Below are positions 1 to 64,000 of a stretch of DNA of 64,000 bases, piece after piece; within the stretch, counting starts at the first letter, position 1; each line of letters starts with the position of its first letter. Under the pieces are notes generated by a model. The model saw only the letters and a list, made by a program, of their open reading frames with translations. It had not been told where the DNA came from and made no database searches. This stretch comes from Pezizomycotina sp. ARF18 (lineage: Eukaryota > Ascomycota): positions 420,777 through 484,776 of the forward strand of contig AZLU01000002.1 of assembly GCA_002224055.1 (NCBI GenBank), in the 5' to 3' direction. Made by a program: the position numbers and the translations under genes.

Positions 1-1338
1 GTGGGGCTGGCGGTTAAGCTCGTGAGTGTGATGATGATTGCATTCTCTGAGTTTTAACTGTAGCACAGGAACTTCCTAAGGATATTTGGTGAATATAATG
101 CTATACCAACAATTCCCGATTTTCCTTCCTTCCATTATCACAAGCTCAAGGAGCACATAATTCTGACAATAAATATGCCATCGTAAAAAGAAAAAAAAAG
201 GAAAGAATTGGAGGAGAGGACGTATTACAGGAAAACTAAAAGGTTACAAGCCAAAAGAAAGCTAAAACATAATGGAACATTAATGAGGACCGAGCCTCTG
301 CAGGTAGCTAAATTCTTCTATGCTAGGAAAGAATGCAGCGATGATACAATTTTTTCCGAATCGCCTCGCTGAAATTACAAGAAACATTTCAGGAAAACTT
401 AAAATAAGAACAAAGAGTTATTACGAAGCTAAATCTACGTCAATGATGTTGGATAGGTAAGAAATTTCCAAAGTATTTGATAAATAAATTTTTTTTCATG
501 CCGATGTAGTATTTATATCTGCATCTTTCCCACAATCTAGCAAATGCGAGACGATATTTTCATCCTCATTTGAACTGCCGGCACAATTCGAAACATTTCC
601 ACCAACGATCGTCCCATGTTACCGCTACTTCCCGCCGAGATAATTTTAATAGTAATTAGACACTTAGAGAAAAACACTTCTTGTCCTCGTTTCCCAGGTG
701 CAAGTTGCATAACTTGATTCGGTATATAGGTCATTGAGTCTATCGATGATGTTGCCACGACCCCCAGTCTTCGGGTATGCAGTAAGACTTTTAACAACTA
801 TTCGGCTGCTTCGTCGTCACCATTTAGAACTCTTAAGCTTAGCAAGAGCTATCAACATGCCAAACGTAGGGTTCAAGAAATGCTACAGCTAGGGTTAGCT
901 ATATATGTAACGGAAGTGATTGTTTGTATTTCATCGTATTACGATAACGATGAAAACAGAACAATTTCGCTTTGGCTGATAGCGAGGATGTGGGCCTCCA
1001 ATAGAGGAAAAAATGGTCCAATTGTGGAACAGGAAACTACAACGACCCAGAAGACGAGGAAACTGGTTATGGTAAGTTACCTTTGTCAGAAACCCTTTCG
1101 AACCAATTCACTCGATGAACAGACTTCCATTACATATTCAGGACAGAGGAATAGGTAAAATATATATATATAGCATTCTGACCTACGAGTGTGTATAAAT
1201 ATATCGTTCTGTTTGCGGAGATTTTTCGCTGGAAGCCTTATGCCTGTTTTACAATGAATGCGGTTGGAGCGTTACATTTAATATCTAGCAAAATTTCAAA
1301 GCTTATCATCCAAAAGATTGAATGGAAATCTATCGCAA
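1..1338. other. Upstream region, no gene assigned
   Basis: AT-rich and mostly without coding signal. A textbook intron-like segment lies at 1072-1141 (GTAAGT donor, TTCAG acceptor, + strand), flanked on the left by an acidic, coding-looking stretch. A short 5' exon of the next gene or a small separate gene may therefore sit at about 880-1160. I recognise no family in it and cannot choose between these readings. Confidence 0.3.
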
Positions 1339-4300
1339 TGGAAGGCCAGGCACCGCCGCGGTTGGTGTGGCGAATCGAATACGGCCCGGTCAGTCACGAC
1401 ATTCTCCTCGGAATGGGAAAAGCACAGGGAACAGATATTGCATTTATATCAAACACAAGGTCTATCGGAGGTCAAGCCTGAAATGGAGCGTAAAACGGGT
1501 TTCGTTGCTAGGCGATTGGTACATTTTCCGTTTCCTTTTGAAGAAAATTATTATCTAATCGTTTTTAAAAACCAAAGCTTAGCCCAGTACCAGTCCCACA
1601 TTGCAAAGTGGAACGAGCATAAATATCTTAAACTCACAGAAGCCCCAGTTAGCTTATATTTCGGCACGAGCCATCGATAGATGTTTGTTAGGGAAGAAGG
1701 CTGCTTTCTGCCTAAATGGGAGATACCCTCAAAGAGGTTATCGAAAGCCCTTGAAGTGAGACATGAGTTGGATACAATTTCTAAGCGTAAGCTTCATTTG
1801 CCTTTAACAAGTGCTAAATAACCCAGTTCCTAACATTTTACATTGTTGGTACCACTAGTTGCCTCCAAGAAGGATGCTCCTTTGACCCTCTATAATGCTT
1901 TTTCTGAGGAAGGTCTCGTCTTAGGAGACGATAGCAAGGACAAAATCGGCGGCCCAGATGGAGCGCCAACAATAATTGACTCCTGCAACGTAATGGTATA
2001 CACTGCAAGTACCAATGTTTAGAGCTCAACCTCGATGACAGTTTTGCAACTGGGACACAAGAAGTGAATGCCGAGACAGGACAAAGTATTCAGCCATGAA
2101 GTTGGGAAGAGTTTCGAATTGGCTAAACCAAGTGCAGTCAGTCGAAACAAGTCACGAAGGTGTTGCCTACGATTTCTCCAACACGATAACACAAGAAGCG
2201 GGGTTCAATATACCAGAGGGAATCTATGGAAACTCTATTAATATGTCTGGTTTCCTGTTTGATTCAGTCTGGGACGATGATCCGCACCATGAAAACAGCG
2301 GCTGCCGAGAGACCGTCGTTAGTCCTAATATTTCTAAGCTACTAGCGCAAAGAACGCAAGTCAGGAAGGCGATGAGGTACAAGGCGTGGTGACAAACAAT
2401 AAGCAGATTGCGGAAGAGGATGATAACGAATCCATAGTCTCGTCGGTTGAATCGGCGTTCTCTCGGAGAACAGGAGCTTTCAGCGACACGACAGCCTCAA
2501 GTTTGGCTATCATAAGTCCTAGTATCACGCAGGCCTTCGTTACGCTGCTGCTTGAGAGAACCAATTTTAAATCCTTGGTGGAGGAACTTTGCAGCAAAAA
2601 ATCCGTGGAAAGAGTAGATCGTAACCTTGCTCGCCTTTTCAAAAACTATTCGACATGCCTTCGCGAGGAGGCCTGTGCGAGCCCGGAGATCCAAACTGCG
2701 AAATGGGCGAGATCGCATTTCCGGGATATTGCTCGGCAGATGAGAGAATGCGTATTTGCATTGACAGATATCTATAGTGGCTTTCAAATGAGTGCAATGC
2801 TGAAAACCTCTACTGAGGGCGACGCATCACGATATAAAATACAACGTTTCCTAAACGAGGTTCTTGACAGTGCCCCTCAGAGGAGCAGGAGGCGACTTAC
2901 GGCCACGCTTATTGAGTAGTGCTTGTGGTGCAGAATTGAGTAAGGAGGACTCTGATATGGAAGAAGACACTGAGCCGCCGACGAACCTCAGCTTGGTTGA
3001 GAGGTTCCTCTTTGAGGTAGTGCATTTAGGAGGCTGATCACTGAACTGGAAAGGTTTTGCGGAAGAGAGCGAATTGAGTTGAAGCATCTTGAACGCGCTG
3101 CCGACTTAAGGATCTCTACTGAGGACGAGCATGGTGGTGAGAGAGTTATTTATCTTTCGAAGTCATTAAAATATAGAGATAAACAAGCTGACCATTACGA
3201 CTCTGATTCTTCGATAGGGACAAGGAGAACTTTACCCGGATTAACCCCGGAACAGATGGCACAAAACATTGACGGAGCATCCTTCAACACTAGAGACAGT
3301 CCACGAGGTCGTGAAGAGGAGCCTGGAGAACTCGATGAAGGAGAATTTGATGAAAAGACAAAGTTACAGGTTGCTTTGATACTTCGGTTGGGATTGACGG
3401 GCTTGGGAACCCTGATCATCAGGCTATCAAGGACCGGACGGGCTCTAGTTCGTCAATGAAAATTATCGCAGAAGAGAGCAGTAACTGCGGCGGAAACGAA
3501 TGCAGTTTCGGTATTGTATTGCCTGATTCTTTTAACAATGCCGTGGACGACAGCATTAACGAGTTTTCTAAAGACTTCTTGGACAAAATGGCGCAGCTAC
3601 CCTCTGCCCAGTACCAAGTGCGCGGGGGTACGGCTGGTACTTCGGTAACGCTGGTAGCACTGATACAATGTCGAAACCCTCGGAAACTTTCCTTAGCAAG
3701 CGTAAGCGAAAGTCGGGCGGGTCCAGCCATGACGGAAGTGGTGACAAGGAAGGCGACAACGGCAGGAAACGAGATGAGGATATTCCCAGCAAATACGATG
3801 GAGTGCCAGACCCGAAAGATCCAGAATACGCTTATCCATCTTTCAAGAAGGACCCACAAACCCACGGAGAATGTGCTTTATTCATAGCGTCAACATTGAG
3901 TGTTCTTAAAGGTCATTTGAAGCGTCATCACACAAAGCACATCAAATGCCGCCTGTGCCCCATGAGGTGGGGGATAAGGATCAACCGAAAACGCACCTCA
4001 AAACTCACTCGGTTGAAGTTTTGGAGACCATGATAGAAGACTTGTCCGATTCGGATCCGGAACTTAAGAACCTACTCAAAGATTGAAGGATGCGGGGACC
4101 TGGGAAGCCATTTCCCTCGCGATCTATCCAAATCGGGTAGGAGATACTCCCTCTCGAAGTAAGTATCCTAGAAAAGTCTAGATTTGGCCTTTGATGATTG
4201 GTAAGTAGAGTAGTGTGGAATATATTATCAAACTAATAAGCTTCAGACGTGAACATTCAAGAGCTTCTACGGATTCCTATAGGGCATCAGGTTTCATGCT

Positions 4301-5481
4301 TTGCCGGCACGAATGGGCGAAGTTCGTGGAATGGGAAACGAATATTCTGGCACCAGAAACGCAAACAGATCTTTCTAAAGCCGCCGCCGTGCTCCGAAGC
4401 AAACTTGAATCGTCGTTACGATACGCTAAGAAAACTCCGAATATTGTGCTTCCTGAAACCCGTGGAGAAGGTAAGCCGTAGCAAAGTTGGCCTTCATGGA
4501 TGGCATGTTTGTGCTAACATATATTTTCATGAACTTGAAGTATCTGTACAGCCGGGAGAATTTTGCTCATTTTTTCTACGGCCTTTGAGCCAAGGGAACT
4601 ATGGCTTGTTTCCTCAGCCAGGCCTAGATAATAACGGAGATTCGCACCTCCGATCGGAGTCAGCGGCGAGTACCCTTCCAGGTGAACAGAGTAGCGCAGA
4701 TTTAGAAGTAGGTTCTACCAACAGCTCAAAGACCTCGGCCCCGCTCAAAATCCGTTAACTGGGTGGACGGTGGTGCTGCATATTCGCCCGCGCGTGAACT
4801 CGGAATAACTTTTGCTCGCGACGTCGTACTCACAGTAGGAGATAACCGAAACTGGGAAGCCGTAGAAGACTTCCTCTCGAGAGAATATGAGCAGTTAATG
4901 AAATCCGGTAACTTCCGCGGGTTTGAGTATGACTCGGTAGAGGATGGCGCTATTACGATAACAAACGGGTGATCTCGGTGGGGCAATAACGAATTTCGCA
5001 AGTGCGAGTGATGGTCCCGTTATGAAAGCTAGATTTATTAGCGCGAGTGGCTCCGACTCGAAAGGTAATCCTCCTAGCAAAAAAGCCCGGTCATGCTCCC
5101 CAACTCCCTCGACTAGGGTAGATGAAGGGCTGCTAGAAGGACGTTACCATGTACTCCAAGAGGGTCATCCCGGCTTTAGCTCAGCAGCCATCAACACCGA
5201 TCCCTCCGCTATCCTTGTGACGCGTTGGTGTCACATCTCCCCAGACGTTTCCAAACTTTTGGCACACAAAATCGCCGCAATGCTTCGAACCTAGCTCCCA
5301 AGTGGTTGATCCGAACTCCCTCGTAGTCGACCATGTTCCGCAAGCATACGAGGCTAATTCTTATTTGCAATCAACCGCTTTCGATAATCCGCAATCGACG
5401 CCCCTGGCTGAGGCATCAATCGACGAAAGTAACTGGGATGAGGTGTTAGAAGACTTTCTGAGGCAACACAGCAAAGTTTGA
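1339..5481 (+). CDS. Clr5-domain / C2H2-like zinc finger regulator-type protein
   Basis: Probable nuclear regulatory protein of a fungus-specific family. The N-terminal part (1420-1630) matches the Clr5 domain: SEWEKHREQILHLYQTQ, then GFVARR, then YQSHIAKWNEHKYLK after an in-frame 69-nt intron (1519-1587). The middle (2390-2920) is the acidic then helical segment usual in such proteins (DDNESIVSS, later RLFKNYSTCLREEA). At 3790-4010 lies a fungal C2H2-like module (LKGHLKRHHTKHIKCRLC). A spliced tail follows: GTWEAISLAIYPN, then an 88-nt intron 4159-4246 with CTAAT branch site and another donor at 4471. It ends with NWDEVLEDFLRQHSK and a stop at 5481. The start is uncertain; ATG 1339 is the nearest candidate. 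The reading frame changes several times where no intron fits, as in most genes here. It could be two adjacent genes. Target and function are unknown. Confidence 0.6.
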
Positions 5482-8400
5482 TTTAGGCGGTCCGTTATAG
5501 ACATTCAGTCACCGATATATATATGCTTCTATCCTATTTATATCATGTTAAAGCCATCTATGTGTAGTCTTTGGACAAGTTACCCTTCACTATCACTCGT
5601 GGAAAACTAAAGGGAAAGATCAATTAAGCTTCTCTCTGCTTGAGATATCGTTTACCGTACCGTAGATTTAGCTCCAAAATAGGGCTGGAGCTTTAAAGAG
5701 CCCCTAAAATGGTGATTTGGAGCGCTAGGGAACCTAGGAAATTCCATTTAGGTATATATTTGCTGAGTTACCTATTGAATATATCCTAAGCATGTAACGC
5801 AGTCTTTAAACATAGTATTGTAAGAATCTTTATTTGTTGGCAGTACTATGTGCTCCCACTGGAACATTTGCTTTATCCCCGGCAACAACATTTCCTACAA
5901 TGTGGTGATGTATTAGCGCTAGAGTTTTCTCGAAATGAAACAAGTAGCACAACGCTGCACAACCGGGCTGCACTGCCCACAGCAGAGACAGCCCCCTTTT
6001 TTGAGCTCTGCTAGTATGTTCCGCGGGAGTGCCCGACAAGGGCATATTAGTACTTGAAAGCCACCATTAAATTTTGAAGACATTTTGAGCAGCGCTCTTT
6101 TAGTGTAGCTGCTAGTTTCTTCCCACTTGATTTTTTTCCCGGCTTTTCAACTCTTTCCTTTTCTTTTCTCTCCTCTGAGCATTTACTTTTAGTTGGAATG
6201 CTGTTTCGGTCTGGACCTTAGTTATCTATCATGAGCCTTCTAAAGGCATCAGATTGTATTATTGCTGAAATTTATCTGACTCAATTCAATACCGTAGAGT
6301 CCGATTACCTCTGCTTCATTAGATTATCAATATATCCTCATCAAGAACTCAAAACCTTTCCAAGATTTGACTGCCCTCAAAATAAAATACCAGCTTTTGG
6401 GATCAAATGTGCGATGTATAACATGGAAGCAATCGCAGCAGGAATTCTACTTTGGGTCGGTAACTTTTCAACCTGCCCGGACTTTTCTAGCACCGCTCGT
6501 TTTCACATGCAAATCATCAATGTGAAGGTGCGTGCTCTCCTGTGACGCAGAAAGCCTTACATATGCGAGATTCTCCTCGGGCGTATATGCCAGTAGTTTA
6601 CGTCCGAAATTAACTTTTGAATGATGAATGCCACAAGCCTTAGTAAAAGATCACGGAATCAAGTTATACAATTTTTACTCGAGACGGAGATGAGGCGATC
6701 CTATCACTATGTTATAATGCCTATGAAATTCGACATCTTTGGTTCGAATCTAGACGGCGTTCGGCAAGGTGACATGTTTGTACCTCACATATAGCACCGG
6801 CACTTCAAGTATTGCCTTGGTTTTATTTGAAAATTTGAAGAACTTTTCATCATCGGGAATCGGAGCAGAAAAAGGAATCCGCTCGCGCACTAAAAAAAAA
6901 AAAAAAAAAAATTCATTACTTGTGCATACTTTATCCGGCTTTAAAATTCCCCTTTGGAGCTAACGGCTTTCAAAAACTCTTCAATTCTAAGACTTTTATT
7001 CTTTAGCACCGCTTCACAAGCAATTGGACAGATATTATTATTGGCTTCAGCTCCGTCCGCGAGAAAGGCTTGCAATCACAAGGTTGAGTTCTGTTTTGGT
7101 ATATTAGAAGCCTCAAAGGCGCAGAATCTTCTTGAGTTTAACTCATCTCTTTGAAGAATTTGAAAACTTATAATAGCAACAATACCTATCCATGGGCCTG
7201 GGGGAAACAAATCACCTCGAAATTCATAATGATCCAGCATCATATCACTCCTTTACTGGTCTTCTCGAGTATTGCACTTGATCTTGGCCGACCCGAACTG
7301 ATACATCCCTTTTACATTCCAAGAGCATTCTGTATTCGCTTTGTCTTTCATGGCAACCAACCCATACCTAAAACTTATGATATGATTCTATGAGAAGATA
7401 ACCTAGAGAACCGCCGCTCCAGATGGTATTAAACATATAGAAATGGACTATTTATGTTCCATAACGCAGAGGGTCCTCGTAAAACGGACAACTCTTGAAC
7501 CTCAAACTTTGTTAAGGCACCAGTGAACTAACTAGCTGAATATACCCTTTTTTTTTTTTTTTCTTTGTGGCTGAGAATAGCTGTAAGCACGCGGTCAACG
7601 ACGCGAGAACCACCATTTTGGGAATGGTCATTTGAGAACTGCTCAATTTCTGAAGACTTTTCGAGCACAGGAGAGACCGGCTGGGGCCTGGGGCAGTGAA
7701 TTTTTGAGTGGGGCAAAAGTAAGCGATCGAGCTCGGCAACAAAACGCACTGGGGGCATAACTTTTAGGCTTCCTGAGCACTGCTGCTATAGCGATTACGT
7801 TGCGACATAGAAGGATAGCCTTTCCACAACGAGCAACTCTTGCTTATCAGTATTCAGTATCCTGGATAGACAGATTTTCTCCAAGACCATCTAATTTCTT
7901 TAACAACCATTATTAACTGTTACACACCATGGTACCTCCTTCTCGACGCGAATTAATAAGATTGATCGAAGCATGATCGATCAAAAGCACGTTTTCCCGT
8001 ACCCCCAATACTCGGAAGACTTATAAAGTAGGATCCTTTAAATGTGGACTTACTTCAGCTATATCGTTCCTGCCCGCGAGAAATAATCCTATTGAGCTGT
8101 CGCCCGTCTCTCTCTAGACTGACTCTAGTCGTCAATATTTATTAGCGTAAAATCATTCGTATGACTTTACAGTTCCTGACTTTGGTGGTTTCCCTTAGTG
8201 AAGCTAATCGCTTTATCGACACATTGCGGTTATTTGCGTCTTATAGTCTTGATTAACCTCGAATGGTATCACATGTATGGTGTCAGAGCACCATGCTCTG
8301 TGTGTGTATAAACTGGGGTATTCCCTCTTCACCAACCTCCATGAACAACATCCATAATCATCACTATCTACTATAGTGCTCCCACAGATGGCACGAGAGA

Positions 8401-9714
8401 AAAGCCTTATCCTACCAGGTTACTCTGGAACAGCCCGTTTCCGAGACCCTTTTTTCGAATTGGACAAAAAAAGAAATTAAATGACCTGCGGTGCTGAAAA
8501 AGTCTTCAAAAACTGAGAACCGACGGAACCGTAGCTACTAAGTATTCTAGAATGCACGTATAAATTGCTCTTTAAGCGAGTACCAGTATACTGATCAATA
8601 ATAATATTTTGGCGGACCACACTTTTTAGGGGGAACATTTAGCTTTGAACGCTTCAAGTTTTAAGACCTTTATAGCACTACAGAAATATGAGTACGCTCG
8701 AGGAATCCGTCTAAATGTTAATGGCTTTGGGAGATACAATTTCTTAAACTAATACTAGCATTCTACCTACGATACGATGCTTCCTTATTTCCGTTTTTTT
8801 TTTTTTTTTTCGAGAACGTTCTTACCATAAATATAAAGGGTCTCAGGCTATATGACAAGAATCGCTCGTTGCTGGCGTGGAAGCCGGACGGGTTCGGATA
8901 GCTACAATACTTTTGTGATGAAGTACCACAATTCCCAATGAAAATTTTTTTCAAGGTGATCTGTATGCCGTGTTTAGCGCTTTTATAGTACTTTCTTAAC
9001 AAATTAATGAGAAAGTTGCTTTTTAAACTTGGGTGGTACCAGTTATTTTTTTCTTTTTTTTTGGATGTACATGCTTTATGCTCATGAAGATCTACATGAA
9101 GATAATCCGAAATCGAGATATTTAGAAGCATGCGACAGGATCATTAGTAACGTATTTTAACCAAGGTAGAAATTTCGCTTCAGAGAAAGATGGTACTTGT
9201 AGACAGTACTGTTGGAGGACCAAGCACGAATCCCAGCGTCGCGCTTAATGCAAGGAACCATTATTCAAACAACCCAACCTCGCGCTTGATATTTGTACAT
9301 CTCGACTTCCCACCGCGCAGCTACGTTATTACTATTATTATAAAATGCGTCGTTTTTTTGTTAGCCTAAATTGTACCTTTGTTGACAAATAGCCGTGAAC
9401 CGCCTTTATTTTATTTAAATTTTTTTTTTTGGCTTTGAAAATAAAATAAAAAAAGTAAAATATAAAAAAAAAAAGGCGCATTGCAAATTCGAAAAGTAAG
9501 TGTTGCTAGGATTCTATTCGAAGACAAAATGACACTCTCGACACTTCTTTTTAAATCCAGTGTTCAATCAAAAATATTCTTACTTCAACTTCCATTATAT
9601 CTCAACTAGAACGAATCATCAAAGATCTACCAACGACGTCCTAATCATCCGAACCCCTTCTCAAGATCACAAAGTTAAGCCCTGGACTTCAGTGCCGGTT
9701 CACTAGATATCGAA
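5482..9714. other. Intergenic, no gene recognised
   Basis: AT-rich, with only short open frames that show no family signature, codon regularity or intron structure. Homopolymer runs: A20 at 6892-6911, T15 at 7548-7562, T17 at 8794-8810, plus an A/T-rich patch at 9350-9475. No tRNA or terminal repeats were seen. Confidence 0.5.
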
Positions 9715-11153
9715 ATGCAATACTTCTCGCCTCCAGCAGATGGTCCTCCATCTCCATCGGGATGCTTTAGAACACCGACGGGTGATCCTCAACCCTCAAA
9801 AACGATGTCGGGTAAGTTCAGGAGACTCGCTCGAAACTACTTCATGACCATTACCATTAAGGCGCGAGCACTCTCGACTGACTCTTCGAACGCTTTGCAG
9901 CACTACGGGCTGGGTCCCCATGCCAGATGGATACGTCAAGATTCAATGCCATGCTTACGAGATGACGCCGTGCTCGATGATCCGCAAATCCTTTTTCATG
10001 AAGCACATCTACGGCAAAGAAATCCCTTGGCTGTCTGCAAATCGCTCTCCTTCCCGAAAGACGGCGCCGACGCCGAGGGTGGTAGTTGCATTCTGCCGTT
10101 GTCACCTGGCTCGAAGATCCCGAGTAGGGCCATAATGGGAGGCCCCGTCATCGATGCGGTTACGTAATCGGTGTCCAAGGTCTCGTCGCCGTTCCGTTGG
10201 TTTTCGGCAACGTGCCTTTCATCGTGGAGGCGCTCTTGGTTGACGACTTGATCCCCAAGCAGCCTGACTTCGTAAAAGCCGGGAGGTTCGACATGATGCT
10301 CGGGAACAACTTCCTCGACCCGGATATGGGCGGCGCGCAGGTGACGGTGGACGTAAAGCTGAAGACTTTCATGTCGCTCAACGCCCCCTTCGGCGTTCAG
10401 TTTTCTCAGTGGGAGATGGATCCCAGGGTTCTTACGGTCCACACCAATGGTGCGTTATTCGTAACGGCACTGAGACTATAGGAGCAGGATCGGCATATTC
10501 TTCGCTCCGGCTTCCATTTTCAACACCTCGGAACCGCTTCCCCTGGACAAACCCGTACCCATCAACGTTCAGCGCGCGGAACTTATGGCGGCGATGGAGG
10601 CCCTGCATACCGTCCACGGTATTCTTGAGAGGCACGGGTGCTTGCAAGTCATCGACCGCGTCGAAATCAAAACCGACTCCGATTACGCGGCGAAAGGCGT
10701 CAACGAGTGGCTCCCGAAATGGAAGCGGAACGACTACAGGACCAAACAGAACAGGACCATCGCGAATCCGGATCTTTCGAAGGCCTTTGACGTCGGTCTC
10801 GAAGGTTTGGGGTCGTTGCTGTCAGCATTGAAGTTCACCTGGATCCCGCGGAAGGAAAACAAGGAGGCAATTGCGCTGGCGCAGGCCAGGGCAAAGGCAA
10901 ATACGAGCCAGGGCTTGCCTGGAAATGTAGATTTCGGCTCACCGACGCGAAAAATATGCCGGACGTTAAGCTGATCGACTTTAGTTCCCCCCTTGGTAGC
11001 GCGGGCGTCCCGATTCTGCGTAGCTAGAATTGCATTTTCAAGCTTGGCCGTCTTAAACACGGAGGAGTTCCGGCGGTGCTTAGTCCTACACAGTTGACCG
11101 AACAAGGTATCTCAGCTGATGATATCGTCGGTATCAGAATCAAAAGGAAGTGA
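9715..11153 (+). pseudogene. Retropepsin-like plus RNase H-like unit, possible retroelement-derived fossil
   Basis: Two recognisable parts lie in order. At about 10160-10420 a segment contains FDMMLGNNFLD, like the C-terminal ILGxDFL hallmark of retropepsin-type aspartic proteases. At about 10430-10970 is a type I RNase H domain, with QRAELMAAMEAL, VEIKTDSDYAAKGVNEW and PRKENKEAIALA. A further coding-like tail reaches about 11150. Protease beside RNase H suggests the pol region of an LTR-type retroelement. However, no reverse transcriptase, integrase or flanking long terminal repeats were seen, and the RNase H part resembles the cellular fungal RNase HI family more than Ty3-type RNase H. The unit looks broken, with a few breaks. 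Because neighbouring host genes have similar breaks, its age cannot be judged. Alternatives are a domesticated element or an ordinary host RNase H gene. Confidence 0.5.
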
Positions 11154-11776
11154 ATAGATGCGGGTCTACAATGATGAATATTTGTGGTATAATTCAATAA
11201 ACTGAGCTCTCAGTAATGTTGATCTCTTACGGCGGTTGTTGCAAATTCTCAATACTCAGGGAGGTAAGGATTCGGTGAACGGACTATGGATCAACCCTAG
11301 AACCATGCTCGGTGATAGCAGGTTTCATTTATTATCCACCACTTCACCAAAATTGTGCTAACGGTTTAGCCTTTTCCATTTTATGTACAGGGAACTGGAT
11401 AATATGAAGATATTAACATACACACTGAATATTTCAAATAAGAAGCATCAGGGTTATAAATCCAACACACTATTCTTAAGTACGAGCACGGGCGTATTTA
11501 CTGGTAGTATTAAGGAAGGAAGGAGAATTAATAGAGGAGCTTAACAGAAGAGCATAGTAAATAAATAAGTAAATAAATAAGGTAGTAAATAGGTAAGTAA
11601 ATAAATGAATACTCATTTCATCTATTCCTCTGACTGGCTTCCTCCCTGAAATTCTGCAGGCAGGAGAAAGACTTAAGCGCGCCTGTCGCCATATGAATAC
11701 CCAAGCTCCTCCCAATTCTGAAATCTTAGGGAGATGCTTTCCAATATTTCAAATCGCCAGACATCATTCTCCAGTC
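11154..11776. other. Intergenic with TAAA-type microsatellite
   Basis: A short interval between convergent genes. It holds an imperfect tetranucleotide tract of TAAA/TAAG units at about 11556-11607. No coding or RNA gene signal was seen. Confidence 0.5.
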
Positions 11777-13515
11777 TTAGCAGATGCTCAGACTCACGAC
11801 AAGGCCGAGAACATTTGAATTATTGTCCCACGCGTTCCAGATCATGCAAAGCATGATACCCTCTTTCCACATGCTATAATCACCGGCAGGATGCTGTACA
11901 CTCCAATTTCCAATTATTTTCTCTCCGTGCGCGTACCCACACTTCTCCGTAGTTACATCGCTTCCGCGTTCTCCCATGACCCAGCCTTCAACGCAGATAC
12001 TCACACGCTTGAGAGTAGGGCAGCCGCGCAATAAGCCTATGAGATCGTGTACCCGGTACCGACCAAGTCATTCCCCTCACAAAAGTGTCCATGACGCTGT
12101 TTCTTTAGTAAATTCGATGTTATGTCGTAGTATAAATTCTCTACTAGGACAAGTTTCTCTGGCTGAGCCGATTCGTTGGTTTCGAAAGGACCGGTTCTTC
12201 CGTAAATATGGTATACTTCTCCAGGTGCAAAGTGAAACCGAAGTACTCGAGCCGATCGGCAAGTACATTTGTAACTGTCGGGTATAATTTTGCTGCCAAA
12301 TCAAGCAGATCGATTTCGAGCTGACGGTCGACCGAGCGCGTCTCATTCTGCTCTGAATAGTCGTATAATCGGCGGTAAATTATAATGTCTCCCGAGGATA
12401 TATCCAGAGATTCGACTCTGCCGCCATGGCTGCAAGATAATTCAAGACCGGCCGCGTCGTTACAGGCGTAGTCACCTTTTTGAGTTTTATGCCGGCAGCA
12501 TTTAAAAGTTCGAACATGGGTCGACTTTGCCTGTGAAGAAGGGATGCTTCTCGACACGGTGGATAACAAGTTCCTCCAGGTTCCGTAAATCTTCACATTA
12601 TCCTCGTGGAATGGTAGCTGCGAGGTGCGGAGAGATAACGATTTTAAACTTGCGCCGGTATCACGGATTATGAAGTCTATATATAATCTCTCGGTTGAAG
12701 ACTGTGAGATGTCTAGAATCTGTAGAGCTGAGTCTCTGAGAGCACGAGCAATCGCACTGTTCCCGTCACACCTTCCATGGAGCCTCTTGATCAGCTCAAG
12801 CTGGTCAACTTTCGGATTGTCCAGTATTGTTGAGGACGTGAGGGATGGCAAGCGGCGGCCTGAGACGTCGTCAGCCCCAGTGACCGCAAAACCCGGTTCT
12901 TTTAATTATTGGCCTCTCCTCTTCTTGGCATTTCAACACGATATAGAGAAACTTCGCGATATATAGCTCCGAGTCTCGGTCCCATTTCCAAAAAGGGTCA
13001 ATGTTGATCTTCAGGCACCTGATTCTGGTAAAATAAGTTAAAAAGTGCTTCGCAGTGCTGTTGCTAAACGGCGGAAGCCATTCGCAAAGTTATCCCAGTG
13101 AAAAGAGATGTTTAAACTCTGAATACATCGACTAATGTACTCTTCGCATTCTCCCTCCGACAGGAACCGAAGTCTTTCCGAGTTTGCAATAGCGTCCTTC
13201 TTCGCCTCTGGTCGAGATTGGCGTCTTTGCGCATTGAATTCGAGACGAAGGCTTGAGAAGAGTTGCGTTCCGATTAAACCATGTAAAAAACGGTGACAAA
13301 GTCGTAATGATTTCAGGTCCCGACGCTCGAGCTTTACGGATAGAAGCAAAGATGCATGCACATGCATCTGTTAGCAATGCTAAGGATGTGAGTTAATACG
13401 CGTGAGAGAGACACCTACCGTTTCCGACTCGATCAACTGCAAGAGGAGCTCCGTTGGGAGTATAAGCAGGCCACTTTCTCGCTGTTGCTGGCGTGTTGTT
13501 ATCCTAGGATGTCAC
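11777..13515 (-). CDS. F-box protein
   Basis: Probable substrate adaptor of an SCF ubiquitin ligase. The first exon (down to 13419) encodes the F-box start LPTELLLQLIESET. An 87-nt intron (13332-13418, GTAGGT donor, GTAAAG acceptor) then joins in phase to LERRDLKSLRLCHRF and LFSSLRLEF, the typical second half of fungal F-boxes. The rest is an unrecognised fungal C-terminal region: a long segment at 12851-12144 (for example DISSGDIIIYRRLYDYSEQ) and a final segment with GCPTLKRVSICVEGW at about 12020, of the kind that ends LRR-like F-box proteins. The initiator ATG is not clear; no in-frame ATG follows the last upstream stop, probably because of a local indel. The substrate is unknown. Confidence 0.65.
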
Positions 13516-13739
13516 CATACCCAGTTATAGTCGTCAGAAAAGCTGTGGAAAAGGAGTATAATGAGGATGCTGAGGTCTTCGAAAGCATTAGTCTAAATGT
13601 TCTTCTTGTTTTAAGGTTCATGACTAATGGATTCCAAGGCGACAAGTTTCAGTAAAAGCAAATAGAGTCTGGTCACAAGATTGAGCCCTATAAGCAAGTA
13701 CTTTTTACACCACGTCGAAATTCTGAAAACCTCAACGTT

Positions 13740-16560
13740 TAAAGAACATCACTAGAATGATCCTATCAAGAATCTCACATTTTGATAAAGGCGCGATCAA
13801 CAAATGTAGGTACCAAATCGACGAGTAAAGGAGGATTGATTGATTGCTATGTATACAGTGTTCATGAGTAATTTGAAGACGAACTTGTTTACAGCAGAAT
13901 TGTACTGCCGGAAAACTCCTACCGTTGCGTAGAAAGCTATTATGACGAAAATTACAACGTTTGAACCGGCGGGTATTCCCATAGTTTTCCATTGGATATA
14001 TCGAAGACCATACGATTTTGAGCGTTTTCAATAACATCCAGGCCTATCACGTGTGCTAGTAGATCTTGACCACGTAACATGCGGAGTTCGGCTTCGCCTT
14101 GCAGCTCCCTCTTTATCCTGTTCCACATCTTAGCGGAAGAGGCTGGTCGGTCAGGTCATCGCCAAGATTACCGACAAACAGAACTAGGGGGGTTTCCCTC
14201 TCCGGCGTCGTATCAGAAATTACGTCTTCCTGACCTTCGCGGCCTTTCGCTTCCTCCAAACGGGTCTTTCGATCCGGAAGGGTTTCAAGGTTAGGATCAT
14301 AATTGCCGGTTACAAGGAGACGAACCTCGTTAACCAAGTTCTCGGCTGTGATGGTCAGTATCTTCTTAGTTGTGGAGAAGCCAGCGTCCATATATAGTAC
14401 TACTGTGCGCTCCTCGCTCGCCCCTAGAATTCGAAGACCGGGTATATCATAGGAATTTCGAATCCCCTGAAGAGTAGCCGAAGACACCCGTGACGCCTCC
14501 TCTTCATCATGACCTGTGGGAGACACCGGTTGCGCGTCGGTATCAGGCTCGGCTTCGGTGTCGCCTTCGATCATCCAGTCAAACTCTTCCATTAGTGCAT
14601 CCTCCACGACCGTACGGCATTCTGAGAGAAGGCAATGCGACGAGTAGATTCAGATCGGCTAAGATTTGGCGATATCTCGAGTAGGACATTGTGGCTCGAG
14701 TCGTACTCCCCAACAAGATCCTCAGTTAACATATCGAGATAACTCTCGATATTGTAGTGTAAGTTGAGGCAACGGTACGAAGAAAGACTATCTTCCTTTT
14801 CCTCGTCACGGTTGTCTGTGTTTTTTACATCTTTCTCCTTGGCATCAGCGCTGGCTCCATCATCATGGGGAACTTCGGGGATCTGATTCAAGCATCTCCT
14901 GGTATTTAAGTCGAATACCCATAAAAGATTATTTACTCTAATCATGGCGTATCGATCCCGCATTTTTGAGGTTTCCAAATTGTCGCTAGCTTGATGCTCG
15001 CCACAATCCAGCCAGTCCGCTGACATGCGCTCCAAGATCGTAGAGTCAGACACCAGAGATGTGATCCTGGTGTTTAATCGGTTGTTAAGATTGAACTCCG
15101 TAATCAAGTCTTGGATATGTTTTGCCTCGCACATCCGCTTCTCTGCGATGAGCGATATCTCAACCGCTGGGTTGGTTCCTTGGCTATAATCAGTGTCGGA
15201 CACTTCAGCCAGTAAAGCACGAACAGAACTTGAGAAATGAATCATAATCGCGTAGAGGAATTGCATGTGCCTTGGCGTATCCACAAGGAAATATGCTGCT
15301 ACCAGGGGTGGATATGAACCGTTGATGGTTTGGCCGAGAGAGTATGGAACACCATACCGAACCTGTCGGTTGCATGGGACACAAGTTAGAGGTAAAAAAC
15401 AGTTGTTCACAAATTTTCAACAGTCCTCAATTGGGGGAAGCTGGAAGAGAGCAAAATTATGCTTACAGTGTCGGTGTATTCTTTCCCTGCGTCTAAGTCA
15501 TATTTAATTTAGGGGTTGTGATGTCAATTATAGTAGTTCTAACGCCGTTGTTCCATACCATCATGGCGCTATAGCCCCAAAAACCCTAAATCGATGCGAA
15601 TTAGCCCTCCGTCTGTTAGGTTTGCGATGCAGGCTAAAAGAGAAGAATCTTTCGTTGGCAGGCGCACAACGATGGTACTATACTAACCAACAGCATGACA
15701 ATTCGCACTGTGGCATCTTTGGGTCGTGTCTGCCCCAAGCCCGCATTTAGAATCGAGTCCTCTTTAGGCCCTTGATTAATCCCCGGATTGATGAATTCCG
15801 CGTCAGGATCGAAATATGGCTTGGACGCCTGTAGCACGGGCGTTCCATCAAGCTCCAAAGCCGATTTTGGGTTTGGGAACATGCTCTTCACAGCGAAGTA
15901 GTCTTTCGACTTCTTCGACTTCTTAGTTTTATCCCTTCTCGGGCCTGGAGCAGAAGCCTGGAATCTGCCGGATATCCTTATCTCTTCGAGTTCTGGGTCG
16001 GAGTCGACGATGAATACTCTTTCCTGCCCGTAGCCCTGCCGTGCTGCCTCTGAGCCCATCCTTGCGTCGGCGCTCCCTGGAACGCGATCTCATCACTATT
16101 CTTGAAGTTCCAGGAACGCGCGAAGAATCGACGATGCTGTGCTTGAGTCACTCTGGTATCTGTGCTAGGTGACGAATTCTCGGCCCTAGATCTATTCTTA
16201 CTCCCTCCTGTAGAGACCGCTCCTCGCCTGCCCTTGCTACTGCTGCCTTGGCGTTTCTCTTCGGAAGAATCTTCGCTACTTTCAGACGCTTGTTTCCTGC
16301 GCTCGCGTTTCATCCGAGTACTGCCGGGTTTGATAGGTCTTGAATTCCTCAGTGCGGGTCGCCGCCTTCTTGCAGAATTGTGAGGCTTTAGTTTCGACTC
16401 ATCTGGTATATCTTTGCTTGCCTCGCTCCTGCTCTCGTCACCATCTTTGTTTTCATCTTCATCTTCCGTTTCTTGCCATCTTCAGTGCCTGTACTTTCAG
16501 CCTGCTTAATGTCGTGAGCGTTCGCATTCAGTCGCTCCTTTTGCCTTTCCAAGTCATCAT
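13740..16560 (-). CDS. Hypothetical protein with low-complexity N-terminus and a possible membrane segment
   Basis: No family recognised. In transcription order: a charged, disordered stretch (16560-15640) rich in Lys, Arg, Ser and Glu, containing QASESSEDSSEEKRQG and later DSDPELEEIRISGRF; a likely intron near 15640-15420; a long exon (15410-14113) with YAMIRVNNLLWVFDL, an acidic linker and EEFDWMIEGDTEAEPD; then a hydrophobic segment VVIFVIIAFYATVGVF at about 13935-13980 that could span a membrane. The frame shifts by one base near 14600 without an intron. The disordered part runs on directly from the CorA-like gene upstream with no obvious intergenic gap, so these may be two tandem genes or one very long one. 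Confidence 0.4.
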
Positions 16561-16623
16561 TTGTAAGCGAGTCTCCGGTTGATTTCTCGTCGAGTTCCGG
16601 ATCGGAGTCAGATAGTAGATGGT

Positions 16624-19600
16624 CTAGAGCGCCTGCCTCGATATCGTCACGACGCTATTCGATTTCTTGCGACCGAAGTGTGTTGTAAGGAACTTGCGAA
16701 TGCCACGAGCGGAGCTGATAATCAATTGCAGGCCGAGCCGCTTCTTCATGATCCAGATGATTGCGATGACGAGTACCAACATAATAGCCCCCGAAACAAA
16801 GTACCATTTTATATGGACCTTCTCCGGTTGGAGAACGATGCGACATTCATACCAAAGATTCCCTAACGTACAACATTAATCATTGTGCAGTAATGATACG
16901 GGCGTTGCCTTAGTCACGGTTACTTATAGAATGAGATTTGGAAGACTTACTGCAAGAAAGGTCAATGGCAAAAACACGAACGTTATCCAGCTTAACCTCC
17001 ACATCGAAGTGCCAGTCTCAGCGCTGACATGAGCATCGTGCGCATTGACAAAATTGAACACAACGTCAACGAGATTGTCAGTGCGTTCTTTTAGTTGTTT
17101 GTCGATTTTCTTTTCCACTTCGCCGATCCTAGTTAAGAGATCCTCAAACATTTCCTGAATAATTCGCTCACTTGCGTCGAAGGTCTCGTTAAGATTCCAC
17201 TGGAGCCGAGAAACTGTTGCGATATGGGCGTCGAGAATACTGCGGAGGAGGAGCCAATGCTGCGTCCTTCCATAAATCCGGGTGTGTGAGTCTAGAGTGG
17301 GATTTTCAAGGACAGAAGATTCCTATTATTCGTGACTTAGCATGATAAAGTATGAAACCCTCTATAACAAAGGTTCGAATTTGGACCCTGGGCGATGATT
17401 GACTTCTTACTCTATGCTCGACATGCTCAATGCAGGCTGTACTAGCGGCTCCCACGTCTCAATGATATCTTTGAGAAAGAAGTACACCAGCGCTGGCGTG
17501 TACCAAGTCCTACTGCTGTCATTAAGCCCGAATGAGGGACGGAAACGGTACTTGGCGGGATTGATTGAATAATAAAACGGTTTGCTTGTGGTATCGTCCT
17601 TAGCCCCCTTGGTACCATCAGCTGGACCGGATTTGAGGCTGTGTTGGCCTGGCTGACGGCAGGTCTGCAACGATGCAAAGGTGGTCATCCAACCCCCTCA
17701 GATCATGGCGGCGATTGTGGAAGGATCTGAAGACGTTTGCACCAGGACACTACGGCGCTGAATAAAAGTATGCAAATGTGACGACGAAGACCCTGATGCC
17801 GTTTTGTAGAGTTTTGTACTTAGTCTTCGAAGCATGAATCGATGTATTCACTCGAGAGACTTGACATCCATATCGCGCGATTCATAGATTAAGGCAGTTA
17901 CATACCAGTTGCAAGTTTCCTCATTTCATCGCAACCATTTCTCCCGCAAGGAAAAGGGACCAAGAACTCGAACGTGAACATCAGCCTACGGACATTTCTC
18001 CGTAGCACGCGTAGTGTATCCCTTTTCGTTCTCTTACTAGAGTTCCCTAGTTCCACGTTTATTTCATGTGCGAAACCAAATGGCTCCAAGAGAATGACTG
18101 CGGTATCCTCTTCGATGATGAGGATGATTTTCAGGCAAATCACCAGGCACTAGACCCTTATGAGGTCTGGGGCGAGCCGTGGAGATACGGAGTGTCGATG
18201 GCGTAGACTGCCACTTCGTATCCTTCCACGCTCCTCGGTGCCTGTAGCCCACCGGATAAAACCATCGTCGCCATCGCCCCAATTGGACTTCTGTAATTCT
18301 AAAGCGTCGTCTAAGACGTCGAAAGCTTTAACACAATTATCGAGATATCTTGAAGAAAAAGAAAAAGTCCGTCAGCGAGGAATAAACTCAGAGGGGTCCC
18401 AGTACCTAAATTACATATCAGAGTACAACGCTCAATGTAAATTACTCACATAACGGCGCAGCTTCCCCATTTCTCGAAAGGCACAGCGGTTCGATCCAGG
18501 TTCATCGCCGTATTGAGCATCTCTTCAAGCTTATTGTCCGCCTCAGAGTCCCGACATGGTTTCAAGTAGATTTCGTCGAAAGATAGCTCGAAAGGCACGT
18601 AACCTCCTATATCGCCCGTAATATTTTCCAATCTCTCCAGTTCTTGGTCGATTTCATAGAGTCAGTAAGGGTTCTGGACCGAGGGTTTACAAGAAAGGTT
18701 TTTATATTGCGATTGGACGTCGACTGAGGGCATCGTGGTAAGGAAATAATAGATACCATTTGCAATTGTAGTCCGCGATAAAAGCTTCTTTATTGTGATT
18801 ACTCCTTCACTAATAGATTCCGTCGCGTGACCAGTACCAGCGGCAGTCATCCTTCCCTGTACAGCCGTCCTCTTGACTTTCCTGGCAGAATTCATGGCTT
18901 TGAGAATGGAGCCTTGATGCGACCCCATCGCCGTCTTCAGGCCTGGATTGATCGTGAAATGGTCTTCCGTTGACTCGTATTCCGTCCTTCTAGAGCGTTC
19001 GCGCGTGGCTCTCCGCTGATGAGGAATCGGTGGCACGGGTATAGCCATCAGATGCAAATTATCCGGGCGACTTGGTGGGCCCGTGCGATGCGGGAAAACA
19101 CCTGGCAGAATAATGGGCCTCTCCCTGCTGCACCCGTAACAGACTGTCGTCGGTTAATTTCATGGCGGTCAAAGTCACTCACGATGAGCTTCTCTCTTTA
19201 TACCGCAAACGATCATAGTCAATGCTGCTTGCACTACTACCGCTCGAATAGGACGATTCTTCTCCACTGTCGGTAACTTGATCGTCGTCTCGGCTACCAT
19301 CGCTTGGCTACCATCTGACACTTGACTTTCTTCTTCCTCTGAAGATGTGACTCGTCTTGTATCCTTGCGCTTATACGTTTTTAGAATTTCTTCGTCGTCG
19401 GATTCTTGCTGCTTCGGCCGCAACTGAAATGTCGTCTGGGCGTCGCGGTTTGTCGTAAAACCTTCGCTTCACCTAAATCTGTCACTTTGTGACCTCCACC
19501 AATCGAGCCTGATAATGACGATCGCCGAGATGGCGTTGCCTGCGTTCCCTTCCGCGGATAACCCCGTTGCCGTAATATCAAGTATCCCGCGCGCGGCCGT

Positions 19601-19970
19601 GCTGGAAATAGACCTCGTTCGCGACGGTTGGCGCCTGGGGGGCTCATAAGCTTCAAAACCTTCGCCCGACGAAAATGTATCAGGGACAACAGAAGGTACG
19701 ATATCGTCATCGGCGGCGAACGTGACGGTCCGCTTCCTAGAGGATAAAGGCTGTATAGTGGATCATCCCAAACGCTGTCGCCTGAAACTGCTGACGATGG
19801 TAACCCACGATGGGTCTCCGAGCTACTTGCACCTTCAGCAACGCTTTGGCGGACTATCTCTCCGGACGCGCGAGTTACTCCTTTGCAGAGGCTGCATCCT
19901 CGAGATAGACAGCTATATGTCCGTTTCTGACGAGGTCGCTTTTCAACTTAAAGTTACGTGTGAATGATAT
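16624..19970 (-). CDS. CorA-like membrane protein with long disordered N-terminus
   Basis: The C-terminal module has the CorA divalent-cation channel layout. A helical stretch (MFEDLLTRIGEVEKKID at about 17150) leads into TM1 (LSWITFVFLPLTFLA). An 88-nt intron (16863-16950, GTAAGT donor) joins in phase to GIFGMNV, the family's GMN signature. TM2 follows (SGAIMLVLVIAIIWIMKKR) and a basic tail ends at 16624. One single-base frame change lies between GMN and TM2. Upstream exons at 17400-17690 and 18446-18631 (YVPFELSFDEIYLKPC), and Ser/Glu/Arg-rich segments at 18660-19710, probably form its long N-terminal region, but the exon chain is inferred. Fungal genomes carry expanded families of such proteins, and most have no proven transport role. 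The stop at 16624 may also be a frame artefact, since coding-like sequence continues beyond it. Confidence 0.55.
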
Positions 19971-20639
19971 GGGCATATTATCGATTATCTCGCGCAAATC
20001 CTACACTCTACCGGTTCTGGTTTACCATCCTTTAAAATCACTCGAAAGGTTGAGCATGCCAGTACTAACCATCGTCAGAGCCTCGTATGTATCGCGCTCT
20101 CTATGTGCCCAACCATCGATTTCTGCTTTTCTTTTCAGCCTCAAGTGGAGAACCCTCATCTCTTCCTTGGCGTTGATGTACGTGCATGCGACGCGCAATT
20201 TTCAATTTTCCAACCAATAGTTCTATAGTTGACAGGCTAGTTATTGAGCCTCCCTCAAAAACCTCTAAAAATGGTAGCGTAACGTTAAGCTTCTCGGCCC
20301 ATCAAAAAATTTTCAATTTCTAATCATCTACCGGGGAAAGGATAGAGTATCGAGAGTATAGTGAGTCTTTGACTACCTATAATCGATGATCGCTATATCC
20401 ACCTTTACTTGGCGGTATGGAAATTGCCTTGTTGTTCCACGGTTATAACGATCAAGAGGATATCATCATGGCTTCCTCTGTTATTTCTTCGATGTTGTAT
20501 CCTTCCACATTCGCAGCGTTAGTATCGCCTTACTTTTCGCTGCTTCCGCCATTAGCATTTCTCATTGTTCTCTTCAGAGAACTCACTGTCCCCAAAGCTT
20601 TAGTGTTGATGTTAAAGATATCGACTCTTACAAGGCTCT
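19971..20639. other. Interval between two minus-strand genes
   Basis: No family is recognisable on either strand. It probably contains the promoter and 5' leader of the CorA-like gene and the 3' flank of the F-box gene. Short open frames here lack support. Confidence 0.35.
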
Positions 20640-22594
20640 AGAATTCGAATTCTTCGCTTTCCTCAGCCTCTCCCTCACCAATTCCCTGTTTTTCGTCGTC
20701 GGTCTCACCGTGTAGGTGCCCATTGCGTTGCCGATAACTGTAAAACCTATGGCAGATTTTCGAATCGTGATCATACCAGACTTGAAGTTTGCAACATGCC
20801 AATAATGAAATCAGTCTTTGTGGTTCCGAAGAACATCGTGCGCTTTTATGACTTACCGTCCCAACTCGGGTCTTCGGCATGCGTCTCAACGCAACTGTCA
20901 CAAACCCGCCAATTGCATTTAGAACGCGGGCACTTCAATCCAGGCCTCCTTGTATTATGATCCTGTCCTTGGCCAGTTTTGTCAGCAAGAAGAATGAAAC
21001 CCTTCAAGTGGGAAATTGCAGAAATTGCAGAAATTGTCGCTTACCCTACACCAGATTCTATCTTAGCAGTAACAGCTTTCCATTTTCCACATAACAGTTC
21101 CGACAGACAAATTCACAGCACTCGGAGCATTTTGGCCAATTTTTCACCCAATGACAGGATTTTGTGAGTTCGCAGAATCTGCTTCTCAAGACAGCGCTCC
21201 TTAAACCCCTTCAGACACCTGTTATGTAGATAAAATACTAATTGGCCTTTTTTGTCTCCGGTATACGTAGTATTCGACTAGGGCGAGAATACTTACGCAG
21301 CGTGGTACCGATGAAGCTGGTCGTGTTCGCCTTCGCCTCGCATCCTATTGCCGCAGCGTCTGATAATTATACGGCCGACGGCGCTAGTACAGTCTATGGA
21401 AGGATTTCCGTCTCGCCAAGGCAATTTCTTTTCCAGTGCCTCCCGGGACTGCAACCTCGACAGTAGTATCTGCGTGCGAAATAGTTCATCGAGAAATTAG
21501 CTTTGATATGTTCTGACTGTGATTGCGACCGCGACTCTATGCTTCAGGGGGAACCACCGCCGTACACAAGATAGAATTCACATGTTCTGGAGAGTATGCA
21601 CATTCGACATTCGTGGACGGTTTCGCCTTGGAACAAGCCACACAAGTTCTCGAAGAATATGAGCAACACTAGTATATCGTTTCTAGAAGGCCATTCATCG
21701 TTTTCGTCCCCGTTGTCGTGTGTGAGTGAGTTTGTTTCTACAGCAGGCAGCATCGAGTTCGTAGCGCGAAGCTAGGAAATCAACTGCTTTTGTCGATTCA
21801 CGGAAAGAATTCCGATATTTGCCATATCCGAGATCGCGATCGTGAGATCTATTGTACATCGCCTTCACGCTCTTAGACATCCATACCTGTGTTCTCGCGA
21901 TGATTAAGTTCAGCTGTCTGTAGAAATTCACCTCACAGAAGTAGAATATTGATCGAAATGTATTATCATCCACAAGGGCAAGAGACGAAATAATACTTCA
22001 GATTTACCTTAGCCTTCCGCAAGGCTGGAAATTCTCGAGAAAGCTTTCCAGGTGCTTCAATTCGATGTTTTCGCAGGATACGAATGATATCTCGTGGAGA
22101 TACCCCCAAGCCAAAGCCGGCTTATTATCAGATAAGTCTGTAAGCATGTACATCGCAACCGTGATGTAATCAAGATTTAATACGCGCACACTGGCAAGTT
22201 GAAAATTCCCAAGGTGAACGGTAAGAGGCCTCCAATCGATCCATTCCCCGGCGACGCAACGCCCTCGAAAGTGTTTCTTGGCCGATTCAAAGCTCTCGCA
22301 CACTACACGTGCAACCTATAACGTCATCGGCGAACTCATAACGGAATATCCCTTTCAGATCGTTGAACGAGAATATCTCCAGGCGTAAATTCCAAACCTG
22401 CTGTTTTTATCTGAGGCAGGCGCACATACACAACTTCATGCAGAGGAACTCCTTGTATGGCTGACCGGATGACCTTCGATGTTTTCTTGAGATTAACAAG
22501 ATCCGGGAACGCAACTAAGCTAGCTATTGACTGATGTGGCAGAATAGCAAGCGCCAAGAAGGTTCTCTAGCTGTGATATTGATTTGCTTGCCAT
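20640..22594 (-). CDS. F-box-like protein with Cys-rich C-terminus
   Basis: ATG at 22594 gives MASKSISQLENL. After a one-base frame change comes an F-box (LAILPHQSIASLVAFPDLVN, then LKKTSKVIRSA). The middle (22300-22010) has the leucine-rich pattern of fungal F-box proteins (LHEISFVSCENIELKHLESF). Downstream, about 21180-20840 (-), are two Cys clusters typical of the zinc-binding tails in this family: WPKCSECCEFVCRNCYVENG, and CPRSKCNWRVCDSCVETHAE followed by a GTAAGT donor. Probably an SCF ubiquitin-ligase adaptor. Joining the F-box and Cys-rich parts into one gene is my inference from order and spacing; they could be two genes. The segment near 21010-21040 carries three 9-bp GAAATTGCA repeats. 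Confidence 0.5.
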
Positions 22595-23556
22595 TTCTAT
22601 GCTTTAGGTGTTTCGATGAGACCTGTGCAAGTAAATAATATTTATGGTTGGATAATGTTTTTGGGCCTTGACGTACGGCTCAAGGCTGGATATTTATATC
22701 AGCTGCCGAGTGCGGACACGTATCAACTCGTCTGTATGATATCGATCCTCTTTCCTATCCTTTAGGTTCAGATAGTTTTTTGATGAGGGAAAAAAGAAGA
22801 GGTCAAATATTTTTTCCATTGTGATAATCTTACGATCTTTGTGCCAAGAGTTTATTTTTCTTTTCTTTTTTTCTTTTCTTTTTTTCTTTTCTTTTTCCTG
22901 CAGGCAGATGTGGCTAGTCCTAATTCAGGAAACCAATAATTTGTTATTTTTTTATTCTCATAGACCTCCTAATCAAAAAAATAAATTTTGGTGCTCCGGG
23001 CGTGTTGTTAAACTTTTATTGCCCGCCACCGGAGCGCCCCGCGGGCGGGCAACAAAACTTTTATAACACGCATGCCCTACAACGCAAACGTGGCGCAGCC
23101 ATGTATAGGAGGGTCTTCGAGACTATTATTTTTTATTTTTTTATTTTTCTTTTTCTTTGCTTCTTCCTTCCCAATAACTGGCGTGTTCTCTGATTGGATT
23201 ACAAGTGGCAAGAAAGTGAAGGCAGATGCGTGCGCGTGGGAGAGCAATGGTAGCAGAGAATTTAATCCATGTTATTGTGGTACAAGCATCTGGAGTTCTA
23301 AGCTAGTACGTTCTGGTCCAACTATTGATAGCTATTGTAATCATTCAAAAAATAATATATGTTTTAATAATAATAATAATAATAAAAAAAAACAGATCTA
23401 AAAATCATAAAGAGATATTAATACTAGTACTATATCATAACGAATAATAATTAAGTAATTATTAGGGTACTTGAAATTCGTTTCTGGGAAGATTACAGTA
23501 AGAGTTTAGCAGACTTTCTACACCCGCATGGAGCGTTTTCCTTTTTAGCCCGGAGC
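22595..23556. other. Intergenic, pyrimidine tracts and a GC-rich hairpin
   Basis: AT-rich. It contains T/C-rich runs at 22857-22900 and 23127-23160, a GC-rich inverted repeat (listed separately) and an AAT microsatellite at about 23365-23384. No coding signal was recognised. Confidence 0.5.
23001..23070. repeat. Imperfect inverted repeat, 27-bp arms
   Basis: The left arm 23001-23027 and right arm 23044-23070 are reverse complements at 23 of 27 positions, with a 16-base GC-rich spacer. The inner ends pair as TTGCCCGCC with GGCGGGCAA. This GC-rich palindrome stands out in AT-rich flanks. It could form a hairpin or be the remnant of a small inverted-repeat element. No target-site duplication was identified. 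Confidence 0.6.
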
Positions 23557-24606
23557 TCAAGGGTCGATCTTCATTTTCTTAAGGGCTTGGAGCGGGCATA
23601 GGACCGGGCATAGGGCTGCTGGGGGGCTTGGAGCGGGCATAGGACCGGGCATAGGACTGCTGGGGGGCTTGGACCGCTGGGGGTGCTCGGACGGCTGGGA
23701 GGGGGAACGGGCGTCGGTGTCGATGTAACCACATGCAGGCGTTTCAAGGCAGCGGGCAACTTCGACCCGTCGGCCTTGCATTGCTTCAGGGTACTAGCCA
23801 ACCCCGCGACGTTCTGCCCGTTAGACCAGGGTATCATCCGCCGATTGCAGCTAGGTTGGAGCCTGAGCCATGCGGCAAGGGCCAGGTAGCTGTAGTTGTC
23901 GGCATTGTACATGGCTATCCAAGGCGACGTCTTTGCGAATTTGGTCACGCTCGCAGCGCCGTAGAGGCAGTCCTTCGTCCCGCCAATCGGGGACTCAGGA
24001 ACCATTGTAGGTGCGAGAGCTCGTGAATGAGCGCATTACCGGTGTTGCGGTACGTCGCCAGGTCCTTGGAAATGTTGTCTGTACTGGAGTTCCTATACTC
24101 GCATTCGAATAGTGCCTCAGAGGGGGAGAACGTGTTTTCGAGGAATTTAGGACAGACGTATATAACGCCTCCATTGTCTGACGCGAAGTCATCACCGAGA
24201 CGAAGCGAGTCTGCCGCAGCCGTCGCACCGTCAATGCAACCCTGCTTTTTCTTGTCCACGTCGCACTCGATGGTGACTTTGCGCACTATGTCCTTTGTTG
24301 TGTCGGTCTGGTCGCAATCTCCTGGAACCTGTTGACGACGACGGTGTGACGGGCGGCGTTTGATGTAGAGTCCATCCACGTTTTATAGATTTTGGTGGTA
24401 GAGCTTATATTCATTGCCTCTAAGGCCATTGCATGCGCGCCGTCGATCGCCTCTTTGACCGTTACAAGGTTTTCATCTTTGCAGGATTCGTCGATGATGA
24501 AGTTGGCATAATTTGTATCGACGCGGCGGACCAAGGCCGGCTGGGATGGCAGCGCGAAAGCCGTTCCAGCGATAGAGGCCGCGAGAAGGATGGCTGGGAA
24601 CAACAT
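23557..24606 (-). CDS. Secreted aspzincin (M35-like) metalloprotease
   Basis: Extracellular zinc endopeptidase. ATG at 24606 opens a signal peptide (MLFPAILLAASIAGTAFA). The body then reads as a fungal deuterolysin/lysine-specific protease-like protein. The zinc-binding HExxH is present in GNALIHELSHLQ (about 24020). The third-ligand motif GTxDxxYG, which defines aspzincins, appears as GTKDCLYG (about 23970), followed by NADNYSYLALAAW. The order and spacing fit the family. The frame slips by one base near 24330, between the two motifs, and again in the tail. The C-terminus is an unusual Pro/Ser-rich extension with a duplicated 41-base unit. The stop at 23557 is the likely end, but the tail frame is uncertain. 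Confidence 0.75.
23585..23666 (-). repeat. Two tandem 41-base units in the protease tail
   Basis: The unit starting GCTTGGAGCGGGCATAGG occurs at 23585-23625 and 23626-23666 with a single G/A difference; a partial third unit begins at 23667. On the coding strand it encodes short Pro-Met-Pro-Gly type peptides. The length of 41, not a multiple of three, together with a C6 run at each junction, suggests that a base is missing from the homopolymer. Confidence 0.7.
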
Positions 24607-27600
24607 GTTATACGTAGATATCGGACCGTATTAAGATTGTTTCAAAAGAACGTGTGGATTCTGAAAGGTTGGGGGTTTAATATAAATAAAGATTGCTAAA
24701 CGCTTTGAAAGCAAACAGAGGAACTATAAGTGAGTTCTAGTTAAAAAATGTAAAGGCCAGAGAAGCCGCTCCAATACTCGATGCTGAACAAAAAATTCCG
24801 ACCTCCTCGGGCGATAGTAAGCTATATATCTACACTTTTCGCCTGTAGATCATTACCTTGGGAAACCCATTGTTTCATGGAAAATATTCAATGGTGTAGT
24901 TGGTGTGAATATATCTCCCTGCTAGTAAATGACGATGACTTTCGGTTCAAGGTTCTATAAAACTGGGTTAGCCGAAATCTCAATATCCCAGATCATTTTT
25001 AGTGATTGAAGCTGAAATCACCAAGGACTAATACTAAGCGAGACAGGTGCTTGGCACGTAAAACATAAGGTATAGCTGATATAGAGAACTTTTGACCTAA
25101 GTCATCTAGAAATGTCAGTCAAATTTCCTCTTTCTTATAATAGAATACCATAAATCATAGTTAGCCGAAATCTCAATATCCCACGATCATTTTTAGCGAT
25201 TGAAGCTGAAATCACCAGGGGCCAATACTAGGCGAGAGAGGTGCTTAACACGCATGAACATAACGCATAGCTGACATAGAGAACTTTTTTAGCCTAAGTT
25301 ATTTATAAATGTTAGTTAAAATTCTCTCTTTCTTATAATAGAAAGAATACCATAAATCATGGTTCCTAATATATGATCCACGGCTCCGGGGAGGAACTAG
25401 GCCCATGCTGCCTGTCAAGGGTAATTTAATTAAGCGAGCGACGATCTCTGGTATTTAATGCGTGATTTTTGATCTAGAAGCCTTTTTGTAAGGCAGAGCC
25501 GCTGAGTTCTATCAACGACAATTCCAGAATTATTCAAGAGCTCGCTCAGAAAGTAATTGTTTCAAATTTGAGGCTAATTAATTTTTTATTCTCCGGTATA
25601 AACACTGTTATATAAATTTCCAGCTTATAGACAATGCAAATAATATATCACGTAATTCAAGATAGTATAAAAATATATCTGTTGAGACTCTGACGATAAG
25701 TGGAGGTTCATAGGTGGAACTTTTGTCAAATACACGTAATACTAACTTTTGACTCCAAATTTGCTGGGTCTTGGCTGAGAATTCGCTACTTTTTGGTCAT
25801 GTAATTTTTTGCTCCAATTTCCCTTCCATCCACGATGCGGTGCTGGAAAAAGTCTCAAAATTTGGGAAGTAAAAGGCTCTATTGCAAATTGTACTTCTAA
25901 AGCAGCTGATCATATGCATGATGAGATAGTTCAGTTACCAGAATACACTTTACCCCGAAGCAATAATCTTGGATATAACATTAATCATTAGTAGAGTTCA
26001 CATCTACATATATGCAAAATATTATACAACCTCTTGTAGCTACGGCTAACATTTATATATGATATTTTGTATATGATCTCTTATCTATAGCGGGTTTCCG
26101 TATTTTAGTTTAAGCCTTTCCTTCTCCCCAGAAAATTTTCGCAAGTTGAAGAATAGCTAGTGCTGCAATCTAAGACCTTACGAAATCTACCCAATGGAGA
26201 GCATTTAAAGCCATGGAGCCAGAATATTTGGTAAACATATAGAAGTACTTAGTTCCACACGGGAGCAGTTGAGTGACTGCTGATGCATTACTTAGAAAAG
26301 AAAAGAAACGCCTTTCAATAAGGACTTATTTATTTATAACTGGGAAAGAAAACGGCCTATTCGAAAAAGAAAGGTCCTTGATCTTGCTAAGCGTATCAAC
26401 CTTTATTGATTCAATTAGGCTGTACGGGTTGCACCCTAGCTATTCTATAGAGCTTGTAGGATAATATTCAGGTACCCATGTGAATACGCTATCAAAATCG
26501 CCTATACTAGATCAAATTATGCATCGTTATGTATAATTGGCTTTGGGCACCTAAATCGAGCTCTTGGGTCTCGTGGACCTGGATAGCTTTCAAGTCTATA
26601 CGCCTTCCTACACTTATGTATACCAAGTTTGGCATACTTTAAGCGTCTTCTCGAAATGGAGATCGATTTATTTCCCCTCTGAATTGGCTTGCCTCGGTTA
26701 AATTAAAAATATAAGAATTTGATTATTCGAGCAGGTGTCATCTTAATAACTAAACTTATAAGGAGGGAACAAAGAAAAAAGGAACGTGCATGAATACATG
26801 GGTATAAAAATAGGGCAGCCAATAACCTTCCATTTATACTTTAGGCGAAGCCTCTGCAAAAGCCGCGCGGTCTGAAAGGTCTTGAAAATCCACAAGTCCG
26901 CAAGGCTACGATATGTGCCCAGAGTTTTTGGATTTATGATACTGTATACTCAAAAGGCACAAGGTCTTGCATTTGGCCGCGACGATCAGGCGTTTTACGA
27001 TGCAGTGTCGAAGAGGTCCTCAGAAGGTTTCGTATGGCGTCGAGACTTCCCCAACACCACAATCCACTAAACAGGGCTCCTAAGTATCTCAGACATTTCA
27101 GAGCGATATTCTCTTGGATATTATCATCAACCATTTATTTGACTGGTCCGGAGGCAACTTTAGATTCTGATTTGCATTTCAATTGAGTGGAATTTTCGTA
27201 ATATTCGCTATGCTTCTCGGCGAAACAGGGATAATAGGCGTAAGATACCGCATCGGAGTGAAAATCGTTTAAAGCTATCAGCAATCAGCTATGTGATAAC
27301 GGCCTACGCAACAAGGCTTTGCGGTGCTGGCGTCCCGTGGATGCCCATTTTGGTTTGACCTTGTGTAAATATTTCTGTGAAGGGGTGTTGGGAGTGCTAG
27401 GGGTCCAGACAGAGATAGAGGCAGTGGGCGTTGAATGATGGTATCGGGAATCACAGAGCAAATTGATCAAGCTAGACAGAATGGTATCGTGCAATAAACA
27501 TGAGAAGAAATACCCGTGCATTTCAAAGGACGAGCAAAACGCTGTTAACATATATATATGAAGCAATAGGGTATCAATGTACATAAAGGCGTGTAGGTCG

Positions 27601-27863
27601 AAGAGAAGGCAGTACGTAGTCATGAATGAGCACAATGCGTAAAAGAACAACCCTCTCCTGCTATTCCAAAAAAAAAAAAAAAAAAAAAGACCCACACTAG
27701 AGCCCACAGGCACTACGAAGCCACTTCTTGAGTAACAATGTAGGCACATATAAATAACGGATATTGAATGAGACTTTGCGTTAAGAGTTATCCAGACTTA
27801 ATTATTTTCCAAAACGAAATATATATCGTTATTGGTATCTTGACTAATCTATGCTCCAGGTCA
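24607..27863. other. Intergenic, no gene recognised
   Basis: AT-rich. Contains the 193-bp tandem duplication at 24967-25360 and an A21 run at 27668-27688. A short GC-richer patch at 26930-27134 could be a gene remnant, but no family is recognisable. Confidence 0.5.
24967..25360. repeat. Diverged tandem duplication, about 193 bp unit
   Basis: Copy 1 is 24967-25158 and copy 2 is 25160-25360. Both begin GTTAGCCGAAATCTCAATAT and end ACCATAAATCAT. They differ at scattered positions, mostly transitions, plus a few small indels. No coding capacity is evident and no further copies were noticed in the window. Confidence 0.8.
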
Positions 27864-30800
27864 TTAATGACAGTGTTGTTCATGTCGCTTGCGATCGTGA
27901 TGCCGAACGAAAGATTTTTCGCAATCAGGAAAACTGCAAATATACGGTCGTTCGTTATTATGTGAACGGACATGAGCCCTCAGATTATGCGGACGCGTGA
28001 ATTTAGCATTGCAGTGTTCGAAAGGACATTCCAGGCTGTTTTGCTTTTTCCGAAGTCCATTGCCCCCATCTTCCTTTTGAACGTCGTCATCCTGAAATTC
28101 GAGTTCTTCCTCCGCGGCAGTAATACCATGGTACTCGAAAACATGCTTTTTTAAGTCTTTTGCGGTTGCGCAACCAATGACAGACTGTGGACAGCCCTTG
28201 ACTGAGCACTTGAACGAACGGTCGTGCTTAAAGACGTGTTGTTTGCGCTGGAGTTCTGTGGGGAATCCTATGTGGAAGAATTGACAATTGAGTCTGGGAC
28301 ATTTGAAGTAGTAGCGGCCGTGAAACTTTGCTATAGCTACCCTATCTTCATCGTGACGTTGCCTTAACAACTTCTTTTCGTTTTCGATGGAGGCTTTCGT
28401 GGTTTTGTCCAAATTTTTAACCTTAAGCTTTTCCTCCAACGGTTTATTCCTTTCCTCTAGGGTCTTATAGGATACTATATACTCAAGAACAGCTCGTATG
28501 CGTACATTCGCCTGACAGACCAAAAGTACTTCGTCTTTTGTTGGCTCTTTTCCCTTCACTCCGAGTAGGTTCTTCGAAGATGCTATTGCTTGAGATGCCG
28601 TAGAATAGTACGGGTGGCTTTGTAGCGCCTGCAGCCTTTTCTGCAGTGTTGTGGACACAACAACTGGTTTTGCTGAGTCAGAACTCTGAACTTCCACGAA
28701 CGTGGTCAAGCATTCGTTCAAAGCACTATATTCCTCGGGTCCTGTTCACTATGTTTTGAAATTGCTTCCTCCAAGTGTAGTGCCCAGAAACAGACTGCAT
28801 AGTCTGCAAAAGAGTAGTGGCCCTGAAATAAAGCCGTTTTGATCAGACGTCCAGGTCCCATTTCCGTAGGATCTGAAGGCGCTTTGGGACCCTCTGTAGG
28901 AGCGTCCACGGTGGCTTCTCTAACCTCTTTGGTCCCATCGACCTCAATGACCTCGTCTCCTTGAACTCAAATTCTCTAAGGCTTAGATATGTTAAACATA
29001 AAGTTGCAAGATCGCACTCCACTTTGGAAGGACAGATGTATCCTCGTTTCCTCAGGTAGCTAAACATATGTTAGCAAGAGTCAAAATCGTTTAACAATAA
29101 ATCGTGAGTACGTACCCTTTGACGGTTGAATGCACCAGAGTTACAGACTCATCAGAACCAATTTCTACCAAGGAGGCACAAATATCTTTACAGTCCTCCT
29201 GAAATTTCTGTGACGGGTTAAAGATGCCTTCTACGGCATCGATCGCCATAGCGCCTTGTATCTCGTACCATTTTAAAGGCCTTTAGCGCAAGAAAGCCAA
29301 CCTAGCAACTTCAGAGCATTTTTGCTGCGTGACTGCACCTTGGATGTAGGTCCAAAAAGGCGATCTGTAATCCTCGCATATCTATAACAGAACATTAGGT
29401 AACATGCTATTAAATTGTCTGGATAGTTTGTTTACTCACGCCTCATCCAGCCCGGTCGGGAAACTATCCGGTTCTAATTCCGCTTCTAGATCCTGACGGG
29501 TCATCTGTTCACTCAGATTCCAAGTAACAAGCTTCGCGAATAAGAACATGCCTTAATGAATAATAACAGTAAGCACGACAATAAATTACCCACGATGACG
29601 AAAAGTGAGCTAACCTTGAGCCCGGCGGTCACAACATTTGTAATGTCGTGTTCTCTCTTTTCTAGCTTGCCGAATTTCGCCTCAATCCGCTGATGCCAGT
29701 GCTTGCAGAAAGCCTCGATATCTTTTTTATTATCTTTCGCTGTTATCTTGATTTGCGAAACGGTGAAGAAGTCTTTCTTCGCACAGCCATCGTCTTGGCT
29801 AATGAATAAGCATCTAATGGTTCCGAGCTCACTCGGCGGAAGGTCCTTAATCATAGATTGAAACCAATGGCATATTTCCTTCCGGTCCTCGCGAGAGTAT
29901 TCATCGAGGCCATCAATGATAATATAAGTCTTGGGCCTGCTTTTGAGTGCCAGTTCTAGCAATTCCTTTGCCAAGTTTTCACTCGCGAGAACGACTTCCC
30001 CGCTTCTGTACGCTTTTTCATAGAGATGATGAAGTAAATCATCGTTTTGGACAAGAAGTTGAGAAAGTAAGCCCCTCGCAACGTTCACGAATCCGCTCCT
30101 ATGCTCGTCTGTACTCTTGCAGTAAAAGAAGGCTACAGTTCGACTGGCCATTGGTAGGTTCCGAGCTTCTTGGATAATATGCGACGCGAGCACGGTTTTC
30201 CCTATTCATCGTCAGAGCTGAAGCACTACTTCAATAGGCTAAAAACTCTAACGTACCTGCCCTGGTATTCCATTAAGCCAAAGTAGCGGATCGGTACAAT
30301 GATCTAAACTGAACCATTGTTGGAAGCGATTATCGTGTAGTAACCAATCGCATGTTCCAGGATACCGCCGCTTTAAAGCATCTTCTTGCCTGAACTCCGA
30401 GTCCATTGCGCAGAGCCATTGTTGCACAGAAATATGGCGACGAGCGTGTTCGTCTCTCATCAACTTATCAAATCGCTCTTTCTCTTTCTTGCGTAGAGTC
30501 TGTATTTTCTCGAATTGTTTAATTGTGGCCTGTCCTTGGAGGAGTTCCTTTTGCTGTTGAAGGTTTTTGCTCAGATGCGTAACCTTCCTGTGGATATTGC
30601 GCCATGTAGCATGGAAAAGCTGCTTCCAAGCTGTCGTCGATTATTAGCCTCTATTCCGCCTGTATAACTTTGGATCATAAAACATACTTCCTTGTTTAAA
30701 GTAGCGAACTGCGTCTCTGTGGAACTCCAGGATGTCCTCAAATATCCAACTAATACTGTCTGCATATATTGGTTATCTTTGAAGACCTGTTGATACTGAA

Positions 30801-31331
30801 GTAGAAGTGGGATGTTTTCTCCAATTTGCAAATAGCCTTCCAATAATGAATCGAACGCGTCTGTAAATTTGGACGTCACCTATGGTAGAAAAATCAGCAT
30901 TTCATATTGTAGAAGTCTTATAGGACTGGAAAGGCTATAATATTACCATAAGGAGGTATTTCATAGGGCCCTGATCCCGCGTCATAAACCAATCGATTAG
31001 CGCTAATTCTCGCGGACTAAATTTACAAGAACTAGACCCTTACCCATATAAAAGCCATAATAGGTGAAGCATTGACAAAGGTATCTAGAACTTTGCCGTA
31101 ATCCTCCATGACGTCCAGGAAAGGTCTAATTCTCTTGAGATGAACCATTTTTCTAGTGTTCCGTTGCTCTTGTTGAATGCGCCCAATAGTTCGCCATAAA
31201 TCGCCGAGAGAGGTCACTTCAAGCTCCCGAAGCTCCGTTGTACTCAAACCAGCATCTCTTTTGAAAGAATCTACAGCAGATTCAAAGGCGGATCTATCGA
31301 TAGGCGCGTATACAGGCGCGACCTGAGCCAT
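27864..31331 (-). CDS. NLR-like protein: DUF7708-like, NACHT, C-terminal C2H2 fingers
   Basis: A STAND-type NTPase, probably in heterokaryon-incompatibility or immune-like signalling. Exon 1 (31331-31044) starts [14 protein letters not shown] and holds an N-terminal domain I recognise as DUF7708-like ([20 protein letters not shown], then [10 protein letters not shown]). A small exon gives GPMKYLLM; next come [19 protein letters not shown] and a Gln/Lys-rich helix. The NACHT follows: [10 protein letters not shown], an intron inside the P-loop, [13 protein letters not shown], and Walker [16 protein letters not shown] (about 29920). After several introns a linker ([20 protein letters not shown]) precedes four C2H2 fingers (28330-27870), including [20 protein letters not shown] and [12 protein letters not shown]; stop at 27864. 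There are no WD or ankyrin repeats; fingers take their place. Single-base frame changes occur, one in the A-run of the P-loop. Confidence 0.8.
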
Positions 31332-31888
31332 TGTGTAGAAGAAGGAAATTTCCCTGGACGCGAGCGACTCCAACAATACTGTTCCGAGAAAGAGAGGTAC
31401 AAATCAAGATCCCGCGCCGTTTACTGCAAATGAAACCTTGTTCTTACATATACGGCGTAAAGCCTCGACGGTTCGAAGGATACGAACATTTGGAAAGGTT
31501 GAAGAATTGATTTCACTTATAAAGCCTGTCAAGCAAGATGAATATTTTAATCTCTCATAATACAACGAGGCTGCGAACAACCGATGAGCTGTCGTGAAAT
31601 TCAGTGCCAAGAAATTTATCCGCCCTCGACTCCGCCTCGCCAGATGGACTTGCTGGTTTCTGCACGGAGCTGCACTTCGCCGCATCCACAAATGCCGCGA
31701 AAATCGCGCGAGAGAAGGCTGAAGCCTATCGCAATTGAGATTTCTCGCGGACGGGGACTCGGTTTACCAATCGATTGATTTTCCTATGAAACACGCGGGT
31801 ATATTTAAATAGACTAGACTAGCCCTTTTGAAAATGTGAAAATGTTTCTCAGTATCGATCGGTGCCTTTTTTTCACCATTTGTTCAAA
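31332..31888. promoter_or_regulatory. Shared divergent promoter region of the NLR and SNF2 genes
   Basis: 557 bases separate the two start codons, which face away from each other. Weak open frames on both strands match nothing. A pyrimidine run (CTTTTTTTCACC, about 31866) lies just before the SNF2 ATG. No specific operator or TATA box is claimed. Confidence 0.4.
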
Positions 31889-34800
31889 ATGTTTGACCTT
31901 GATTTGCTCTCCAGCGTTGCGACGGCGCAAAAGCGGCCGGGAAGTCCAGTCGAGAATTTTGACGAGTTATATCCTTCTAAGCGATGGCGTTCAGATGAAG
32001 AATTCGCGCCTCTAACTTCCAGGAGATAAATACCGTACCGAGTATCTAGAGCCTACATTCAATGGAGCTTCAAACGATTTCTGGAACGTGTTGATGGGAG
32101 AATCACGGTTCGACAATGTTTTTCCAGTTCCCGTTGACCCTCAACTATTCTTCGACGGCTTAGCCGATCAGGACCAACAAATAGGCTATGTGGAGCCTTA
32201 TACAGGATATCAGAGCATTGAGAGCCTTAGCCCTATTATGGATGTCGAGGTAGACAACGCCTGCACTGATATGAACATTGCGAATATAGACGCGGATTCG
32301 CCATATACCAGTCAGGAGTCAGTATATGCTAGTCAAGATTCAGCTTATGTCAGTCAGGAGCCAGTATGCGCCAGTCAGGATTCAGCTTATGTCAGTCAGG
32401 AGTCAGTATGCGCCAGCCAGGAATCCACTTATAGTAGTCAGGAAGAGGCAGTTGAATGCTTCGGAATGGTAACAGGCACCTTACTCGAGATTTCAATATC
32501 GTTTCATCAAGCTAACCCTATCACAATAAAAGATCTGTGATATCCAAGTCCGGGCGAGCAACAATCCTATAATCCGGATAGCCGCCCATGAATTATTGAA
32601 AATATCAACGGCAAACGACTTGTGCGATTAGACCTCTCCTTCGATAATGAAAACGGAATAGTACTCTTCGAAAACTCGAGAGAAATCGGAACCCTCAGCA
32701 AGAGAATAGCCCGGGAACTCGAATATTTACAAAAGAACGAATCCGTGCGATACGAGGGCTTCATACAAGTAGTGGACGGCAATGCCATTACCGGCTCGTC
32801 TATCGTGTTTGAAGTTCCGCGAGAAGCTATCATCGATATAAATGTTTATGGATGTCCACGTCTCTCCGACGTTGTCGCTTCAAAGCTCTCCAAGGCAGAC
32901 CTTTTTCTCCAAGACCCGCATTGGAACCAAGAAAATTTCCCGTACAATAATCCACAGCTTCTCAGCATTCCGGACATGTACAGATATGAGGAGGAAGACG
33001 CGCTACTCGATGTTACAACAATGCAACAAGACATCGAGATGCGATAACTTCTCCGTTGGATGCCGAAAATCCGAAAGCTACGAATTGGGCTTCGATGCAA
33101 TCCTAGACAAGCTGGCGCAACAGGACGACTTAGTTCAAATGGTTGCGGACGAGAGGATCAGAACACCTCTTCTAAGGTAGCGAACCTGCTTTCCCTATGA
33201 ATGACTGCTTTGAAGCTGACACATTGCAGCCACCAAAAGGAAGGACTCGACTTCATCTTGAAAAGGGAATATAATTCTTCCTCTCTCGAAGGACTATGGA
33301 AGTCGGAGGATCCTGAGAACCCAGATGCTCTGTAAGCCCAATTGTGAAACCGCACTTCGAACCTTACCGGTTGATAAATTAATATGACCGCCTCACTAAC
33401 TTCCCCGAAAAAGCTATCGGCACGTTATCACCGGCGCCCAAAGCACTTCCCCAAAGTGTACGATCGGGGGAATCGTTGCAGACGAGATGGGCCTCGGGAA
33501 GTCTCTCACAATGTTATCCGCAATTGTTGGTTCGTTGAATCATGGCTTCAAGTACGCGTGTGAGATGAGTAGCTTCGTGGACAGTACCGGAAAAGTCACG
33601 GTCGCCGCGAAATCGACCCTCTTAATTGTGCCATCCGAACGTAAGATCCTTATACCACAACAGAGGCCACATAGAGAAACTTGCTAATTACTTTGGTCAT
33701 AGTCATGATGGATAACTGGACCGATGAGATTGACAAGTTGAGTGTAAATATCAGCCAAGCGGAGAAAATTTCGTTTCTAATAATAACAATGTAGGCATAT
33801 CAACCCGGTAGTTTGAAGGCTTACAATACCACGGTAACGGAAGAAAGATTTCTTATCCGGAACTTCTCGAGAACGATATCATCATCACGACGTATGCTAC
33901 TCTCGCAGCTGAGTTTAGTCGCAAGTATAGCTTACTTCACCAGATCACTTGGTACAGAGTTGTCCTTGACGAAGGTAATGCCTGCTCTATTTCCAATTAA
34001 GGTGGAAAATTACGGCTAACATTGTCTAAGCCCATGTTATACGCAACCCCGCAACCAAACAATTCATAGCCGTTGTTTCCCTCACCGCTCGAAGCAGATG
34101 GTGTCTGACGGGAACACCAATCCAGAATACACTCGAAGACCTGGGCTCTTTGGTCAGATTCTTAAGAGAACCTCTCTTGGACGATGCAGCGCAATTCCGA
34201 AGACACATTATTGGTAATATTGACTCAAACGTAGCGACCTCATGGAAAGATTTTGAAAGTCTTCGGATTCTTCTGAGCTCAATATGCCTAAGGAGAAATA
34301 AAACGGTTCTCTCGCTCTCAGAGTCAACAGAGCATATCCATGAGTTGGAGTTTACACCATCCGAGAGGGAAGAATACGACCGCCTCGAGCTAACGTGTAG
34401 GCAAGCAATAGAAATGGCTGTGAGCGGGCACAAAACTAAGGAGGCCACCAAACTGTACTGGAAGCTATCCTTCGATTACGTTTGTTTTGCAATAACGGGG
34501 CGTTCACTGCGGCCTCCCAGGGAGGTGATAACCTCTTACTCGATGCTGAGGAGCTTGGCAGTTTGCTGCAACAACAAGATGCTGCAATATGTCACTACTG
34601 TTCTTGCGACATCACCTCTTTTAGCGGTTTCGGTACCCAAGGCTCTGGAACGGTTACTCAATGCCGGCGTGCAGTTTGCAGCGCTAGCGAGTGCATGCAA
34701 AGGTACAATAACGAAACCAGCGCTGGATCCGCTTGTCCATTCTGTGGCAAAAACACGAGCTGTCAAAAGCAGTCGCCATAAATGAGCTGAGCGGAGCACC

Positions 34801-35630
34801 GACTCAGTATCCATCCAAAATTATCGCTCTAGGCAATGACATCGACATGCATAAGCATCAAAGCAAAAGGTCTGAGCTTTAAAACTGACTGTCTCTATTT
34901 CTTCGAAACTAACTTTCTACATTTTAGCATTGTTTTCTCCTTCTGGAAAAAATCTTTGGATATAGTCGGCCGTTTATTCGAAGCGAAGCGCATAAACTAC
35001 GTTCGCGTTGATGGCACTCTGACGCTGGTGGAAAGGAAAAAATCCCTTGCCAAATTTCAGACAGATCCAAGCGTTTCTGTGCTCCTGATGACCTTGGGCA
35101 CGGGAGCTGTTGGTACGTACGAGTGTATCAGCTGAAACTCATAACTATAAATGTACTGACTTGTATAGCCTAAACAATCTCTCCATAGCTAGCCGCATAC
35201 ACATCCTCGAACCTCAATGGAATCCCGCAGTGGAAAGTCAGGCGATTGGCGAGTTGTGAGACTCGGGCAGAATAAGGCAGTGCAGATCGTCCGCTATATG
35301 ATGAAGCCCACGGTGGAAATGGTAAAATAAAATCCTAATCATTTGGTGTCCGTGACGTTATTGCTAACATGCCGCATCAAATAGAACGTTCATAATCGAC
35401 AGCTTCGGAAGCTACAACTTTCTAAGGGTGGTTTCGGCAGCGTAAAATCTCGACAGACAAAGAAGAAAGCCAAAAGGACCAAAGGATCGAGTTATACAAG
35501 GTAAGCTCATGAGATATCTCTTTATTCAATAACATATGCTCACCTTGATATTTAGGACTTAATAAACACTACCGATCAAGTCAATGATGGGGTTGGGAAT
35601 CAGGACCCAATTGTTTCGTTATACACATAG
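31889..35630 (+). CDS. SNF2-family DNA-dependent ATPase/helicase, Rad5/HLTF-like layout
   Basis: Nuclear ATP-dependent chromatin or repair factor. ATG 31889 begins MFDLDLLSSVATAQKRPGSP with a basic cluster (KRWR). A repeat-rich N-terminus carries seven SQ motifs. Motif I is ADEMGLGKS (33479) in HVITGAQ...GGIVADEMGLGKS; motif Ia LLIVPSE; motif III LTGTPIQNTLEDLGSLVRFL (34110). A Cys-rich, RING-like insert follows (ICHYCSCDI, later CPFCGKN at about 34740). The C-terminal helicase lobe has INYVRVDGTL, VLLMTLGTGAVG and, after an intron, ASRIHILEPQWNPAVESQAI with motif VI VVRLGQNK. The tail is basic (KSRQTKKKAKRTKG) and the stop is at 35630. At least six introns are likely. Several single-base frame changes occur. 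A RING between the helicase lobes places it near Rad5/HLTF-type proteins, but the exact subfamily is uncertain. Confidence 0.85.
32310..32445 (+). repeat. Heptad SQ repeat coding region
   Basis: Codes for seven consecutive SQ dipeptides spaced exactly seven residues apart (TSQES, ASQDS, VSQEP, ASQDS, VSQES, ASQES, SSQEE). At the DNA level a 42-base double unit is repeated nearly exactly, which suggests recent expansion. Confidence 0.85.
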
Positions 35631-36825
35631 CATGACTGATAGTTTCAAAGAGGCATGTTTAGGAGGCTATTGAGTGCTCTGGCACAGTAATTCTCTAGCA
35701 ATGGGATTACGGCGTATATTTACACTATCGTAAATCTAAAGCTTGTGACGAGTTGGCACTCAATCTTTGGTAGCGTTTATTGGAAAGGTATATATAATTG
35801 AGGCGTTGGTCGATTACCAGTTCGGTGGTTCAACCACTGGTATTCTAGTTAAAAGTATAAGCACTGTTAATCTTCCCAATCTCATAGAAATGCGCAGGAG
35901 GTGGAGAAGAAAAATGTAAATATAATTCAAGAAGTTTCACATGAAATAGAATTACTGTAGGAACACCATTACCATACATCATGTATATGCCTTATTGTAC
36001 ATAAATAGGGGAGCTTTCCTCCCATCATCTCCATAAATAAACTCAAGGATCGATCCCTCTTCACGGTGCTCTGACAATTGCCATAATAGTAGAGAGGTTG
36101 GGCACGAAACAAACAGGTGAAGATAAGTCCTGAAGTAGCCACGGCATTAAGGCAGGGCGTTGAAAAAAACGAATTTACGATCTCATAAATGGAGCGATCC
36201 ATGCATGTACCTTATTATTCTCTCGTGTACACTTCCTGGCGGATAGAATCCAGTTTTTGTTTTTGAACTACTAGATATAATGAAGTCAGAGCTGCAAGAT
36301 TGGGCTGTTTCCTGGTGAATTCCTATCTCAAAAGGTGTGGAAAGCAACTCCTAGGAAAGCACAAATTTGGGGAAGTCTGCTTAAGCTCCAAATTCTCAAG
36401 ACTTTCTTAGCACCGCAAGAGGTGTCTCATAGAGTCTAGACCTCCTAATCAAAATGAACAAATCACAGGTAACACTGAGATTATAATATTGAATTACGGC
36501 ATGATGTTAGGGAAGTATATATGTAATTCTGAAAAGTATCAGCTTGATTTAATACACATGCTTATCGAACGCTCCGACCTATTCTTAATACAGGAAGCGT
36601 ATATATTCAAATGCCGTACGAAAACAAAACCAACAGGACCGCTCACTGGCCGCGCTGTTATCTAGAAAGAATGCTCAAATTACAAGTTATATGAAAATAC
36701 AAACCCCTCAAAACGATTCTCAATTCAAACCAACTTCCGCCCAAGAATCGCCCATGAAGAACAAAATCAAATTTTAAAACTTAATCTAAATATATTAATG
36801 CATCAAACCGTCCCAAAAGCCGCAA
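35631..36825. other. Intergenic, no gene recognised
   Basis: Lies between the 3' ends of the SNF2 (+) and nuclease (-) genes. AT-rich, with only short open frames that show no family signature. No repeats or RNA gene were recognised. Confidence 0.5.
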
Positions 36826-38120
36826 TCAAAGCTCATCGCCAATCATATCACACCCGTAAAACGTTCTGTAAGCCCTATCCTGGATAATCATTAATGGACG
36901 AGCAGCCCACCCCGGCAAGAATGAGAGGCGGCCGGCAGATTCGTCCTCGCTCTTCTCTCCGTCCCAGTATCCCTCCGGCGAGCAGTACGGCGACGTGCCC
37001 CACATATTTGTATCGACGCGCGAACTATACGATTTCGTCGTTGTGAGTACGGATCCTCGAGCCCCGTCGTATTACGGACGATCATGTTAAGGTAACCGGC
37101 AAGTCTGTAACCACCTACATTCCATCCAAGAAACATTAGCACATAACTCCCATAATTACAAAGGGAAAACGAATATGGCGACTCACCCATAGCGATCTGC
37201 TCATGAATAATCTCAAGCGCACCATCAGAGTACTCCCCGCTAAGCTCCTTATGCTTCGTCCCTCCTCCCATCCTTCAAACGTAATTACAAACAATCTTAT
37301 TCGCGTCCGTCGCCCAACTAATCGCGCAGTCCTCCGCGTTCGACGGATCGAGGCAACCCCTCCACGCCGCTTTCCTCTCGCGGTAGATTCCGTGGTCGAT
37401 GCGTTCTTCAAGGTCGTTGACGAGCGCGACGGCGTGGGTTTCGGTGTTTCCGTGGTGGTGGGAGTCGAGGAATTTAGAGTCCCAGACGGAGTGCAGGTTC
37501 GTCTCGCGGCCGCGGAATAGGACGGGGATGGAGTTTCCGCCGCGCTGGAGGTTTTCGGTGTGCAGGGGTTGGTGGATGTCGCCGAGGAAGTGCAGGATGA
37601 ACTTCATTGCTTGGAGCGCTGGTACCAGGGGAGGGATTCGTCGGTTACTCGGGCGGTCTGTACTCAAACCCCCGTTAGTAAAAAATCACATTTCATTCCA
37701 TATCACAAAAACTCATACTCCCAAATGCAACCACAGATGATGAATACTTGAAAAAAAAATGAAAAAAAAAATGAGTTTCCATACCATATTAACAATAGCG
37801 CTAACAATACACCCCTGACTCCCCTGGCAGTCGCGGCTGTACATGACGCCACACCAGCGCGGCGGCTCGTCCATCGCGTCGATGTAGTGCCAGGGGCACT
37901 GAAGCGGCCGAGGGGCACGTGCGCGAACCGGTCCGCCCAGCACGCGGCCGACATTATCGTCTCGTCGCGGTAGATCAGCGAGCGCACGAACTTTGCGGTT
38001 TCGGGGTGCATGTACCGCGTCGCCAGCAGCGCCGTCGAGCGGTGGCCGAGCATGCCCCAGCAGGACGCTAGGGATGCGAGGTGCGATAGTAATACGATGA
38101 GGGATAGCGGCCGTAACATA
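36826..38120 (-). CDS. Secreted S1/P1-type nuclease
   Basis: Extracellular zinc-dependent single-strand nuclease and 3'-nucleotidase. ATG 38120 opens a signal peptide (MLRPLSLIVLLSHLASLASC). The mature protein would begin WGMLGHRS, with the zinc-ligating N-terminal Trp and the GH histidine. Further ligands are visible: ACWADR, WHYIDAM, FLGDIHQPLH and NLHSVWDSKF. A 127-nt intron (37658-37784) joins SAIVNM to TARVTDESLPW. A second intron (37115-37186) precedes YRLAGYLNMI, the family's C-terminal helix. One single-base frame change lies near 37890, just before WHYIDAM. The protein continues about 70 residues past the usual end (YCSPEGYWDGEKSEDES) to a stop at 36826, if that frame is right. It is divergent from ALG11. 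Confidence 0.88.
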
Positions 38121-38698
38121 GTTTCGTTTGATGTTCTTTTGTAAATGTTGATGAAGGTGTTTTGTTTAGGTCGAAAAATACGGTTGCAAGCGACGGCAAC
38201 CACAACAAAGAAAGGCTTCTTATAAAGAATTTAAGCCTATCTATACAAAGCAAAGATATCTGCAAGATAAATAGCAATAACAGAGGAAGATGGGAAATGT
38301 AAACAAACGGATCTTGTTCGCCCTATATTTAATACCAAGTATTCATTGGTCCCGATGCTGTCATAGGCCGCATGACAACGCATACAAGGGGGCAAAGGGG
38401 TACTTGCAAGGGGGTGGGTAAGATAGACCACGAGTTTCGTGGGGATTGATAGGCGACTCCAAGGTTCAGCTGATCTACCAAAACAACGCCAAAATAGTCT
38501 GTGTCACGTGACTATCCCGTATCTGATAATTTCCTGATTAAGCTAAAGCCCGTACTCAGACGTGCATCTCCTATTTTAGCATAGCTGTTGAGCCTCATGA
38601 CGTTCTTGAAAGCTAATAAAATCTGTCCTCCAACTCTTCAAGAAAGCTTCAACTATCACCAATTCACGACATCGTTTCATTACCTCAACAACGAAACG
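38121..38698. promoter_or_regulatory. Divergent promoter region of nuclease and ALG11
   Basis: 578 bases between oppositely directed start codons. A TTTATAA sequence reading toward the nuclease lies near 38220, about 100 bases upstream of its ATG. It is a possible TATA box, not tested. Confidence 0.35.
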
Positions 38699-40385
38699 AT
38701 GTCGCCGCTCCTACAGAACCTCCTCGTTGGAGCCGTCTTATTCGCTCTCTCGTTACCTATCCTCATCATCAATGTCGGCCCTTACATTCTCCGCCTCGTG
38801 GGCTTCATAATCAAACGACGCAATAGGCTGAAGCGAGCACAAATCTTAGAACGGCTGGAAATCAATAGCACCGGCATCGACGGCGGGAAGAGGCCGATAA
38901 TCTTCGGTTTCTTTCATCCTTACTGGTTAGTCTCTTCTGTTCTTTCTGTTGTTATTTCTCTATCGCCTTTTCGTTTCCACCTCAATTCTCCCTTCATGAC
39001 TGGAGATAAACCATAGCCCTCACTGACACTCTCCTTCACAGCGACGCCGGCGGCGGCGGCGAACGCGTCCTCTGGACCGCCATCCGCGCAACCCAGCGCA
39101 AATTCCCCACCGTAATCAGCATAGTCTACACCGGCGACCACCACCAAAAGACGTCCTCCTCGCGCACGTCCGCAACCGCTTCAACATCCACCTCGACCCG
39201 TCAACCCTCGAGTTCATCTACCTCTCCCGCCGCCGCTACGTCGATTCGGCAGCCTGGCCACGCTTCACGCTCGCGGGGCAATCCCTCGGCTCTATATTTT
39301 TGGCCATGGAAGCGTTCAACATGCTCGTTCCGGATGTTTATATCGATACGATGGGTTATGCGTTCACGCTGAGTCTTGCGAAGGGTTATTTGGTATTCCG
39401 ACGCGGCGTACGTGCATTACCCTACCATATCCGCGGACATGCTGGGTAGCTTGAGCCCCGCTCAAGGATTGAAGAAGGCATACTGGAAGTTATTCGCACT
39501 GTGTTATGGAGCGCAGGCGGCGGCGTGGACGTCGTGACGGCGAATAGCAGCTGGACAGCGGCGCACATCAGGGGGCTGTGGAGTAGTAAAAAGGACGACG
39601 TGGAGATTATCTCCCGCCGTGCGCGACCTCCCAGATGGCCGAAGCGGTAAAATCGAGAAGGATAAACCGAGGCAGAAGACCGTCGTGTGTATAGCGCAAT
39701 TCCGACCGGAGAAGAACCACGAATTGCTCATACGCGCGTTCGCGAAGTTCCTCGAAAACACAACGGATGAAAAATTACGAAAGGAAGCGAAGATGGTGCT
39801 TATAGGTAGCGTACGGCACGATGAGGATAAACTTAAGAAATACGAGCTGGAATTACTCACGAACGAGCTGAAGATCCGGGATAGTGTGGATTTCAAGGTC
39901 GACGCGACGTGGCCGGAGATACTGGAGCTCGTCGTGGAAGCGAGTGTTGGCGCTAACGCGATGTGGAACGAGCATTTCGGTATCGGGGTTGTGGAGTATC
40001 AGGCTGCTGGTTTAATATCCGTCGTACATGACAGCGGGGGACCGAAGCAGGATATTGTGGTGGAGTTTGATGGAGACCCACGGTCAGTTTTGGCAATTTC
40101 TCCCATTGAATTATGCAAAAGCTAATAGAATACAGGATTCCATGCTACGGACATCGATACATTCGCCGCGGGCTTCGAGAAGGCGCTTACGATGTCGGAG
40201 GAGGACACATACGCCATGCGTGTCCGGGCGCGCAAGTCGTCGAAGAGGTTCTCGGAGGAGGTATTTGAGAAGAAGTGGGCGGACGTCATACAGCGGCTAC
40301 TAGATATGGAGAAAAAACCGGCGGAGGCTGGAAAGCTGATATGGAGTTCAAACGGCAGCTCGAGGCCGCAAGAAAGAAGCAGTAA
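38699..40385 (+). CDS. ALG11: ALG11, GDP-mannose:Man3GlcNAc2-PP-dolichol alpha-1,2-mannosyltransferase
   Basis: Adds the fourth and fifth mannoses to the dolichol-linked oligosaccharide on the cytosolic ER face. ATG 38699 ([19 protein letters not shown]) gives an N-terminal membrane anchor. Intron 1 (38926-39041) splits [17 protein letters not shown], the conserved ALG11 start. Then come [46 protein letters not shown] and [17 protein letters not shown]. The GT4 C-terminal lobe follows: [20 protein letters not shown] and the EX7E site in [14 protein letters not shown]. Intron 2 is 40083-40135, with a CTAAT branch site. The likely end is LEAARKKQ, stop 40385. About five one-base frame changes interrupt the family match. 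ALG11 is required for normal N-glycosylation, so these are more likely sequence errors than decay. It converges with COX18, 131 bases away. Confidence 0.93.
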
Positions 40386-40516
40386 GCAATCATTAGGGAA
40401 TATAGCATTGCATCATGTAATATAGCATTCTACACCTAGACGGAATACGTTCCGCGTAGACTTTTATCTAGATTTCTTTTTATTTACATATAATACAAAA
40501 TATACATCCACCATCA

Positions 40517-41956
40517 TCACGACTTCCCTTTCTTCTCAACCTTCCTTCTCTCCTTCATCCCCATCTCCTCTTTCACCTTCTTCACCTCCTCCCCAAATCC
40601 CACATCCAATCATCATCGCTAACCTCCAACCCATGCAACCTCTTCGTAAAGACCTCCTTCCCCAACAACCCTAAAATTCTCCTCCTTATCCTCCTCCGCA
40701 GCGGTAACTGCACCAATCCGCCAGCGGTGTCTTAACCTCCTCCGGCTTCGTCAACTTCTCCGGCATCGGCCACACCGCATTCAAAACGCTGTTCTGAATA
40801 ATACTATACGTCGCGCTCGTGCACCAATATAGATGCAGTAGAACGGGTTGGTTTACGGTTAGCGGGAAGATGGCGAGGGATACGAGACGGATCGCGTTGC
40901 GGATTACGCGGGTCGTACGGGATTGCGGCGGGTTGCGGTACGTTTGTAGTTCGACGTTTGTGAAGATGGCGAGGGAGAAGATGAGGGGGAAGATGAAGAG
41001 AGGGTCTGGTTCGAGGAGGAGGGGAACCAGTTGGGGACTCCTTCGAGGACATGGAGGTGCGTGCGAGATGGCGAGTGATTCGGCGTCTGTTGCTGTTGAT
41101 ATAGCTTCGATTCCTTCACCTGCTGCCGTTGTTATGTCCGCAGTAGCGCTCCCAGCGGCATCTTGTAATCCCTCAGCAACACCCGACACTACTTCTCCTC
41201 CTTCTCCTGCTATTGTATCCACAGGCTGCGTTGGTTGCCGCGCGGCTATCCCAAACCACGCTGTACTCATATCCCTCCGCTAATCCTCCATATCGCCAAA
41301 CTCGCCATAATCCATATAGGCACCTGCACCAGCCCCACCATACTCTTCCACGACTGCGCGCCTATCATCTTATATACCTCCTTCCTCTTCCTTCTCATCT
41401 CCTTCCTCGACTCCCTAATCCATTCCTGCGGCGTCATCCTCTCCTTTTCCGTCCCATCTCCTCCACCGCTTCCATCCGAAAGAGTAACTTTCGTCTTCCC
41501 ACCCTCTTGAGTAAAACTCACTATCCGCCCACCGACACTCGGATCCGGTAGTTCTCTAGTATTTGGTGGTATATCCGCCATATCCGTGACCCTGTGCTGC
41601 CCCGCGAGCCGTCTCATGATTGTGCGGTCCCACGCTTTTAGCAGCGGTTGTATTCCATTATTTTGGTGATGCGGAGGTGAGCGTATACGCTGAACGGCAG
41701 CGTGAGGTTACGCGGAGGAGGAGGGCGGCGAGGGGGATGGTGTAGAGCCACGGTAGCCCCGTCGCGGAGTGGAGGGAAAGTACGAGGGATTCGGCGGAGT
41801 CGACTAGGGAGGATGCGGCGGAGTGGAGGGAGAAATTGCGGCGGTGAGGTGCTAGTAGGTTACGGCGTACCGATGGCGTTTCATTGCGGCCACGGGCGAG
41901 GAGAGGAGCGTGGAGTACGATGCCGCGGAGGGGAGGAGTGGTCTTAGATGAAGCAT
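40517..41956 (-). CDS. COX18: COX18-type OXA1/YidC mitochondrial insertase
   Basis: Mitochondrial inner-membrane insertase needed for export of the Cox2 C-terminal tail. ATG 41956 gives an Arg/Ser-rich presequence (MLHLRPLLPSAASYSTLLSS); ATG 42012 is an alternative. TM1 context is GLPWLYTIPLAALLLRV, matching the LPW..IPL signature. Then come the loop RRLAGQHRVTDMADI, TM2 VGLVQVPIWIMASLAIWRIS, the LEGVPNWF segment, TM3 IFPLIFSLAIFTNVELQTYR and TM4/5 LAIFPLTVNQPVLLHLYWCT. A charged tail (WMWDLG, then EEVKKVKEEMGMKERRKVEK) ends at 40517. Frame changes of one base occur in the presequence, between TM regions and before the tail. No intron is needed. The OXA1 family is certain; COX18 is favoured over OXA1 by the short form and these motifs. 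Confidence 0.85.
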
Positions 41957-42651
41957 TGGTGGCGGCTGCGGAGGGTGCCGGTGGCGAGCCGGCTCCGCGA
42001 TAGTAAAGACATGGTTGTAGATGCTCGGCTGAATGTGTCGCCGGATGAAGTTTAGCTAAAAGGTTGGTTTGCGTAACATTGGAAAAGCTTCAGCTGCTAT
42101 TGGAGGCTATTGGAGAGCTGAAACTTTCGGTTGGGTGGGGCTTTTTTTGTGCCTTGCGGTTGCCCGATAAGCTGATAAGGAATAGATAGCGTGCTCAACA
42201 CGTGCCTGCTTGGTGATAAACGACACTGCCTCACAGACGGCAACATCCGAGCATCGTGAGCGGGAGAAACAGCGCTTGACTCATTTGTTTGCTCGGAAAG
42301 GAAGGAAATGATATAGAGAGCTCCTTCGTTGTTTCAAAAAGATCTTTTCTATTATAAATCGTGGTATATATCATGATGATAGTAGTATGACGATATATGA
42401 CTTATTCGCATTTTCCTTTTCGCCGAATATAGGAAGGACTCATATCGTAAAAGCCACCGTGACCTTGAGATTCAAGAAAACTGAAGCATCATGACATTTA
42501 TTCCTCTGTTAATTTCATGATGCCAAAGACTAGGAACCGTACTCTTTGTCAAGTACAAGTGAAACCCGATTTAAAATGCCAACTGAAATAGAGAGAAAAG
42601 TAACTTCATAACTGTAAATTCTATGATACAATTCATCAATCGAATCTGATC

Positions 42652-42722
42652 GGAGATATGGTGTAATGGCAGCACAGGGGATTCCCGATCCCCCCATCTA
42701 GGTTCGATCCCTCGTATCTCCG
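42652..42722 (+). tRNA. tRNA-Gly (anticodon CCC)
   Basis: A full cloverleaf can be drawn without an intron. The acceptor stem GGAGATA pairs with TATCTCC. The D arm is GTG-TAATGGCAG-CAC. The anticodon stem GGGGA/TCCCC carries loop TTCCCGA (anticodon CCC). The T loop is TTCGATC, with one T-C mismatch in its stem; G is the discriminator base. It reads GGG glycine codons. A T-rich Pol III-type terminator follows at about 42750. Confidence 0.93.
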
Positions 42723-44243
42723 CGCGTTCTCATTGGATATCATGTTATCCTGTTTCTTTTCTCTTTTCTTTTCTTTTTTATAATGTTTAGCTGGTCTGGA
42801 AACTATCCCGAGATATGCTCATACTAGGACTGTTCTGTCGGAGCTGAACTTGGGAATAACAACAATAATAAAATACAGACCCAGGATAAGAAAGTACACC
42901 TCAGTCTCATTGTACTAGAACAAGTCTCAAGTCTCGTATGAAAACTAACATTTTTCTCAAGATATCGGCAACATTCCGCTTCTCGAGTTTCACTAAAACA
43001 TGATCTACGAATATGTTGGCAAAAGTATTTCCTTAAGACTTCCAAAAGATCGGAAGTCTCTGTGTATTATTAAAATTTTTTCTCCTATAAAAACTAAATG
43101 TACCCAGCGAGCGACTATTGAATCGAATATAAGTATAAAAAGAGGAATCAAGAAATATTAAACGGTAGCGACAGATAAGAAAGTTTAAAAAGCAGTCTGA
43201 ACGAACGATACGAAAAGGTGAAATTCAAATGGTTTAGTGTAAAAGCAAAAATATAGGAGTTCAAGGAATGGCGTCAAGAGCTTTCAAGGGAAAAACTCTC
43301 AGTAGTGAAATGAAATAACCCCCGAAGGAAAGAGTAAACACCAAAGAACCCAAAATGTAAAGCGAAGAAGCCTTAAGGGAATGTTGGTTGGTCGGGTAGA
43401 ATGTGAAAACGCCAAAACGCCAAACGCCGGGGAGGTAGATAGGGATGTAGGTAGGTAGGGTAGTGTAGAGGAGGTAGAAAAAGTATAGTTAATACAAATC
43501 CGGCGAAATAGAAACCAACGATAAATAGCAAGATAAAGCTAAAGAGGATACAACCACTCCTTACCAAATGTTATCAAACAACCTCCGAGGACACAAGGAA
43601 AAAAAGAAGTGTTAGAGAAGCCTGAGAGGAAGATGACAAAGGAGAGGGAGTAAGTAGGATAAAGTACCAAACATGTAATAAGAACTAAGAAGTAAAAAGA
43701 AATTTAATACTAGTGAGAAGAAAGACAGGACTTTTCCCCCAAAATACAGGACCAAAGTTTTTTTCTTTTCTCTTACCTAAATTTTGCGTGTTTGTTTTTT
43801 CTCTTTTTGCTTAGACCACATACATTTTGTTAGGTAATACAGGAACTGAAATCAAGAAGAAGCGGGTATAGAGAAAGGGAATACTTATGAAAAGAAGTAG
43901 AAAGAAGATAGTACTCAAGCAAGCCGAAGACAAGACTGTTGAAAAAGTACAGGACCGTTGAACACCGTTTAACCTATGTTGTTTTCAGTAATACATGACA
44001 GAAGAAAGGGTAATACATGCTGATTTGTGTTTTCGAAAAGTCGGATATAAATAAGACTCGATTTCAGTGTATCAAAAGGGAAAAAGATGAAAGTGCACCT
44101 CCAACGATAAATGAATTTAGAACACTATGAAAAGAAACAAGGGAGAGAGAAACAAAGGAGAAGTCGAGACCATATATCTGTTACTTTTTTCATACTATCG
44201 TTTCCTCATAAAAAAAAGGATCTTGAAATTCTTTTCATGAGAT
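42723..44243. other. Intergenic, purine-rich on the plus strand
   Basis: Strong purine bias on the + strand from about 43050 to 44200 (many GAAAG/AAGAG runs), which on the minus strand reads as pyrimidine-rich leader- or trailer-like sequence. No protein-coding signature was seen. Confidence 0.45.
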
Positions 44244-45567
44244 TTACCGTATGACATTTCCTCCGTTGAAGTTCAGCCACTTGACGTGCCTCAAGCCTTT
44301 CATGGGAGGTTGGCCGTGTTCCAACATCTCCTCTTTCATCTCGGGCTCGCGCTTCCGGCGCATGGGCAGCTTCATCGACAGCGCGGGCGTCATGCACTCC
44401 GTCATAACATGACCGAAAAGCCCGCAACGCTCGCACTGGCTCCTGCTGGACCTCTTGCCCTTCTTGTGCTCAGTGGCCGTCGCGGCGGCGTCGATCATAA
44501 CTTCATCCTCCCGCTCGCCTACTACTGCACATACTGAATCCGCAGGCGAAGGAGTGCGAGGGCGAATATCAGCGTTACGGGTATGAGAGCGAGGCTGTCG
44601 TTCAACGGGAGAAGTCTTGAACGACTCAACCGCTGGAGAAAGGTTCGCGCTGTTCCTCTTGGACCCGTTGTGGTTGGGAAGGTTCGGAGACGGAAGCGGA
44701 GTCGGGAACAAGACGATCCTTTCGGAGGTGCTCGGGGACTGCGAGCGGTTCGAAGTGACGGAAGTAGCGCCGCCGCGAAATTTCCTGTGGAACGATTCCC
44801 GCGCTAAGGCTTCCTGGAACGCGATGTTCTCGCGGGATGCAGCTTCCCGGGCGAGTTGCCGTCGGGTCAAGTCCGCTATCTCATCTTCGAGCTCCTTCTG
44901 CCGTGCCATCATGCGGGCGTGTGCGGAGTCGGGCACGAGGGGAGAACTGCCTGGAGCGGAAGAAGAGCGGAACATAGGAGAGGTAGGCGGAGATGGAGAA
45001 GGTGAAGGGTAGAGTGTGAAATCCTTGGATTAAGCCTGGAGGTAGGAGCGTGAAGAGTGGGTAGTGGTGAGTATGAGTCGGAAGGCTCCTCGGGCTCCTA
45101 GGGGAGCTAGAATGACGGCTAGAGTGCGTCGTGCTAGAGTGCGTCGTGGTAGAGGTCGTCGAAGCCGTCGTCATGGATTCAACAACAGACACGATGGGAA
45201 TCGGCTTATCGTTGTCGTCGACAGCGAAAGAGACCGACTTCCTCGGCCCGCCAGAAGGTGAGCGCTTCATCGCTGTAGCGATGGGGATGGGTTTCACCGT
45301 CGAAGAACCCAACGACGGCGAAGAGTGTGCGGACCTAGGCCCCAATGTTGGCTTTACCATCGGTTCCGCGCCGCGTAGCAACGGCGAGTCGAGAGTTTCG
45401 GATGGTGTGGAAGATAGAACGTCCGTCGGCGGCTTCAGTGCGTTAGCCGTGAACTTGAGCCAGCGCTGAAGGTACGTCTTATCGCTGCCGTCGGATTTAG
45501 CAGAGCTGGCTGAGCTAGACGTGCCAGTGGTAGATGTGGTGGAGTTGGATAAACTTGTGTCGGACAT
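44244..45567 (-). CDS. Zinc-knuckle (CCHC) low-complexity protein
   Basis: ATG 45567 gives MSDTSLSNSTTSTTGTSSSA, followed by YLQRWLKFTANALKPPTDV, Ser/Thr/Pro-rich disorder, RKSVSFAVDDNDKPIPI, a helical stretch (ARMMARQKELEDEIADLTRR, then QLAREAASRENIAFQEALAR) and a single CX2CX4HX4C knuckle (CERCGLFGHVMTEC, about 44410). The C-terminus GLRHVKWLNFNGGNVIR ends at 44244. The reading frame moves once near 45030 without a good intron. A CCHC knuckle plus a basic flank (KKGKRSSRSQ) suggests RNA or single-stranded nucleic-acid binding. The rest resembles nothing I can name. It is read as a host gene; no pol-like neighbours are present. Confidence 0.7.
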
Positions 45568-46796
45568 TTTGAAAAAGATCTCTTTTTTTGAAATCGGATG
45601 TAAAGATATGCCCCTCTTTATAATTTTCTATGTACCCCTCCAGTGATCGTAAAACTAAGATCAGGCAGGATTCAGCTGGATGTGGTCGTATAACGTCGAA
45701 GGTATATGACCCAACAATTCGAAAAAAATATGCCTTAGCGGGCACCCTTCTTTCCGGCTAGATAGAAAAGGTATCTAAGCCCCCACACACCATACGAGGT
45801 ATACTCAAGCGAGAGAATCGCGGGTATGTAATGTAGCTGCGCGGAATAACTCTCGTTCAGGTATTACTCAGAGGCAGTGCCTACGCGAGAAACACAAAAC
45901 AAAAAAAAGATATTTAGGAACCATAATATGCGTCAAACAACCCTTGTCGATAAAAACGCAATAATGGAACAATCATCGAGAAAGATTGATAATCGAGATA
46001 TACAGAGATTATGATTCCTTCAAGAGAAAAGGACAGTTTTCTTCAGGATTTCCTTTTTTATTCCTTAGAATCTTTTTCTTTTTCTTGCGGTTATATGACG
46101 ATAGCAATAGTCAATGCATGAATGCCTTACCTGTTGCTTCCTGATGAGGCTCAGCACTTCCCCAATACTGACTGTTCCTGGTAGCATATACTGATAACAC
46201 AACCCAAAGAACCCCTCTATCCTTTATCGATAATGCAAGCAGGTGATAAAATAATAATATAATAATGTCGTTCCGTTTTATTCGTTTGTCGAAGTTCGAA
46301 CAAATGAAAAGATCAGATGAAGCCAAACAAATAAGTTATTGTTTCATCCAAAAAATTTCTTCTGGAAGTTGAAGAAATTTATCTTGCAGAAGCGAGCAGA
46401 AAAGAAAAAGAGAGAAAAGGAGATATCCGAGAAATCATGCAGGTAGGGGGGATGTAGGTATGTTTATAAAGATCACCGATACATTCCCATAGCGTTGAGG
46501 CATTTTAGTAGACGAAATGTCTGTGCATATACCGCCAAAGCAAAGAAGTTGACGAGCAGGAAGAAAAGGGAAAGACAAAGGAAAAATAGTAAGGGAAATG
46601 GGTATACAGCAGAGAGAGAAAAGCTATCAAGTACCGAGGTGGGTTAGAAAGGTATTCTTTGATTTGTCCGTTCGAGACAGAGAGTACGTTCGGAGGTTGG
46701 CGTAAAAGTACCTGCAATCGACCTTACTGTTCCTACGCCCATAATGGGGTCTTCTGAAGAAGGCATTTGACCGAGTCATTACCAAGAAAGAGTTCC

Positions 46797-46947
46797 AAAA
46801 AAAAAAAAAAAATAAAAAAAAAAATAAAAAAAATAAAAAAAATAAAAAAATAAAAAAATAAAAAAATAAAAAAAAAAAAAAATAAAAAAAATAAAAAATA
46901 AAAAAATAAAAAAATAAAAAAAATAAAAAATAAAAAAATAAAAAAAA
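46797..46947. repeat. Simple repeat island of A-runs separated by single T
   Basis: About 150 bases consisting almost only of A-runs (4-15 A) punctuated by single T, that is (A5-8 T)n. Open frames read through it on the minus strand are Phe/Leu/Ile-rich artefacts. Confidence 0.95.
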
Positions 46948-48253
46948 GTAACGAAGATTCATGTTGGAATAGAGAAGAAAGTACTGCAAGTATAGCAAGT
47001 ACCTTTCTTCTTCTACTCTCTTTCTCTCTACGAGCAAGATGGGACGGTCCTTCTTTGACAGGATCATAATCAGCCATTGGCTATCAAGCCTCAGTAGCGG
47101 CTCAGTAAACGGAGCAGAATCAAATGCAAAGAAACTCTTGCTTTTTTTTTTCCGGTCCCACCCACACCTGTTTTTCCATTCTCTTTATCAGTGTCGCAAC
47201 TACGATATGAGAAAAAAATTTAAAAAATAAAATAAAATAAAATAAAAATATTTTCTTTAGCTACGACTGCAAAGGATAATAAGGCCGCCGCGAAAGTACC
47301 TTAGTCTGAGAGCTTTCTGGACTATACGATAGTAGGAATCTTCTATCGTTTCTTTCGTTGCTTTTTTGTGATTGTGGCTTGATCATCCCATGGTTTCTTT
47401 TTTTCTTGCTCTCTTAATTCCCTTTCAAGCTCCCCGCATGACTCTGTGCGAACCTGATAATAATAATGTATTCGAGATATACGAAAGATACAAGTTGCAA
47501 AAGTATCTTTCTCTCCTCAGCTCAGCTCTCTTAGGCCCGTTGGTAGCTTGAGAAATAGGTTAAGAAAAAAGGCGACAGCTTGGTTGCGCAAGCTCTGGTT
47601 TTTGGTCTCTTCTTGCTTCCCCGCAACCGATCTCCCGTTTCCCCTTCCCTTCGCCGTCCGATTTCTCCATCCATAATTTAAGGAAGAAAGAATACCTCCT
47701 CAAGAAGTATATAAAGTAATAAGAAATATTCCTAGAAGGCTGTTCTTTTTTCGCCCTTTTATTGTGATACACCCGAGGTACAACCATTAACTGTTGCATT
47801 TTCACGATATCGGTCGGTAGATGTGGTGTATGTGTAAGCCTATCTGGTTCGCCTTTTCTCTTTCATTTCCCTCTGCCTCGTTGGGATTCCTTCTTCCTCC
47901 TCGTATTTTCTCGGCCCCACAAGCTCGAGCTAACAGAAAAAACTGAAATCTTTCCGTTTCATGAATCCAACTACTTAAGGTAGTTATGATGAATATTTTC
48001 TCTTTTCTTTTCTGAGCTCTTTAATCTTAAACAACCCGGGAAGTCAGAGAACTCTGGGTGAAGGTTTGTTCCTATGTAGCTACTGGTAGAAAGAAAGAAA
48101 ATCAGATCATACCAGGAAGAGGATGCTCGGACTTATAGTATTAATTGAGAAAGTACAGGCAACTGTAGACAACTACATTGTCATGGGGTCACCTTGCTGC
48201 ATATCATTTCGTATGTCTTTCTACAAGAAAATTCCTCAAATATTTTTATTTCC

Positions 48254-48284
<31 letters not shown>

Positions 48285-51200
48285 AATAAAACAAAGCGAA
48301 CTTCGAGAAAATGAAATAAAAATGAGTTTTAAAATAGAAATAAATAAATTAAAAAAGCCTCGTCATCAACAAACAAGTTCTATCTTGGTATGTCTGGCTC
48401 AAATACTTATTTATAGAGAAGTAACGGTCTTCTGCTTGAGCCTGGAACTCCACGCACCCCTAGCCATTTTTCAATTTATTTTCCATTTATAGCAATAAAG
48501 TGCTCGCTCCTTTAGCAAAAAAAAACTGCAATTTGAAGCGAAGGTTCCGGCCATCGAGAGAATCTCAAGTATTTTTATTTTTTATATATTTGTTAGGAAA
48601 ATACCAAAAAAAAAAAAAAAAAAAAAAAAAGGTTTAATAGAAACAATAAAAAAAAACGAAGAAAGCAATAATATATTATTATCAGGCCAGGATTATTATG
48701 ACCTTTTAGTGTCTTTCTACCTTGCGTCGACCGGTTTAGCTTGGCTGTGGCGATCTCTTTTGTGACGGGCTTATTGATCCTTTTTTTTTTTTTTTTTTTT
48801 TTTGGTGGACAAGAAGCATTTTTCCGGCTAGGATCCACAGACCCATTAATTTAGCTTCTTGAGCCTTGAAGCTCCAGGCTCTAGGTAGCTCTTGCCCTGC
48901 ATTATAAAAGTGTTGATATAGCGTGGGCTGCTCTTTAGAAGGATTCTCGTAGCTTTACAAATTGCGGTAGGCATCAGCATTGTTAAGAAAACATGCCCAC
49001 TTTCGTCCGAACCACGGATCACGGTATTGATCCTGGTTGGACGGCAAAAATCACTTTCCCCTCTGAATTTTTCCAACTGGAAGACTAGAGAGTTTTCAGA
49101 TGAAAAAGGAGAAAAACTACTGGTTTTACTTCACGGTGTCTCCTGCGGAACGGACCACAGACCTGTGAGAGCTGCAGTTTGCAGTGAGAAGTTAATGCGC
49201 TGAATCGAACCAGTGAGAGTTTGTTCTTGTGTTTCTTCGTCCAATGTCGACTGCAGGAATTATGGAGAAAGAAAAGGCTGCTATCAGAAGCAGGACCCCC
49301 AAACTATACTATCTCGGGCTTAGCTTTTGCATGTCAATGCGGGTTTTAATTTGCCCTCGGGCTTCGTTTAGATGTAGCTTTGATAGTGGATTGACATTAT
49401 TTTGCATCCCCCTTCAAGAGCAGAAAACATTGATAAATATAAGCTTACGTCGCTGCCAGTGCCATGAGCAATTTGCTAACAATGGTGGATCTGTCGAGCT
49501 CTTGACCGGCAATTTTCAGTATTTCAGTTTTTCTTTGCAAAATTTGTAATCCCTCAATCGCCGCAGTTTCTTCTTTTTTTTTTTTTTTTTTTTTTTTTTG
49601 CTTTTTTCTCCCTTTTATCGCCGATTTTAAGGGGGGGCTTCACAAGCTCACGAGCAATTTTTAGTAACAAAGAGCTTTTTCTACCCCGCACTTGCTCACC
49701 GAAACAAATTTAATTGCCGTCTTTCTTTCCTTCCTTTCCTTACCGTAAAGCAAAAACTCCTAACAAATTTGTAAGTATCCTGTTACGGGTGGTAAATTTC
49801 TCCAAGTTTCACCAGTTTCTACCTAGCTGTCCAAGCGAGCTCAAGCTTTCTCATTGCATTTTCACATGTATCTAAGTAGCTATTGAGGTGAAACACTGCT
49901 ATCTGTACTTGTTTCTATCTTTGAAGAAGAAGCTGTGGCAAATGCCTAGGCAAATATACTAGGGTTTTACCTGTAGGTTTTTCTTAGCAGTATTGACCCT
50001 AGCCTCGGTAGTGATATCAACCGGGGGGCTGGTGGGTTGAGGGTTGTGGTTCAACGGTGGCTTTAACTACAAGGGCATCTAGATAGGTGCTCATACCCGT
50101 GTTTACTGGGTTTTCTGTTAAAACATCGCTGTCGTTTTTCTCTCGATGTGATGTGACATGTCGCAACAATGCTTGGATGTGATAGTGATAGGTAGGGATT
50201 ATAGAAGCTTCCCTTCCTTCCTTTTCCCGTCTGTTCGAGTTCTGAGTGCTCCTTCACCCTTGCCATTCTTGACTTCGTCTGATCTCGTTATGGAGTTCGA
50301 GGGATGTTTCATTGCATTGCTTCAAAGCCCGTTCTTCTTAGTCATTAGATATCTTTCCGTAGCATTCGAACTTGTTGAAAGTTCTCTCCGATCACACAGA
50401 CGGCATGAACGGCCGGCTCGTCATATCCCGTCTCATTTCTATCATGACCTCTTATCCCGAACGAAAGCAAGGGCTCCTTCCTTTCTTATCCGAGTTTTTG
50501 CCGCGCTACGGCTCTTAATCTCATCATACAACAAAACTTCGAGAATTTGAGAGCTATTGTCTTCAGCATTTTGCACCACCTTGTTCATCTGAGCTTTCGA
50601 AACTTACAATTCCTTCAGTCCAGAACTCCGCAATATGCACGGTACACTACTAACTATCTCTTGCAGCTCTCTTTTCCCAATAGTTCGGACTTCGCTTAGG
50701 ATCAAGGATATGTATTATTTTCAGAAGATGGTGTCGAGGTTGGTTTTCCAACTTACTGCGTGTAAATGCACTAAGACGAAACGAGAAATGGGCTGAAGGA
50801 CTTTTTTTTTTTTTTTTTTTTTTCGCTCCGATCATCGATTGCATTCGGTTTAGCTTCAGTAATCAGCGAAAGAGCCCCGCTCATGCAGGAATGCAGAGGC
50901 TTACCCCACAATATATCCAGAGCCAGCCAACCATTCGCTTCACAACTCGCAGCTTGAGAATGCAAGCTTGGATAGTCGCCGCTCACGTTCATCCGATGTG
51001 TTTACTGGATCGCTTGTCATGCTTTCCCGCTGATATTGCACGGACATGAAAGAATATGTAATGTACATCGCGATGTTGGTTTCCTTACGCTCATTCAAAC
51101 TCAACACCAGCTACTGATGAAGATTGTTGTTTCTTCTGATATCTGCTTGCCGCGCTTTGCTGATAATGCAATGTATTGTCCCTTACGCTGAACTTGCGCA

Positions 51201-52882
51201 TTTTTTTGGTTGTGTTCTCATATATGGTACTTATATAATATGTAGCTTGTAGCTGCATGCAGCTCGACTCTAGTAGGTTGTTCCCATGATCATTTCTTTT
51301 TCAACTCCCACGTTTTTTTCACTTACAGGAAAAAATAATCAGGAAATATAATCCCTGTAAGTTTCATTGCTTTTTACCTGTATCTACTGGTTTATCTCTC
51401 AATATCAAGCCAGCTTTCTTCTTTTTCTTCCTAATTCTTTATTATTTTTTTAGGTTCAGCTCCATCCGAAGTTAATGAAATCTATGGTGCTCACAAACCA
51501 CCTCCACCCACGCTGTCAAATCACGTCTCGAATGGCGCATTTTACGCAAAACACACTGTTATATCACGCCACCACACCTGTCTTATATATAAACCCTTCC
51601 AGGGCTGTTGGACACCATCTTTTCGATATATATTACGAAAGCCTTATGAATTTCGAGCACACCATCTTTTTGATTCCCTATTCTGCGAGAAATATTGTTC
51701 TCTGATGTATAAAACGTTTACTGGCACATATTTTTTTCTCCGAGAACCCTGCTTGAGGTTGATATGGATTAAACCCAGCTCTCAGTACTTATAAACACAC
51801 CCACTACAAGAAATGTCACAGTAATGTAAGTTATGAGAAGATATTGCCCCGTTTTTTTTTTTTTTTTTTTTTTTCAACTTTGAGCCGCAGTTATTTTCTT
51901 CTATATATAAGACATCAAGGATGTGATTTGCATGAAAACCCCAGGCAAGTTTATCTAATCGCCTGAACTATGGCTAGCTTGCTAAGACGTACCACCGAAC
52001 ATGGGTGAGAAAACGAATTTTGTTTTTCTGATATCGGTATTTCACGAAAAGACGATATATTTGAGAAGCAGAAGTGGCTTAAGACATGAGAGGATATATT
52101 CGTGGGCAAACGCGTCAAAGAAAACGTAGAATGATATTGCCCCTCCGATGGAGGGAAGCTGGAACATGTAAAGCCTTTTCTTGGTCCTGCTCTGAATCCA
52201 CCGGAAAGACATTTCTTTCCTTTTTCTTCACGGTATGGAATGTTTTCTGTATATCAATAGCCAGACCATTCTTAAAGAACAATAGGATTATCTCCGTAAG
52301 CTGCCTATCAAAACTTCTTAGTTATTATTTTTCGGCGCAACCGAACATAGAAATCCCTCCAGCCAGACCAATAAAATAGTTCCTGTCTTCGTTCTTTGCA
52401 TTGTAAATCATATGGGCACTAGACCTATTCTTACGGTTCTTTTCCTCTTTTCTTTTTTTAATGTGTGTCGTCGGCCGCGTGGTATCCTACATGTGGGTCT
52501 TGTGATGCAAGTTACAACATCAATACTACAACTACAACTATAATATTTCTTTTTATATAACAGCTTGACGACGACGTCGACAGGCTGATAGACGAGAAAG
52601 ATCTTTTTGCGGATTTTGATATATCCATGCGACTCGGACACCGGGGTTACGATATGACTTGTTTCTTTTTTTTTTTTTTTTTTCTTTTTTTTTTTTTGGA
52701 TATTAATGACTTCGATGATCCATAATTTCCTTTTTCTAATGATGACAAAAGTCCGGTTTCCTTTTTACATATATCGGTGATATATTAATGATGTATATAT
52801 GTATATCTATTTCTGCTTTTTATATCTAGGTAGATATTGATGTAAAGACATGTATCCTTTCGCTTTAAAGAAGTAGCTTCGG

Positions 52883-52914
<32 letters not shown>

Positions 52915-55900
52915 TTGGTGATATTTCACAGAACTTGGGATAAACTTTTATATGGATTGTATCTCCACTTCGTAAGTCGATAGATAGTAGTGTAATGTGG
53001 ATATGAACTATCATCGGAGCTTAGACCCGCAAGCTAGGGCACGTATCTGACCATAAAACTTCGCTTTTCTCTATATTGGCCTCTTCTTCTCTAGCTTCAG
53101 AAGCTTCAATGTGGCTTCGCAAAGTTTTTTGGAAGCTCTGAATCCGCCACCGCTAAGGCCTAAGGCTCGAGCTTCTAAAGTTCTTAAAGACGAGGTTCCA
53201 GCTTCAAGCCACTGACGATATTTTCTTTTTCTTTTTTTTCGCTTCGCATTTCGCCTCGTAGCTATATCCTTGTCGTCTTACATGGGTAGCAAGAGAAGAG
53301 AAAAAAAGTAAACTCGCCTCGTCCTAATGACGGGAAATATACCCCGGCCTACAGACATTATTAAATGATACTGTGACCTCTAATCTATCTCCATTTTCTT
53401 GAACTCCAGGGTTATAAAAAGGAGCACGAGTTTCAACGGCTTTTCACTTTTTAGTGTTTTTTTTTTTTTTTTTTTTTGACGAAGAGGATATTGCTAACTT
53501 GCTAAGGACTGCGCAAATGCTAACAAATGCCATTATGATCAGTGTCCCTTGCACATTTCGCTACGCACGTTTTTACATTGTGGTGCATGATACTTCTTTG
53601 CTTTTCGCCATTGTGTATCTTCTTTTTGAGGTTACCGCGGATGTTGGAGTTTTCTGATATCTGGGTTGTGGAGAAAATGTTAGTTTTACGAACTAGCTAC
53701 AGCTGGGAACACGTTTTCAGCAATAGAGAAAGCAGCGAAAGACGATGATAGGTTGACATGAACGTCAAGAGAAAAAGTTTAAAATGAGGAAGTATACCTA
53801 CATATACATTAATCATACTATTGTCATTTTTATTTTTTGTGATGTTGCAGGATTTTTTGTGCTTGTGATCAAGTCTCAGGACTTTACGGATATCGAACAT
53901 CCGCAGCTACAACTACTTGTAAAATACCCCGATATACCTCAAACCATTTTTTGCGAACTCCTTCGAGGAGTATCCAGCTTCTCGCGGGTGAAATGAGGAA
54001 GCCTTGTCATTTCTTTAATTTAAAAAAAAAAAAAAAAAACCAATCTAGATAATAATATTGATGGATTTCGTTCTTGATATTTGGAAGTTCGAGGGATTCA
54101 TCTCTCTCACAGAGGCAATGGCCCGTTCAAAAATACCAAAGTAAACTTTGATTTTTTCTGGAATATTTCGAAAATAAGGAGAGGATACGGACAGAACGGT
54201 TGGAGATCTCTAATTTTCTCAAAGCCTTCTGTCCGGAGGGAAGACAAGGCTAGAACACTTCCTTGAGGAGGCGAAGAGTGCGAAGGCAACATGGCAGACT
54301 CACTTAATACCAACATTCCATGTTTGTTAACAGATATAATAATCCTCTTCGACAGAACATTTTGTGTTGTCTCATGATGGATTTTTCTCAGTCATTGATC
54401 GGCACTTTGTTCTAATAATAAGAATATATCAGCGGTTACGATTTTATGTGGCATTTGATCGTAATGGGTTTACGAATCCTCTTTCTACGAGCGTAAACAA
54501 GGCTTTGGCTTCCAGTGACTTCCATATTATCAGACTAATTATCTTTCATACTATGTAAATTCAAGGGAAGAAGGGAGTTCTTCAAGGCGGCTTCTGTTTT
54601 CCGCTACATGTCCGAGGTGACTCTTTTGAGATGAAAGGCTTTGCGTCACTTCATGGCTATTTCTGATGAATATTCTTTGCTTGAAGTATTTTTACTAGCA
54701 GTGATTGACTCGACTGTTGAGTAGAAGACGTGGATAGAATAACAAAGAAACGAAGAGAACCTATTCACCTCAATATGCTGTGAGCATGACGGACTGACAG
54801 CCTTGCCTACTCATTCCTAACCATTTTTGCCACCTTTTCTTCATCGTTGGCCATAGAGGACCACAGAACAGTCCATTGTAGATGCAATGTGGGAATGTGC
54901 ACGTGGGCTTTATATGTCTACTCCTATGAGGCCTCTTCCAGTGGGTATGAATGTGCCAGAATGTGTTACAAATTATTAGCGGATCTTTGGCATTACTCTG
55001 TAGAGGTTTACAGTTATTACACACCAATATACGCCCCGTTGAGCACCGAGTAGACAAAATACGCATCACGAACGTACAGAGAGCAGCTGCCAAAGCGACT
55101 TCCGGTTGCCTCGTTATCGCTTTTATAGTTTCTATAATAGTAAAAAGCTCTCCAGAAACGCTGAAAGCTTTAAACATCTGGAGATATTTTCAGAGAGCTT
55201 GACTTCCTGAGATGTTCATGGCAAGTAAAGCAAGGCGTAGGAGATACTCAGGTACGCCTCTTTCAAGAACATTCATGAAAATGAAGTGCTTAAGGAAAAT
55301 GAGCTGATACAGCCTTTATTTGGCTATCTGCTAACTCTTCCAGATCGCGGCGTTCCTATGATTACCGATAGGTGTATGAATCCAATATCTTCGAGTAAAC
55401 CAGAAATCTCTCCATGTTCTTAGATGTTCAAGTATTCAGAAACGTATCCGTCGCATTACAGGAAAGGGAAACGGAGACTTCAAGTTAAGTACTAGCATTC
55501 TAAGAATTGAATACGACTGGCCTATTTCAACGGGACATGTTCTCGAGAGTTAAATTGGTTGGGATAGAATTCGTTATTGCATTTTCGCTGTAGATTCGTA
55601 GCTCGAATATACTGCTCTACGCTGAAAGATACTTTCTAATCCAACAATACGCCACTTCTGATGCCATGTATGGCCAACTTAACAACCCACACCAGAATAA
55701 TCGGAGCTCTTGCTAAGCCAAAACTGTTAGCGTATAAAGCTTGTTCTCCTTGACAACCGCCTGTAAATACCCGAGATGCCGCTGTATCTGGCCGAAACCT
55801 TAGTTTTTGAGCCCTCAACAAAGAATTTCACTATTCTTCCTGCTATTACATTATAGCAGTCACAGATAGCTATATTCTTATGTATTTAAAGGCAGACGTG

Positions 55901-58900
55901 CGTACAACTTGTTTATTTTAAATCTTTATACTCAATTAAATCCTTTTGCTCACATATACGATTTGGAAGGTTTGAACCTACAAAAACTGCATAAATGATA
56001 TATCGCGCTTCTCGAATGTCTAGCCTGGAATCATCGTTGCCGTGTCAACAAATTTATCGAAATGGTTTTCGAATAGCAGAAGCACGAATTATACGAAAAA
56101 CGGCACTGGTTAACAGCGTCCGAATCGTGGATAAGATCATATAAAATGAAACAATATGCTTGAGCGCCAGCAAAAGGTTTATCCGAAGAAATAAAAGAAA
56201 ACGACCACATATTCCGGTGATCGTTGCTCTCTCCTTTATTCTTACGTCGATATCTCCCCCAATTTAGGTTATTTCGTATATAATTTTTAGGGTTTTTGTA
56301 ACCAATCATCAAGTATTCGTGCCATCCACCGTTCTAGCCATGCCCTCATAGTGCCACTTACGGGTTGCGCTAACGCACGATATTCCGTAGCATTAAATCC
56401 AGAGAAACACAAGGACAATAAGCCTCTTCAGACTAATTCCCAGTTCATCGTTGTTTTCCAACTACTGAAACGTTACTCTTAAACTGCAATCAAACGCTTC
56501 CTTACCTCGAAGGCCTCGGTCTCTTTGCAAATACCATGCGTGCTCCATTAAATCTCAAAGCGGTCTAAGCTCATAGAAAATATCGTATTATTGTTTCCGG
56601 GGATAGCAAGAAAATTGAGGCCCAACCTCCTATCTATGGTAAGCACGCGTCGCGCTTCCCGCGAATGTCGTTGCAAAGTCATCTCCTGCGGAAGTGCAGC
56701 TAATGCGCCGAATCCGAGAGCCATCACGTTTACTTAGCTCTGATTATAACATTGTTTCAAGATATTTAATCAGCGAAGAGATGTGTTCCTGTGGTACCGG
56801 ACATTTTAGAGTTACCACTCTTGTTCGTGCTACATATTCATCTTGTGGAGCTATAACATCTGTAGTGCTACAGGAGTTGATTATCGTATAACTTCTGAAA
56901 CTGGAATATAGTTCCCTATCAGCCTATCTTTATGAGTTAAAAGTCATTATGTGAGCAACGTGGACGACGGGATCGAAGAGGAGTAATGGAGATCCTCTAA
57001 GAGGTCCTATAGACTCCCTGAGCGGAACAACGACGCATAAAAGGCTAAACCCGGAACAGTGGAGCGATTCGGTGTTACGAACATGGCTTACTCGAGAAGA
57101 TCCTTCTTTTCCACGAAAAAAGCTTCTATCTGATGCTTCCTAGAATAGCTGTCCAAACCTTCAAACACCGGCCAAAAAAAAAAAAAAAAAAACAATTGCG
57201 TTACTCCGTTAGATACGGATAACTGTCAAAGCTATGCCAAAGGAAGTGTCAACGAAACAAATGACATTTCCGAAAGTTATTAAGATACATAGTTGGATTT
57301 ACGACATTCCACGAAGACATATGTCCGCAATGCGAAACATCTAATGTCCAATCTCTTGATGTCAAATTCGAGTAGGCTAAGCTTCTGTATTATGCGGAAA
57401 AGTTTGATGGCCTAAGCCATGGCTTATAAAGCTTGTTTCGTTTTACCATTTATCCAACACAGCTCACCATGCGCCGGCGAATATTCAAATTCCACGTTTA
57501 ATTTAAGCTTTTTTGTTTTTACCATTTATCCTACCAATAGATGTTATCATGCGCACTAGCTAGGATTCAAGATCCTATCTTATACTTTGGTTCCTTCACG
57601 GATAAGTTGTAGCACATAATTTGCGCCAGGTCTCCGTTTCCCTCGCCTTGCTCGGCGATTACACAGAGCTCTGCGTTGTGGCCTATGCCAAGAGGCATCT
57701 AGATAGGTCAGATCACCGTCGTGCATTTCCAACATTCGCTTCGTGTTACCTATTTATTTTTCTTATCCCTCTCCTTATCTACCGTAGGTGCTAATTTTGG
57801 GCCTATTCCGATTCCAGGACTAAGCATGAACAGACTCACCGATTCTGATCAGTATTCCAGATTTATTTTCTGACGTGGAAGCTGCAATAGTAAGAGACGA
57901 TGATGCCTAGCTAGGTCTGTGACCGTACCGGCCGTAGCTCTGCACGGGCTCGGTAAGAAACCACCAGGATCTCAAGCAATTAAGTCCTAGGTCCAGAAAT
58001 AAAAACGCGTGGTGAGACTTCTGACGAGGATTCTTGAGCAACTCAGGGCTTAAAATTCCCGAGCTTCCAGAAAATTTTCAAATTAATACCGTTTGATTCA
58101 TCCAGAAAGGGAGAAAATAAAATGCAGCGCCCGAAGGAATATTTTGACGTCAAGCAATGCCATGGCATTCTTAGACGTCTTTCTATATTACCAGGCTTGA
58201 AAAAATAGTGTCCTTCCAAGAATTACACTGCCTTGCCGAAGGTTGTGATACTATTTGCGCCGAGCTTTTAGCAGTTTTAGCGAGGAATCCCTACCGTTTT
58301 GGAACCAAAGTATTTGTCAAAGGCTCCTTCTGTTGTCGCATGGACATTGCATTGGGCTTCTTTTTTTTTTTTTTTTTTTTTTTACAACTTACCACCCAAG
58401 AGCAAGAAAAGTCCGGGTTAATAGCCACTCATCCACTTTCAGGCTTCTTTCCGTTACTGATTGTTTAGCCAGAACATTATCGTTTCTACTTATTCCTCTT
58501 CGTTTCTGGTGCATTGCCAGTCCCTAAGGCAAGCACGAAGCTGAAAATAGCAACAAAATCAAAGACAGCTTTAAGCGGGGAGGTGAACTTTGCATCGCCA
58601 GAGTAGGACAAAACCCACACACCTAAAATTTTGCCTCAGCCGCAACGAGGGTTTCTGCAAAATCTATTGGGCAATATATTCCCGCTTCCGGTAGATTGAA
58701 ATTGGGCGTTAATGTTCCCCAATCTTCTGTCAATCGTCGTACGAGAGATGCGACGGTAGCAGTATTTGAAAATTGATAATAAAATAACGTATATACTAAG
58801 TAATAAAAATAAAGAAATAAATGAAAGTAAATCAATTCAGGAACGAATCAAGGCTACACAAGCCCGCCGTGTTCATATACAGAGTAAATTCACGATGCTT

Positions 58901-59391
58901 TAACAATGTCAGTTACAATAACTTCCAAAATGGCTTCAAGAACCATCTTGCATTTTGCTCGTGATCTCCGAAATACGGTTGTTTTGGGACGAAACATGGC
59001 GCTTGAAAGTTGACAGCAAAGGCATCGCAAGACACGGACAATTTACCCAAAAATATTCACAACCCCTTGACACCAACCCGGGCATCCCGCCATGGGCGGG
59101 ATCCAGACCTTTGGGTTTTGACTCCTTGCAACAGAAAGAAATAAAAATAAAATATAACAATAGACACCAGAATAGCCACAAGAGCCAGCGCGTCGAAGTT
59201 AATGCTAACTTCTCACGTTCTCGATAGATTAAAGAGGCGTTCTGTGCGTGTGTTTTCTTTATAAAACGACATCCAAAACTGGCGTAGATTGGATTGGCTA
59301 TAACCGGCCTTTCAAATCGAAAAGGCGACTAAGCGACAGGCGATCTCCACAAAGCAAAAATACAAAAAAAAAAAAAAAAAAAAAAAAAAAA
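48254..59391. repeat. Cluster of long A/T homopolymers
   Basis: Thirteen runs: A28 at 48254, A25 at 48606, T23 at 48781, T26 at 49574, T22 at 50802, T23 at 51852, T about 30 with a C at 52666, T about 20 at 52897, T21 at 53457, A18 at 54022, A19 at 57174, T23 at 58361 and A28 at 59364. Both orientations occur. None shows an adjacent SINE/LINE body or target-site duplication that I can see. Confidence 0.85.
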
Positions 59392-60575
59392 CGCCTGTTT
59401 TACGGGGGTGATTTAAGAAACGAGCCTCTACCTATTCCGTGTGCGACTCGACGAGACAGCAGTGTTTAAAGGGCCACTGAGCGCGAGGAATGAATTGCGA
59501 TCAATATCCGTTCATTTATAGACCATCGTACGACAGTTTATTATCAACGGGCGGAAAACGAAGGCTTGCAAGCTGCAACGCTCTCGGTCGGATATATATT
59601 AGCTTCTCCGATAGATTGGACCTTCTCTTCACAACACAATCCCTCTGCATTCTTGGGCTTTTTTTATTTTCCCTCTTTTGAAAAAGCCACGCTGCGCAGT
59701 TGCATTATTTTAATACCCTTTTTCCCGTTCATCCACGAAGGGTGCTGTACTAGGGATCCCTTCAGCCTTCACACCCAAGTTGCCAGACTTTCCCTTTTCC
59801 AATACCTCAAAACCCTTGCTTGTGCATTTCCCGTTAGTGTGGGTGTGTGAAAAAAAAGAACGAGGGACAAGAGATCTAGGCGCCGCTTTCATATTCCCTT
59901 TTGCCCCTCTTCCCTTGAAAAACTTTATCCTTCAAGGCATATTCCGTTCCCTAGTATCTTCCTTATTATCCTTTCTCAATATATATATTTCAGGGACAGG
60001 CCAGTCCCCTGGATCATCAATCCTGTCTGTTCCTTTTTGAGTGTATCTAATATCTCAAATCATTTTCTTTTTTACCTTGTCGTTCGTTATATATTTTTCT
60101 AGGATATTTTCTGCTTTTACGAGTGAGTAAACCGGCGTTCATTCTCCCATCCCTGCCGAAACATCGGCGTCGTCAGTCGTCGATCCGGAAGAGTCTTTTT
60201 TTGTTTTGCGAGATCTGCCAACACACCACCGAAAGCTGAGTTTAAAGCCGGGGGTCCGTTCGAAAACTCCCTTGTGCCTAGTATCCTACAATTACTACAA
60301 TTAGCAACCACGGCGATCAGTGGGGAAGATTTAAAAATAACGACACCTACCATTAAAACCCCCTCTCTGCCACGCGATAGGAACCATTTAAGACCTAGCT
60401 ATCACGCTATTTTCAAGGTAGTTTAATCTTCTTTGACAGCTTTCGCTTTTTTTCTATTCTCAATTCAAGCTCACTTAATAGCTAGGCTAAAAAGTTTATT
60501 GTAATTTAGACGAGCTAGACGACCGATTTTTGAAGCTGGAAAGGATACATTCTATAGCGTTAGACGTATATCAAC

Positions 60576-63038
60576 ATGGCAGCCTTGTTTGCCAGAATTA
60601 GGGACCGGAGCCCTATTCGGGCGGCTCGACCGACCTTTCGCCAGTTTCACCGGACGCCAACAACCTCTTCTCCTCTCTCAACTCCGCCCCACCTACACAG
60701 ATCAATGGTTCCATCTCTCCTCCTAACTCCCCCGGTAATCCAAAGTCCAGAAACTCTTCTAGATCGCCATCCGACAAAGATAGGATCCGAAGCAATTCGA
60801 GCGGCCTCAACAGCCTCGCGCCATTCCCGACACCTTTTCACGCCTTCAAGCTCAACCCCGTCTCGACAAAGAACCAAGTCAACGCGCTGAAATTCATCGA
60901 CCGCATAGACTCCCTCCTCTTCCTCGGCCACCCTGCCACTGCCGTTTTCAATGCGTTACCGGCATGCATGGCCAACGCCGAAGCACAGGCGTGGTTCACG
61001 CGCACGCTGAACTCCGACATCCACAAGCCCGCGTCGCTCGACGACTTCCGGCAGTGCCTGATCAACGACCACATATGGGCCTTCGAGCAGAACAGGATAA
61101 TGTCGCGGTACCAGTCTCGCTCGGCGGGGAATAGGAGGGATCCGTACCTCGACAGCGCGGAGTTCAAGCTGCACTTGCGTACATACGCGACGCGGTACGA
61201 CTAGAGGAGCAGCTGCTCCAAAAGGACAAGAAGATTGCGGGGGCATATAGCGAGCTGAGCGAGTTACACGAGAAAGAGACGCAGCTGCAAAAGAAGATAT
61301 CGAATTTACAGTATGACTTAGCGAGGAAGGAAAGCGGAGCCCCAGCAGCAGCACCGCAACAGGCGCAGGAGTTACCGAAAACACAGGTTACGGCGGCAGC
61401 AGCCATAACCAATACCAGGGAGATGGACGATCTGCGCGACCAGCTAAAACAGCTCGATCGCATGAAAACGGCTTTACAGGATGAGGTTATAATGCAGAAG
61501 AATAACGTTGCGTTCCTGGAGCAGCAGAAGACGGCGCTGAACCATGAGATCACGAACCTAAGGATAAAAGTTTCCGACCTTGAGGCATCTAATCAGAGGC
61601 TTCGTACTCTAGCGGATGCCGTTCCGACGATGCAGGCTAAAATCAGCGATCTGGAGGCTAGAAACGCGAGGATGCAGCAGCACATGGATTCCGTTCCACC
61701 GGGTCAAGACCTCGATTTGCAGAGGCTGCGGGAACAGAACGCGCGGTTTATAACACAGCTCAATCAGAAGGATACCAAGATCTCCGAGCTCGAGGCCGAA
61801 GTTCAGACGCACAGCGGAGCCGCCCAGCAGCATCAACATCAGTCACAGCAGCATCAACAGGCCGCCCAAGTAGCGCAGCAAAGCAGTCAGCAGCTTCAGC
61901 AACAGCTAAACCAAGTAACGGCGCATAATCAACAGCTCCAGCAGCAATTACAGCAAGCGCAGCAGCAATTACAGCAGTTCCAACAAGACAGTGCCCGCGC
62001 GAAGAGCCCGCCGTATCCATCCCAGCCCGGACTCATGGAAGCGACCAGATCCATGGACGACGCGTTCGCCAACATGAACCTCTCCCACGCGAACCTGGAA
62101 GCCATAATCAAGCAAAAGGACACCGCGATCGCAGACCTGCACGCCCGACTAACGACCATGACCGACGAAGCCGCGGCCGTGTGCAGCGTCTTTTCCAGAT
62201 CGAGCAGTCACTCCTGGACTCCCACGCCATCTCGCGGCACAAAGATATGGCCTTGTTCAACCTCGAGCGCAGGCTCGCCATGCTGGGCCACCATGGCGAC
62301 TGCAATTGCCCTAATTGCTCGCAGTTCCCCAAATCCGCCACGCCCGTTTCCCTGCCAACTCCGACGTCGTCTGCAGCGCCCGTCTTTAAAACGCCGGTTC
62401 ACACGAACAGCGCTCCGATACCCGCGGGTACGCATCCATATGGGCAGCAGCAGCAGCCACCGCATGTACACCATAACAGCATCGATCTCGGCGTCGCTGC
62501 TGCTGCCGCGGCATTCGCCAGTCAGCCGAACACTGGCAACGTTAGGGCTTCCCTAATGGGTCCATCGCCATCGCAGCAGTCCGTCAGCACTAACGTCTCG
62601 CGGACTGCCACGCCGCTGATCCAACAACAAGCGGCACAACTAGCAGCGCAGCAGCAGCAACAAGTTCAGAATCAGGGGAGACGGTTCCTAGATATCCGCT
62701 TCAGATACTCCGACCCCCGACCATACTTCGTCCCCGAGCAGTCGAAACCGACGCTGGCACACCTTCTAGACCGGGGTATGACGGTTCTCCACCCAGGAGC
62801 TGACTTCAGCGTGCTGTGGGAGAACATCACGAAAGCGCTCCTGGAGATGCTGGGTAGCGATTTGGGGTTGCTGGGCGAGCTGACGAAGCATCTGAAACTC
62901 AGCTTCAGGGATCGCGACGGTAGCCCGCCGATGTATGGTATTGCGCCGAATGCATCGCCGAGGGGGCTCGTTGTCGCGGATGTGTGGTTTGGTGTATGGC
63001 AGGAGGTTAATGGCTTGGATATCGTCTGCGATTTCTAA
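60576..63038 (+). CDS. Coiled-coil, Gln-rich protein of unknown function
   Basis: ATG 60576 gives MAALFARIRDRSPIR, then a Ser/Pro-rich disordered segment. A globular helical part follows at about 60840-61200 (FIDRIDSLLFLG, AQAWFTRTL, LDDFRQCLINDHIWAFEQNR). A long coiled coil comes next, about 61210-61800 (KISNLQYDLARKE, LKQLDRMKTALQDEVI, KVSDLEASNQRL). Then a Gln/His-rich stretch (61800-61990), a second short helix pair (AIIKQKDTAIADLHARL), a Cys cluster CNCPNC (about 62310), an Ala/Gln-rich linker and a conserved-looking C-terminal domain (RFLDIRFRYSDPRPYFVPEQ, LGLLGELTKHLKLSFRDRDG). The stop is at 63038. The coding frame changes more than once with no intron evident. The family is not recognised. 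Composition suggests a scaffold or cytoskeleton-associated role, but that is only inference. Confidence 0.75.
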
Positions 63039-64000
63039 ACGAGGAAGGGCAAGTAAATAGGGAGCTTGAAAATCTCCTACGGAACGGTTTCAAGAGTTAT
63101 TACGAAAATGAGGATAAAAATCTTTATAAAACAACAAAAAAATATTTATATTTTTGGTGATACAAAAGCGAGAGCGTTATGGTCCGGTTTTTTTTTTTTT
63201 TTTTTTTTTTTTCCCTTTCCCCAGTTATTTCTCCTCCCATTTCGATTATTTTCATCGTTTCTATGACTTTTATCTTTTTTTTCCTTGATAGTATTGCATT
63301 CTTCCTCTCTATGTATTCATTTTTGTAATGACAATTACGTTGTATTTTAAGTTTTCATTTGATACGTACATACTTCGTTATCTATTATTTATAGGTCCCA
63401 TCGCTTCTTTTGATCTCTTCTACGGTTAATTGAGTATTTCCTCGATATCTGCGAAGTTTCGTGGCTATTGTTACCACCATCAGTATAATATACTAAGTAT
63501 CTATTCTTATTAGGTCTAGTATTCATATAGCTTTACAAGTATTTCGAATAGGCTTGAATAACACCCTAATAATACTATGTCTTCATTTTATCTTTCGCCC
63601 ATGTGCGTCGCCGGATTTGTTTCATTTCAAGTCCATGCGAGATATCATTTCCAGCTAGGTCATCACAGGTCCAAGATGAGGCTTACCTCGTTAGTTATTT
63701 CACTAGTGGCATTGCTACCATTGGACTCTTCCATCCTCGTATTTCTACAGAAGATCGGCACCAGTGGGGGTCGCTTTCACCAAAGCCTTGCATAGAACGA
63801 TTAAGAACTAGCTTCGTAATATGAAATTAACTTTCGTGTTTATACTCCTAACTCTTCAATGCTATTGCTTCAAGAAAATCCCCTACGATTTATCAATCGT
63901 TCCTGAGCGGTTGTACGGTTTCTTCCGAAAATATAGCCCAAAACCCAATTTGAAATCCTCTTTCTTGCTATGGCCAACGATCTATCTCGCTTAATTACAA
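63039..64000. other. 3' flank, no gene recognised
   Basis: AT-rich, with a T25 run at 63188-63212. Short open frames at 63570-63830 have no recognisable features. Confidence 0.45.

Follow-up and report, generated by a model that had tools for sequence, protein, structure and literature searches.

A predicted NACHT-type NLR gene with C-terminal C2H2 zinc fingers in Pezizomycotina sp. ARF18

Most fungal NLRs carry WD40, ANK or TPR repeats at the C-terminus, where the sensor of an NLR/STAND protein usually lies, the output being at the N-terminus (PMC9815663; PMC4986451); words beginning with zinc or C2H2 do not occur in the main text of either source. The closest described proteins come from a 2025 survey of Sordariales NLRs, whose text reports zinc fingers in 57 NLRs, C-terminal in 52 of the 57 and N-terminal in at most five (PMC12258605). 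The C2H2 type accounts for 34 of the 57, a subset for which that text states no separate C-terminal share. Fingers occur beside canonical repeats in 16 cases, all of the treble-clef type, so the published C2H2 NLRs stand without such repeats. One protein, bombom-1_g5425, carries a zinc finger three times in tandem at its C-terminus, and the survey authors hypothesize that zinc fingers are sensors and perhaps an additional canonical C-terminal domain (PMC12258605). Because proteins with a C-terminal zinc finger are counted as NLRs in that survey, WD40, ANK or TPR repeats at the C-terminus are usual and not required. The text available of PMC11412873 holds nothing on the NACHT-finger combination, and that of PMC3218866 describes ankyrin proteins with CCHC fingers and no NACHT. 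Within the open-licence literature searched, neither a function or ligand for a fungal zinc-finger NLR nor DUF7708 was found, the former in sources available in part.

A first-pass annotation of the locus studied here had taken C-terminal WD40, ankyrin or TPR repeats as the norm, which is right as a tendency (PMC9815663; PMC4986451), and had noted that NACHT joined to zinc fingers occurs in some fungal predictions, with no assigned function known to it. Novelty is not upheld for this combination, since both the Sordariales survey and the sensor idea are in print (PMC12258605); the architecture is already described in other fungi.

The window, that is the whole 64,000-nucleotide stretch that was analysed, is part of contig C2. 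The assembly has 408 contigs and totals 46.4 Mb; its spliced genes and NLR-like set point to a filamentous fungus. On the minus strand of the window, a series of open pieces bordered by GT-AG begins with an ATG at 31331, reaches a stop at 27864 and can be read as one protein with the order DUF7708, NPHP3_N/NACHT, winged-helix-like piece, linker and four C2H2 motifs. The features are listed below in window positions, C126 being a diverged relative on another contig that is described further on.

31044..31331, minus strand: exon 1, which opens the DUF7708 region and has its ATG at 31331; splice sites read by eye from the sequence, tblastn match at C126 (E 1.1e-9)
30947..30970, minus strand: micro-exon 2, 8 codons inside DUF7708; GT-AG borders, in phase with exons 1 and 3
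30688..30879, minus strand: exon 3, a further part of DUF7708, with a frame step near 30746; sequence, C126 match and read-through profile
30257..30630, minus strand: exon 4, holding the last part of DUF7708, a linker judged helical from its composition, and the start of NPHP3_N with the P-loop ...GIPGQ
29615..30201, minus strand: exon 5, NPHP3_N/NACHT core, GKT... and Walker B; profile matches on ORF 30205-29513
29440..29551, minus strand: exon 6, containing MFLFAKLV, its phase not matching that of exon 5; tblastn match at C126 (E 1.1e-4)
29116..29381, minus strand: exon 7, which holds the winged-helix-like piece and a frame step near 29278; GPIID_WHD 23.6 bits, below cut-off
27864..29059, minus strand: exon 8, a linker region followed by the fingers and the stop at 27864, with the frame changing near 28955 and near 28735; ORFs and collinear C126 pieces
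28128..28301, minus strand: fingers 1-2, C-x4-C-x15-H-x3/4-H, non-canonical loop; motif scan, 37% identity at C126
27867..28028, minus strand: fingers 3-4, C-x4-C-x12-H-x3/4-H, NNERPY linker; motif scan, PDB sequence matches

Profiles were scanned in two ways, with the pieces taken separately and with the N-terminal pieces read through, X being placed at the joins. In the read-through, DUF7708 (PF24809) reached 63.2 bits over residues 69-207 (E 3.1e-17, cut-off 25), NPHP3_N (PF24883) 117.1 bits (E 1.2e-33, cut-off 24.8) and NACHT 28.3 bits (E 1.8e-6, cut-off 26.7). DUF7708 was absent from the Pfam scan of the separate pieces; joined in the read-through, exons 1-3 score as DUF7708 across micro-exon 2. 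ORF 30205-29513 by itself exceeded the cut-offs for both NPHP3_N (E 1.1e-21) and NACHT (E 4.9e-6), and exon 4 matched positions 1-32 of the NPHP3_N profile at 29.3 bits, with a phase clash with exon 5 at the P-loop. The locus has the P-loop NTPase domain of NACHT or NB-ARC type expected of a fungal NLR or STAND protein, preceded by an N-terminal domain, DUF7708, with a putative effector role. The Walker B motif, IIIDGLDEY, lies in exon 5; the Walker A motif is interrupted by an intron (...LWLNGIPGQ / GKTVLAS...) whose phases are unmatched as assembled. Between NACHT and the fingers, the winged-helix-like piece scored 7.3e-5 with GPIID_WHD (23.6 bits, under the cut-off of 27). Pfam scans of the pieces gave no WD40, ANK or TPR repeats at E up to 1, and the position after the NTPase is held instead by C2H2 fingers, presumably on the same transcript. 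The four-part order and strand proposed in the first-pass annotation are thus borne out by the DUF7708, NPHP3_N and NACHT profiles together with the four C2H2 motifs. Both NACHT motifs it named are present, the Walker B as described and the GIPGQ P-loop split by the phase-mismatched intron. Of the three profiles with which it had proposed to search the corrected locus, NACHT and DUF7708 were over cut-off on the read-through pieces, and zf-C2H2 gave the divided result reported below.

Other features lie close to this gene. A SNF2-family helicase gene at 33400-35300 on the plus strand (PF00176, 6.3e-24) is divergent from it; its frame seems to change near 34.44 kb, and, as read by eye, it includes a cysteine-rich, RING-like stretch. 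Upstream of this SNF2-like gene, a tandem repeat of 21/42-bp units at 32303-32443 (plus strand) reads as an SQ-rich peptide repeat in the plus frame. On the minus strand, 23571-24035 holds an M35 metallo-endopeptidase-like piece (PF14521, 25.2 bits, below cut-off).

The four fingers lie on the minus strand at 28301-28224, 28208-28128, 28028-27960 and 27938-27867, and all four motifs (C-x4-C...H-x3/4-H) fall in one 293-aa frame. None of 40 mononucleotide-shuffled windows had more than one such motif per open frame of at least 60 aa (one motif in 28, none in 12), against four in one frame in the window. The canonical C2H2 loop is 12 residues long, and TGEKP is the linker of DNA-binding fingers. 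Fingers 3-4 have this 12-residue loop, and their NNERPY linker resembles TGEKP in sequence; in fingers 1-2 the loop is 15 residues. Profile support for the fingers is modest. In the genome search with zf-C2H2 (PF00096), finger 3 was over the cut-off at 25.7 bits and fingers 1, 2 and 4 were not listed, whereas in hmmscan the whole finger ORF stayed at 21.1 bits, below the cut-off of 25.2. A PDB sequence search with the finger ORF returned 148 distinct sequences at E up to 1; among the best 60 of the 148, the best-scoring stretch fell within ORF residues 209-293, corresponding to fingers 3-4, and the top names were the designed protein Aart, WT1, GLI, ZNF410 and YY1, with Zif268 lower. Structure models were of very low confidence (mean pLDDT 41.6 for the finger ORF and 36.4 for the finger array alone), so that fingers 1-2 are unconfirmed as folded fingers. 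The aberrant zinc finger family PF17017 was considered for fingers 1-2 and rejected (E 0.017, below cut-off); its genome search gave no match at E up to 10, even in the window or in controls, and is hence uninformative. The canonical fingers 3-4 are the best candidate for DNA contact and may serve the direct nucleic-acid sensing or DNA-binding output suggested in the first-pass annotation; fingers 1-2, with their longer loop, may be a structural or protein-binding core.

A genome search with the finger ORF (E up to 0.01) gave two matches beyond itself. One, C262:27882-28028, corresponds to fingers 3-4 (E 0.008, 35% identity) and is part of another C2H2 protein gene, with no NPHP3_N match there in the genome-wide list. 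The other, C126:65568-65723, corresponds to fingers 1-2 (E 0.0012 in the whole genome, 37% identity). In tblastn against C126:62000-68500, the pieces of the window gene find collinear matches, all on one strand and within about 3 kb: exon 1 (E 1.1e-9), exon 3 (6e-4), exon 4 (0.005), exon 5 (0.003), exon 6 (1.1e-4), exon 7 (0.011), two pieces of exon 8 (0.016 and 0.012) and fingers 1-2 (3e-7). These E-values are optimistic, being computed on one 6.5 kb locus with no composition correction, and several are weak singly; only collinear matches count, most others being chance matches, and it is order and spacing that make the case for homology. The relative has a winged-helix-like piece (24.7 bits, below cut-off), and in the six of its ORFs that were scanned NPHP3_N and DUF7708 did not pass the cut-off. 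Its Walker B reads IVIDGLMKY, compared with IIIDGLDEY in the window gene. The second finger at C126 has the same 15-residue loop, the cysteines of the first fall outside the matched frame, and no counterpart of fingers 3-4 was found by pattern in any sense frame of the stretch examined. The new detail at this locus is accordingly the 15-residue loop of fingers 1-2, which recurs at C126, beside a canonical pair 3-4 that is not found there.

Because this diverged locus matches the pieces in the same order, fingers 1-2 included, the finger exon is most likely part of the NLR gene, and the reading as a single gene, with a presumed single transcript, is well supported by the sequence. Within the proposed sensor, fingers 1-2 seem to be the part that is old and shared. 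The first-pass annotation had held that a lack of homologues with the same order would count against it; such a homologue exists at C126, for fingers 1-2 only, and the searches of this genome gave no separate homologue bearing all four fingers.

Across the genome, the NPHP3_N search returned 102 segments, grouped into 76 clusters that do not include C126, and the PF00096 search gave 103 matches. A finger match lay within 8 kb of four of the 76 clusters (the window, C32, C30 and C111), and the window cluster was the only one with a same-strand downstream zf-C2H2 match within that distance; at C32 the match is on the same strand but 3 kb upstream, and at C30 and C111 it is on the opposite strand. 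This search is insensitive, listing one of the four window fingers and none at C126. Patterns were also scanned in 20 of the 76 clusters, the first in contig order with the window excluded. The loose C2H2 pattern occurred on the sense strand of one of the 20 (a single poor match 4 kb downstream, at L045) and on the opposite strand of five, and the strict pattern in 0/20 on either strand, the latter being insensitive as well, since it recovers one of the four fingers in the window gene and none at C126. Rarity in this genome is poorly measured because of this insensitivity.

The front half of the gene recurs. A DUF7708 genome search (E up to 1) found segments at six loci but not in the window, where several exons share the domain between them. 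At all six, as compared by eye, a same-strand NPHP3_N match follows within about 1.2 kb on the 3' side of DUF7708, which makes DUF7708-NPHP3_N a recurring front half. C-terminal ORFs were scanned at four of these loci (nine of 26 ORFs, with C77 and C345 covered to about 1.5 kb downstream). C106 ends in ankyrin repeats (Ank_2, 3.3e-93); the ORFs scanned at C77, C345 and C114 contained no repeat or finger family, and C77 gave GPIID_WHD. These results fit a family that keeps its front half and varies in its C-terminal part, as expected if the sensor module is exchanged, with C106 as the one clear case.

We therefore read the locus, with a probability of about 0.7, as one gene of the fungal STAND/NLR type, in which DUF7708 would form the output side, NACHT the predicted switch, a winged-helix and helical region the arm, and the four C-terminal C2H2 fingers the sensor. 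The assignment of the array as most likely the sensor and of DUF7708 as output follows from analogy with STAND proteins. On the same analogy, the fingers would bind a cue, for which nucleic acid and protein are both possible ligand classes. Binding would relieve autoinhibition and let nucleotide exchange proceed, the NACHT module would then oligomerise and bring DUF7708 domains into clusters, and clustered DUF7708 might trigger a defence or incompatibility response. A more specific version is tentative and, in our estimate, unlikely: the NLR would sense or bind nucleic acid through a composite array, in which an old, lineage-specific pair, fingers 1-2, is combined with fingers 3-4, a canonical pair that can be exchanged and that determines which sequence is recognised.

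The fingers might instead be the output, the activated NLR entering the nucleus and binding DNA in the manner of a transcription factor. The canonical form of fingers 3-4, with their TGEKP-like NNERPY linker and their matches to WT1, Zif268, GLI and YY1 fingers, speaks for such a role. The usual polarity of NLR/STAND proteins, with the sensor at the C-terminal end and the output at the N-terminal end (PMC9815663; PMC4986451), speaks against it, Pfam scans of the gene's pieces contained no activation domain, and the very fingers concerned were not found at C126. We consider a DNA-binding output rather unlikely.

Six frame failures were read by eye from the sequence in 3.5 kb, namely four frame steps (near 30746, 29278, 28955 and 28735) and two phase-mismatched introns (30256/30202, at the P-loop, and 29614/29552). 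HSP70 and CCT chaperonin loci of the same assembly served as a control, in which frame changes without room for an intron were counted. The HSP70 loci gave 20 frame changes in seven loci spanning 10.5 kb (about 1.9 per kb) and the CCT loci 13 in eight loci spanning 12.0 kb (about 1.1 per kb); a few of these were perhaps counted twice, as segments overlap at C70 and C3. Counted in this way, the window gene shows 4 frame changes over 3.5 kb (1.2 per kb); its two intron-phase mismatches fall outside the rule. Restricted to loci with at least five segments, the rates were 2.19 per kb for HSP70 and 1.70 per kb for CCT. Loci affected in this way include C49:53036-54818 and C70:64385-65993, and the maximum at one HSP70 locus was six frame changes. 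Because HSP70 and CCT genes break at comparable rates, the frame failures say little about gene activity, and ORF-based gene calls from this assembly need care.

A decaying pseudogene, inactivated in this strain by genuine mutations at the sites of the frame failures, is on this evidence improbable. Six failures within 3.5 kb are consistent with decay, fungal NLRs turn over fast, and the control is not an exact fit, with two of the six failures outside its rule. Against this, essential chaperone genes with breaks at such rates cannot all be dead, and no stop interrupts either the finger ORF (293 aa) or the NACHT ORF (230 aa).

The predicted sensor could also be an integrated decoy, its fingers having been copied from a host transcription factor that parasites target and joined to the NLR as bait; PMC12258605 discusses this idea for the zinc fingers of plant NLRs. 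The genome shows no close donor, the finger ORF's other matches there at E up to 0.01 being just C126 (37%) and C262 (35%), and the presence of fingers 1-2 at a diverged NLR-like locus suggests that they are old rather than recently fused, which leaves a decoy very doubtful.

That the finger exon belongs to a separate, adjacent C2H2 protein gene, as the frame step before the finger ORF and the presumed nature of the single transcript might suggest, is highly improbable, since the finger ORF (28745-27864, 293 aa) contains no methionine, overlaps the preceding ORF by 28 bases so that an intergenic gap is absent, and has fingers 1-2 in the same order at C126, and since NLRs with C-terminal zinc fingers are already published (PMC12258605). 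The initial placement of the finger exon in the same gene as the NACHT domain thus agrees with the collinear C126 locus, the methionine-free overlapping ORF and frame breaks like those of housekeeping genes.

Comparison of the window gene with C126 suggests a division within the array of the proposed NLR, fingers 1-2 being a shared core and fingers 3-4 a variable part. Binding of DNA or RNA by the fingers would mean that fungi possess an NLR-based nucleic-acid sensor with a role comparable to that of animal DNA sensors.

Among known systems, the zinc-finger NLRs of Sordariales are similar in combining a nucleotide-binding domain with C2H2 fingers in the absence of canonical repeats, and differ in that the window gene has four motifs, two of them with a 15-residue loop; the likeness concerns the architecture as described (PMC12258605). 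For bombom-1_g5425 the comparison covers its C-terminal finger repeat, the text used stating neither its N-terminal domains nor its finger type (PMC12258605). Within the same genome, C106 has DUF7708 followed by NPHP3_N as in the window gene, with ankyrin repeats instead of fingers. The HET-E and NWD2-type NACHT NLRs of Podospora place NACHT between an N-terminal effector and a C-terminal sensor, as proposed here (PMC9815663; PMC4986451), but their sensor is made of WD40 repeats and their N-terminus carries a HET domain or an amyloid motif. The BED zinc-finger NLRs of cereals, such as Pm6Sl, likewise combine an NLR with a finger of a known DNA-binding type, whose mechanism in resistance is unexplained in that source; they are plant NB-LRR proteins in which the BED finger lies inside the N-terminal coiled coil (PMC11436982), whereas in the window gene the fingers stand at the C-terminal end.
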